This document shows positions 1 to 64,000 of a stretch of 64,000 nt of DNA, in pieces. The position numbers and the translations under genes were made by a program. This DNA is from Juglans regia (Eukaryota > Streptophyta > Magnoliopsida > Fagales > Juglandaceae). The stretch's first letter is position 1. Every line of letters begins with the position of its first letter. The notes beneath the pieces are model-generated. The model saw only the letters and a list, made by a program, of their open reading frames with translations. It did not search any database and was not told the DNA's origin. The DNA is taken from the NCBI RefSeq assembly GCF_001411555.2, contig NC_049901.1:11232681-11296680 (forward strand). Direction: 5' to 3'.

Positions 1-824
1 TACCAGTATGAGTGGTGCAAAGGATGTCTCAACACCTCTCTCTACCACCCAATCTCTTAAATTGGTCGATGGTACTGCTGCTGTGGACAGCTCAGAGTTT
101 CGTCGCATCATTGGCAGCCTTCAATACCTCTCTCTCACTCGTCCAGACATCTCATTTGCAGTCAATAAACTTTCTCAATTCATGCACAAGCCGACTACAA
201 ATCACTGGACAGCAACAAAGAGACTCCTTCGTTACTTAAAAACAAACCATTTTCTATGGTATTCATATTCACAAAGCTGCATCTCCTATTTTGAAGACAT
301 ATTCCGATGCCGATTGGGCTGGAAATGTGGATGATCGCACATCCACCTCTGCCTATATTACCTTCTTGGGCTCTAATCCTATTTCTTGGAGCTCCAAAAA
401 ACAAAGAGCTGTAGCACGATCCACAACAGAAGCTGAATACCGGGCATTAGCTAATGCGGCTTCCGAGACAATGTGGCTGTCCACTCTCTTCAAAGAACTT
501 GCATTTTCAGTAAATGGACCTCCTCTACTGTTATGTGATAATCTTGGGGCCACTCATCTTAGCTTTAATCCAGTCAATCACTCGCGCATGAAACACATTC
601 AAATCGACCTTCACTTTGTGCGTGACTTAGTGCAAAAAGGAAGTCTCCAAGTTCAACATGTCCATACTCAAGATCAATTGGCTGATCTGTTAACAAAGCC
701 TTTGTCAAAACAACGCACGGAATGGTTACGTAACAAGATTGGCCTTGCCGATGGAAGCACAATCTTGCGGGGGCGTATAAGGGAAGCATGCGTGGAAACC
801 ATTCAAGCAGAAACCAGCACATGA
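1..824 (+). pseudogene. Ty1/copia pol C-terminus (reverse transcriptase end and RNase H), frameshifted
   Basis: The reading frame from position 8 gives the end of a copia reverse transcriptase ([17 protein letters not shown], then a RLLRYLK motif). The frame is lost near 240-260 and resumes in another frame with the RNase H domain: [20 protein letters not shown] and LLCDN carry the acidic catalytic residues. The polyprotein ends after the usual QLADLLTKPL segment, at the stop ending at 824. One frameshift makes it non-functional as read. The 5' part is outside the window. It lies just upstream of VPS20 exons on the same strand, so it probably sits in a VPS20 intron. Family assignment is firm; that it is a dead copy is inferred from the frameshift. 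Confidence 0.88.
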
Positions 825-1075
825 TTCAAGCAGAAAATAGCACATGATTAGCCTACAATTATGCTCAATCTTCTGTCATAAAACTTGTATTAAAGCTGAT
901 TTTATTTCCTTAGTTGTATATTGTAACAGCAACTTAATTTCAGCATTACCGTTACTTAGTTTCTAAAAATAACTTGTGTATTACTCTGTATATATTGGAA
1001 AATCTCTATCAATGAAATGTGTAGGAAACTATTCATTGAAATTCATTGGCAGTACCTTTTCTCTATATTCCCAAC
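775..1075 (+). repeat. Probable 3' LTR of the copia element
   Basis: A purine-rich run (GCGGGGGCG, about 765-773) sits at the end of the pol frame, as polypurine tracts do in copia elements. The AT-rich stretch that follows has a TGTATATATTGG motif and the TCAATGAAATG type of sequence common near LTR ends. No second LTR is visible to fix the borders, so both ends are approximate. Confidence 0.4.
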
Positions 1076-1146
1076 TTAATACCTCATATTCCTATTATTT
1101 GGAAATTTAAACTCATTTCATATGCACTGCTGTGTTTCTTATGAAG

Positions 1147-2061
1147 GAAATTAATGCTATATTGGGGGAGAAATTATCAGCAGAAGATGAAGAAGAAGTT
1201 TTGACAGAATTTGAGAACTTGGAAAGTCAGGTATGTATATTTTTCTATTCGGACAACAGGTCCATAATGTGCCTGAATTTTGTTTCTATTGATATAAACT
1301 ATACAGTATAAATTAGATATACTTTTCTTCCTGAGTGTTCATCATTTTGGCCATTTCCAGTATAAAAGTTGTGTGAATTCATGTCTTTGTTGCTGTTCAG
1401 AGGTTTTATTACACTCTTCACTTTTTCGCCATGCTAAATCTAGTAGACTGCTGTTGAATTCAAGATCATTCGAGCATTGTATTGCGGCATTGTACTCATT
1501 TTCCTGTGATATTACTGTATAAAAGATTAGAAATGGCAGTTGGTGAGTGTCCCAGATATTTGAATTCAATGACTGATGTAAATATTAGATTTTTCAATTG
1601 ATGGCAAAGAGGCTTTCATGATTCATGCGGTCTCTTATGTAGATGCTGCAATGAGTGCTTTATAAAGATTAAACAGTGGAATTATCTATTTGCGTTCTTT
1701 CCAATGAGTTTGGTTACTGTAGTTGGTTTGTGCTGCTGATTGAATTTATTTGAACTGATTTTATTTCTATTTGTAGCTTGAACTATCATTTCCAGACTGT
1801 GTTTACTTTTGATCTTTATTTTGGGATTTTTACTTTTCATGTTTGCATTGCCATTGCCCCTTCAAACCATAATTGTCTTATCTGAAAAAAAAAATCATCT
1901 TTGCTTGTTCAGATCATCCTTCAAGATCTGCCTGATGTTCCAACTTCAACACAATCTTCCGAAGAACACAACGAGAAGCTGAACCTTCCAGACGTACCAA
2001 CCAAAGCACCAGTCGCACCTGAAGTGGTTGCTGATGATGCTGAAGTATCCACAAAGAAGAA

Positions 2062-2110
<49 letters not shown>

Positions 2111-2195
2111 GACACATACACACATTTTCTAACTACAAATGCTTTATTTTTATATTTTTTGAAACGCAGTCTTGGAGGAACCATTGCCAGCTTGA
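1147..2195 (+). CDS. VPS20: VPS20/CHMP6-type ESCRT-III subunit, C-terminal exons
   Basis: Three exons read in frame across GT-AG introns: 1147-1230, 1913-2063 and 2170-2195, giving 86 residues to the stop. The peptide runs EINAILGEKLSAEDEEEV, then LNLPDVPTKAPV, and ends VLEEPLPA, which matches the C-terminal end of plant VPS20 proteins. In the family this SNF7-domain protein nucleates ESCRT-III on endosomes, and the acidic tail interacts with other ESCRT factors. The N-terminal helices are not in the window; a copia remnant occupies the upstream sequence, presumably within an intron. The first exon is preceded by AG and starts in phase 0. The last intron carries a (TC)n(TA)n microsatellite directly after the donor. 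Whether the gene is intact upstream cannot be seen. Confidence 0.8.
2064..2110 (+). repeat. (TC)n(TA)n compound microsatellite
   Basis: About 14 TC units are followed by about 9 TA units, starting at the 5' splice site of the last VPS20 intron. It is likely length-polymorphic. Confidence 0.9.
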
Positions 2196-3194
2196 TTGGG
2201 AAAAACGTGAAATTGACGTCGATATTGCCATCATGTCAAGTTGTTTGCCTACTTCAATGAACCATCTCCTTGTGACCTGCATCTATGCATATGGTACTTT
2301 CCCTTTTTTTTTCTTTTTCTTGGGGGGGGTATGGATTCTTGCAATTGCGTAAGATGTTAATTTCGATTTCTTCAGCACAAACATTGGATTGTACAGATTT
2401 ATATCTTGAGACAACGTTCTTCATATATATATAAATGATCAATGAGTACCTGATCATTTAAACTCATTCATGTTTCTTTGTTTTTCAAATTTGCCATGAT
2501 CAGCCTATTTGCCATTTACGTTTGAACACAAATTACAATATATGATGGAAACCTTTATCGGGACACTTGAGGAAATAATCGCTGCCTTTTGTTACATTGC
2601 CAACCGGTTTCTGACTGAAAAGATGCTGATACTTTTTTGGGAAAACTAGTTCCACGCTAACCAGTAACCACAATCTGGCTCTGTCGACCACTATAAAACA
2701 TTTAAATGGGAGAGACAGAAATCCTTAACAACAAAAAGAGAAATCCAAAGGGTCTAGGGTTCAAAGGTTTCACCATTCCTGCCGAAAAAGTGATGACAAG
2801 AAAAGTAAGTAAGATGACTCCAAATCCAGTTGGAAAAAGTCTTTCATCGAGAGTTGATTAGCCCTTGCAACCACTTCTTTGTTTTTACTTTTATTTTTTT
2901 TTAAATCCAAATCCAAATCTAAATCCAAATGAACTGGGTTATTTCTCATGCCTTTTTGGTCTAAGATGATAAAGATTTGTATAGGATAAAACCCGAAAGA
3001 ATGTCCCAATTGAATGTAGGTAAGGTAACAAATGGCAAAGCTGCCAGAATTTCTTTTAGCACATACGCACCAACTTCTCAAAATATCATATAACAAAAAT
3101 ACCTGATACAAGCTTCTTTCTTTGGCCAGACATAGATGGTTAATATCAAATATCTGAAATTGTTCGGTGTAAAACTTGTGACTATATACACAAG
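2196..3194. other. Convergent 3' regions of VPS20 and farnesylcysteine lyase
   Basis: There is no coding signal. VPS20 (+) ends at 2195 and the lyase (-) ends at 3195, so this interval must hold both 3' UTRs and terminators. It contains a G run near 2321-2329 and T/A-rich tracts, including a near-repeated AAATCCAAATC run near 2903-2930. No polyadenylation site can be assigned with confidence. Confidence 0.6.
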
Positions 3195-6100
3195 TCACAG
3201 GTCCACATGTAAAAGTTCCCCAGAGTTTGAGCTCAGGTTGGATGAAATCAAGGGTGATTGGCTAAAAAATCTTGATAGGATTAGTCGCGCTATATTCTCA
3301 GCTGCAACAGCACTTGTCTCCATCGTGCTAGCTGCATTCTCAAAAGCATTCACATAGTACAAATGCCGACCATCCAAGATAAATGGTGCAAATACTTCAG
3401 GAGCACTGTAGTGAGGGTAAGCACCCCAATCAATCCGAATTGTCTCCTGCCTCACACTGACATGCAGCAATAAACAGTTAGTATCAAAACAAAAATAAAA
3501 AATCGAAAACATCATGTAAAGATCATTTAACTTCTCCACTACATCTTTCTAGAATGTAATTAGGTGTTTCTTTTGTATACTTCCTGTGTAGTACACGGGT
3601 TTTGCCTAATTTCATTCAATGAATAAAAGTGTCTTTCTTGCTTATCAAAAAAAAAAAAAAAAAACTGCATCTCTTCCATTGGTACCATAGATGGTTTATA
3701 AAGATCCAAATCTTTAAGTCAGTATCAAGAGTTGACGCAATTTCCTTCCTAAATTATCGATTAGCAACTTTGCTAACTAGAAGCAAGAAAATCAACAGAA
3801 ATTAACTTCCGACATCCCTACGTATCAAGAAAGAAACCCAGATCCTCTGAAAATTTCTAATTTTAGCAACTTTGTTAAGCACAAGTGGGTAACTTCTGTA
3901 TTGGATCACATGGATTCAAAAATTGACACAAATCGAGTACCGAAACTGCCAATATTTCAAAAAAAAAAAAAGAAAAGAAAAGAAAAAGAACAAAATCAGA
4001 ATAAGAAAAGAAAGAAAAAGGGAAAAAAGTACGCCATAAAACACCCATATGTTAGATGTTACCTAAAGATGCTATCCAGTAATGTATCTGCCATGGGTTG
4101 ACGGGAAAATATCTTGTAAGTCATATCTTTCTCACCATGTTGCCTTAGAACTGAAATGCTTGAGAATGGAAGGTCAGAATCCTCTATCGTGCCTACCAGT
4201 TCTGGGATTTCTGATACAGCATTTAGGCCAAAATATGCCTTTCCACAGAAATACATCCAAGATAATGGGGTAAGTACTTGAATCATGGATCATACCAAAA
4301 AAAGGGATGATAAAAAATATTAGCAATTGTTAGGATACTCACTGGATTTAAAAGGCCCCTCACAAAAGTTGCATGGGTGTGCTGTAATTCTCTCTTAGGA
4401 ATTGAAATTTGAGGGGCAAACTGAATATTCAGCTCATCCATAGGTGTAGCAACCACCGTAACTTCACATGTGTAACGATTCCCTATTGTGGAGTTAAGCT
4501 CATAATATTCTCCCAGATAAGAGATAGATTCTATTTCTTCATGGAGGTGCAATGCAGCATCTGAGCGATTAATTAATCCAGCAGCCATCTGCCAATTTCC
4601 TCCTTCGATGGCCCACAACCCTCCACCAGATCCTGCCAATGAAACTGCACCAGCAAGTCCACTGATAGAGACACTCTGCCCATAATTTATTCTTGTGATG
4701 ACCTGAGTAAATTAAGATAATTCTGAACTGTGATCGATGTTGAAAAATCTAAGTTCTCCAGTTCAAAGTCAACTTTTCAATCTAAAGTATCATAATTATA
4801 ACCAAAACCGACACCTTTCATTATTTTGAGAAGAAGTAAGATGCTAAGATACTCCGTGCAAGGAATACAAAAAGGATGCCTCTCCTTCACTATAAGATCT
4901 TCAGTGTTTGGAGAATGGTATTGCTTCCGGCCTTTTAAATAGTTCAAAGAGCACATACAAGTCCCTCTACTACATCATCTCAAATTCCTATGGCACCTTC
5001 TCACAATAGACACTATACCTGCTAGTTTTCTTCACGTATTTCTGAGCTATCAGAGCCGAACATTTTATTATTTCACAACAAATGTAAGCAGAATAATTTT
5101 TTACGAAATTGCTCGTTTATTTTTAAGAACTTCTAGTTTCTTAAGTAATCCATCTCAAAATCTTCACTTCACCTATACTCAACCTGTAAATATGTTCACT
5201 GGTTGTCCAGTAATGTTCATAAGTCGTTCAAAAACTCCTTTTTTTTATCAACGTCTAAAGGTTCTCATCGTACAATACAATTGTTCTGAATGTGAGCATA
5301 TAAAAGTTCCCGAAATCAGTCCAAAAATACCAAAGTCAACCAATGCGCAGAAAGAATAATGCAAGAGATATTGAAGAAAAACAGTGAACGTTCTTACAGT
5401 GACAAGCTCTTCTATCAATAAGGGAGAAAACCCCGAATCAATCATTTCCTCCAGCAGAGTCCGGGTCGTGAGATTGTACAAACCAGCCCATTTTAGCATC
5501 CCATCCACAGTCTCAAAAACTGGTCTGGATTCAGAGCTTTCATAGTACTTCAAGAACTTGTCCACGGTACCCTACATCACGAACATACACAACAGGAGAC
5601 TAGCTTTATGAACGTTCGGTAAGTTTTTTTTATTTTTTTGGTCATTTAATTAACCAAAAATGACGAAGTAGCCCATCAATTCAATACTGGCTTGTCCAGC
5701 AATTGGAGATAAAAAGTATTTTTTCTCTCCTCTGAGCAAGAATCGGAGCAGGAGAACAAACAAAAACTCACTGAAAATTTTCAATCTTTGTACAAAAAGG
5801 AACTTCCATCTTTTCCTCCCTTTTTTTCCCATAAAACAAACCAAAAGTCAGAAACAGAAAGCGGGTGAGTTAAAAAAAGAAAAGAAAAAAAGACCTCGGT
5901 GAAGCTCTCCATTCTAAGGAGTGAAAACCCGTAGCGCAGGAACATGAGCACCGAATTGGCGAGCGAGACGATCTTGTCAACGAATGGGAGCTTGGAACTA
6001 AAGCTTAAAGTTTTGAACACGAAATTCTTGCCGTCCCAAATTCCGAGAGAGAAAGAATCCGACGAAGAGGGCTTCTTGATATTCAACCCGAGGGACTTAG

Positions 6101-6419
6101 TGTAGTTCAAGGCGTGGAAATTCTTGGGGTGAAGAATGGAGGCACCGGCCTCGAAGGTCTGGCCGGAGACGTTGACAGTGGCCATGCGGCCCCCGACGAT
6201 GCCGTTACGCTCAAAGATTCGGATAGAGAAGGGGTGGGAGGAGTAGTGACGGAGGAAGTGAGCGACGGAGGAACCGCCGATTCCGCTGCCGACGATGCAG
6301 ATAGTAGGCGGATCATTTGGAGCTGGTATAGGGGTTGGGAGAGGGGATTGAGGTAGGGAGGAAAATGATGGACAGAGGAGGAGGAAGGTGAAAAGGGAGA
6401 GGGCGAGCGGTGACAGCAT
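3195..6419 (-). CDS. FCLY: Farnesylcysteine lyase (prenylcysteine oxidase-like flavoprotein)
   Basis: Five exons on the minus strand (6419-5895, 5571-5398, 4702-4343, 4238-4063, 3456-3195) join in frame with GT-AG borders to give 498 residues, close to the usual plant length. Residues 1-21 look like a signal peptide. The FAD Rossmann motif GSGIGG is at 44-49, followed by the acidic E70 and GIVGGR at 73-78. Further family blocks are AIEGGNWQMAAGLINR and APEVFAPFILDGRHLYY. In the family this enzyme oxidatively cleaves farnesylcysteine released from prenylated proteins and uses FAD; in plants it affects abscisic acid signalling. The start at 6419 was chosen because it gives the signal peptide; the frame is open upstream but reads as low-complexity leader. 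Intron 4 holds an L1 tail. No defect is seen. Confidence 0.92.
3543..3664 (+). mobile_element. L1 LINE 3' terminus with poly(A), 5'-truncated
   Basis: The sequence GAATGTAATTAGGTG, then TTGTATACTTCC, GCCTAATTTCATTCA and CTTATC plus a run of A matches the end of the large L1 that stops at 59114. It sits in intron 4 of the farnesylcysteine lyase gene, antisense to it. I could not find a clear target-site duplication. Confidence 0.75.
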
Positions 6420-9234
6420 GTTGTTCCTTCGCAGCCGATGATCTCTACTCTCGAAGTCGTCTCCTCCTTCCTCGTCGCTGTTTGGTGCCGAAAGACAAAT
6501 TTTTTTTTTTTTTATACGATAAATTATCATGTAGTGTCGGAGTCACCTTCCAGTAAGACGTCATCTTATTAAAAAAAATATATATATTCATACAAATAAT
6601 ATTTGGGATGAAAATATCATATCATATAAATTTCGAGATTAGTGAGAGGAATATTAGTTTAATTTTCAATCAGTTATTTAAATAAAATTATCTAAAACAC
6701 TGACAGAAAATGATACAATATTTGTTGAATACAATGTTTCAACTTTCAATCCTTTTTCCATTTCTTTCTTCACAGTTATTATCGTTTAAGCTTTAGCCTC
6801 GGTATATATCATCTTCTTACGAAAATTTCTATTTTCAATTTATTTATTCCAAAAATTAAGTCTTTGGATTATGTTATACACATTTTGCTATTTTTATTAA
6901 ATTAAAATGATATTTAAAAAATAAAAAAGAAATATCGGTTAATCTATCATTTTCTAATTTTTCGAGGTTTGCTTCAGAGAACCAACAAATAAAAATCGAT
7001 TTTGAAGGTCCAAGAGGGTAACTGGTCCGTTAAGTAATGTTATATTTTTCACTCTTATCTAACTTTCATTTTACTATGTAATATATAACACATTTATCAT
7101 CATTGAATGATAAAAAATTATCCAATAAAATATCGTCTAATGGTGATAAATGTGACATATCTTATATAATAAAATTGTAGTATAGTGTATAAAATTTTCT
7201 TTTTTCTAAAGCAACGAAGGAACTTTGTTGGGATCCCTGGCGGGTGATATATTTTATATAACCCGGGGTGCTTGCTTGTTAAATGCTTCTTGTCATCCAT
7301 AACAGTCTGCAATCTAAACTCTCTGAGCACTTCATATCAGAATAAGATTACGATACATACATAGGAGATTGACTCCATATTTGTGTCATCAGAACTTGGC
7401 AACATTGGGGAGCACTAAATGACAGGCAGTACAGATGAACAAGTTCAATGTAGGGGTTTGCTTTCAAACTTGCCTGACTATACAATGAATCAGAGCCATG
7501 GCTGCACAGCATCGTTTAAATCCTTTGTCCGGTAAATTAATGCCCACAAATGTCCTAGTATAATTTTTATCCTGTCAAATGGAAATATGGCACCATACCT
7601 CAAGAGTGCTTATTCATTTGGTAACTTGAGAAATAGGAAATGACATCACATTTTGATATTATCAATGTAGCAACAATCCAATTGAGCAGAACAGCTTCGC
7701 CTCAACAACTTGAAACCAAACTCAAAGAGGCAAACTTATCCCAAAAGCCCAAAGATTGAGCAAGGTTTAGCATCCAAGAGCAGAACCAAAACTATGATCT
7801 CTTCTGTTCTCATAATCTACCTGCTTTTATTTCCCATACACCTGTTAGAAATGATAGGAAGTAATCAGAGGTAGGAGATGTAGTAGAGGACTGAAAAATA
7901 GAGAATTGGTGCATATGCGCAGGATATCATCTTAACTTGTGAGCCTTTCTGCACCCTTCTGCACTTTCAAAGAAATTTGAACAAGTGCCTCTAGGGAACA
8001 GAATAATTGGACATCATTTCTTGATAAATTCAGGAAACGTGATTACAAAACACCTTGCAGTGAAATATTTACTTTAATGATAGACTCTAACCTACATCGC
8101 GAATAAATTGTCAACAGTTTCTCAATGGATACAAAAACTGTTGCCGGCTTCCCAAAACTTGTTCCAAAGAAATAAAAATAAATCAAAAATCAAATTTACC
8201 ATCAAACCAGAATTAAGAAATCTTATATGTGTAACTATTAGCAGTAACAACTTTTTATGTTCCCTAATAAAATTCCGAATTTCACACACCACTCTTTAAC
8301 TCATTAATTGTCAAGAATCTTCGCATTTCAATCCTACCAAGTGAACTTGCATCAACTATGGCTACACAGATCAAGATAGAATGTAAGTCTTGTGAGTGAT
8401 GAGCCGTGATGGAGCTTTAAGGAAAGCCGACTCTAATCGTCCTGCAGTCAAGATAAGATAACCTAGCTTGAGCTCAGAAAAAAAAACTATTCCCATCCAC
8501 ACAAAGCCACACCCACTTTGTCCTTTCAGTACCCCAACAATAGCATACAAGTGTACTTTAGAAATAGACAAACTGCTTTTAAGTAATTATAATATCGAGT
8601 GGTCAACTAGTACCACAATAGTACTCATACTCTCTAGATTAGGAAGATATGTCCTCAGAGGTCCTGCATCAGCAGATCCCATTCATGTAAGTAAGAAAAT
8701 CATCAGAGTGAAAGGGGCAACAGGTAACAAGATGCAGCAGAGAAGTTGTCATTGAAGAAGAGGTGATTTGAGGCATACAATTTTAAAGTTTGTCTAAAAA
8801 GTCTGATTTGTATAGCCTTCACAAATTCAAGATCTCGCATCATGTCAAAAGTCTAACTACATAAGCAATTATTCATGTTTCTCATGTTGTTTGCACAAGA
8901 ATAAATCCAGCTACGGTGTCAACCTTGCCAACTGTGTACATGTCCGTACTACCTCTGCTACTCATAAAATCCTTCTCAAGTCTTTGTGATTGAATATGTC
9001 CACGTCATTTTAGGATAAAAAAGAATATTCAAGAGTAACGACCATGAAAAAGCCCTTTTTTACAAGTAACCACCATGAAAAGCTTTTATGGACCATGAAG
9101 CAAATTTTGCATGAAAAAAATAGAATTCTTGAAATCAAGATATAAAAAAACTACACTTCGACAAGAAGACAAATTAACAATATCAATTACTGAGTGAGAA
9201 ATAAAATAAAATGAGAGGTCCGCAACATAATTAT
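6420..9234. other. Intergenic region between farnesylcysteine lyase and the F-box gene
   Basis: The lyase promoter lies to the left (divergent from nothing nearby) and the F-box 3' UTR to the right. The sequence is AT-rich. It contains one MITE (7033-7196); otherwise it has only short random frames and no recognised gene. The 7.3-9.2 kb part is somewhat less AT-biased but shows no protein similarity that I recognise. Confidence 0.6.
7033..7196. mobile_element. MITE, family B
   Basis: The element starts AGTAATGTTATAT and ends GTATAGTGTATAAAAT, with a palindromic middle built on AATGATAAA / TAATGGTGATAAATGTG. Three other copies in the window share this layout (12341, 12979, 25527). Borders are estimated from their shared ends. 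Confidence 0.6.
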
Positions 9235-11118
9235 TCATCCAAGAGGAAAGCCAAACCTTGGTGAAGACAAACAAGTTGAGTTGTTTGGGAAGCCTGCAAA
9301 CACGTTTGAGTATGACCGAGTCAAATATGAAAAGTTGGCGATTGGAGGTAGTGCAGGAACTTGTTCACCCTTCTTCAGCAGCTCTTGCAAGTCAAGTCTC
9401 TGCAAGGTCAAGACTGCCCTGGTTTCCTTCCAAATGAAGGCAAGAAGACCATTTTGAAATGCAAAGAGGGAACCGGGCTTTGCACCGGGATACCGGAATC
9501 CATAACCATTTGCAATACCCTCTCCCATAAAAGCATGCTTTAGATTCACAGGAATAGAATCTACATCGGAATCGAAAGGAAATGGATCCGGTGAAGGCTC
9601 ATCTACATTCACTATAAACATTGCTGAGCCATTAGGATGCAGAACGTAGTGGGTGCCTTCCAATATTTTGGTTGCAATAAGATGCCGCTGCCCTTGGGAC
9701 TCCTCATAAGAGAGCAGTAGAAAGAAGAGAGCCTTACCAGGTTTGTCTTCTGTAGGCCTCCCAGGAGGCCAACCAAAAGTCCCTCCCCATAAACCAGCAT
9801 ACTCATGGTCAGCAGTTGGAGCCCGCATGGGCAACTTGTAGAGGGCAAACCGACTTTCATGCATGTTTGGCCATGCTCGATAAGAAGATAACTTGATAGT
9901 GGATGCATGTAATGCAAGTCTTATTGCATCACCTGACGTCAAAAACTCGTGAAGTTGTGCATGCTTATTCCCGCCGCTTGAAGAACCATTCTTTGAAATT
10001 GCATTCCCAACATTAATTGAGCTGGACCTCCCCAGGAACTGTTTAAGGCTATTCTTAAAGTAGCCACGAAGAGTTTTTCTCTTGGTGCATTGTACGTGAC
10101 CATCATCATCACAATTAAGGGAATTGCTATAACCACTTGGACGATCAAGACTCTTTCTAATCTGGCTCAATTCCAACTGGGTAGGATCAGATGGCAGTTC
10201 AGGAATTGCCTTCCAATCAATTAGACGACCACCAAACTTATACATTTCCATAAGCAGTGATCTCCGTTCCAATAAGAATGCCAGATCTTTCTGAAAGTTA
10301 TCTTCATCATCTCTTAACCCTGGAAATAGTGGCCCATTTGCAGAATCCGGAACCTTTTGACGAACTTGGCTGGTAGCAACATTCAGCAATTTTCTTCTGT
10401 CACAAAAAGCCAGTCGACCAAATGGCACCTTCGCCTCATTCGGTTCAAGCACCCTTTGAGACCTTGAAATTCCAATATCTGACCTACAAACTTTTCTTAG
10501 ATCCTTATCTGAATGGTGAGCAAAGCTCTTGCTATGCAACAATTTACCCTCATTTTCTTCTTGCAATGCCTCCACCTCAAGCAATAGCACATTGCAAGTC
10601 CTCTCAATAGGTTTGACTGAACCAGGATAAAAATAGTCATTTCCCTTCTCCCTTCCATGGAGGAAAAATGTGGCGGAACCGTCATAATTACCAAGAACTT
10701 CAAACACAGGCGCCCATAGGATGGGACCATCCTCAATGCCTAATGGACCAAGCTCTTGTGGGATTATCCGGCATCCAACAACTGAAACAAAACCAGGCAT
10801 GACATAGACCACGTTGCCAAGTTCGGGGTTCTGATGAACCCAAATTCCAATCAATGGATGAATGCAAATGAGGAAGCGGCAAAGTGCCACGTAGGACGAG
10901 ACACCCTTTCGCCACTCGATGAGGTCTCTATGGGGCACGACCCCTATCATTTCACATTGGGTGAGCCAGACCTTTTCAGAGGCCACGAGGGCGCACAGAC
11001 TCCGGCAGCATAAACTGAGATTACATAGATCCCTCGGAGAGAGGGACCGGGATACTATGGCAAACACATCATCCGGCAGAGCAAGGAGAAAGCTCGAGCC
11101 ACAGGGTTCAGACAACAT
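9235..11118 (-). CDS. F-box protein (At5g39450-like), single coding exon
   Basis: An uninterrupted minus-strand frame encodes 627 residues from the chosen methionine at 11118. The N-terminus carries an F-box (LLALPDDVFAIVSRSLSPRD, then LCNLSLCCRSLCALVASEKVW), the domain that binds SKP1 in SCF ubiquitin ligases. The long C-terminal part has GLWGGTFGWPPGRP and an extended region to SPRFGFPLG; I recognise it as like the Arabidopsis At5g39450 group, whose substrates are not known to me. The frame is open to 11241, giving a possible start 41 residues earlier. I prefer 11118 because the F-box follows closely and the extra residues look unlike the family; an AG after a pyrimidine-rich stretch just before 11118 could be the acceptor of a 5' UTR intron. 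Confidence 0.85.
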   Translation of the reverse strand: MLSEPCGSSFLLALPDDVFAIVSRSLSPRDLCNLSLCCRSLCALVASEKVWLTQCEMIGVVPHRDLIEWRKGVSSYVALCRFLICIHPLIGIWVHQNPELGNVVYVMPGFVSVVGCRIIPQELGPLGIEDGPILWAPVFEVLGNYDGSATFFLHGREKGNDYFYPGSVKPIERTCNVLLLEVEALQEENEGKLLHSKSFAHHSDKDLRKVCRSDIGISRSQRVLEPNEAKVPFGRLAFCDRRKLLNVATSQVRQKVPDSANGPLFPGLRDDEDNFQKDLAFLLERRSLLMEMYKFGGRLIDWKAIPELPSDPTQLELSQIRKSLDRPSGYSNSLNCDDDGHVQCTKRKTLRGYFKNSLKQFLGRSSSINVGNAISKNGSSSGGNKHAQLHEFLTSGDAIRLALHASTIKLSSYRAWPNMHESRFALYKLPMRAPTADHEYAGLWGGTFGWPPGRPTEDKPGKALFFLLLSYEESQGQRHLIATKILEGTHYVLHPNGSAMFIVNVDEPSPDPFPFDSDVDSIPVNLKHAFMGEGIANGYGFRYPGAKPGSLFAFQNGLLAFIWKETRAVLTLQRLDLQELLKKGEQVPALPPIANFSYLTRSYSNVFAGFPNNSTCLSSPRFGFPLG

Positions 11119-11830
11119 TGTAATTTGACTAACAATTGGTGGATATTTGATCAGAGTTCTATGTTCTTCACTGTCTAAATTGCATAATTCACTACAGGCA
11201 CAACCCAATCCCAGATCTTTAGGTGAAGAGAAAACAGACAATCAACAGAATTGAAATAATCATTGAAACTCCTCGATACCCACTCTTATTTTTAATTCAG
11301 CAAGAAAAAAATGAACAGAATCAGACCTGGAACCGAACTGGGCTTGCCTCAGACTCCTCAATTATTGCATCTAAGAAGCATAAACAAAGTAATACAGACC
11401 AAATATGAAATGGATTTGTCAAAGATTCTCCAAAACTCAATTAGGTTTGTACCAAAATCTCCAAAACTCAAATCAGTTCCATCCATCAGACCTGCAATGG
11501 ATGACACTCGAGAGATAGGTCACAGTTCACAGGGGGGGGGGGGTGAAAATGTGGAGACTAATGAGAAACTGAGATGAGGTCAAGTCAACACCACTCAATC
11601 GAAGTTCTAAGGCATAATTAATGGCGGAGGAGAAGAAATAGGAAGACGAGGCGAAGAGAGCTTTGGTATTATCAGTGTGGGGTCCTCTGCTCTTCCTCTC
11701 GTGTCCGTCTCTCTGTGCCAGCCAACCAATATTGAAAGATATTGAGCTTAAAGTAGAAGCCAAGCCCCAAAAGTCCAAATACTCCCCTCCAAGCTTAGCA
11801 CACCCGTAAAAAACATGGCAAGAGAGAAAA
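11119..11830 (-). promoter_or_regulatory. Probable 5' leader and promoter of the F-box gene
   Basis: The stretch lies directly upstream of the F-box start. Reading on the minus strand, candidate 3' splice sites (TTGTTAG, TGCCTGTAG) precede the start, suggesting a 5' UTR intron. A run of G at 11531-11542 and CT-rich minus-strand sequence near 11640-11830 fit a leader. No core promoter element can be assigned. Confidence 0.4.
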
Positions 11831-12340
11831 GGAGAGGGAGAAAGATGCCGAAAAGTCCAAAAAGCCATCACATTATTCTCATCCTGCAGTCCAAGGGTTC
11901 TTTAAACTCTGTGGAATTTAGCATTTGTTTTCTTATCATCTTAAGCGGGCCATCTATCTTGCATGATCGGACTCTGGACATCTGGTACAACCACAATTTT
12001 TTTTTGAAAAAAAATTAAATAAAATATTGAACTGCTTGGAATTGGATGCTGTTAATTTAAACATAATTTTTCATTTTTTTTATTTTTAATAAAAATAAAT
12101 TAAAAATAAATCACAAATATAAGAAGAGAAGGTGTAATACATAATAATATAAAACAGATAAATATTTTAATCATAAAATAATTTTATAAAAATAAATTCC
12201 AAACTCACAATCGAAAACAGTTTTCAAAATGATATCAGCAAAAAATTCTCAGTTCCTCTTGTTCTCTACAGTTGTACTCGTTTTGAGCTAGCCTCACTCA
12301 CCAAACTAGGTCGATCAAATTTGATTCATATATTATTTTA

Positions 12341-12510
12341 GAGTAATATTATATATTGTACTCGTATCTTACTAAATAAAATGTGATGCATTTATTATTA
12401 TTAAATAATAAAAAAATATTTAATAAATTAACATTCAATAATAATAAATATGTCACGTCTTACTTAATAAAATAAAAATAAAATAGTAGTGTGGTTTATA
12501 GAATTTTTAT
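12341..12510. mobile_element. MITE, family B
   Basis: It begins GAGTAATATTATATATTG and ends TAGTGTGGTTTATAGAAT, with the family's ATGTGATGCATTTATTATTA / TAATAAATATGTCACGT inverted middle. Confidence 0.65.
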
Positions 12511-12669
12511 ATTTATTCACATTTTTTAATTTTTTTAAATCCATGTTAATTTTTAAAGACTATATCATTTGAATTTGTTGGAATTGTTTTATAACAGTTG
12601 GGAAAGTATAATATTTAATACCTCGAATTTGGAGTTAGACATTGTCTCGTGGCGGGTGTACATGTTATT

Positions 12670-12697
12670 TTAATAATAATAATAATAATAATAATAA
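12670..12697. repeat. (TAA)n microsatellite
   Basis: About nine consecutive TAA units. Confidence 0.9.
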
Positions 12698-12978
12698 ATG
12701 TTTCCATTTTTGTCAGTATAGAAACTGTCGTTGTTTTCCCCCTAATGTATGTGATTAATTAATTTTATCTCGGAAGTGACAATAATCAATTTCTTAGTCA
12801 CTTGTGTTTCGTGCACCCACGAGCATCCTGAAAATATTCTCTTTTTAGGGAAACTAAATTATGGAAATGTCCTTCCTTCTACAGATCCCATGTACACAAA
12901 TAGTGAAATTACTGTTCATATTTCCAGCATTAATGCTCGTCACTCTAATGTTTTGATCCGAGCCACATCATTACTTTA

Positions 12979-13139
12979 AGAATAATTTTATATATCATAT
13001 TATCAATTCACTTTCATCTTATTAAATATGATATGGCACATTTATTACATACTTTTTTATTATCTAATGATAATAAATGTGTCACATATCATTTAATATG
13101 ATTAAAATAAGATAAGAATGTGATGTATAGCATTACTTA
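12979..13139. mobile_element. MITE, family B
   Basis: The inverted pair TATGGCACATTTATTA and TAATAAATGTGTCACATA is almost perfect. The ends read AATAATTTTATATATCAT and GATGTATAGCATTACTT. It abuts a family D element on the right. Confidence 0.7.
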
Positions 13140-13312
13140 TATTTTAACCATAAAGAGATTCTATAAAAATAAATTTACAGACTGATATGATTTTATATGA
13201 TACTTTAGATGATAAAGTTATTTTTATTGTAAAGTAGATCTAATGAATCGTATGGAATCATGTCAATTTGTAAGTTTATTTTTATAAATTTTTTTTTATA
13301 GTGATAAAACTT
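13139..13312. mobile_element. MITE, family D
   Basis: The palindromic element has AACCATAAAGAGATTCTATA and AAAATAAATTTACAGACTG on the left, mirrored by CAATTTGTAAGTTTATTTTT on the right. The centre TTATTTTTATTGTAAAGTAG recurs at 23.8, 30.2 and 41.2 kb. Confidence 0.6.
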
Positions 13313-16300
13313 CTCTTTTATTATGTAGTGGCTAGAAGGAAAAAAAAAATTCCTCTTTACTTAAAAGTGCTTCCCCTTTTAGATATTCGCCCTTATAAGC
13401 GTTCTCTAATTATTCAGCTAATTTTTGGACATATTGGGAGGATATTCTGGTTCATTACTATACTTTTGAGTGGAGTTAATTGACTCCTTTAATAATTTGC
13501 CTGCCACCAAGTGGCCCATGATTCTCTTAATTTTTTGGACCTCACTAGATTGGGGTTTAAGTGGGCTTCATGGGCCTCATAGCCCCATGGGCTTCAGTGA
13601 TATCTGCTCAACAAAGTCTTTTAAATCATCCAATACAAACTGTGGTGATATATACTTCGCTTTGTGTCACCAACTGGTGGGTGATCATGCAAAGTTTATC
13701 TTAAACAACGTTTAAGAAAAATTATATTTATAAGTCGGTATGTAAAGTAAACCTTCATTATCATTGACATAGTAAAATTTGATTTGTAAAAACAAAAAAC
13801 TTAAAATTCAAATCTCCTACAAATTAAATCTTGTCATGTTATAAATAGTGTTATTGCAGTCGATCGGTTATGATTCTTCCTTTTACACCAGCGAATAAGG
13901 AGGTGCCACGTATAGAGTGTAGTAAAATGGAGAATACGTTCGATGCAGCTGATTGTGTGAAAAATGTAGAATCATTTTCCCTATCCCTCTCTCTGTTCCT
14001 CCCCCCACCCCCGTCGGCTCGCCCCCTCCAGTCTCTCTCACTAAAATATGCTTTCTCTCTCCTATGAAGAATAATCTCCTTTGAAACCCCTCTATCTCCT
14101 TCCCTCTCCTCCCATTGTTGCTCCCCTCAACCATAATCAGATCGTTAGAGCCCTCAAGATCGTCGAGAGAGATGACGTTGCCTCTATTGTTGAGTTACTC
14201 ATATTTGAACCCCACAAATTTTTAACAAAAAAGTTTGCCATTACAGCAAAAGAAACAGCCTAAAAGATTGTGTGCATGCCTTTGTGGGATATCCAAAAGC
14301 ATGTAGATGTGAATCTCACCCACACATTATTTGAATGCTGAGAGAGATACAGAACAAGGTTATCTAAACATGACTAAACTTGCAGAATATCAAGAATGAT
14401 AGCCATGAACATCACAATGCTTAACCCGAATTCAAAAGCATATTCAAAAATTTGGGCATGATTTAAAAATGAACCTACATCTTCATTCCCGACGTTTCTT
14501 TGAGGTAAAGCACTCCTCAAAAAGCATTCACGTGCATATGAGTACAACCACAAGAATTACACATTAATAGCCATAACAAGTTTAAAGTGAAACAAAAACC
14601 ATAAATTAAATCAGTAACAACCAAGATTGTTGTGTGCATATTTTAGCTTAAAATGACACAAATATATTTTTATCAAAGGGAAAGAGGGGAAAGAAGAGGG
14701 GAGAGGAGAAATGAGAAGGGGGATGGCATGAGTGAGGTAAGAGACAAAGGGAAAGATGGGAGATGAGAAAAAACATGGGAGAGTAGAAATGAGAGGGCGC
14801 GGGGAGGGTAGAGACAAAAGGAGATCTGATACAATAAACTAGTCTACACTATAAGATACATAAATCTCTTATATTGTAAGATTCTATTGGCTCGTGTAAA
14901 GTGGAGAAGGGCACCCGATCAATTTTGAGTTTTTCTCTTGACACTAACTTATAAGTAGAAGTACTTAGCACTTAATGTACGTACTTAGCCTCAAATCGAA
15001 GCCCAAGACAACCTCGGGCCATTGTTTTAAAGCCGTATTACAATAAGAACAAAGGATGGAATTTAATGGCAAAGTTGGTGGGTGGGGGGGATCAATCCTA
15101 GCCATAGCTATAACCTTCCACAAACACCAGACAATTGAGAGGCACATTCCACGTGACTTGATTCTCAAGTATTGCAAATGCCAAAGAGAACGTGGGTATC
15201 CCTCCCTCAACATATGTAAATGAATGGTCGGCCGCGCGCCCATGTATACACGGCCGCCCACATGTTTGTTAACATTGCCTTTTTGTTCTCTCTCTCTCTC
15301 TCTCTTTCTGCTTAGTGAATAACATGGCTTGTTTTATTAAATTGCCATGTTCAAGCTTTTTATTTGAGTGTGCGCTGTAAAAGTGTCGATAACATTACAT
15401 GGGATATTGGGAACGGCGATGGAGAAAACAATGTTTTTAATTTTTGTCACGTTGTAGATTGGTCGCAATCGCAACTCGCAAGTTTGTTTGCACATTTCCT
15501 GACAGCCACGGCTGTCCAGCAGTTTAGGATGTTACTGCATGCAGCGGTCACCGGAAAAAGATTACAAACTTTTCTTTACAACTATATTTTATTTATAAGA
15601 TATTTTTAGAAGAGGAGTGGTATATATTCATTGAAAGTTTTTATTTATTTATAAAATAGTTATATTTTTGTGAAATTATTTTTTACCAACTTAACACTTC
15701 TGTTTAAAGAGAGTTATAAAAGAAAAACGTTTGTTGTAAGCGTCTGGTGCAAACGGCGTGCAAACATGATTGACATGGAGACACTTGATAAGAGAGACCG
15801 AACTGATGAGAGAGAAAAAATTTATTTTAAATTTGACGTGACATGAACGACTACACGCCGATTGTATCTAATGACTGTATATAAAAGAATTGATTATAAA
15901 AATGGTGGTTACCAACACACGTGGCTTAAACGATGGAGTCATTAGTCAACCAAAAACCTTGCGTTTTTATGTCAAAATTAAAACAACATGTACACTATTT
16001 TTAGTAAAGAAGAGAACTATAAATTAAATCTTAATATCTTATTATTTAAATAATATAAATGATGTATTCTACAATAGAATAACTCTTATAATATCATCAT
16101 GTTAGAAACGAATCCAAGCCAAATTTAACGATTACGTACGTAGGGGGACTCCGCATTGGGTCTCGATATATATAATCATATATCAATCTAAGAACAGGGA
16201 AATGGAGAGACCGACAAAAGGGGAAAAAAAGAATTGCATGGTAGGGCCATTGGTACTATTTCCGTATTTCTTTTGCTCCACTCAAGGCACGTAATGGACC

Positions 16301-16621
16301 GATTCTCTTCTCACTCAACCTCACTAGCCAATATGCGGAAATAGTACCTTAAGTGGGGCAAAAGGTACTATTTTTTAAGTGTTTTATTACATACATATAT
16401 TTTTACGTATTCATTTTTATATATTTTATTGATGTGATTTATTAAAATAATTATTTTATATTAAAAAAAATAACGTAACTAATTACATTTATAAAATATG
16501 TAAAAAATATGCAAAAATGATTACATATAAAGTTTTTAATTTTTTAATAATAGACCATACTTTTTTTTAAAAAAAAAATATGAGGTGATTACGCACTCTG
16601 TGATCATATCTAACATAACTC

Positions 16622-16646
16622 ATATATATATATATATATATATATA
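16622..16646. repeat. (AT)n microsatellite
   Basis: About 12 uninterrupted AT units. Confidence 0.9.
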
Positions 16647-16695
16647 AATAACTAGCATAAAGGTCGAGTAAAAGTGCATAATTGTGGACCATTAG

Positions 16696-17490
16696 TAGGG
16701 ATGAAAATTTTTCAGTCTGGACCAAAAAAATCAACCAGACTAAATTGAAAATTTGTTTGGTCGGTTTTGGTCCTTTGTCTATGAAGAATTCGGTTTTCAG
16801 TCCGGTCCTGGACCGAAATCGACCGAATTAGATTGTTATAATTTTTTAAAATATTATACATATAAAATATTATTTTATATAGTAGTTATATAAGTTAATT
16901 ATGTAATTTTCATCTAATCTATTATAATTGACCATATAAAATATTAAAATAATATATGCTTATCAATTAACTAATATATCATACGATAAATCATATGGTA
17001 ATATATGTTATTATATGTACATACATACTCTACTATTTAAGCTGAATTAAAGTAATTAGATGATTTTTTAAGATACATAAATTGTAAGTAAATTATTTGA
17101 TATTCATTAACCGTTTATTCAATGTTAAAATTTCAATATAGGCCATTGTAAATATTAAAGTATTAAGTTAGTAACTATTAACATCATAGATATAATTATA
17201 ATTAATTATTTTTTAAATGAGTTAGTTACATAATTTATATTAAAGAGTTCACTTAATTTTATTTTTACTAGTTTAATTAATTTTTTGTATTAATTAATTT
17301 TTCAAGAAAAATAAAGAAGAAAAAAATATTCTTAACTCATGTGGATCAAATCGGATTGATTAGACTGACCAAACCGATAGCTAACGGTCCGATTCAGTCT
17401 ACAGGGGTAATCAGTCCAAAAAAATCATGGATCAAGATTTTTAGTCTGTAAACTCCCTAGATGGAATCGGATTGAACCGATTACATCTCT
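16696..17490. mobile_element. TIR element, about 0.8 kb, non-autonomous (hAT-like by layout)
   Basis: The left end TAGGGATGAAAATTTTTCAG is mirrored at the right end by ATTACATCTCTA. Both sub-terminal regions are rich in GACCGA/CGGTCC-type motifs (CGGTCCTGGACCG on the left; GACCAAACCGATAGCTAACG on the right). The interior is AT-rich with no coding capacity. The TIRs are imperfect and I found no convincing target-site duplication, so superfamily and exact ends are tentative. Confidence 0.5.
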
Positions 17491-19308
17491 AATCCTCAGG
17501 ATATTGCAAAAAAAAATAAAAATAAAAGTTAAAACCGAACAAGCACGTGGTGGGCAGGTGTTGAACTTAGGATGCTTTGGATAAACGGCTGGAGACAGGT
17601 ACGTTTTTCTGCCGTATACAAACGGTGGGTGCAGTAGCCGCCCCACCAAAGATCTTTTTACTCAACCCCACCAAAGATCGATCGATCTTACTTACTTACT
17701 TTGATTAATATGGTAGGCTCTACACAAAGGTGGGAAGGGAATGAATGTGCATAGGAAATTTGAATTTATGCTATTTGTCTACCATTATAACCATTTCTCT
17801 CCAATTATTTTTCATTCTCTCTGTCATATATATAAAAAAAGAGGGTTTTTTTATGCACTATCTCTTATTGAAGCAAGAATCACAAAATGTAATATCCTTA
17901 TGTAATTCTTTTTATTTATTTAATTATTAATATTATGGAGCTCTATTTATTTGTTTTTTGTTTTTATATGTTTATAACATTATTAAAAAATAATTCCTTA
18001 ATTTTTAAGTTTTTTTTTTTATGGAAATCCATGGTCGAAATATTTTATCGGGAGCTAAAGCATTTTCCATAATCAAAATGTGTGACATGAGTATAGTTGG
18101 TTTATACTGTTTGTAAGTGGAAAAATAGAGAGTAGAGCTGCATTGAAGACAAAGTCAAGGCTCCACTGAAACTCGGTTAAGCTGCAGATGTCAGTCCACA
18201 ATTGCGGCTTAGAAGGGCGAGCAAGCACATGCAATGCTGACGCCGTGTGCCGACCGACCCACCCATATCTCATCTCTCTATATATTGGGACCAGGCGTAA
18301 CCTCAGATCCGGCAGAGGATATGTTGGTAGGTTCATCCCGTCACCCACCTTAGTTGCAATTAATACTTGTGCTCCGTCTTATACCACCATCGTTGATATT
18401 ATATAATATAATTTATAAGATTAAAATTTTAAAATTTATTTTATTAATTAAATTATATCACGTGAATGATATATTGTGAAATGATAGTATTAGGACCACC
18501 AAGAATGAGTCCCGATGATATCCATTGATAAGGCCATTCCATTTTTTTGTTTTGCTTTTTTTTTTTTTTTTTTATGTATTTTTTAATCATCTTAAATAAT
18601 TTTTTTAAAAAAATTACAATATCATTTAAAAATACTTACTTAATCATTAAGAAAAAAAAACATCAATAGATGATTTATCATTTTTACTATTTTATTTAAA
18701 TACACATATTGATGTGTAAATATGTATTTAAATAAAACGATAAAATTAAAATATATATATTGATGTATGATGTAAAAATGATAAATAACATTTCTCATAA
18801 TTTAATATAATATTGATTATAGAGTTTTCTATTTTTCTGACATTTATGAGTATTTGTGTTTTGAGCCGTGCTACTCTACTACCTGAGTAGCACTGCTCAT
18901 TTTAACATCTGATTAAAATTATGTTTTTATTTTTTTTTCAATTTTTTTATATTTTTTTTTATCATTTTAAAATATTTTTAAAAAATAAAAAAATATCAAT
19001 ACATTAATAGTCACTTTTTTAATTATTAAGTAAAAATTAAAAATATAAAGTGTCAAAATATGAATAAATTGAGTAAACAAAATAATATTTTTCTTGTGTT
19101 TTACATATTTGCCTTTCAATCCTAAGCCCTAATAAAAAAGCCTAATCCATTTTCTTTTAATAGCTATTGGATGGGAAGAGGCAAAGGCCCACAAGCACCA
19201 AAATTAGGAGGCATTTACAAATGAGGCGATCATGCGCATGTTGGAAACAAACAAACCAACCGTCCAAATAAATCAGCCAACTTTTTAATACATGGATGGC
19301 ACATCTTA

Positions 19309-19312
<4 letters not shown>

Positions 19313-19344
<32 letters not shown>
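19313..19344. repeat. (AT)n microsatellite
   Basis: About 16 uninterrupted AT units. Confidence 0.9.
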
Positions 19345-19346
<2 letters not shown>

Positions 19347-19908
19347 GTCCCATCTCCATCATCAAATGGCCCGTCAATATTCTTTTCTTTATATTCAGTA
19401 GCAATCAATTTATTCAAAACCATGTCCCACTCTTTAATTACCTAATCGATATGACTCACCATGAATTATTACATTCTCTATTCTTTCCCCCACGAATGTT
19501 ATGAGGCCCCTTTTTTTTTTTTTTTTTAAATCTTTTAAAAAAAATTATTATCAAGTCAATGTAGAACACATCTAATAAGTGTTTACCTTACATGATTTGA
19601 TTTGAAAAATAAGTTTTAAAATTTAAATATTATAAATGAAATCTTATCATTTAAATTATATGGATTATATATTCTACATATCAGTTTGAGAATAGAATAT
19701 TTATTCATATTTTGCACTGTCTAATCTTTATAAATTTTGTATTTTACATCTTGAACTACACGAGAATAGATGATGCGACATAATCTTAATTGCCAAATTT
19801 TAATAAAGAGTTTTACGTATAAGTTTTTTACAATTTGAATATGTAATATGTCAATTTTCATAATTTGATAGATAAAGTGTAAATTTTCTAAAGGATGTTT
19901 ATTATAAT

Positions 19909-20076
19909 GAGTAACGTTACATACAGTCGTAGAGTATACAAGCATCGTGTAGTCATTTTAAAAAAGAGTTGGATTCATTATTAAAAAATTAATTTTTTTT
20001 TCATGTTATTTCGTATTTATTCATTTTTTTTAAAGTGATTGCATGGTATTTGTGCAATCACAACTGTAATTATCAT
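19909..20076. mobile_element. MITE, family A
   Basis: Long imperfect terminal inverted repeats of about 60 bp: the left begins GAGTAACGTTACATACAGTC, and the right is its inverse, ending AACTGTAATTATCATT. Two further copies lie at 21.1 and 39.3 kb. No coding capacity. Confidence 0.72.
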
Positions 20077-21076
20077 TTTTTTTATTATATATTTATATAT
20101 ATTTTTTAATTATAAATAGATCATATAAAAATAAATTTATAAATTGAAGTTCATTTAATAATTACGAAAAATTGTGAAAAAGTCTTCTTCTAGCTTTAAC
20201 ATCACTTGTATAATTTTTGACCGAGTAACAAAGTATGACCATATTTATGGGCAGTAATGTTCATTCGAAGAAAGCGTTATGCATAGTACTGTACTGGACA
20301 ATGCTTTCAAAAGTGCTTTTCAATATCAGAAAGTATGGTGTGTTTACCGAGCACTGTGCGTATTGACCCGTGGATAACGCGTTAAGTAGCTAGTCTGTAA
20401 AGTGTAATGCTTTATTCTACCTTTTTATTTTTTATTTTATATTTTATGGGCATTGCCTATGAAACATTAATCCTTTAATTAGTATACTCGGAAAGAACAT
20501 TATACTCAAGAAAACAAAAGGTTAAAGGCACACTTTATGTGCTATCAATAATGATGGCAATGGATCAAGTGTAATGAGCAATGATCGAGGCATCAAATGC
20601 CATTTGGGATATGCATAATTACATGGACCCCAAAATTAATAGTAAAATTATTTTATTATAAGTTTTACTTTGTACAATATGTCACATACATTCAGGATTT
20701 GAGTGATGTCTTTAGAGCATATTAAGGATAATCCATAAAGTAAGATAATCGAGCACATTTCTCGAAGTTAATGATTTTACTTGGACTGTGAGTATTAAAG
20801 TGAAACTAGCCTTAAATTTATGTATAGAGACTCATTTAAGACACACGTAATTCTATTATTTTATAATGAATAAAATCAAAATTCGGACACTATAAATGTG
20901 GTTATATATGGTCCGACTCCAAATTTATTTTTGGCTCGTATGCATCTCATGATCGCAATGAGATTATAGAGAGAGTAAATATTGGACGTAGAATATCAAA
21001 TCGATGCGTTATTCTTCTTTATTGACTACGTATATGCTCTTTATAAATTGTCTACAATGATTTGATATGAGATATT

Positions 21077-21246
21077 GAGTAATGTTATATGTAATCGTAG
21101 AATGTATAAATATAATGCAGTCGTTTTAAAAAATAGTAATGTTTATTATTAAAAAATTAATTTTTTTATATGAGTCTTACATTTATTCATTTTTTTAAAA
21201 ATAATTACGTGACATTTCAATACTCGCGACTGCAACTATCATTTCT
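21077..21246. mobile_element. MITE, family A
   Basis: It begins GAGTAATGTTATATGTAATC and ends CGACTGCAACTATCATTTC, with the shared centre TATTAAAAAATTAATTTTT. It has the same layout as the copies at 19.9 and 39.3 kb. Confidence 0.72.
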
Positions 21247-21909
21247 GATTTGAGATAAATTGATAACGCCTTCATTGTCAAAATTAAATGATTAATGAGA
21301 GCCTTTGCTTTTTCATTCTATCACTGATATGAAAGCTTCTTTGAAGGTCGTACACCAATAAGATGTTCTAATAAGTTAATATTTGACAATATGCTTATCA
21401 AGAGTGATGACATGGTATCGAAGAGACGGCGAAGAAAGAGATGATCACCATTAATTTTTATTAAATTATTTTGCTAGTTACTAGGATTAATATTAGTTGG
21501 AAAGTAGTGGTGGTTGATGACACTGCCCGCTTGATGATAGGTTATAGTCTTACGAAGCTAGAAAATGCTGACAATGGCGATGATAGATGGTATTAGCAGC
21601 CATAATCACACTTCGGCATTATCTTAGTAAGAATCATGAGGGACTTGAGGATTATAAGTTTGGACGAGTCGGATACTTTTTAGGTCTAGAATAAATAGTT
21701 AAATTAAAAATTTTTAGGAATGCTTTTAACAAATAGATAAAAAAAAATCGAGTAAAAAATAAGAAAGAAAAAATAAATTTTAAATTTGCATTCTTCTACG
21801 GATACATGTAATTTTACATCTAAATTTTTCATATGTTATAATTAAGAGAAGAGATTAAAATATGGAAACGATCTATATATGTGTTATGACCTCAAGGAAT
21901 GGTAGCTGA

Positions 21910-23112
21910 ATATAGTATCATCTCTGGCTCATGAGTTGAGGTGGAGTTTTTGCGAGGAAAAGTCTGGTGTGAGGCAGTTACAGAACTGCCTGAAAGGGAA
22001 ACTTTCTGGTGGATGATGGCTGCGCCGGGTGTAGGTGTGGAAGGGCTTGAGGATCTATGGGAGAACCTTCGTCAAACGGAGGAGGAGAGCTCTCCGATAG
22101 AGCTTGGAGGGATGGAAAAGAGGATGTGCGAAAAATGGAGGAAAAGCCTGGTTGGGAAAATTTGGCTCGATCGGAGGATTGGGAAGGAGTTTGTACAAAA
22201 CACAATGGCCAAGGTTTGGAGGGTGAGCAAACTGGCAAAGTTCCAGGAAATTGAGATTAACACATTCATCATCTCTTTCTCAACTCACACCGATAAGGTA
22301 CGAGTAATGGAGGGTCGCCCATGGTCATTCGATAACCATCTCTTCACACTCAAGCTGTTTGATGGATTGGCTCAAGCATTGTCCCTTGTGTTTGATATGG
22401 AAGTTTTTTGGATACAAATGTTGAATCTGCCATTAGGAAGTATGAGTGAAGAATGTGGAAAGAAGATCGAAAGTTTAATGGGAATGGTACTGGAGGTTGA
22501 TGTTCCAGAGGACGATATTGGTTGGGGAAGTTTGTAAAGGGTGAGGGTCGAGATCCCAATCAAACAAGCTATTACAAGAGGCTATATGATTGTAAAAAAA
22601 TTTGCGTTAATTTCAAATATGAAAAACTGCCCCGGTTATGTTTTGATTATGGTGTTATGGTGATGCTGAGAGTTGTAAGAAAGAGGTGTGAATGGAGAAG
22701 GGGCCTCAATATGGGGCTTGGTTGCGTGTTGAGAAAAGTAATAAGGGAAGTTTATGGAGAAATAAACTCCCCGGGGGTTTAGATCTGGGCCACAATAAAA
22801 CAGAAATGGAAGTGTCGGGGCAAAAAGCAGATGGGGAAAGGGGGAGGGAGGTATAAGGGAGGAGGAGGAGGGGAAACACATCTACTGAGTGAGGGGGGAG
22901 AGGTTGAGAAGGGAGGGGAGGAAAATAGCATTGAAAAATCTAGAGAAGAGGTGATGGTGAGGGAGGCCTTGAGTTCTGAACCAGTTAAAAAGTGGGAGGG
23001 AATAGGGGAGGTAATGGTATTGCAGAGTGGTGGAGGATACATACATTGTAATCACACAAATTCTTGAATGAAAATGATACATACAGAGGTTATTTAAAAA
23101 AAAAAAAAAAAA
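21910..23112 (+). mobile_element. ORF1-only retro-insertion (DUF4283-type) with poly(A) and 16-bp target-site duplication
   Basis: The interval is bounded by the direct repeat AAGGAATGGTAGCTGA at 21894-21909 and 23113-23128. An A run at 23096-23114 runs into the right-hand repeat, as expected for target-primed reverse transcription. The only coding remnant is an ORF1-like frame (see the entry within). No endonuclease or reverse transcriptase is present, so it is either a non-autonomous half-LINE or a retrocopy of a DUF4283-containing transcript. Confidence 0.82.
21941..22780 (+). pseudogene. DUF4283-type ORF1 protein with degenerate zinc knuckle
   Basis: The frame from 21941 encodes a DUF4283 domain typical of plant LINE ORF1/gag-like proteins (EDLWENLRQTEEE near the start; MEGRPWSFDNHLFTLKLFDG; IGWGSL). 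A stop at 22535-22537 interrupts it, the same frame continues for about 50 bases, and then the frame shifts. The next part (NFKYEKLPRLCFDYG) is where the family has a CCHC knuckle; here the second cysteine of the usual CxxC is a tyrosine. A basic, glycine-rich tail follows. It is a broken gene. Confidence 0.7.
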
Positions 23113-23715
23113 AAGGAATGGTAGCTGAGATGAAAGGGAGTTGGGGATTCGAAGTGAAGTCTGGGGCTTGAAGTCGAAGGAAGGAGAAATGAAGTCAAAG
23201 GCTTTGGGGGTTAGACGACGTCGTTTACAAAGCGAGGAATAAAGAGTCAAAATGCGCAGCAGCAAGGAGGGCAAGGCACACCGTTTCAAATACCTGAGTG
23301 CTGCAATGCCACGGAGTTAGCATCTGGAGAAAATATTCTTTCAAAGAGTTGTACTCTTATTTTTCAAAGAGTGGGTCTAAGAAAGATAGACCCATTATCT
23401 GTATTGACCTTTTAACAATTGGACTTCATCAATTTGTGACCAATTGTGGGTGTGCCTCTTTTTTAATGTTAAAGCTTTGCTTTAACCAAAAAGAAGATTG
23501 CATCTACTTGAAAATTGAATGTTAGATTTATTTTATAATCTAATTTGAGTTTGGTATCATGAGCAACTCTCACTGCGTACATTTCCTAAATAATGAATGG
23601 AAATGGGGTGAACAACAAATATAAATAAATAAATAAAACTAAAGAAAGAAGATGGATGGGCATGAACCCTCACCAATAAAAGCTATGGAAAATAAAGAAA
23701 TGTCTTCCTATTTTA

Positions 23716-23838
23716 AATTATACAAAAATAATTTTACAAATTGATATAATTTTATATAATCTGTCATAATTTATTTTTATTTTAAAATAAATTTAACAAA
23801 TCAGTTTGTAAAACTACTTTTATATAATCTCTTTATGC
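23716..23838. mobile_element. MITE, family D (short copy)
   Basis: The motif AAAATAATTTTACAAATTGA faces its inverse TCAGTTTGTAAAACTACTTT. The central TTTATTTTTATTTTAAAATA matches the family D centre. Confidence 0.5.
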
Positions 23839-24059
23839 TATGACAGTCCTCATTTGAAAAATAATTCATGAGAAAAAAAAATAAAAGAAGTTAACATTGC
23901 TAATTTGCTACCAGATCCATGATAAGCAAAGGATACATCCATCCATTGTTTTCTCTTATGATGCTAAATTGAGAGGAAAAAATAACGAGTTATAATTTAC
24001 CCCCATACCCCCACATATAAAATAATTAAAATATATCATATCAAGTGTGACTCATAATA

Positions 24060-24830
24060 ACAAAATTTAGAATGAAGATCAGTACTCTCTCTATATATAT
24101 CATCTTGAATCATAAAACGTATTTGAGACAATCTAGATCTATAAATTATCGATTAGAAGTTATGAGTTGTAAATAAAATTAAATCTATTTTAAGTGACTA
24201 TTATTTAATATATAATATATAAAATAATTAAAATACATCATCCCAAGTGTGATTCGTGATAACAAAATTTAAAATGAAGATCAGTACCGTTATCTATATA
24301 TATCTTCTTGAATCATAAAAAGTAATCGAGATAATTTTGATTTAAAAATTATCGGTTAGAAGTTAAGCAAATACACGAAGGGTTAGTTTGGCACCTGAGA
24401 TCAGGATTGCTCTCTCTTTATATATATAATCTTAAATCATAAAACCGTATTTGAGACAATCTTGATCCAAAAATTATCGGTTAGAAGTTATGAGTTGTAA
24501 ATAAAATTAAATCTATTTTAAGTGACTATTATTTAATATATAATATATAAAATAATTAAAATACATCATCCCAAATATGATTCGTGATAACAAAATTTAA
24601 AATAAAGATCAATACCGTTATTTATATATATCTTCTTGAATCATAAAAAGTATTCGAGATAATCTTGATTTAAAAATTATCAGTTAGAAGTTATGCAAAT
24701 ACACGAAAGATTGGTTTGGCACTTGAGATCAGGACTGCTCTCTCTCTCAATATATCATCTTGAATCATAAAACCGTATTTGAGACAACCTTGATCTAAAA
24801 ATAATCGGTTAGAAGTTATGCAAAATACAA
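24060..24830. repeat. AT-rich tandem array with alternating 203/124-bp spacing (about 327-bp higher-order unit)
   Basis: The segment GAATCATAAAA plus GTATTTGAGACAATCTTGAT-type sequence and ATTATCGGTTAGAAGTTA recurs with its first base at 24107, 24310, 24434, 24638 and 24762. Spacings are 203, 124, 204 and 124 bp. About two and a half higher-order units are present. There is no coding frame. Confidence 0.85.
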
Positions 24831-25526
24831 CTTTTTAAGGAAGCAAAAACTTCGGGAAGGAGATCGAAGGATAGAATTGATTTTCCCGCCTAAGATTAGA
24901 AAGTGAGGGCATAATATTCCATAGAAGAAGGAATATTTTACCTTTTCATCGGTATAATCATTAACGCCACTCACCTAATAACTTCTTGCCCCAACATCTC
25001 TTTATTAATATATTTATTTTTATTTTTATTTTTTAATATATTTATATTTATTAAATAAAAAATCATTCTCTTGTGATTTTTTTTTTTATCATTATGTTAC
25101 GTGCAAACACCTAAGTCTCGATGTCTTCTCTCTTGTTTTTCGGTGAATCATATGAGATGAGCTGTATTTCTTTTTTATGAAAATCACGTTCTTATCGAAA
25201 GAGTTTGATAGTCTGATGATATATGATTTGATTTTTTAAATAAAAAATTTAAATTCGAAAACTCCCAACCCACTGTATTAAAAAAGAAAGAAAATCACAC
25301 ACTTTTTATTTTATTTTCATCTTTATCATTTCCTTCCATCCAAATTCGTTTAAACATCAATTTCTGTTTTCATGACATTTATACTACGTTGTAGCTAAGG
25401 ACAAAAATATATACAAAAATAATAAAACATTAAATTTGGGCGAGATCTTTGCATCTAAGATGTGATCAAGGGCCTTCCTTTCTCATCCGACCATCTTAAA
25501 ATTGTGTTTAATTTAAATAAGGAAAA

Positions 25527-25695
25527 ATCTACATACCACAATCATATCCAACATCTATCTTATCATGATGATTAGATAATATTTTTAAATTTTTAAATTT
25601 TTTTTAAAATAATAAAAAATAATTTAAAAATAATAAATATCACACATTTTATATAGGAGAGTAAAAATAAAATAGAGGTGTGATTTGCAACATTA
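25527..25695. mobile_element. MITE, family B
   Basis: Ends AATCTACATACCACAATC and GTGTGATTTGCAACATTAC enclose a palindrome around TTAGATAATATTTTTAAATT. It ends about 290 bp upstream of the kinase start codon. Confidence 0.55.
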
Positions 25696-25987
25696 CGCTT
25701 TCGATAATTATTTATTTGTTTTATTATGTATTAAATGGGTAGTAAAACTCTTTTTTTATGGACGCACGACAAGAATATAAGATGCGTAACACCAGATAAT
25801 TCCCACGAGTCAGTTCTTCATAATAAATGGTTGGTTCTCGCTCTAACGGGCTGACATTTCTCAATTCCCAATGAAAATGCTCTTAGTGGGAACCAACAGA
25901 GACAACGCTTCGACGCATTGTTAATTGCAGAGAGACAGAGAGACAGAGAGACAGTCTGTGGGAGAGATTATAGCAACGACGACGGAT

Positions 25988-28900
25988 ATGGGGTTGACCG
26001 GAGACCGTTCAGCCAGAGAATCGGAAGACGGCGACAGCGAATGTGCCGGTGGTGGTCGTATTGTGGTGGTGGGGGTCAAGTTGGACCCGCGTAGCCGGGA
26101 ATTGCTCACGTGGGCTCTGGTCAAGGTGGCACAGCCTGGCGACCATGTCATTGCCCTTCACGTCCTAGATACCCTTACCGGTGAGTTCCACTCTCTCTCC
26201 ACCCGCTCTCTCTCTCTCTCTCTCTCTCTCCCCCCCCCCCCTCCCTCCCTGTAGGTTTTGCTGAGTTGGGTTGGATTGACATTGACGCCAAATTTGTGTT
26301 TTTTCCCCTTATGTTGGTTGTTTCGGTTGTAGAGGGCACAGCGTCGCTTATCTCGCTCGTGAAGACGTTTGATTCCGTGCTCTCCGTGTACGAAGGCTTC
26401 TGCAACTTAAAGCAGGTCCGATTCCACTCTCACATTGTCGATTTTTACACTCGTTTTTTGTCTCTGTGTTTGGTTGCTGAGAGAACGCAGGACAGAAGGT
26501 CAATACGTTTTCTCGGTAAACAAACAGAGTTGGTGATTATTATTTTTTAATCTGAATTTCGGATTTTTAGTTGGTGGGGTTGAGGATGCTGAATTGGGTG
26601 GAATGTGCAGGTTGATCTGAAGCTGAAGGTCTGTAGAGGTTCGACGGTCCAGAAAAATATTGTCAGGGAGGCGAAATTGTACGGTGCGGCAACGGTGGTT
26701 GTGGGAACTTCTAAAACACATCAAACAATCAGATCATCGGCCTCGGTCGCCAAGTACTGCGCCAGGAAATTGTCCAAATATTTTGCCGTTTTCGCCGTTG
26801 AAAATGGCAAAGTTGTGTTCCAGAGAGTGGCAACTTCTAGTAACGCCAATAAATTGCGAGGTCGTAATTTACATTTATATATATATAAATAGTATACTAT
26901 GTGCGTATGTATGTATTTTGTGTCAAGATTAATGCTCATATATGTTTATATTTCAAATTGATATAAAAGTAATTTTTGTTTTTTGTGTTTGGTTTAGTTT
27001 TCTTGTGTGGAAGAAATAATAATTTGCAATGAACTGTGGGTAATTGAGTAGTAACTAGGTAAGATTGTAGAACTAAATAATACGATGATGGCGCAGGAGG
27101 AGTAAATTTGAGCGAGGGTCCCGGGAGTGTGGAAAAATCCAGCGCGGTTCTGAAGAAGAAGAGCCCAAAGGAGAATTGCTCGAGTTGTGCATCGAATTGT
27201 CTATTGCCGGAGAATTGTGGAATCCAATCTACGGAAGAGTTGCCCGGAGATGGTGTCCAGGACCATTCGTTGGCTTTGGTACCGTACCAATCAACTGAGG
27301 CCGATGCAAATTCAAGTTCTGTTGTTGTCCAGGACTCACCGGGTTTGAGATCTGGGTGGTCAATTCTTCGGCGGATGTTTCTACCCAAGCGGCAATATGT
27401 GGAGAAATCTGCGAAAAGGACTTCTGTGTTTCAGTGGGTATCGAGATTACCAAGCTGGCATTCTTCAGCTGTGGTGTATCCTGATCAGAAGAAGAGTACT
27501 TATGATCAGGATGATGATAATTATTCTTCACTTGACGAAGAGAGTGGTGCAATTGTGCCATTCGGATCTGTTGCTGTGTGTCCTCCTCTTTCCCCTTGCA
27601 ATGCCATGGGTAGTCTTCCTAAAGAATTGTTGGGTTTACATGAGAAATACTCATCCATCTGCAGGCTGTTTACCTACCAGGAACTCTCGTCGGCAACCTC
27701 TAGTTTCATGCCTGGTTTGTATGCTTTCCTTATTTATGGACCTGGTTACAAGTTTCCCTTAAATTTCCGAGTTTCTCTAATAAAGTCTGATTTGTATCTT
27801 TCAGAGAATATGGTTGGTAAGGGTGGTAGTAGTTATGTTTACAAAGGGTGTCTTCCTGATGGCAAGGAGTTGGCAGTTAAAATTTTGAAGCCATCTGAAG
27901 ATGTTCTCTCAGAGTTCGTTCAGGAAATTGAGATCATCACAACTTTACATCATAAGAACATAATATCTCTTTTTGGTTTCTGTTTTGAGGACAACAACTT
28001 GCTATTGGTCTACGATTTTCTTTCAAGAGGAAGCCTAGAAGAGAACCTTCATGGTAAACTGTTTTTTGGGTTCATCTGCTTGGAACAAGAGAGAAAATTA
28101 TGTTGTATTCCCCCTATTTTTTTCTCTTTTATTTTTGATTAATTGTAGGTACTCTCTGATTTAGGTAGTAAGAAGGGTGGAAAAGCATTTGGTTTGCAAG
28201 AGAGATTTAACGTGGCCATGGGAGTCGCTGAGGCGTTGGACTTTTTACACAACGGCTGTGTGGAACCTGTGATCCATAGGGACGTGAAATCCTCCAATAT
28301 CCTTCTTTCTGTTGATTTTGAGCCACAGGTACTTTGATTCTGTAACTTCCAATCTTTCCGTGACATTGTATGAATCTTTTTGTGCTCATGTCCCTTCATC
28401 GTGCTTCTCCAGCTCTCAGATTTTGGACTTGCTAGTTGGGCTTCAGCGTCATCCCATATTACTTGTACTGATGTTGCAGGAACCTTTGGGTGTGTGATCT
28501 GTTCCCCGGTTCCTATTTTTCTCTTATTTTACCTTTATGTCTAACACTCACTTTTGTGGCAGTTACTTGGCCCCGGAATACTTTATGCATGGCAAAGTGA
28601 GTGACAAAATTGATGTCTTTGCATTTGGCGTTGTACTTCTTGAGCTTCTTTCAGGTAGAAAGCCAATTAACAGAACACATCCAAAGGGTCAGGAGAGCCT
28701 AGTAATGTGGGTAAGTTCTTCCCTCTGTGTGAAAAACTGCGTTTTCAGGAATACTGCTAATTGCGTTTCTGAATTTTTGTACCCAAAAAAGAAAGAACAG
28801 CTCTGAATTAGAAACAAGCTCACCTTTTATTTTGTTTGTTTCTGTTCTGAAAATACTCGACTTATCAAATAATGTGGTTGATGTGATATTTAGGCACGGC

Positions 28901-29390
28901 CAATTTTGAACAGTGGGAAGTTTTCCCAATTGCTAGATCCAAGCTTGGAAAACGGCTATGACAATGATCAGATTGAGAGGATGGTTTTGGCTGCAACCCT
29001 TTGCATTAGACGTGAACCTAGATTACGGCCTCAAATAAGCCTTGTAAATTTCCTGAATACTGCAATTTCCCATTCCTAATGACGGTGTCTTCATGTTGAA
29101 ATGTCCTGAATCTACTTGTTTATTTATCAATTTTTTTTTCTTTGCCACAGGTTTTAAAGCTTCTTCAAGGCGATGAGGAAGTAACAAGGTGGGCAAAGCA
29201 GCAACTCTGTACATCAGAAGAAGTTGACGTTTTAGATGGAGAATCATTTGTTGCTAACATCCAGTCCCATCTTAGTGTTGCGCTGCTAGACGTTGAGGAT
29301 GATTCACATTCTAGTAGTAGCAGTGAGCAGAGTATCTCAATAGAAGACTATCTGAAAGCAAGATGGAGCCGCTCATCTAGCTTTGACTAA
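25988..29390 (+). CDS. USP-domain receptor-like cytoplasmic protein kinase
   Basis: Ten exons (25988-26180, 26333-26415, 26611-26860, 27097-27714, 27805-28053, 28165-28328, 28413-28489, 28563-28710, 28894-29043, 29151-29390) join in frame to give 723 residues. Residues about 23-155 form a universal-stress-protein domain ([29 protein letters not shown]). A linker of about 220 residues follows, then a Ser/Thr kinase: glycine loop [11 protein letters not shown] at 386-396, K407 in AVKIL, HRD at 502-504, DFG at 522-524, APE at 548-550. All catalytic residues are present. There is no signal peptide or membrane span, so it is probably cytoplasmic. I place it with Arabidopsis kinases such as At1g77280/At1g21590 (kinase with adenine nucleotide alpha hydrolase-like domain). 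Substrates are unknown. The start follows a short GA-rich leader; an upstream in-frame ATG at 25925 is less likely because it encodes repeat sequence. Confidence 0.9.
26206..26230 (+). repeat. (CT)n microsatellite in intron 1 of the USP-kinase gene
   Basis: About 12 CT units followed by a C run (26231-26240), just after the first donor site. Confidence 0.88.
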
Positions 29391-30143
29391 GTTTATCTGC
29401 AGAGGATTGCAATTATGCAAGCAGACATTGTTATTTTTCTGCATCCTGTTTCTTTTATCCCTTTTGTATATGCCTCAAGTGTTTTGTATTTCCAATTTTT
29501 AGTTCAGTCACTTATGACTGGGTCTTGGAAGAGGAGGTTCTTTGCAAGAGGTTTGGCCCCCTCCTGGACTTGGTGGTTATGTCACAATCCTTGTCTCTTT
29601 GAGCTGCGATAAACGTAAAGTGAGCATATATTACTTTTCATTGCGTTCATGTAAAGTGGTGAACAATTGGATCTTTGTGCAGCTCCCTAGCTAGCTTCTC
29701 TCATGATCTTCTGTTACATGACTTTTTCTACTCTTTTTTTCTATCTGATGTTGTGAGCCTCATTTGATTGAGTTCCTCTGCTGAAGTGCAGAGTTGGGAA
29801 CCCTTTATTCATTGCGTATGCTTTTCCACCTCCCTTAATATTCTTCTTTTGGATTCCTTCCCCACAAATGTGTTTTCGGGTTAAAGCTCTGTATCTCTAA
29901 AAGGTGGCCACTGGCCATGGTAACTTTCCTGACCACCCATGGGCCATCACAAATAATATTGATTTGGGAAATTAACTAAATTTGTTGCCAGATATGGTGT
30001 TTAGGTATGTCTTTTTCTACCTAAAATGTAAATGTATGGGGAGTCGGTAATCATCATTTTCATTATGGATATCACATTTTCCCCATCCAACATTTTTTCT
30101 TCCATGGCAAAATCCACGTTCCCATATGCTTACATTGTTAAAT

Positions 30144-30312
30144 GAGAACTGCTACAGATATAAAAAGATTATACAAAGTACACCTATAAATTGACGTGAC
30201 TTCATAAAATTTGTTAGATCTATTTTATAATAAAAGTGAAATATCACATCAAGTCACATCAATTTGTTAGTTTACTTTTATATAATTCTTTTGTGACTAA
30301 AGTATTTTTCTT
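30144..30312. mobile_element. MITE, family D
   Basis: Left part AAAAGATTATACAAAGTACA plus ATAAATTGACGTGACTTCA is mirrored by TCACATCAATTTGTTAGTTT and ATATAATTCTTTTGTGAC. The centre carries TTAGATCTATTTTATAATAA. Confidence 0.6.
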
Positions 30313-32088
30313 ATTAAATATAAAACTACTTGTTACACTTCCACGCAACATCTTCGTGTTGACGAATTGAGGGAGGTGTCCCGTTAAGATATTGCCACAT
30401 CAACAATTTAAGAACTTGATTTTCTAGTTAATTTGTTATCCATTATTATGAAAAGAGTTCTTCTATACACCTACATCTGTTTCTCATATTCCACACGAAG
30501 CGTGATGTGGCATTTCTATTTTCTTTTTTAATAAAATAAACATGCGTTTTGTTAAACCTAAATAGTCCAAATCCCCTTTCCAATTTATTTTCCCTCTCCC
30601 TACCCCCACGCCCACATTCTTCCTCCGCTAGGCCGCATCTTCTTCCTCTGCCAGCGACCTCTTCACGTTTGCCACCGTCTGGGACCACCAACGAGAACCT
30701 AGCCAAGACAGACCCACCGCCATGTCAGCTCGCATCCATGAATCTTCTCCTCCACATTTAACGTCACAAGTTTTTACTTTTTTTTATTTATTTATTTTTT
30801 TTTTCTGTTTTATAATCTTTGAGCCATTTTCATTTTTCTTATGATCTACAATCTCGTTTTTATGTTTTTCTTTCAACTCACACAGGCATTTAGCTCGCTT
30901 CCAGATTAGTGCTTGTTGTTCGATTCTATGTGTGACTCTCATTTGAGAGACTTATTGCCCTTTGTCAATTCTTGCTTGAATAAGACTTTTCTAGAAATGT
31001 TTTAAAACAAAAAAAAAAAAAAAACAAATATTGATTTGGAAACAAAAGAAAAAAAAAAAATGTAGCCGGGGATGGTGCTGCCATGCTTCTTTTATGAGTT
31101 TTCTACTTTATTTGGGCATACTTTAATACTCCAATAAATACTCCAGGCTAATGTCACTAAGTCAGGTGCCATACAGGGATGAATGATTGTAAGACTTTGT
31201 AATGCAACGGTGAATTGAATGTTGATGCTGTTGAGTCCACAATGAATTTTAACACTGCTTATCATTGAATTTTAAAGTTTGGGTTTTTCTTTTCTTTTGT
31301 TTTTTTTTTTGACTACTAGAATTTGAATTTTATGAACTGTCACTTCTTTGAGTTATTACTCGGTGCATATTTTTTTTAGTGTGTTTGTTTTCCATCTCTT
31401 GTATAATCATCATGTAAAATGTAAGCATTGAAATTGGCTATCGCAAGCTCATTTGATTAATTTTTACTCTTTTATCTATATATTTGATAAGTTTCATTTC
31501 TCGATCTGTTTGTGAACTTGGAACTTGGGGTGTTAGTGCATGATAATTTTTTTTATATGCTGTGTAAGAGTGGGAATTGCATTAAATGCCAATTGGGTTG
31601 CACATATGAGTGCCATTGCGAGCTGAAACAACCACCCTAAGTCCACTGTAATTCATACCTATTAATTCATATGAGTGCCATTTCTACATGTATGAATAAA
31701 CATGCAGTGCAGGGATAGAATTATAGAATTGCATTGGATAGAAAGCAGCGAAAAAGCCAGCCAAATATACAAATAGGGTTGAATACATAATTGAGCTACT
31801 GAGTGCAAAATGCAGGATCTACTATTTGACAAATAAAAAAAAAAATAGACAAGAGAAAAAGAGAGAAGTAGCGTACTCAATTGTGGAATGATTTATGCTT
31901 TTAAAGTATTCAACCACCATGCTTTTAAACTGAAGAATTTAAGTTCTAGATTTAATTTAAAGATTTATGTTTAACAACTATGCTTTTAGCATACTTAATT
32001 GTGGAATGATTTATGTTTTTTTGTTTAGTAACTTTGTCCTAAAAACTCAGTTGAAATAGTGGAATGGATAAAGAGGAAGATGAAAAGG

Positions 32089-32289
32089 CACATACGCCTT
32101 CTACCTCAATTCCACCTACTCAGGTATGAAACATATTGATAATTTGGAAATATCGTTGTGTCCGATATTGCCATTTAGTTAAATGTTTTTTTTATACATA
32201 GTTAAATGTTTTTCTTTTATTTGTATATTATAAGGATCGGCACCTACGCCTTCTATATCAATTTCATCGACTCAGGTATGAAATATATC
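32089..32289 (+). repeat. Duplicated 49-bp exon-like segment
   Basis: The segments at 32089-32137 and 32241-32289 are near copies, 152 bp apart. Both contain TACGCCTTCTA, a CTCAG|GTATGAAA junction that looks like a splice donor, and can be read as (H)TPSTSI-type serine/threonine/proline peptides. The first can be joined to an ATG at 32065 (MDKEEDEKAHTPSTSIPPTQ). This resembles the N-terminal, low-complexity start of some plant BED-finger/hAT transposases, but no transposase body follows, so the identity is only a guess. Confidence 0.35.
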
Positions 32290-34593
32290 TCTTGAATCAA
32301 CAATTTCATCGATTTCCCTGAATCAACAATTTCATTCTTCTCATCTTCTATAGCAAGGGAAATCAATTTCAAACTAATTTGATAAAAAGGAACAGCATAT
32401 TTCTTTTACTATAAATTTGAAAAGGAGAAAAGGCATAAATCAAATTAGTTGCCATAAATCAAATGGCTATATCTCTTGAACTATCCATGAAGGCATAAAT
32501 CAAATCCGTATTGATTTAGAACAATACAAAATGGAGAAGCCTTATAAGAAGTCCAAGGAAAATAGAAATAGGAAATGCAATGTGTGCATAAATAGTAAAA
32601 ATGGCCTGGATGCCTAAAATGAATTTGCGAGACCCAGACCTGTAGCACAAGAAAAGCATAAGAAAATCATGACTAGGAACGTCAGGAGGCTAGCCTAAAG
32701 GAGACTAAAAGTAATAAACCAAAGCTTAAAGTTCTGAGCCAAACTACAAGAAACATAGTTTCTTCTCATGCAAAATGTATTTATAACACAATCAAGCTTC
32801 AAAGCCTAAAGCTTCAAAACCAAAGCTTCTACATGCAAAATAATGGTGGACGTGCTCAAAGCTGACACTTTTAGTACCTAGTGGCGTTATCAATCCATAT
32901 CCTTACATATTTCCATAGCCCATATTACAATCACCATAACAATGAGATTACACAGCATTTAAAAAATTACCCAAATCGCCTTTGTGAAGAACAGCGGCAG
33001 GAAGCTTCTCTTGGGATTGAGATATGTGATTTTTCTGGAGATTGAGCTCAGTTTGTCATCGCGGCTTTGGGAGTCCAGCTCCATCGAGTTGCCTTCGTGG
33101 TAGTGGTAGTCAAGGTCTTGAGAGAGGGATTTCTGAAGGGAGGTTGTGGTAGTCTGATTAATTCAAGGAGGGAGAGAATTGGGAAAGGGAGTGTCGGGGA
33201 GGAAGAGGCAAGAGATGGTGAGTTGATTCAGGGAGGGAGAGACGAGAGAGGGAGTGTCGGGGAGGAAGGAGAGGGATGAACGAGAAGGGAAATGAGGAGA
33301 GCTTTGAGATGGTGATTTCGAATTTCGAATTGGACTGGAGGAAGAAGTGAGGTTTGCTAGGTGGCGTGTGATCAGTAGAACCGGACTATGAATAGAGTTT
33401 TCCTTTATGAAAAATATAAACAAAATTGATGAAAATAAACAAACTCTTCAGCTGTTGGTCTCAAGTTTTTCATTTTTTTAATTTTTGGCGATTGATGCTA
33501 CATCCCCACAGATTAGGATTGTCCTAGTTATCAAAATAACTGCCACATGATTATCTTGTCAATCTAGTGGTTATCTTAATTTCTTTAATTTCTATTAAAA
33601 ATCTTCGTCCTACTTTCTCAGGAGTTGGTCGAGATCAGACTCTCTAGTTTCCTCGAGTTTTCTGCCAATCTATGCGTAATGAGTCTTACCCACTTGAATG
33701 AGTGCTGCTTGCCATCCCATAAATTAGGCTTCCCTTTAAATAAACAGAAAAGGCCAACAATTGTAGGAAAAAAAAAAGTGTTGGGTTCATACAAAGCGAA
33801 ATAAAAACCAACTGTCGTTAATATTCTTCTGTTCTTCGGCTTCATCTAAGGCCCTATCAGTATGAGTTGCTCCCAATGAATTCTCTCACAGCCTCAGCAT
33901 ATTGTTTTGGCTATCTTCTCGTTCCCTCTGCACTTTTGACTTGAATCGCGTACTCCTCCATGGTGCAGTCATTCATGACTTGTTGGCCTAGCATGACTTC
34001 ATAATTGAAATCTGCTTATATTACTCAGACTGCACACTGCACCGGTAACTTGGGCGTTTGGAATCAGCTTCACCATTCCATTTATTGCAGTCTCCACCGT
34101 AATACCCCCTCTCACATCTTGGGTGGTTGTGATGCTCCTTGAATCGGCATCTCTTTCTTCGTACATTCAATCCATGGACAATGGCAAGAACCCAAGGCCA
34201 GCAAATTGATTGTGATTGAAAGGTGAAGTTGAGGCCAAGCATCAACCTGTTATAATCATGGCAAATAACGCTCAAATTCATATAACTGCATTTTCAGATA
34301 CTGAATGGGCTGATAACCCTGTCCCGCCAAAGAGGGGGTGTGAAGCATAAGAGGGAAAAAAAGGCTCAAGCTTTGCAAACAAAGTTACATGATAAGCACA
34401 TTAACTGGTGCAGACATCTCCACAGACTCATTATAAACTTCTACAAAAATTAAAAATAAAAGAAAAACAATCAATTGCATCTGGTGGTCAGTAGCTAATT
34501 GAAAGCTTAAGAGTGGCAATTCTAATTTTGCTCGATCCAAAATAAGGGGTCTCCTATATTTCTTGTAATTAGTATGAATTTCATTCAAGTATA

Positions 34594-34987
34594 GGCTTGG
34601 TTTGGATAGAGAGATGCTTCCATCTCATCCCATCTCATCTCAATATCCAAACACCACAAACACCAACACTTTTCAATTTCAAATCGTCAACTTTTATATC
34701 TAATCATTACCTAATTATTACAACTTTCATAAACTTCCAAACAAAACACAAAAAATGATTCAGTTTTTTCAAATCCCAAAACAAAAATAATATTAAAAAA
34801 AATATATTATAATAATATTTTAACTTTATAATATTTTTATTCAATTTTTTCACTCTTATTTTCCAAAACCCCATAAAAAAATTTAACTTAACAATTTCTA
34901 ACTCATCTCATCTCATCTCAAATATTTTACTACTATTTACAAATCATCTCAACTCATCTCATCTCAACTCAGTATCCAAACCGAGCC
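34594..34987. mobile_element. TIR element, family C (394 bp)
   Basis: The ends GGCTTGGTTTGGATA and TATCCAAACCGAGCC are near-perfect inverted repeats. Just inside each are ATCTC-type short repeats (CATCTCATCCCATCTCATCT on the left, more on the right). The interior is AT-rich and non-coding. Shorter relatives are at 40.6 and 41.2 kb. Confidence 0.8.
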
Positions 34988-35530
34988 GTACACTAAAAAC
35001 ATAAAGCATATGAATGAATAGGAAGGCCTAGGATGGAGATCATAAGATTAATGAATCAGGCAGATTTGAATCACAATACATGCAATTTATGGTGCTTCCT
35101 TGTGCAAATATACATAAGAATCAACTTATACACGCTATTCAGTCATGAGACAGAGAGAGAGAGAGAGTAAAAAGAACACAATATAACTCCTAGTATGAGA
35201 ACCTCGAACTGGATGCATTGGAAATATCTTTGTAGGCAGCAGCTGCTAGCACTGAAAGCCACTGGGAAAATTTTCAATTCTACTCACCACCAAAATTAGA
35301 TTTATAAGAACATTCTGAGAACAAGTAATCAGTTCTCAGTTTCAAACGTAATTTGCTTTCCCACCAAGGAGAAAAAAGGTAAGGAAAAAGATAGAAGCAG
35401 CACTCCATACTTGAATCTGATAAGTACTAGAGAATTATCATTAACTTGTACCAATTGTCTGTGCATTTGTTTTTTCCCTCCCATTTGTTTCATTGGAATA
35501 GTAAGAGCTCATTTAGAAGAAACATTAGTT

Positions 35531-35771
35531 AACCCCTAGGGGTTGGCTCAAGTGGTAAAGACCTTGGGCTTTGGGGTATGCTCCACCCAGGTCTAAGGTT
35601 CAAATCCCCTTGGGTGCAAACAATTTCTAGGGGCTATCGGACATGGGGATTTTTCCCTTGAATTACCCTAGATAAACTTGCGGGAAATTCCTTACCGAGG
35701 GCCTGTGCACCCCCGGGATTAGTCGGGACGCTGTTCCTGGACACCCGGTGCCAATAAAAAAAAAGGAAAAA
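35531..35771 (+). mobile_element. tRNA-derived SINE with target-site duplication
   Basis: The head carries RNA polymerase III box A (TGGCTCAAGTGG, 35544-35555) and box B (GGTTCAAATCC, 35597-35607) at tRNA-like spacing. The body ends in an A-rich tail (about 35756-35771). The flanks AGAAACATTAGTT (35518-35530) and AGAAACATCAGTT (35772-35784) are a 13-bp duplication with one mismatch. No coding capacity; it would depend on a LINE for mobility. Confidence 0.85.
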
Positions 35772-35858
35772 AGAAACATCAGTTCATCATGCATGGCATA
35801 GCTGACTTGGCCAAATCATTGGTTTATGTTCCAAGATTTACTAATCTTATAGTTGGTT

Positions 35859-36031
35859 AGCCGTAAGGGGGAGCTCAGCTGGTCCGGCCTTGGGTTTGCT
35901 CTCCAATGGCCACTAGTTCGAGTCCCCTTAGGGCCACTAGAGGTTTACTTGGTCGTTAACTTCAGGGCCCCATGGGATTAGTCGAGGTATGCGCAAGCAG
36001 GCCCATACACCCACGGTTATAAAAAAAAAAA
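35859..36031 (+). mobile_element. Second tRNA-derived SINE
   Basis: Box A AGCTCAGCTGGT (35872-35883) and box B AGTTCGAGTCC (35915-35925) are at tRNA-like spacing and the element ends in a run of 11 A. It shares GGGATTAGTCG with the SINE 90 bp upstream, so the two families share a 3' part but have different heads. No clear target-site duplication was seen. Confidence 0.78.
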
Positions 36032-36321
36032 CAGCAATAGCAATCGGCATCAACTCTGAACCAATTTTGATGATTGAAGGCTTGGAGCACAATTATTACC
36101 ACCGAAGTCATGAAAATATTGGGCGGATATAAATCAATTGCCAACATGCACTTGCCATGAATCATGTTTTCTATCTTACAATTACATTCCATTTCAAAAA
36201 ATTAATACCTTATTATCCTACAACCAAATTCTAAACCGACTTTCCAATAATAAAACGTGAAAAAGGTCAGGATTACCTACTGATACGAACACTTGACTCA
36301 AATCCACAAATAAATGGTGCA

Positions 36322-37845
36322 TCATCTCCTATACGGCTTCAAATGATAATTTTGGAATTCTGAACCGAATGTTATTGACTCTTCATCAAGTTTCTTCTTC
36401 AATCTTCTCCAAGTTCTCAACATATCAGATTGTATGAGGCCCTTGTAAAGTGTCTCAAAAGTAACCTTTCGAGGAAGAAACCCCCTCTCTATCATCTCCA
36501 CAAAAAACTGGCACGCCTCTCTCCATTTCTGTTTCTCACATAACCCATGAATCAACATCGTGTATGAATCCAAATCCGGTCCAACCCCACTCTCTCTCAT
36601 ATCATTCCATATGTCTTTTACAGTCCCCATGCGATTCAACTTTAAAAACATACCCACTAATATGTTATATGTGTGCATACTGGGCGTACACAAACCTTCC
36701 TCCTTCATCTTCTTATACAACTTTAAAGCACTATCAGCATCCTTTCTCCCCCTATACTCCTTAAAGAAACAATTATAAGTAGCTGCAGACAAGCTAACCC
36801 CATTCCTCACCATTTCCCCAATCAAGTCCTCCGCGTCCTCAAGCCTCCCACAAGAACAAAGACACTTGACCACCGAAGTATATGTTGCCACACTTGGACA
36901 AATCCCTTTCTCCTTCATCAACGCCAACTTATCAAGCGACAACTCAGGCTTGTGCGACCGACTATACACATGAAGCACGATTGAAAAACTAGTCACATCT
37001 GGTTCAATCCCTCTCTCCCTCATTTCATCAAATACCTTCTCCGCATTCCTTATTGTCCTCTCAAACCTTTCCTCCGGGTGCAAACTTGCCCGCCGACATA
37101 TCCCATTCAAAAACACATTGTACGTGACCACATTTGGCTCAATCCCTCTACCCATCATGTCCTTCAAAAACTTCTCGCCCATATCAATCCTACCAATTTT
37201 GCACCACCCATATATCAAAATGGTATACATCTTCGTATCCGGCAAAAACCCATGTTTCTTTTTGTTAAAAACCTCGGTTGCGACCTTAACAAACCCGTAC
37301 TTGCAAAGGGTATCCAACAGAAAACAAAAATCTTCATCACTTGTCTTAGTTTGAGTAAAACCTTCAATGTCATCGAAAGCACGAATGGCTTGGCGTGTAA
37401 GACCTGCGGATATTAGTCTACGGATTAAGATCAAGAACGTGGTGGGAGTGGGGGAGAGGTTGCTTTGATCCATTTCGATAATAAGTTGCCAGGCTAGGTC
37501 GAACTGGCGGACTTTGGCTACAAGGTCAATGAGGAGGTGGTAGGAGGTGGGGGTGAGAGTTTGGGAAGGAAGGGACTTAGAATAGTTGAAAAGGGCGAAG
37601 GCAATCTTGGATGAGTGTTTGAGGCGGAGGAGGGTTTGATGGAGGAGGTGAGGGGTAAGAGCGATGCCGTGGAGCTGCAGAGAAGACTCCATGGCATGAA
37701 AGGGGTTATAGTGGTGGAGAAGGATCTTCGAGATCGATTCGGCATCGTTCGAGGGCTCGAGGGTGGGGAGGTAGAGAGACGAGAATGGGCGAACTTGGAG
37801 TCGGAGGGAAAGGAAGCGAGTTTGAAGCATCATCCTTAACGCCAT
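36322..37845 (-). CDS. P-class pentatricopeptide repeat protein, probably mitochondrial
   Basis: A single uninterrupted minus-strand frame encodes 507 residues. The first ~25 residues (MALRMMLQTRFLSLRLQVRP, then FSSLY) are basic and lack acidic residues, as in a mitochondrial presequence. From about residue 100 onward there are some nine to ten degenerate 35-residue PPR motifs (for example MYTILIYGWCKIGRIDMGEK; GIEPNVVTYNVFLNGICRRA; HTYNILVGMFLKLNRMGTVK; DLDSYTMLIHGLCEKQKW). No E or DYW extension follows, so it is P-class. Family members bind organellar RNA to stabilise, splice or allow translation of transcripts; the target of this one cannot be read here. It resembles the At2g13420-type group, a tentative match. 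Lack of introns is normal for the family. Confidence 0.9.
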   Translation of the reverse strand: MALRMMLQTRFLSLRLQVRPFSSLYLPTLEPSNDAESISKILLHHYNPFHAMESSLQLHGIALTPHLLHQTLLRLKHSSKIAFALFNYSKSLPSQTLTPTSYHLLIDLVAKVRQFDLAWQLIIEMDQSNLSPTPTTFLILIRRLISAGLTRQAIRAFDDIEGFTQTKTSDEDFCFLLDTLCKYGFVKVATEVFNKKKHGFLPDTKMYTILIYGWCKIGRIDMGEKFLKDMMGRGIEPNVVTYNVFLNGICRRASLHPEERFERTIRNAEKVFDEMRERGIEPDVTSFSIVLHVYSRSHKPELSLDKLALMKEKGICPSVATYTSVVKCLCSCGRLEDAEDLIGEMVRNGVSLSAATYNCFFKEYRGRKDADSALKLYKKMKEEGLCTPSMHTYNILVGMFLKLNRMGTVKDIWNDMRESGVGPDLDSYTMLIHGLCEKQKWREACQFFVEMIERGFLPRKVTFETLYKGLIQSDMLRTWRRLKKKLDEESITFGSEFQNYHLKPYRR

Positions 37846-39340
37846 TGACGGCTGGTTTCTCTCTCACTCTCTCTATCTGACACATTCAGGGCAGGTTATG
37901 CAAACCATATTCTCGTTTCCAAACATCTTCGTATGATTAGAGCACTTCAATAGATTCTTCGACCTATAATTTAAAATGCATAATTAAAATTCATATTTTT
38001 TTTATTTTACATACTAACTTTAATAATATATTATATATCAGCTTATTTATTTTTTTTTATATTATTTAAATATTATACTTTTTAATCTATTTTATTCATT
38101 TTAAATATTTTCTCTAACTAACAATGATATTCTCATATATTTTGACATTTGTAATATCTCCTTATCTACAATATCATATAATTATGTCATATTTTAAATT
38201 AATATAAATTTATAAACTAAACCAAAATATAAATTAGTATTATTGATTTTACAAAATGAAATAAATAGTATCAGAAAATCTAAAGTCATTAACGATCAAA
38301 ATCATTTCATGCTTGGTCTGTTGGTCAGTCCGACATTTTAACAAGCATCTCTTATACGCAAGGGTCTACAGTCTAAATGTGAATAAAGAGAGTTAAGAAA
38401 TGGGAAACTCAGCATGGAAGGAAGAGAAATTAATGAAAAATGTTTACAATAGAATGCCCTCTACATCTAGAGAGATTTCCTGTAATAGAATATAAAAGTA
38501 TTTTTACAATAGAAGATGCACTTTTGAGAATATTTTTTTATATTTTGAAAAAAAAAAAATATTATAAAGGATCTATTTGGAGTACTCTTAGTGGTGTACA
38601 CAAAGTAAGTAGGGCTATAAAGACGTCCGGATAATAGATTTTTAAAAAATATATATATATTTAACATTTTCTTTTTCATATTTAGAAAGAGTGATGCTAT
38701 ACAATAGTCCCAAATTTAACACATCCCCCCACACCTGAAGTAAAGAAAACAATAGAAATTGTGGAAATCGTCTAAAGCAAAATTCCGACAAAAAGTAAAA
38801 ACCGTCTTCATAGACTCATATGAAACCCTAAGCCCCAAATTTAAAACCATCTTCATAAAATCACTGGCTTGTTAGAAACCTATTGCTGAAGAACTGAGAA
38901 GGAAGAATCGAGAATGTATAACACATCATTACCCTTTTTTTTTTTCCCCAAATGTCCATTGGCGCAAATTTTTTTGACTCTAGGGTTTTACATTTTGAAT
39001 TAAAGTGTTATTCTTGCAAGAGAAATGACGTCAAAAATTATTGTTGTATGGTATATGTCTCCTTGAATCGGAACTATTAAAATACAGTATTGAAGGTTGG
39101 CATATGAGTCACTTGATCATAAAGGACGAACAAAATAATTTCTTTTTGATTGGGTAATAAACATTAACTGGATTAAGGGGAAAATCCATTTTTCTTTCGT
39201 CTTATCTCTCATGTATGCTTTTACTTTATAGCTGGCTCTCTTCGACAAACTTTCTTTCAATATGCTTTTAGCCTGTTTGGCTTCTGGATATTATATAAGA
39301 GCAACTTATGCTCCTTGATAAGCTAAGCTTCATTTCTTTC

Positions 39341-39512
39341 GAGTAATGTTACATACAGTTGTGGAATGCGCAAACGCCGTGCAGTCGCTTTGAAAAAAAG
39401 TGAGGTACACTATTAAAAATTTAATTTCTTTTCATGTGAATCCTATATTTATTCATTTTTTTTAAAGCGACTGCACGACACTTGCACACTCACGACTGCA
39501 AATATCATTTCT
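39341..39512. mobile_element. MITE, family A
   Basis: It begins GAGTAATGTTACATACAGTT and ends CACGACTGCAAATATCATTT. The arms GCCGTGCAGTCGCTTTGAAA and TTTAAAGCGACTGCACGACA are near-perfect inverses. This is the best preserved of the three family A copies. Confidence 0.78.
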
Positions 39513-40624
39513 CTTTCTTTATTCATGGTATTCACTGCCACCCTAGCTTCTATTTTTGCCGAAACGTGAATGAGAAAGAGACTAATGACGTGAAAGAGAA
39601 GAGGGAAGGGGGAGAACGAGATGGGAGCAAAATGTGTAAAGGAGAAGGAGAAGGAGACGAGGGGAAAGGGGGAAAAGAGCACGGACGTATGGAAATCGAT
39701 AAAAAAAACAAAAAACAAAACAACGAGAAGAAGAAGCATACTCAGATAAAGTTACGGCAAATCCAATTCTCGTTCTCCTAAATCCATACTTTCTCCCAGT
39801 TCATTTCGCAAATCACTTTCTTCTACTTCCAATTTGCTTATTACTTAATCTTTAGATCTCTCCCAGTTCACAAACCCGATTTCAATTCTTCCAAACCCAA
39901 TTCGTAACTTCCTCCCAAGTTCCAGTTCACAAATTTCCAAATACCTCGAACAATTTGCAAACCCTTATACTTTTTTCTAGCTTTAGTTCTAGTGCTAACT
40001 GATACATTCAAGATTTTGTGGATGGCTGAAGATAAACCACCATTGTGTAATGTTATGGAATCTAACTTCTAATTTAATCCATAAAAAATTAGCTAAACAA
40101 ATTATAAATACGAGTATGAATTGAAAAATACAAAAAAATATTTACAAAAAAATTTGTTTCTTTTGCTAGGAACGCAATTGCAGATTTCATAAATAAAATC
40201 TTCAAAAGCCATCAAAGTCAAACTTTGCAAATACAGGAAAACACACTTGTGGGACTGGTGTAGAGTGGGTTGAGCAAGTTGAGAAGAGTGAGAAAGCTGA
40301 GAAGGAGAGAGAGTTCCAACTCAGTAGCATTGTTGATGACGATTCTCAAAGGGTTTGTGGGGTTCAACCCACCCTTGACAAGTGAAAATCTCAATATTAT
40401 TGCTCCCACCTAATCTGAGATGAAGAGGGAGAAAGAGAGGTTGAAGAAGAAGAGGGGATGGGCTCTGTTTATGAAATGTTGTCGTTTTATTAAAGTGACG
40501 TAAGCTACGATTACATCACGATTGCACATGGCGCTTGCCTTTAGCCTTTTTCTTAAACATAAGAGTAAAAAAAGAAAATTACATGTGCTTTAAGGGGTGT
40601 GTGAAATGTGAGGCTTATATCATT

Positions 40625-40853
40625 GGATTTAAATAGACAGTTCAGATGAGATGAGATGAGATGAGATGTTTTGAATAGTAGTTAAATAAAATATTGTTAG
40701 ATATAATTTTTTAGTATTATTTTTATTTTAAGATTTGAAAAAGATGAATTGTTTATTATATTTTTGTATGAAAATTTAGAAAAGTTATAATGATGAGATG
40801 AGATGAGATGAAATAAGGAGGTTTGTGTATCCAAACATAGCCTTAGAATTATT
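40625..40853. mobile_element. TIR element, family C (short copy)
   Basis: A GATGAGATGAGATGAGATGA tract lies at the left, ATGATGAGATGAGATGAGAT at the right, and TATCCAAACATAGCC marks the right end. The left TIR is decayed. Confidence 0.62.
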
Positions 40854-41143
40854 GATTTAGAAATACAAGAATAAGACAATAAAAAAGTTATATCCCCTCC
40901 TAAGTTATTTTACAAATATTTGGTAAAAATATAATCTTCAGCATTTGATTTCGATAATCAAATACGTCGTGTACATGTGAAGTAAAAGTTGGCAATGAAC
41001 ATGAGAGGTTTGTGAAACTATTTTGTAAGAATGTTCTCATTTTTTTTTTCTTTTTATTTTTTCCTTCCATTTCTTGCTTTAAGCAGCTTAGTACAAAGTA
41101 TATATTTTTCGACATAAAGTGATTTTTTAAATAGAAATAATTT

Positions 41144-41505
41144 AGCTACAAAAAGATCTTAAGAAAACAAATTTATAAATTGACGCAGTTTGAAATAGTA
41201 TATTAAATTGTAAAGCTATTTTTATTGTAAAGTAAATTTAGGTTGAGTTTGGATGTTGAAGTGAGTTGAGTTGAGTTGAGTTGAGATGATAAAATATTGT
41301 TAGAATATTATTTTTTAATATTATTATTATTTTAGAATTTGAAAAAGTTGAATTATTTATTATATTTTATGTTGGAATTTGAAAAAATTGTAATGATGAA
41401 TTGAGATAGGTTGATGATCCAAACGAAGCCTTAATGTATCATATGAAGTCATGATCACAATTTGTGAGTTTATTTTTATGAGATCTCTTTATAACCATAA
41501 CACTT
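41144..41505. mobile_element. MITE, family D, interrupted by a family C element
   Basis: The left half (AAATTTATAAATTGACGCAG; TTTTTATTGTAAAGTAAATT) and right half (ATGAAGTCATGATCACAATT; GTGAGTTTATTTTTATGAGA) form one family D element once the family C insertion at 41241-41431 is removed. Confidence 0.6.
41241..41431. mobile_element. TIR element, family C, nested in a family D MITE
   Basis: Ends GGTTGAGTTTGGATG and GATCCAAACGAAGCC, with a run of TTGAG repeats just inside the left end and the family's TAAAATATTGTTAGAATATT core. Confidence 0.68.
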
Positions 41506-42618
41506 TTTTTTTAATATTTTCATAATAATTATTAGTGTTTGGTAGGGCACATGTAAATTGCAGATCAGCCTCAAAAGAGGAAAAAGGAGATAAACCCAAA
41601 AAGTGGGAGCTAGGGAGTTTTAAGAAAAACAATGGAGATCAGAAGGAGATCGAGGATAAAGAAAAGAAATGGCTTAGGTTTTCAAGAGTGTGGAGAGGAT
41701 AGAGAGCAAAAGAAATCATACATTACAAATGATATTGTTGTAATTGATCTATATTTTCTTGCTATGATCAGTCATAGTACTGATACAGTATATAGACTTT
41801 ATTTGAATTCCTCAATGCTTACAAGACTTTATTGTTAATAATATGAGGTTTTCTATTTATAAATAAATCTAAAAATGATATTATATATTACCATACTTTC
41901 ACAAATTGATCACGTAACGACCTATGCATGGCACACGGTACAGATGGTACCAAAATCGTCAGTCCCAGTACTGGACACAATTTAATTTGGGGCAGCAAAT
42001 GTAGACAAATTGTGACATTGATCGAGGGTCGTAATAGAGGAAATGAATTAAGAGAAATGATTTGTATATATAGTTTCAAGTTGGGCATGTCTCACCTAAT
42101 TTCTTTTAAGAAAAATGAATTTTTTCACGTCAATTTTTGCACATTACTCTAAGGCTATTTAATTTGCATTAATACTCTACTTTACAATAATTAAGGAACG
42201 TACCATAATATTACACTCACACCAAAAACATACTAATTCTATCATGTGATAATTTTTAGAGTATTATAGATAAGTCTGTGAGCACAAGCATGCATGCATA
42301 TTTTGACGTGTGATTATTCTTTGATCAAGAAACATTCTACTGATCAATTTTGTCCGGCCTATATCATACACCACACATTATTTTTTTTTTCCTTATCAAA
42401 TATGTGGTGTATGGATGATGAGTAGAAAAATTCATTTAATTTAGTAAGAATTAAGAGAGAGAGAGAGAGAGAGAGAAAGAAGTGGCTTAATTTCTAGTGA
42501 GAAAATACATCAAATAATTAGTACGGCCGGCCCCATGCATGCAAGGGAAATCCTTCTTGCAAATTACAATCCAATTAATCTGATAAGAGAAAGCTTATAT
42601 ATCCACCGATTACTTCAA

Positions 42619-43051
42619 CTAAGATACCAATGATAAGGCCAATGGTGCCATGATCTCACTCTCATGCAAATTGTTGCTTGGAAAAGCAGCTTGATGATGA
42701 ACTACTAATTTACTTCCCAACCTTCCCAGTACAGGAAGCTTGAGCAGCCACAATTTTTTGACCTCCATCAGATATATTACGGCCTCCCCCTCCAGTTTCT
42801 GTGCCAAAGTGGGAGCTAACCCTAAATCCACATGAGCAGGAAATGGCTCGATATAAGAAGTTGAGGAACCAAAACAACCAAGGAAGGAAAACCAGTGTCA
42901 CCCCAGCAATTGGAAGCAAAGAGGTGTATTGAGATTTGGGCAGGACCATGTACACAATAAGGCAGCCACCTCCGGCGACTATAGAGATGAATAAAACTGA
43001 GCAGACGAGCCATATGAATGCACTTTTGGTACCTGAATCGGTTGCAGACAT
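42619..43051 (-). CDS. Small protein with two membrane segments, copy 1, frame altered near its C-terminus
   Basis: The main frame (43051 to stop at 42710) gives 113 residues starting MSATDSGTKSAFIWLVCSVL. Two hydrophobic segments lie at about residues 10-35 and 45-70 (the second includes LVFLPWLFWFLNFLYR), followed by SCSCGFR and a glycine-rich tail. I do not recognise a named family. A paralogue lies 1.0 kb away on the same strand. After 42710 another frame carries LHESEIMAPLALSLVS (to 42619), clearly matching the paralogue's tail HESEMPLTLSMAS, so an indel or a larger deletion has thrown the original tail out of frame. It could be functional as a shortened protein or decaying. Confidence 0.6.
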
Positions 43052-43975
43052 CTGGATGCAGATCTGGCTGAGATAAAAGATTAAAACTTCGTGAAAGCTT
43101 GGATTGAGGTTAGTGTGTTTGTCTCCTGATGTCTCTGTAGTTGTGGGGAGTGGGTTGCACGTCCGGCTCTTCGACTCAATGTAGAAGGATTCTTTAAAGT
43201 ACTGTACAATATAATATTGATCGTGATGGCCTTGAAATTTTGCATCTATTCTTGTATCAATGGAGGCAACGACAATTATTTAGTAACTGCTGAAAATGAA
43301 CTGGCACATGACTCTGCATGTCTATGTGGTTGTATGGATTGAACATTATCTGATAGCACGCACTAGCACACTTGTAATTAATCAGGACAACTCTCTTTTT
43401 AGCCATAATCTTGGGTGACAAAGAAACACCCTGATCAGAGATTTCAGTTTGCCAAGAAGAATTAAACATTGTACGTGATCCAATTCGATTTGACAAAGAA
43501 ATAGTATCCAATTCGATCCTCTGTGACGAACATGCATACCCGTGAAAATGAATTTAGGAATTCTACTTTCTCCAATCACAAGAGAACCCAATTTCCCGGC
43601 CATGAGTATATAAGAAAGATTGGTCATGAGAATTGATGAGTCAGGGCTTAAATTTGCCGTCCACTTTTACCAGTACCATGACAATGTGGATTTGGTACGT
43701 ATTTGCTTGTAGTTTCAAGATCGATGCTGCAGGACACACGCACGGGGTCGCAAAAGCTGCAGTATCCGTCTGTAATCTGTGTGACCATGAAGACCGTATG
43801 TGTAGGTGTAGGTACACTCGAACTTATATTGTATCAAGAAACGGAATATTGGCTTCGAAGGTGAAAACTTCATGTTGACTGTTCATGAGGCCGGGAACTT
43901 CGTCTTTCAGATCATAAGCACATGATCCGAGGCAACCGTACGTGCTTGCATGAAGGTAGACCGGCATATTGCTTA

Positions 43976-43977
<2 letters not shown>

Positions 43978-44018
<41 letters not shown>
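43978..44018. repeat. (AT)n microsatellite
   Basis: About 20 uninterrupted AT units, 3' of copy 2 of the two-segment membrane protein gene. Confidence 0.92.
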
Positions 44019-44021
<3 letters not shown>

Positions 44022-44026
44022 ATCGA

Positions 44027-44586
44027 TCAAGATGCCATTGATAAGGTTAATGGCATTTCGCTCTCATGTGAATCCACGGACGAGTCGTTGCTAGAATGGC
44101 TTGAAGATGAGTTACTTTTCTTCTGCTTCTTCTTCCCTTGTGAGCTGCCATGATCATCTTGCTTTTCCAATCCTAGGATTGCTTCGAATTGTGCCCGCCT
44201 TCTTGCATCACTTTCTGGAGACCTCACTGGTGGCCGCTCTACAGCTCTAGCCTCTATGGCCATATTATTATCCGCTGCATTCGCAACAATGGGACCACCA
44301 GCACCACCTCCTCCTGCTCCTCTTCCTCCTCCTCCATTGCGATCAATGCCAACGTCTCTAAATCCACAGGACGGAGAGACGACTCGATAAAAGCATGTGA
44401 GCATCCAGAACAACCAAGGAAGGCAAACGAATGCCACCCCAGCAAAGGGAAGCCAGGAAGCGTAAGGTGAATGAGGTTGCATTACATATAATGTAAGGCA
44501 GCCGCCTCTAGCAGCTATAGAGATAAATAAAACGCAAGTGATTAGCCATATGAACGTGCTTCCGGCCCTGGATCGGGTTCAGGCAT
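44027..44586 (-). pseudogene. Small protein with two membrane segments, copy 2, frameshift just after the start
   Basis: Alignment by eye with copy 1 puts the start at 44586-44584, but the frame beginning there stops after about 14 codons. The homologous segment (STFIWLITCVLFISI) is in another frame, because the first 36 bases of copy 1 correspond to only 35 here. From there the body runs open to 44027: the second membrane segment (VAFVCLPWLFWMLTCFYR), SPSCGFRDVG, a glycine/alanine run, a basic RRRAQFEAILGLEKQDD segment and a serine-rich tail ending LTLSMAS. A downstream methionine at 44482 could start a shorter protein with only the second segment. Pseudogene, sequencing error or alternative start remain possible. 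Confidence 0.55.
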
Positions 44587-45907
44587 TTGTGTCACACCGA
44601 GATATATAGGAGGGCGCTTTAACTACCTGGAATATTTATAAGATCAAATTCCTCTTTTTCATCCTCCATATTTCGTTTCGCTTGGATTAATCGTTTGTAC
44701 GAGAAGAAGATTGGTTCAAGGTTAGAACAGAAGGGTCTTTGAGAATTGAGCTGGTATGTGAAGATCAGATTTTCAGATGGTGGACGTATTCAAAAGTTTG
44801 TTCACGTAAAATATGGCTTTGGTACGAAACAAACCTATGCACAGAATGGTGAGAGATCAGAGAGAGAGTTAATTCAGATTGGTGGTTGATGTCTAAATTG
44901 TTGTGCTGCAAGTCATGCAAAAGCATTACATGACATGGATCAGCGTATCCTTAAAATTAATTATCTTGTAAATTCTTGCAATACGCAGATCAGCATTGCA
45001 CATCACGAGTTGATCTAGACATCTGCGGACTATATATATATGAGGAGGTCACATTCTTAAAACCTAACCATGTGAATCTTTTGCAATGTATGCATGGGAA
45101 TGAAATATACATCTCACATGACTTTGATGTGTGCTATGTTTTGCCCTGCAAACTATCCAAAATTGATACATTATTTACTCAAAGTACCAAAAAGTTACAA
45201 TCCACGCCTTCCTTCCATTAAGATCCAACCACCCAATTGCCATTTCATCTATATCATTCATCTATGAGATGTCAGAATTAGACGAGTGTTACTAGCAGTT
45301 TTTCTAGTTTGAAGTACAATGTTGCAGTTTTAAAAATTATGAGTAATGCTAGACACAAATTTAGGACGTGCAAGTCTTCTGCAAACATTTCAAAAAAATA
45401 AAATAAAATAAAATCCACCATAAAAAAAGGAGTTATAGTGCAAGATTTAATGCTTTATAAATCTGAAATGAAAAAAAAAAAAAAAAAACATTGGGAAGCC
45501 AGCCAATACATAAATGATAAAACAACTATTTAACAAAGGAGTGATCGCAATATTCTGGTACAATCACCTGCCGACTTTAAGCATGTATATATAGTACATT
45601 TACTAATTACAAAGCGATCTTTGTACTAATTACTAAGCATACAAGATCTATTTGCTGATATGAAAGCAAAAGTTTGGAGTAATGCACTCGACTTTCAAAA
45701 GTGACTTTGAACTACCCTTCAGTTTTGTTGCTGCAAAATTTGTGTCAAAGATGAACAAAATTCCTCAAAGTGTGGACGGCTAAAGCACATTAGATGAATT
45801 TCATACTATCTTACTGCTGAACGGCCGTCTTTAGGAAATTGCCCTTATGGTTTCAACTCAATTTGGAATCTGATGTGCAGATACCGTTAGTAGCAAGTAG
45901 GGATATC
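44587..45907. other. Intergenic region between the membrane-protein pair and MnmG
   Basis: It should contain the promoter of copy 2 (reading left) and the MnmG 3' UTR (right). No gene is seen. A GAGTAATGCTAGACAC segment near 45342 may be half of a family A MITE; A-rich runs lie near 45471-45488. Confidence 0.55.
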
Positions 45908-48900
45908 TCAAGAGATGATTGTCTCGGTCAAAGGAACTTCAGGCAAATGTCGATCTGTGTCTATGCGGACAGAAGTCAATATCCGTAGTCTCTGTTGTTC
46001 GTGAACTTTCCTTCGATTGGCCTCGAGAATAATGAGGAGGGCAGTAATGTCAGCAGGGCTCACCCCACCAACTCTGCTTGCTTGACCAACGGTTTGTGGC
46101 CTGATCTGAAAGCAGGAAAAACCAATGAAAATAAAACAGAAATATATTCTAACAGAATCCTTTAAAATTATGTGGACTGATATTGTGGCTCACTAGTTCA
46201 AACACATGCATCTTCTAGTAACTAGCACATTAACAATCCAATACTTCCTCGGTATCAGAGTACTCCCAATAAGAACAGTTAACAATTTTTTTCCTCTCTC
46301 CCTCTCAAAAAAAATCTTCGGCAGGTCTTTATTAAATGGATATGTTCATGCACCTGAACTCTCATGCATGTGCATCTTCAACAGTCTCCCTAATCTGAAA
46401 ATTCGTTTTTCCCAAAAACACCAATGTACCCTCAATAGTTCCAAAATTTTGTGTCCAAAGACAATTCTTGTTTTTTTGCCAGGGATTATTTTTGGAGGCT
46501 TGGGAGGCGGGGCGGAACCACTACAGATTCAATTAGGAGTATACAAATTATGCAAAGATCACTTATGCTCACAATTGTTTTTCTGAAACAAATAACCACA
46601 CACCTTGGAGAGTTTCTCACGTGCTTCAATAGACAAAGTTGTCATTGCATAATAATCCAAGTCCTCTGGAAGTTGTCTATGTTGTTGATGGACCATCTAC
46701 AAAATGAAAAAGGAAAATATGGCATAATGAATTAGCACACCAGTAAAATTCCCATCATTCAATGCAATGATGAAGGGACAGAGGAGATCTCAAATCCCTT
46801 ATAATGAAGCTCCAATATCTCTTTACTTTATTATATCATATTTATAGTTTTCTTTTCTTTTCTTTTCTTCTTCTTCTTCTTCTTCTTTCTTTCTTTTTTT
46901 TTTTTTTGCGGCGTAGAGACATCCGTAATGGAATGCCCTTCGCCATAGGTGATACAGGAAAGACCGATAGTCGGTGTTACACCCTTGGTCAGTGTTCTCC
47001 CTGAAGAATCTATGGCTCCCTCATCAGAGTTGAAGGAAAATGGTGTAACGCCGAGGTCTGAAGGAGATGTAGGGTCCGTCGAAGTTGCATAAAGGGTCAC
47101 CGGAGGTGAAGGAAATTGATGTACTGTCGAGACTTGCTGCCAACCCAGAACCTCCCTCTAATGGTGACCATGACCTCCATCATTGGAGAGAACCAATGAA
47201 GTTTGTAACATATTGTCTTACCAACCAATAATTAGTTATTCGGACAGACTATTGATATTAGCATCACACTGATAAATGTGCATAACACAAAAGTAATCTG
47301 AAATTGTATTTATCTGGTTTCATTCTTTCATGTTCCTTGTAACATGCGCACAAGGTCAGTCCTGTATAAGATGTGTTACCCCCGTATTGTGACTTGTCAC
47401 AACAGGAAGCAAGTCAAACTCAATATTTAAATAAACTTGGCCCCTCTTCGATTTTATTTTTATTTTTTTGTTCCACTAATTCAATGCCCAGAAAAATGAA
47501 GATGAAAAAGTTATTCAAGATGGGGAATAAAATGAGGTGAGTTGGTTCTGGATTTTTTACGAAAACCAAACCACAGATTCATTACTCACCTGTTGAAGTT
47601 GGTTTCGCTGGCGTGCAATGAAGCCTTCATACTTGATATCAATTTCAACACATTCTTTCTCCACTCTAGATAAGACTTCATTCCCAAAACCATGCTTATC
47701 AAGAACTTTATAAAGTATGTGTGGTTTCTTGAGAAGACTCTCAAGCGTTGAAGAGTCCTTTACAGGCTGGCCAGACAGGCTAGTAACATCAGCAGCCAGA
47801 TCTCCTCCTGAGGTTAAAATAGAGAACAACAAAACCAAGTTCAGTTCACAAATTAAATCCCTACAGTCAACAGGCCACCTAAACAAGTTGGTCAATATAA
47901 TGTTCATTACGGGTCAAGCTCAAAGGCTCAAATTTAATGCAATATATATATATATAGTTTAATATATGAGTCGTGTTCAAATGTTTGGTATTATGCTAAC
48001 TGCAAGTACAACGAGTAGCCAAATGTTTGGTATTCCCATTTAAGATATTCTTGGATCAATAGTTCAATACCCTGGAACACCCGAGCAGTTGTTAATGAAC
48101 AAATGAAAGCTTGAAGTCTGCTCCCCCTGCTGTGTTGGTCATTTGTTTTGAGAAAGTCTTGAGAGCAGAGAAAGAATGCTAAGACGATTCTCTATTAACA
48201 TTTTATTGGAACCAATAAGAGGAGCTTTTGAATAAGCATAAAAATGTCATAACAAACAATTCCATTTTCTGAATACATATCATTATTACAACATATAATT
48301 TGGAAGGATGGAACTGCCTTTTTATTCAGCCACATCATTTACTCCCCGTTATATTACATGAAAATTGATAGTATATGTAATAAAGTTAAAAGTTATTAAA
48401 TGAAAATTATAATATCGTATTAAGTTAGTTATTTTCATTCAAGGCTAATCTTTTAATTTTCCTAATACATCTTTTTGATTTCTCAAGTCATGTTTTTCTT
48501 AGTTTTGTAACCAAAGGATTCATTAAAGGGTGAGACTTGAGCTGTGCCACCTATGCTGGAATGACAACAAAGACATCAGGAGTTTAAAGGAGGATAGTAA
48601 TACCCCAAATTGAGCATATGAATGTGGTAAATGGGATCCCACACTGACTAGTCGTTTGGAGTATAAGCTCAAATATAACTTAAGCTTCTCTTGGATCATT
48701 ACATGAAGAGAATATGGAAAAGAAAAATGAAATGAAGAAAGTGAATTTTGGTGTCTTTTTCATTCATATTACCCAATTCTCCATCCATTTCTCACCATTT
48801 TGGTATAGCATCTTGGTGAGACCAAAGGGAAGGAACATGAGTTAAGTTATCCATGTTTCTTTCCTTTTATCTTCATTGTTACAAACAAAGGTATATAAAA

Positions 48901-51900
48901 GAGGAGCCATTTTCCTTTCTTTCTCTTCTTTTAACGACAAACCAAACATAGTGGAAGATGAAGAAAGAAAAAGAATAAAGGTACAAACCTGAAATCCTAA
49001 CAGTTTTCAACCGTTTCTTTTCCTCTGAAATGTGAGCTTGCTTATTCTGGTATAGTTTCCAGCGTCTATCATCTATCAACCCAATTTCACGACCCAAAGG
49101 TGTGAGACGGCTATCAGCATTATCAGATCGAAGTAGCAATCGGTGTTCTGAGCGGCTAAGAGAAACAAAGAAAAACACTTGAATGATAAAATTTTCGTGA
49201 ACAAAAGATAGGAACAGTTCATGTACTAGTTTGCCACCCTCGAAGGCAACTTTCTGCATTTATTGTATCTCCAAAGGCTCTTTTTGTTTTTTTTTCTCTC
49301 TCTAGTTTTTTTTCTCTCTGTACTTATGAGAAAAAATATTGTTTCTGCTAGCCGTTGGTAACTTTCTGCTAATGGTGGAAATATTCAGTGGTGTTTAGCT
49401 TCTGTTTGCCGTTGGTATTTGTCTGCTAATGGTGGAAATAATCAGTGGGGTTTAGTTCTTTCTTTGCTGTTCTTTTTGATTTGTTTGTGCTGTGATGGGG
49501 TTGAGTAGGAATGTTATCATTGATCAAAAGTGTTTTGAGTTCAAGAAGGTTAATGAAAGATGGTGGAGAATCACGGAGAGTAGTTGTCTCATTGTGAAAT
49601 ACATTATCATTGATCAAGAGTCCTTGGGATGGTTGGCTGTCATGGTGAAGGAAGGTATAGCTTCTGTGGGCTCCTCTGTCTTCCTTAGATCGAGAAGATG
49701 CGGGTCTTAGGTCTTGGTGGTGCAAAGACAAAGTAACTCGTATGGGAATTTTTTCTCCTTATCGGAGTTTAGTCAGGAGAAGAGGCGTGGTTTAGTAGTG
49801 ATTCCGGAAGGGAGGATGGGGGTAGGGTGGAGGAATTTTGGTGGTATGTTGAAGGAACTTGCTGATACATCCTCTTTTTAGGAGGGGACTAACAAAGGAA
49901 GTTATCCATGGATGACTTCTCCTTCGTTGCAAGGGCAGGGGCAAGGGCACCTCGTTTCGTACAGGGAGACCTTGTCTCAAGTGCCAAAAACTGCAGAAAG
50001 GACAGTGGTGGTGAAGGCGCAACACTGTAATGGAGATGGCAGACGCATGTCGGGGCTGGAAATGGAAACTTTGCTGCACACTTTGGTTGAAATGGAAAAA
50101 CAAGTGGGTACTTTGCAACTCAACCTGGTTCATGTGAAACAGTGCGTGGAGGAGGGGCTGAAGTGGGAGTTGGGTTTGGGCCAGGAGGAGGGGCCGTATA
50201 CTGCTGATGGGCTACATGGGTATAAGGGGAAGGGTTTGGTCTTAGGTGGGCCTCAACCAAGGGCCTATAAAGCGGTTCAGCGGGTTGGGTTCCAGGCCCA
50301 TGCGAGTTGTGGTATGGGGCAACAGACCCAGGTGTTTCCACAGGCCCAAGCCCAGCAGTTTCCACTGGGTCAGGCCCAGGTGACGTTTCCCGCTCAGAAT
50401 CACAGAGAATTCAATGAGTTTAATCCGTCGTCATCGAATGGGCCGCAACCCTCACCGCCGGTGGTGGCTCATAGGCTGAAGTCGGTGGTAGTGGGTTCGT
50501 TGGCGAGGTTTGGAGTGTCGGAGATCTTGTCTGCAGAGTTGCGGGATTTAGCCTTTAATGACATCGAGAGACCCATTTCTTTGTCGGAGTGTGCACAGAA
50601 GCCAACTTGTGAGCAAGGGTCGACATCGATGGTGGTAGGCTTGCCGGCGAGGTCTGAGGTGTTGGAGAGTGAACCGGCAGCTTCCAGAGAAACAACTTCG
50701 AGCCGACAGAGTGCCGAGAATAACTTGTTGCCGTCGGAGTCTACACAGAAGCCGTCGTGCGTGGTGGTCGGAGGTCCCTCTGACCTTTTTATGCCGTATG
50801 TCACACCAGAGTGTGGGCTTTCGAGCCCAGTGAGGGTTTTGGGGTCTCTGAGAAGCTCTTTACCTCTGGAGAGGGGGGTTTTCGATGGAAACAAGTTGGG
50901 GGATTGCAGTGGAGGTGATTTTGAAATTGGGATGAGGCTTTCTGAAACCTTTGTGGCACCTAGTAGTGAATCTGGTGCAACTTGTGATTCAAGTTCAGAG
51001 CCAAATTTGCAATTGGCACTGTTTGATAATAATAGTGTTGTTGGGGAGGGGGCTGTTGTAACTCCTCTGTGTACATTTCCTCCCAGTTCTAAATATGGGA
51101 GTAGTCCATCAAATTGGATTTTTAAGAAGGTAGAGGAGTTACAAGCTGTTATTAGGATATCTTTTGGTGGTTATGAAGAACAATTCAAGGCCCTTCTTGT
51201 AGCACATGAAGATAGCCATTCGAAGTCAGCCACTAAAAAGGATAAGGAATTTAAAAAGCTAACTTGTTCCATCAATTACGATGTAAAGGAAGGGAGTGGC
51301 GGAAGGGATAGATCAAAAGGGAGGGGCAATCTTTTGCTCAAATGAATCCTAAGATTTTATCTTGGAATGTACGAGAGCTCAATGATCGTAATAAACGCCT
51401 TCGTATCAAACAATTATTGCGGATGTGGAAGGGAGATGTGGTGTGTGTTCAAGAAACAAAGCTGAGATTCATTGATAGGAAAATTGTGCGAAGTTTATGG
51501 GGGTGCTCGTATGTGGGTTGGACCTATTTGGCCTCATTGGGAGCCTCTGGTGGAATGCTCCTTATGTGGGATAAAAGAGTGGTTGAAATGATTGAGGAGT
51601 GTATTGGAGAGTTCTCGGTTGTGACCCGATTTAAAAATGTGGTTGATGGATGGAAATGGGCATTTGCAGGATCCTATGGTCCTAACGTGGATAGGGATAG
51701 GAGAAGGTTGTGGGAGGAGTTGGCAGGTTTATACTCCATATGGGATGTGCCGTGGTGCATGGAGGGTGATTTTAATACTATTCGTTTTCCTAATGAGCGA
51801 TCAAGGCACTGTCGACGTTCTATGGCCATAGAAGAATTCAGCGAGTTCATCTTTGATTTGGACCTCATGGATCTCCATCTAGAAGGGGGCGAGTACACTT

Positions 51901-54900
51901 GATCAAATGGGCAGGTTTGGTCAAGATTGGATAGATTCCTTATATCTCCTTCGTGGGAAGCTAAATATCCGAAAGTAAGTCAGAAACGACTAGCTCGAGT
52001 CAGTTCAGATCATTTTCCTATCATTTTGGATTGTGGGGGTATGCAAAGGGGACGCCGGTATTTCAAATTTGAAAACATGTGGCTTTCAGCGGATGGGTTT
52101 GTAGAGAGGGTGCGTGTTTGGTGGTCTTCATATCAGTTTATTGGTACTCCAAGTTATATTCTGGCAGGCAAGTTGAAGACACTGAAACAAGACTTGAAGA
52201 AGTGGAATTTGGAGGTTTTTGGTCACATTGATGATCAGAAGACTACATTGTTGGAGGAATTGCAAGATTTAGAGGATAGAGAGTTATTGGGAGATAATTC
52301 GGATGAGGTGTTGTTGAGGAATGGCACGATTATGGCAAATTTGGATAGGGTGTTGTTGTCAGAAGAGATCTCATGGCGTAAAAAATCTAGGGCTCTTTGG
52401 TTGAAAGAAGGTGATAGGTGTACAAAATTCTTTCACAAAGTGGCTAACTCTCATCGGCGCAACAATGCTATCGAATCACTTCAATTTGGTTCTCAGGTGA
52501 TATCTTCTCCTCCCGAGCTAGAAAACCATATAGTACAATAGTATGAGACCCTTCTAACAGAATCGGTCCCTTGGAGGCCGAAGCTTGACGCCTTGCATTT
52601 TGAGGCAATTGACTCGCAGAGTGTGAGTGTTCTGGAGAAACCTTTTGACGAAGAAGAGATTTACAAGGTCATATCGGGCATGGCTAAGGATAAAGGGCCG
52701 AGGCCGGATGGTTTTTCGATGGATTTTTTTCAAATTTGCTAGGACATTGTGAAAGGGGACGTTATGCAGGTTTTTAGTGAATTTCACTCTTTTCAAAAGT
52801 TTGAAAAATCACTTAATGCATCCTTTATTGCTCTCATTTCCAAGAAACACGGGGCTGTGACTATTGAAAACTTTCGGCCTATAAGTCTGGTGAGTAGCAT
52901 ATATAAGATTATCTCGAAGGTTCTTGCTAACTGGCTTAGGCCGGCGTTGGAACATGTTATCTCTAAGTCCCAGAATGCTTTTATTCGTGGAAGAAAAATT
53001 CTGGATTCAGTACTCATTGCAAATGAGTGCTTGGATTACAGAATACGGGAGGGAGGTTCAGGTGTTCTGTGCAAGCTTGACATAGAGAAGGCATATGATC
53101 ATGTGAATTGGAAATTTCTTTTATACCTGCTTGAGAGATGTGGTTTTGGGGATCGGTAGATTGCATGGATGTGTCATTGTATTTCAACTGTCTAGTTCTC
53201 AATTTTGGTTAATGGCACACCTGCTGGTTATTTTGATAGTTCGTGGGGATTGCGGCAAGGAGATCCTTTATCTCCTCTTCTATTTGTTATAGTTTTTTTT
53301 TTATAAGTAAAAATATTGTATATATCAAAAGGAGAAACCAAGTACACTGAATGTATACAAGAAAACACATTGCCCAAAATAACCCAACAAGCCCCTAATG
53401 ACCTAAAAAGCCCATAAAAAAACCAATCCAAAGTACATCAGACCCGACCCCAATCCTTGTTTCCCATAGAACTAAAACTCTACCCGAACACCAACCCCAA
53501 CACCTGGATTCCCGTCTTCACAATATCCTCCCTTTAGACTTCCCTCTAATTGAACTACCACCCTTAGCGTCATAGTTGATTGTCGAAAAGAGACACTGTA
53601 ACTCCCTGCTTTTCTTGAAGCTTGATTTGGTTTCAAGTGTGCAGCTTGCCTCGATTGCAGTAATTAGTTCGTTAAATTGGTCTTCACATCCTCTATGTGA
53701 AATTCCCACGAATTGTTGAATCTCGTTAACTTTAGGCAGAATCCAATCCGCTATTGGAGGAAGAGAGACCAGGGGAGCCACAATATCCCCATTAACCTGT
53801 ACTCCTGACTCTAGACATTCTTCTACACAAGGCACCAACGCCAAACCCATTGGTTCTCTAGTAACTCCATTGGTTCTCTCCAATGGTATTGGGGTCCCCA
53901 TTGAAGATTCTGGGGTGACAACAAGTCCTTTTACCTCTGGGATGATAGCGGATCCTACATCTCCTTCAGACCTTGGCAGTACACCTTTTTCCTTTAACTC
54001 TAACGAGAGAGCCATAGTTTCTTCAGGGACCAAGGGTGTAATACCAACTATCGATCTATCATGTGTTACACGAGGCGAATGACATTCCATTACTGATGCC
54101 TCTACGCTAATACCCGATGTAGACCCCACTTCAAATAACCCAGATTTCCTTTTGACCTGCCATACTCTCCTGGATCTGGTTATAGGGACAGAGCCGAATC
54201 CAATCTTCCGTTTTCCTTTTTCTAAGTTTAAAGGATTCAGGCCTATCATGTTTCTTACCACCCTGTTGCCTCTAGCTGAAAGCCGATCTATTTTCATAGA
54301 CAAGAAAGTTATCGCTGTCTTCAACTCGACAAGTTGGGTTTCCATCTCCTTTAGAGAATTGTGCATCTCGACAAGCTAGTCTTGAGATGTGATTGGCAGA
54401 CCCTCCACACTCTGAACCCCTGAAGCATGTCCCGTCTTTAGAGCTGCCGCATAAGATTGCCTCACCACCGAGGATGTACTTGGGTCTTTCTCCAAGTTCT
54501 CCCTCCCTACCACACCACCTTGTCCTTCCAAGCCGTCACTCCCTCTCTTACCGAAGGAAAAATGACGCAGCACCTCCCCCATCCTTCTCCAACCACTACC
54601 CCCCTCTTCAGGAATGAAAATAAAATTCCTCCTCCTCCCACCACCATACTCCTCCACCGCCATATAACGTCCACGAGCATTTGAGTAGCGATGCGTTGTG
54701 AAACTACGTCGACCTTCCCGGACAGTGGAGAAAAAATCTTGTTTCTTATCCTTAGTACACGCTTCAATGGCCTTGGCCAGCCACTGCACTATTGTCGAAC
54801 CCAGAACCAACTTAGATATCACCCTTCGACTCCTTTCAGTAATGGCCAACATGCTCCCCTCCTTTACCAGTGTAAAGGATTTAGATTCTATGGCCAACTC

Positions 54901-57900
54901 CATAGAAGAACCCATACTGACCCACTCCCCTTCTTCAACAACCATTCATCATCTCAGATAAATCAGATCAGAAATCCGTTGGGAGCTGCAAGCACTGCGA
55001 AGTTGTGGACTCCAGGTCGTGCTCACTGCAAGCACTGCAGAGTTGTTTCCAGCTGCAAATCGTAAAACTCTCTCGGACGTAAAACTCTCTCAGACGGTGC
55101 AGGCTGCTGTTGGGGGAGGGTTCTTATCGGGTTTTTAGGTGGGCAATGTTGCTGGTGGCCTTATTAACATTTCACACATTCTTTTTGCAGATGATACGTT
55201 AGTTTTTTGTGAAGCAAATAGGAGTCAGATCCAAACTTTACAAGCATTGTGAATCTGCTTTGAAGTAGTGTCAGGATTAAAGGTGAATCTGGGCAAGTCT
55301 GAGATAGTTCCTGTGGGGATGGTCTCTAATATTCTCAATTTAGCAAGACTTTTGGATTGTAAGGTGTCCTCTTTCCCTATGAAATATCTGGGCCTTCCGC
55401 TGGAAGCAACCTTCAAGAATATAGCTATTTGAGATGGGGTAGTGTAGAAGATAGAGAAAAGGTTGGCTGGTTGAAAACAGATGTATCTATCAAAAGGGAG
55501 CCATCTCACTCTTATCAAGAGTACTCTCACTAACCTCCCCACTTATTTTTTATCTTTGTTTCCTATGCCTGTAGGGGTGGTGAACAAAATGGAGAAACTC
55601 TTTAAGGCGTTCTTATGAGGAGGTATGGAGGAGGAGAAGAAATTTCATTTGGTCAGATGGAAGACTGTATGTGCCTCAGTTGTGAACGGGGGGTTGGGAG
55701 TGTGTAACTTGAGAACTTTTAATAAAGTATTATTGGGAAAATGGCTTTGGAGATATCATTTGGAGGGAGGTTCATTGTGAAAGGATATTATTATTTTTTT
55801 TTAAGTAAAATAAATATTATTAATCCAAGAATGGGCAACAACTGCCAATTACAAAGTAAATATGTCCTATATACGTAGGCACATTAGAAACTAAGAAATC
55901 ATGAAGGTCCATGCCATTAAAGTCCACATCAATGGCCCAAGTACAAAGCGTTCTGAAAAAGAATACTTTTAACTCCTCCATAGATCTCTCTTTGTCTTCA
56001 AACGTCCTCTCATTACTCTCCTGCCACAAGCACCACATAATACAAATAGGGATCATTTTCCAAATCACTTTGATCTGATACACATCTCGAATAGAGGTCC
56101 AACACGCCAACATATCCACTACGGCTTCTGGCATAACCCTGTTAGTTCCAACCTTTTAAACACCTCATTCCAAAGAGTCCTGGCTACATCACAATGTATA
56201 AGTAAATAGTTCACCGACTCACCTCCTCTTTTACACATACAACACCAGTCTGCAATGATTATCTTCATCTTTCTCACATTATCTGTAGTAAGAATCTTGC
56301 CTAATGACGCTGTCCACACAAAGAAAGAAACTTTAGGAGGAGCCTTGTGTCGCCAGATCCTTCTCCAGGGAAACTGTATCTCCGACACTTGTGTGAGGAC
56401 CTTATAAAAGGACCTAACAGTGAATACCCCTCTCCCTGCAAGAATCCACCATAGGCCATCTTCATGCTGGATACTTGGACGACACGAATACAAGAGACTA
56501 TAAAAATCTGCAAAACTCTCCATCTCCCAATCCTGTGCCGCCCGGTTAAAGTTGATATTCCAGTGAATACCCCCTTTTGAGTTTCCATAACTTCCGCCAT
56601 TATGACATCTTTGGCACTTGCTATCAGGAAAAGTAAAGGAAACAAATCTTGGAGAGCACTATTGCCACACTAAACATCATTTCAAAATCTAATCCTTGAG
56701 CCTGTACCCAACTGGAACCTAGTATATTGATGAAAGACCTCCCACCCTTTTCTAATATGTTTCCATAGCCCCATTCCATGTGCCCTCTAACTTCTCTAGT
56801 GCACCAACCCTCCCCTAAACCACCATATTTATTCTCAATCACAATTTTCCATAAGGCTCCTGGTTCCTTGATATATCGCCACAACCATTTGCCATGGAGC
56901 GCCCGATTAAACAACCTTAAGTTTCTAATACCCAAGCCACCACTCGAGATAGGACGGCACACCATCTCTCACCTGACAAGATAAAATTTAAACTCTTCTC
57001 CTAAGCCACCTCATAGAAAATCTCTTTGTAGCTTCTCAAGACGACCCGCCACGCTTGCCGGTATAGGGAATAATGATAAGAAATAGGTGAGTAGATTAGA
57101 AAGTGTACTTTTAATCAATGTAATCCGGCCCCCTTTCGACAAGTACATTCTCTTCCACCCTGCTAGTCTCCTCTCTACTTTTTCAATTACTGTATCCCAG
57201 ATCGAACATGCCCTCGAAGCTATACCCAATGGTAATCCCAGGTAAGTCATCGGAAGAGACACTATCTTGCAACCCAATGTGTCCGCCAATTCCCTAATAT
57301 TCTGAACCTCTCCAATCGGTACCAACTCGGATTTATCATAGTTCACTTTTAAACCAGACACTACTTCAAAACAAAGCAAACATGCCTTCACCGCCCGCAA
57401 CTGGTCTCGATCAGCTTCGCACATAATAAGCATGTCATATGCAAACAGCAAGTGAGAAATAGAGATAAAACCCCTGCTCGAAGATCCAATCTGGAAACCA
57501 CTAACAAACCCATTAGCCAACAACGCCGCAATCATCTTGCTTAGTGCTTCCATAACAATAACAAAAAGTAATGGAGACAACGGATCCCCTTATCTCAAAC
57601 CACGAGAGCTCTGGAAAAAACCCTCGGGGCTGCCATTGATCAACACCGAGAACCTTACCGTAGATATACACCATCTAATCCAAGACCTCCACCTTTCACC
57701 AAAACCACACCTACCCAGTAGATATAGAAGGAAATCCCAATTTACATGGTCATATGCCTTCTCTATATCCAACTTACACATAATTCCTGGGTTGCCAGCC
57801 TTCAATCTACTGTCTAAGCATTCATTGGCAATTAGAACCACATCAAGGATTTGTCTACCCTTAACAAAAGCATTTTGAGGCTTAATCACAATCTTCCCCA

Positions 57901-60900
57901 ACACCTCACTTAAGCGATTCGCAAGCACTTTCGAAATAATCTTGTAAACTCCATTCACTAATCTAATAGGCTGAAAATCTGTGATCTCAATAGCCCCAGC
58001 CTTCTTCGGTATTAAAGCAAGGAAAGTGTGGAAGGATATTATTGACACTAGATATGGTGTCGATTCGGATGGTTGGTGTTCTAAAGAAGTGAGAGGGGGT
58101 ATGGTGTGGGTTTATGGAAGTATATAAGGAATGGATGGCCATGTTTTACAAATCAAATTCGCTTTGTGGCGAGAGAATTCATATCAGATTTTGGAGGGAT
58201 GTGTGGTGTGGAGACCACGCTTTGGAAAGGGCTTTTCCGACCTTATACCGTATTGCAGTGAATAGGGAGGCTTCAGTGGCGGACGTGCGTTTATTTTCTC
58301 ATGGTGCTCACCAGTGGAATATTCTTTTTAATAGGGATTTGCATGATTGAGAATTACCTATTGTTTCAAAATTTTACAACGTACTATATTCCACGGAGTT
58401 TTCTATGGCACAGGAAGATAGTTTGAAGTGGAGGTCTAATAACTACAAGATATGTACAGTTAAGGCGTATTATGGCATCTTGACAATGCAATTTGATATT
58501 ACGCCGTTCCCCTGGAAGAGTATTTAGAGGTCTCGTGTGCCTTCAAAAGTAGTTTTTTTTGTTTAGAGTGCTGCTCTAGGGAAAATATTGACTACGGACA
58601 ATTTGAGAAAGAGAGGATGTGTACTGTTGGATTGGTGCTACATGTGCAAGAAGAATGGAGAATCTGTGGACCATCTCTTATTACACTGTAAGGTAACAAG
58701 GGTGTTGTGGGATGAGATCTTTCTAAGGGTTGATGTTCATTGGGTTATGCCTATGAGGGTGGTGGATTTGTTGGGTTGTTGGTCAAAGATACAAGGCAGC
58801 CATCAAATGGCAGTAGTGTGGAAAATGATTTCGTTGTGTATTATGTGGTGCACTTGGACGGAAAGGAATGTGCGTTGCTTTGAAGATAAGGAATGTACAT
58901 TGCCCGAGCTGAAGAATTTTTTTCTCCACACTCTAATGTGTCGGTTTTCCACTATTGTTTTACATGGGGATAGTGTTTAGGATTTCTTGTCTTTAATTTA
59001 TCATTCTTAGAATGTAATTAAGAGTTCTTATGTATACTTCCCGTGTACCAAGGCTATGCCTAATTCATTCATATATATAATATCTATCTTTTATTGATCA
59101 AATAAAAAAAAAAAAGTTTGCCACCCTCAAATTAAGTAATTTGTCATGCACACGCAAGGTCAGCATGCTCTGAGAAAGCATTCTACTTATGTTTCTGTCA
59201 AGTGACATTCTAGCATCTTACTTCTGAACCCTCGCATTCAGACATTCTAGCTAAGGCAATTTCTGGCCTCCGTACAATCTTTTGCGCAAATTTCATAAAA
59301 TGGCCCATAACATGACTGGTGCATAACACAAAATGTCAAATATGGAACATTAGTTAGGATACTAAATCTCACTTTTGTTTACCAATCAAAATAAATAAAT
59401 AAATAAATGTCATTTTCCTGGACATGCAAGGACTTGCATTTACATGGTAGTGCGATATGGATAAATATACCACAAACGGAATAACCTACGACCTAACCCT
59501 CCATGCCTTACAAGGGGGAGGAGACATCACGTGGTCTGAAAATATTGGCCTGAAACTTGATGGAAATGTCATTTTAAAAGCATAAAAAGACACCAATTAT
59601 TTGACTCAAGATGTTGGAAATGTAGTGCATATAAGACACGGAAGTGTAGTGCTTAACATAAATGATTTATTTATTTTTATTAAAATCTAGTATTCTACTC
59701 AAATATTAGCAATTATCACCATAAAAATAGTTCCCAAGGGCAATAAATAAATAAATAACCATAGAAAATTATTGTAACAATATTTTGAGGTCATTACCTT
59801 GTCAACATTCGGTAAGGCTCTCGAAGATCCTTAGTGACCAGATCATCAATCAGTGTCCCTATATAACTGCTCTCCCTCTCAAGAACAATAAGAGGCTTAC
59901 CATCTGCATGTCTAGCAGCATTGATACCAGAAATGATGCCCTAAGGAAAGGAGAAAGGAGTAAATAATTCCAAAGAAGGTTTGTTACATATAGAAAATAC
60001 CATACTGCCAAGAAGCATAGAATTCTTTCTCTACCAAGGCAAGAGTACAAAGATAAACCAATAACTCCACCAGTAATGTTTTCCATAATAGTCCAGGACA
60101 AAAAATGTTACAAAGATAATTACCTGCGCTGCAGCCTCTTCATAGCCTGTGGTTCCATTTATCTGACCGGAGAAGAAAAGTCCACTAATTTTCTTCGTCA
60201 TAAGTGACCTAGAGCATTGATGAGCAGGCAAAAAATCATATTCTACGGCGTAAGCAGGCCTCAGCATTGAACAATTTTCAAGTCCGGGCAAAGTTCTTAA
60301 GAGTGGTAACTGTAGTCTCTCTGGTAAACCAGTTGAGAAACCCTGTAAAGGAAAAAAAAAAACCAGTTACAGGAAAATTGTTGAATATATGCCTCTATAT
60401 TAGAACAAATATGATAAAGAGTTCTAAGAGTAATCTGTTCAAGACTCATGCCACAAAATAATTTGACTACATTAGAAATAGTTGAGTTCAACTGTCAAAC
60501 GGAAGCTAATGCAACTAGATGAATTTGGTCAATGCCAGCAGAAAACATAATGATAATCAAATCCCATAGATAAAAAGAAAGGCTACCAGAATAGAGGATA
60601 AGAGTACCTCCTTGCATGCTTTTTATTTTTTATTTATTTTTTACATGTAACAAGTCTAATTAGAAAAGCACAATAAGGGGCAGCCCTGGGACATGGGATG
60701 CAAACAAGAAAAACACCCAGAAGGTCAAAGAACTCCAATAAATTCAAAAAAATAAAATGTTGTAGCTTCCATCCAATTATATAGAAAATCTTGAGCACAA
60801 AAGCTTCAACCCCATTGTCAATGATTGACATTCCTAAAAAGTGTGCATTTCTTTCTCAACAATGACATCACATTAAACAATATGGAATCAACTTCCAAAT

Positions 60901-63226
60901 TTCACCACTACAATGTCCACTGAAGTATCCGTTCCATCGATGCAATAATTCAACTAACACTCTTGACAAGACCCAGTTAACCCCAAACAAGTGAAGCACA
61001 GGAGTGTGCATCTCCTTAGCTCAAAATCATTATATCCTCAAGTTCCTGAGAAAATTAGTAAGTCTTTCAAGACATGAAACCAAGGATCCTAAGTCCAAAT
61101 CTTTGTACGGCTTATAGAATATGGTGTTCCATTGAAAATTTCATTTAGATCAGTCCATATATTCTGACACTGCTGCATCTTTATCCTGGGCAAGTCTTTT
61201 GCTAACCAACTCTAATTCTTGAATAAACTGACTCCATCAGGTAAAGCAGGAACAGACTGATAAAGTTGAGAGGCTTATTGCCAGCAACTAACCTCGTGCC
61301 TCGGTACACTTTTTAGGGGTTATCAAAAAGAAAACACAAGCAAAAACTTTAAGCCATTTGAGACTTATGAATCAAAATAACATATAAATAAATTTATATA
61401 TATATATGGTTTTCCATTCAAACAGTAGCAAACAAAAAAAGGTCTGGTTTGCAGGCTCACCTGGACATAAAGCTCTGGTACGTTTCGACCCTCTGGTTCA
61501 AGAAATATTTGATGAGACTCCTTGTCTTGAAACCTAACAATCTAATAATATATATATGTTAGAGAGAGAAGAATAAAATACCAGAGTAAATATAATCAAT
61601 AAATTACTCATACTTTTAAAAAATAAAAATTAAAGCATAATACAGGAGCAGGATAAGAATAACCTCAGGCTTGCAGGTTTTCAGTATTTTTGTTATAAGT
61701 AAGAAGTAAATTTATTAGAAACAAATGTATAGGCAAAGCCCATGTACTCAGTAAGTATACAAAAGAAAAAACCTAAATACATTCTAGGAAACAGAAAATG
61801 ACACCAGAAAATCATGAACAGGAGTTCCTTTAATCACTAAAGCAGAAAACCAAAACAACAAAGAAAGGGCTTTATGGTGGTTTGAGCCCTAGACCATAGA
61901 GACCAATGCAGGTTTTCAGTATTAATCACCCGAAAGAAGTTTTTACTTTGCTTCCCCCTTCAAACATAAGTTTAGAAGATCAAGATAAGCCACTGTTTCC
62001 TCACCCTGCTCTGGACAGTGCCAACATAGTAAGGAGAAGGTGATCTTCTTCACCAGTATTTATAATAAAATATTATTCTTGATGATGCAGAATTAAACAG
62101 AGATATTTTCAGATGAACAACTCTTATTTTGAAACTATACTCAGGATATCATCACAAATGAGAAAAAGAAAGAAAGATTTTAATTTTCAGGGGTTATCAT
62201 GACAGAAATGGCAAGTGATGACTGAAGTATAATATCTTTTTTGTCTTTTACATGAAACAGGGAGATCCATGAATACATGAATGGAGAACAGCAGACATTC
62301 CCGTGGGGAAAAATAATGAATTGGATGAGAGAACAAAAAATGTATAGTGATAAGGTGAGAAGATTTATCAATATAGCAACAGAGACGTTTGAGCTCTACA
62401 AATATAAAAAATAGATAATGCTGTGAGAGAAAAAAATGTACAGTGGAACCTGCAGTGATATAGTTGTTTATGGCTTGGACAACAATAATGATCCTTTGTA
62501 TTTGCAAAATAACATAAATACTAGGATAAGAATGGCCAACTACATGCTTTCACATAGGTATCAGTTGGAGAATGAAAACCCAAGAAGAATGAGATTTCCT
62601 TATTTAATTCCTTTGTTAATCATTTGCAGAACAACCAAAAACTATACAGAAAGTAAGATGTACATGTAAACATGTATCAGTACCTAGTTCAATAAGTAAT
62701 ACGTGTATATCTTAATAATTCTTGTCACTCGGTGCAGCTAAATGTATCGAAGATGAAAGTATAAATCTCGTATAGTAGGGAAATCACATTTTATAACCTC
62801 ATATAGATGGATATGGAACTGAAAAAGATTAACTTTAATAAAGAACAAAGTATCATACGAAATGGTGAAGCAATACTCGGTATCAGTAATATTTGAAAAG
62901 GAATATGTTATTAGTTGATACTTTGAAGGAAATACACAAATTTTGCGTCCATTCCATAGCATTTGGAGATGCCAATTACTCCATTTGGCGAATAGCAAAA
63001 TGAATTTCACAAGATATTGAGGCATTACATAAACTATCAAGTTTACCTTATCTTCAATTGAAGGGCAGTATCTGGGTCCCTTAGCTTCGACCCATCCTCC
63101 GTAAGTGGGAGTTTCATGCAAGTTTTCTTTAATTAGCTGGTGAGTGCTCTTTGTGGTACGTGTCAGATAGCAGCACATTTGCTCCCTTTCAATATGAAAA
63201 TCAGGATCAAAGCTAAACCAGCCGAC
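45908..63226 (-). CDS. MnmG/GidA/MTO1-type tRNA uridine-34 modification enzyme, 3' part
   Basis: Eight minus-strand exons (63226-63047, 61541-61461, 60342-60124, 59940-59798, 49155-48989, 47807-47590, 46696-46604, 46105-45908) join in frame to 432 residues and the stop. The peptide follows bacterial MnmG closely: [40 protein letters not shown], the flavin-side motif [20 protein letters not shown], a [20 protein letters not shown] block, [10 protein letters not shown] and [20 protein letters not shown] at the C-terminus. With MnmE this FAD enzyme modifies the wobble uridine of tRNAs; the nuclear plant protein is expected in mitochondria or plastids. The N-terminal FAD domain and targeting peptide lie beyond the right edge. 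The intron at 49156-59797 is 10.6 kb because of nested LINEs; without them it would be about 755 bp. Confidence 0.92.
46851..47200 (+). mobile_element. L1 ORF1 fragment with an adjoining pyrimidine-rich tract
   Basis: Read on the plus strand from about 46912 (SVMECPSP, then IVGVTPLV, then [16 protein letters not shown], ending near SLERTNEV at 47200), it matches the middle of the ORF1 in the insertion at 53.3-55.1 kb. Stops and frameshifts are present. It lies in a MnmG intron. The tract of T and TTC/TTTTC repeats at 46851-46908 is on the 5' side of this fragment, which is the wrong side for a simple poly(A) tail. Confidence 0.7.
49351..49464 (+). repeat. Two tandem 57-bp units in the L1 5' UTR
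   Basis: The unit GCCGTTGGTA...CTGCTAATGGTGGAAATA...CAGTGG occurs at 49351-49407 and 49408-49464 with few differences. Tandem units at a LINE 5' end can act as promoter monomers in other LINEs; that role is an inference here. Confidence 0.75.
49492..51345 (+). pseudogene. L1 ORF1 of the large element, frameshifted
   Basis: The N-terminal part is in the frame from 49492 ([31 protein letters not shown]), matching the start of the nested element's ORF1. The main part is open from 49912 to 51345 (477 residues). It is rich in G, P, Q and S and ends with [20 protein letters not shown], which matches the nested ORF1 end. At least one frameshift separates the two parts. ORF1 proteins of L1 elements bind the element RNA. 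Its stop overlaps the ORF2 start in ATGA. Confidence 0.75.
51342..53292 (+). pseudogene. L1 ORF2, first part: endonuclease and start of reverse transcriptase
   Basis: The start ATG overlaps the ORF1 stop. An APE-type endonuclease is evident: [33 protein letters not shown], and SDHFPI near 52005. A TGA at 51900-51902 interrupts it; another stop lies at 52540. The reverse transcriptase begins with [20 protein letters not shown] and reaches [15 protein letters not shown], where the nested insertion starts. Other stops (for example 53157) confirm decay. Confidence 0.85.
53293..55085 (-). mobile_element. Nested ORF1-only LINE (half-L1), opposite strand
   Basis: On the minus strand it has a short leader, one ORF1, about 225 bp of 3' UTR and a poly(A) (the T run at 53293-53302 on the plus strand). 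There is no ORF2. It lies between the GDPLSPLLF and FADD parts of the outer reverse transcriptase. No target-site duplication was found; about 15-20 bp of the outer element may be lost at the right junction, so the right border is approximate. Confidence 0.75.
53518..54945 (-). pseudogene. ORF1 of the nested half-L1, one in-frame stop
   Basis: Two open stretches (54945-54376 and 54366-53518) lie in the same frame and are separated by a single TAG at 54378-54376. Together they span about 475 codons, close to the 477-residue ORF1 stretch of the outer L1. The N-terminal part ([20 protein letters not shown]) matches the outer ORF1 beginning; the end [20 protein letters not shown] matches its end. 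A coiled-coil-like stretch ([20 protein letters not shown]) follows the stop. Apart from that stop it is intact, hence rather young. Confidence 0.78.
55086..55792 (+). pseudogene. L1 ORF2, second part: reverse transcriptase after the first nested insertion
   Basis: It resumes the outer reverse transcriptase at GGFLSGF and [20 protein letters not shown], containing the catalytic F-A-D-D, then [18 protein letters not shown], and [18 protein letters not shown]. Stops occur at several places (for example in the tag at 55136-55138). It ends in the target sequence of the second nested insertion. Confidence 0.85.
55793..58027 (-). mobile_element. Nested 5'-truncated L1, opposite strand, with target-site duplication
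   Basis: Flanked by GTGAAAGGATATTATT (55777-55792) and GTGGAAGGATATTATT (58028-58043), a 16-bp duplication with one mismatch. The T run after 55793 is the minus-strand poly(A). The minus strand starts inside the reverse transcriptase ([18 protein letters not shown]) and runs through ORF2 to the 3' UTR; everything upstream is missing, which is typical 5' truncation. Confidence 0.88.
55820..58024 (-). pseudogene. ORF2 fragment (reverse transcriptase to zinc-binding region) of the nested L1
   Basis: Open pieces at 58024-57590, 57580-57011, 56965-56624, 56523-56119 and 56134-55820 follow each other along one ORF2. Motifs: [30 protein letters not shown] where the family has FADD (here A-Y-D), [41 protein letters not shown], and the terminal zinc-binding [19 protein letters not shown]. 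The change of the first catalytic Asp of the ADD box to Tyr, plus stops and frameshifts, make it inactive. Confidence 0.82.
58044..58980 (+). pseudogene. L1 ORF2, third part: C-terminal zinc-binding region
   Basis: It continues the outer ORF2 after the second nested insertion: GVDSDGW, then [32 protein letters not shown] and the zinc-binding stretch [19 protein letters not shown], ending at the stop 58978-58980. In-frame stops lie at several points (for example 58348-58350). About 130 bp of 3' UTR and the poly(A) follow. Confidence 0.85.
59115..59128. repeat. Right target-site duplication of the large L1
   Basis: AGTTTGCCACCCTC, identical to 49228-49241. This marks the original intron sequence that was duplicated on insertion. 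Confidence 0.92.
60620..60830 (-). mobile_element. L1 3'-end fragment in a MnmG intron
   Basis: The T-rich start followed by TTTTTTACATGTAACAAG, ATTAGAAAAGCACAATAAGG and GGCAGCCCTGGGACATGG has the layout of an L1 3' end in reverse orientation. No target-site duplication was identified, and borders are approximate. Confidence 0.45.
61689..61906 (-). mobile_element. 218-bp L1 3'-end insertion with 17-bp target-site duplication
   Basis: TGCAGGTTTTCAGTATT occurs at 61672-61688 and 61907-61923. On the minus strand the insert carries the L1 terminus (TTGTATACTTACTGAGTACA, GGCTTTGCCTATACAT, ACTTATAACAAA). It is a severely 5'-truncated copy in the MnmG intron at 61542-63046. Confidence 0.88.
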
Positions 63227-64000
63227 CTGATAATTATTAACCCACATTAAAGACATGGAAATCAAGCAGACTTATCAGCCATCATCATTCATTTACTGCT
63301 TAAAAGAACAGGGAAAAAAAAAAGTTTACTTGCCCTCCAATATGAGAAGCATAAACTCCTTGGAGCTATAATATGCAGAACACCACATCACGACTTTAAG
63401 CTCAGTAAGAGGTTTGCCTAGTCAGGCAGAAAAAGAACCTAAGAATCATCTTGGATCCTACCCACCCAATGACGGTGAAAAAACTTATCAATCTTGCCAA
63501 GTGACTAGTACCCCCCCTTTTTTTTTTTTGATAAGTTGCCAAGTGACTAGTACCCTTAAACACACTAACATGGTGAGCGTACTGATAAATAGTTCGGACA
63601 TGTAATCTAACGGCATGTCAACTATGCACTAATAATGTGTTTTCACAAAGCACCTTGTGAAGAATGATCTGAAAACTTGCACAAAGTATGATTAATCCAC
63701 TGAATCTGTTAAGAAATCCCCCATCATCTACGTGTGTGCTTGGTCATGAGACATACTTGCCGGGTCTCTCAAACTACTAGCTAAACTTTTAGGGTTGGAT
63801 GCTCTAACATGGTATCAAAGTATGGCATAGATGTTCTCATACTCCATATGTGAGTCCACATTGCTCTGTGTATCAGTGTAGGCTGGGTCACTCGACCTGC
63901 TTGCCTCAATTTCTGTTTCAATTAGACTGGATATCAGAGGGGCTGTCATATCGATTAGGTGTGTGGTTGCTGTTTGGTTATGGACTTATGGGCATATGCA
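63227..64000. other. MnmG intron sequence at the right edge
   Basis: This lies upstream (5') of the first MnmG exon seen, so it should be intron unless a small exon is hidden. No further MnmG exon is recognised up to the window end. It contains the tiny LINE-tail insertion at 63514-63535. Confidence 0.55.
63514..63535 (-). mobile_element. 22-bp LINE tail flanked by 20-bp direct repeats
   Basis: The direct repeat TTGCCAAGTGACTAGTACCC lies at 63494-63513 and 63536-63555. Between them, read on the minus strand, is CTTATC, a run of A and GGGG. CTTATC plus A is exactly the terminal sequence of the L1 ends elsewhere in this window (for example before 3664). Confidence 0.75.

Follow-up and report, generated by a model that had tools for sequence, protein, structure and literature searches.

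The original description of the half-L1 (HAL1) elements of mammals is said to be that of Bao and Jurka (2010). In the sections available of two accounts, HAL1 elements encode ORF1 only, carry poly(A), are flanked by target-site duplications (TSDs), occur in many copies, long kept the coding capacity of ORF1 and need ORF2 in trans (PMC5322556, PMC3627910). Spliced L1 copies of humans, known as SpIREs, are described in the accessible part of their source as products of 5'UTR or 5'UTR/ORF1 splicing (PMC5860796). In powdery mildew, a fungus, the EKA family comprises effectors co-opted from truncated LINE copies, according to the excerpts at hand (PMC4641428). The available section of a review of plant transposable elements lists SINEs, LARD and TRIM as non-autonomous class I elements and names no protein-coding non-autonomous LINE (PMC9033089). 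The HAL1 accounts found are mammalian, and a second, independent origin in a plant would widen the rule, suggested below, that ORF1p is needed by its own RNA. A literature search for a plant counterpart of an ORF1-only LINE yielded none among the matches listed, in line with an earlier note on the DNA studied here, which knew of no well-described one. As far as the literature searched can tell, the walnut family described below would be the first such ORF1-only lineage described in plants.

The window analysed is a stretch of 64,000 nucleotides from Juglans regia. With a probability of roughly 85%, one element in it is a dead member of an old non-autonomous LINE family that was active recently and encodes ORF1p only, with ORF2 presumably supplied by L1 in trans (Table 1). 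The earlier note had described an ORF1 of about 475 codons with one stop, a leader, a 3' UTR and poly(A) without ORF2, all of which is seen in the sequence: ORF2 is absent from the window copy (53293-55092), and 225 nt lie between the ORF1 stop and the end of the A-run. Of the span given there, 53293..55085, the start stands, while the end is now placed at 55092. The element is indeed nested in an outer L1, its insertion site being the reverse transcriptase (RT) part of the outer ORF2.

Table 1. Features of the ORF1-only LINE and its surroundings, in window coordinates
Feature	Position	Strand	Basis
ORF1-only LINE, whole insertion	53293..55092	-	alignment with the family and, for the flanks, with three related L1s
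ORF1-only LINE poly(A), T on +	53293..53302	-	sequence
ORF1-only LINE 3'UTR, tail motif TTGTATACATTCAGTGTAC	53303..53517	-	sequence
ORF1, 475 codons + TGA, single in-frame TAG at 54375-54373	53518..54945	-	reading frame
5'UTR, 3' portion retained	54946..55063	-	family copies alignable from here on
Inverted 5' tip, tandem CTCTCTCGGACGTAAAA-like units	55061..55092	+	reverse-complement alignment to family 5' tips, 8/8 copies compared
Outer ORF2-bearing L1, target of nested insertion, both nested insertions included	49242..59114	+	14-bp TSD, ORF1, endonuclease and RT matches
Outer L1 5' TSD, 14 bp, AGTTTGCCACCCTC	49228..49241, second copy 59115-59128	.	flanking repeat
Outer L1 ORF1, main open part	49912..51345	+	open reading frame
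Outer ORF2 start, endonuclease domain	51342..51902	+	PF03372 E 8.8e-8
Second nested element: 5'-truncated ORF2-bearing L1, TSD AAGGATATTATT	55793..58031	-	reading frames, domain matches, flanking repeat
Further ORF1 fragment, ORF1-only kind, 71% aa	46913..47077	+	tblastn

The ORF1 of the window copy bears a stop codon (TAG). Neither of its pieces matched a domain in Pfam, and the predicted structure of its first 189 residues was set aside at a mean pLDDT of 45. Identity to the ORF1 of the outer L1 is only 42% over the C-terminal 95 residues; on this ground, derivation of the window element from the outer L1 was rejected. The N-terminal part is homologous to that of one autonomous ORF1, at 33% over 120 aa (E 7e-16). 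The family has what defines a plant L1-clade LINE, namely an ORF1 homologous to L1 ORF1 and an L1-type 3' end with poly(A), and lacks the ORF2 with endonuclease and RT that defines an autonomous plant L1.

The window copy is a decayed, rearranged and dead member of its family. The first ~32 nt of its "leader" are the family 5' tip in inverted orientation. Consequently, most of the true 5'UTR is missing, with ~350-400 nt gone beside the inverted tip. No TSD was found at the insertion flanks, and comparison with three related L1s reveals that 19-24 bp of the outer ORF2 were deleted at the site.

The copy set consisted of the 30 best copies fetched from the Juglans regia genome, the window copy counted in. 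The junction between ORF1 and 3'UTR is kept in 30/30, i.e., in 29/29 at other places. The earlier note had proposed a search for genome copies with this junction, and many independent ones exist: an exact flanking repeat of at least 10 bp accompanies 17/30, compared with 3/30 in a control using the same 30 copies with the 3' flank reversed, and 13/30 have no exact TSD of that length. Among 30 group A copies, there was no endonuclease match within the element, and 29 have an A-run of at least six. The family unit comprises an ORF1 of 458-475 codons, a 3'UTR of ~225 nt, poly(A) and a 5'UTR of ~500-550 nt (by subtraction), the last common to the copies and with tandem units near its 5' end. Many copies of the whole unit have been made, often with TSDs. 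Three copies, located at C7:7.14 Mb, C3:7.25 Mb and C5:18.21 Mb, share 99.8-99.95% identity over ~2.05 kb, and the 458-codon ORF1 is open in each of them; a young cluster of four copies shares 99.3-99.8%, with an open 474-codon ORF1 in three. Of 33 group A copies retrieved in full, 26 lack an open ORF1 of at least 458 codons. The family is very probably old yet recently active.

The ORF1-only state is common to at least three diverged groups (A, B and C), in every copy examined. An ORF2 endonuclease match was obtained in 0/8 downstream stretches of group B and 0/15 of group C, whereas the same query, as a positive control, gave 12/12 in sampled copies of the outer-L1 ORF1 type, with ORF2 directly after ORF1. 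The absence of ORF2 rests on these 23 stretches plus the fetched group A copies. An A-run of at least six is found in 6/8 group B and 12/15 group C stretches, a clear one being lacking in 2/8 and 3/15. It is conceivable, though unlikely, that complete L1s repeatedly yield ORF1-only copies by internal deletion or RNA splicing, each briefly amplified. SpIREs show that spliced L1 copies occur in humans, if of another kind; however, A, B and C have the same junction, which falls right at the ORF1 stop, their 3'UTRs can be aligned, and none of the 23 B and C stretches has an ORF2 match. In the ORF1 C-terminal tree, moreover, the ORF1s of the three groups cluster apart from 13/13 ORF2-bearing ones (local support for separation of the two kinds 1.000), and one A copy compared with two B copies gives dS of 0.68 and 0.95, which likewise argues against repeated origin. 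No gene models with ORF1 fused to ORF2 were found using a query with a long placeholder, a result of little weight. The existence of the family also implies that some walnut genes annotated as "hypothetical proteins" or "uncharacterized proteins" are parts of a mobile element.

Substitution patterns indicate that ORF1 is under purifying selection between lineages in which it is still open. Copies L017 and L018 differ by 26 synonymous and 21 nonsynonymous changes (omega 0.24; binomial p 3e-6 to 1e-4), and comparison of L017 with the six remaining intact copies gives omega of 0.24-0.28. By codon position, the differences between L017 and L018 are 14/8/25; summed over ten pairs of five degenerate copies, they are 358/242/247. 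Inside the youngest clusters, the signal appears weak or invisible, with 6 synonymous versus 5 nonsynonymous or stop changes (p 0.03-0.06) and, between L069 and L071 of the 99.8-99.95% trio, 3 nonsynonymous and 0 synonymous changes. The dN/dS check suggested earlier therefore gives a value well below 1 (~0.24) between intact lineages and at most a weak signal in the youngest clusters. The earlier note had suggested selection on, or recent origin of, ORF1-only copies; selection is borne out between intact lineages, and the ORF1-only state did not arise recently from the outer L1, since it is shared by at least three diverged groups and the two ORF1s are so dissimilar.

Alternatively, a domesticated ORF1 gene could have given rise to the copies as processed pseudogenes, with selection acting on the host gene and not on the element; this explanation is unlikely, and slightly less probable than repeated origin. 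L1TD1 is such a domesticated ORF1 gene in mammals, and an ORF1 conserved though most fetched copies are dead would fit. The copies nevertheless have in common a 5'UTR that contains tandem units close to its 5' end, and their tail motif resembles that of walnut L1s. Several subfamilies exist, as do several open loci with different flanks, which looks as if there had been more than one source element. A unique or chance structure, left by internal deletion of one full-length L1 as in the two refuting outcomes named in the earlier note, has a negligible chance and was rejected: the window copy by itself, without a TSD, is compatible with it, but the 29 other best copies fetched carry the same junction.

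The reading of a non-autonomous family mobilised in trans also draws on the 3' tail. A tail motif similar to the ORF1-only one is present in 6/7 autonomous 3' stretches. When only the window tail and that of the outer L1 are compared, the similarity is not significant (110/1000 shuffles equally good). The likeness is visible only with several elements: 6 autonomous tails, including a near-identical pair, were set against 9/16 ORF1-only tails, the 7 missed by the motif search being dropped. Due to these reduced tail sets and a control of single-base shuffles on AT-rich tails, the likeness serves as supporting evidence only.

In the proposed mechanism, RNA of the ORF1-only element would be made from a promoter in its own 5'UTR, and ORF1p would bind, in cis, the RNA encoding it. 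Acting in trans, the ORF2p of walnut L1s would contribute the endonuclease and the reverse transcriptase for target-primed reverse transcription, and the similar 3' tail may help. Such mobilisation in trans is presumably what the missing ORF2, the TSDs, the poly(A) and the similar tail reflect. The window copy may itself stem from one such insertion, in which twin priming inverted the 5' end and a short piece of the target was lost. An ORF1-only element with a selected ORF1 suggests that ORF1p is needed by its own RNA even with ORF2p from elsewhere, and this need separates the cis from the trans requirements of LINE movement. On balance, we lean towards an ancient, self-renewing ORF1-only superfamily in walnut, with three or more diverged groups that go back to a single origin, a working ORF1 kept very long without ORF2, mobility that is current or very recent, ORF1p acting strictly in cis and ORF2p shared in trans. 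If this is true, the LINE machinery has become a two-component system whose halves are inherited separately.

All ORF1 relatives with a source name are from Juglans (such a name is borne by 16/18 in one list and 6/6 in another); no homologues were confirmed in prokaryote genomes and viral contigs, and plasmids gave no match. The family and the autonomous walnut L1s (the outer element and 12 sampled relatives) have in common homologous ORF1 N- and C-terminal domains, a similar 3' tail motif and poly(A), whereas ORF2 directly follows ORF1 in 12/12 sampled autonomous copies and is absent from the family. The SINEs, LARD and TRIM of plants, as covered in the review section available, are non-autonomous retroelements, as is the walnut family. 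The EKA family resembles it in its very many LINE ORF1-derived copies but, in the excerpts at hand, is described as effectors and not as a mobile ORF1-only element. The likeness to HAL1 seen in the earlier note is supported: an ORF1 without ORF2, a 3'UTR directly after ORF1, poly(A), TSD-flanked insertions and selection on ORF1 were all found, and the ORF1-only state, poly(A), TSDs, high copy number and long-kept ORF1 match HAL1 as described in the sections available. The need for ORF2 in trans, stated there for HAL1, is presumed for walnut. Descent from mammalian L1, as in the HAL1 family proper, is not indicated, given the Juglans relatives and the homology to walnut L1 ORF1. Unlike HAL1, the walnut family belongs to an L1 lineage of plants, has an ORF1 type of its own and a separate ancestry, and comprises, within a single genome, at least three diverged groups whose examined copies lack ORF2.

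The ORF1-only LINE of the window is a member of a family and not a lone copy. A DNA search of the walnut's own genome (571 Mb; 40 of 1067 first-look candidates scored) listed 46 matches to the element, and the best 30 places, the window copy among them, were fetched; two overlapping sets gave 60 loci in total. The independent copies with the same ORF1-3'UTR junction that the earlier note had proposed to look for were found: a single alignment runs through the ORF1 stop into the 3'UTR at all 30 best places and at 55 of the 60 loci. The five loci lacking such an alignment comprise two that start past the ORF1 stop (L036 and L055), two that start at most about 25 nt before it (L051 and L059), and one with an internal deletion (L053). 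Of the 60 loci, nine (at seven places) have endonuclease matches, all with coordinates beyond the element, in flanking L1s. The protein relatives of the window ORF1 that carry a source name (16 of 18) are all from Juglans.

An A-run of at least 6 closes 29 of the best 30 copies. An exact repeat of at least 10 bp between the 5' and 3' flanks is present in 17 of the 30, compared with 3 of 30 in a control with the 3' flank reversed; the 17 include L007, whose A-rich repeat may be due to chance. From repeat to A-run most copies measure 2.1-2.3 kb, the exceptions being one of 2.4 kb with an internal duplication and one of 1.6 kb that is 5'-truncated. Many copies carry variable extra nucleotides between the flank repeat and the shared 5' tip. 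Upstream of the part retained in the window copy, full-length copies share a further 350-400 nt or so of 5'UTR, whose tip bears CTCTCTCGGACGTAAAA-like units, in tandem in some copies.

Reading both strands of 53293-55085 places the window copy on the minus strand and confirms the earlier description of a near-intact ORF1 of about 475 codons with one stop, about 225 bp from a poly(A) end. The interruption is a single TAG at 54375-54373; after the ORF1 stop, the 3'UTR and A-run together occupy 225 nt, and ORF2 is absent from the sequence of the element. The copy is nested in an outer L1 on the plus strand, within the reverse transcriptase part of its ORF2; this outer L1 has a 14-bp target-site duplication (TSD), an endonuclease match and a reverse transcriptase match. 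A short piece of ORF1 of the same kind (71% amino acid identity) is located outside the outer L1, at 46913-47077.

Elements nested in the outer L1
Feature	Position	Strand	Remark
Whole ORF1-only insertion	53293-55092	minus	outer ORF2 compared with three related L1s
ORF1 of the window copy	54945-53518	minus	475 codons + TGA
Second nested L1, 5'-truncated, ORF2-bearing	55793-58031	minus	own 12-bp TSD, within the same outer L1

Relative to the three related L1s, the outer ORF2 is short of 19-24 bp at the insertion site, and a TSD of the window copy, looked for there, was not found. Over its initial ~32 nt the copy carries the family's 5' tip in reverse-complement form: against eight copies picked for comparison, the reverse complement scores 13.0-30.0 and the forward orientation 5.0-7.0, in 8/8. 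Next to this inverted tip, about 350-400 nt of 5'UTR are gone. Twin priming during target-primed reverse transcription yields 5' inversions with a deletion at the junction, and the 5' end of the window copy may be read as such a product.

Several members of the close family, group A, are very similar to one another. Three copies in three places (L069, L070 and L071, the trio) share 99.8-99.95% identity along about 2.05 kb, differ in their flanks and each hold an open ORF1 of 458 codons; exact repeats in their flanks (12, 14 and 13 bp, uncontrolled figures) sit about 60, 11 and 130 nt before the start that the three have in common. A second, young cluster (L018, L020, L021 and L022) is mutually 99.3-99.8% identical, with an open 474-codon ORF1 in three of four and a stop in L022. 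In total, 7 of 33 whole-fetched group A copies have an open ORF1 of at least 458 codons: the trio, L018, L020, L021 and L017, which is 5'-truncated and has 465 codons counted from a later start. L071 (G000:C5:18213950-18216330 of the J. regia genome), a very young ORF1-only copy, abuts at its 3' end on the ORF2 start of another L1, and ATGAAGCCTAAAA, found at that start, recurs about 130 nt 5' of the element. Three further copies, L025, L044 and L051, are likewise inserted in or beside L1 sequence.

Selection on ORF1, also proposed in the earlier note, is borne out by dN/dS between L017 and the other intact copies (omega 0.24-0.28) and not within the trio. L017 and L018 differ by 26 synonymous and 21 nonsynonymous changes (dN 0.020, dS 0.084, omega 0.24; binomial p = 3e-6, 2e-5 and 1e-4 at transition weights 1, 2 and 4), and omega is 0.25-0.28 for L017 against the other five. 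By codon position, the differences in the L017-L018 pair number 14/8/25, compared with 358/242/247 in the neutral control, five degenerate copies summed over their ten pairs. The 435 pairs that the 30 copies form have a median omega of 0.52, the kind of value that a mixture of a selected lineage and dead copies should give. Two results count against selection: the variable codons of the young cluster comprise six synonymous and five not (p 0.03-0.06), and the one, two and three ORF1 differences per trio pair are all nonsynonymous.

More diverged ORF1-only groups were sampled with two protein queries, P0006 (group B; 68% identical to the C-terminal piece of the window ORF1) and P0012 (group C; 57% identical across 40% of that piece). 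Among the top 8 of 146 listed group B matches, all continue past the ORF1 stop into a related 3'UTR, none has an ORF2 endonuclease match, and six have an A-run after the 3'UTR (none in L067 and L068). Among 15 of 202 group C matches, all enter a related 3'UTR, none matches the endonuclease, and 12 have an A-run (none in L076, L077 and L081). The same endonuclease query matched 12/12 outer-ORF1-type loci, taken from 150 listed matches and chosen mostly by long open frames. A tree of the ORF1 C-terminal domain groups ten Juglans proteins with the window ORF1, apart from 13 ORF2-bearing ORF1s, with local support 1.000; the ten, like the P0010/P0011 kind, are candidates for the ORF1-only state. 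Between L018 and each of two B copies, dS is 0.68 and 0.95 and omega 0.44 and 0.38; the split is deep, and these figures include the neutral decay of the B copies. A group A copy stands tail to tail with a group C-like match at G000:C15116:509563-511832, on opposite strands and with about 72 bp between them. Two group C-like matches some 14.7 kb from each other (G000:C3:24486029 and C3:24500704) agree in score and in query coordinates, which suggests a local duplication.

The family ORF1 is homologous to that of autonomous walnut L1s at both ends, with 33% across 120 residues at the N-terminus (E 7e-16) and 42% identity across 95 residues at the C-terminus. The motif TGTATAC(T/G)(T/C)CC(T/G)GTGTAC occurs in six of seven fetched ORF2-bearing L1 3' stretches, 51-52 nt before the A-run; the seventh, L103, lacks it and seemingly also its 3' end. 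ORF1-only copies carry a similar tail motif, TGTATACGTCCAGTGTAC or a close variant, at a comparable position. Sequence 3' of the motif, compared between the six autonomous and 9 of 16 ORF1-only tails, gave a mean score of 15.7, with 100 single-base shuffles reaching at most 10.2. The window tail against the outer L1 tail alone showed no significant similarity.

Flowering-plant LINEs belong, according to the excerpt of one paper, almost exclusively to the L1 clade, nearly all with a poly(A) end (PMC3747384). The non-autonomous class I elements named in the excerpt of a plant transposable element review are LARD, TRIM, SMART and SINE (PMC9033089). A plant ORF1-only LINE family was absent from the literature matches listed; these are open-licence papers, and such a family may be described elsewhere or stand without a name in a repeat database. 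In mammals, the excerpted accounts describe the half-L1 HAL1 as elements with ORF1 alone, a poly(A) tail and flanking TSDs; in guinea pig their ORF1 was maintained for about 29-44 Myr (PMC3627910, PMC5322556). The likeness to HAL1 seen in the earlier note holds: the walnut family appears to work in the same way, putatively mobilised in trans, and differs in descent, not being HAL1 by origin.
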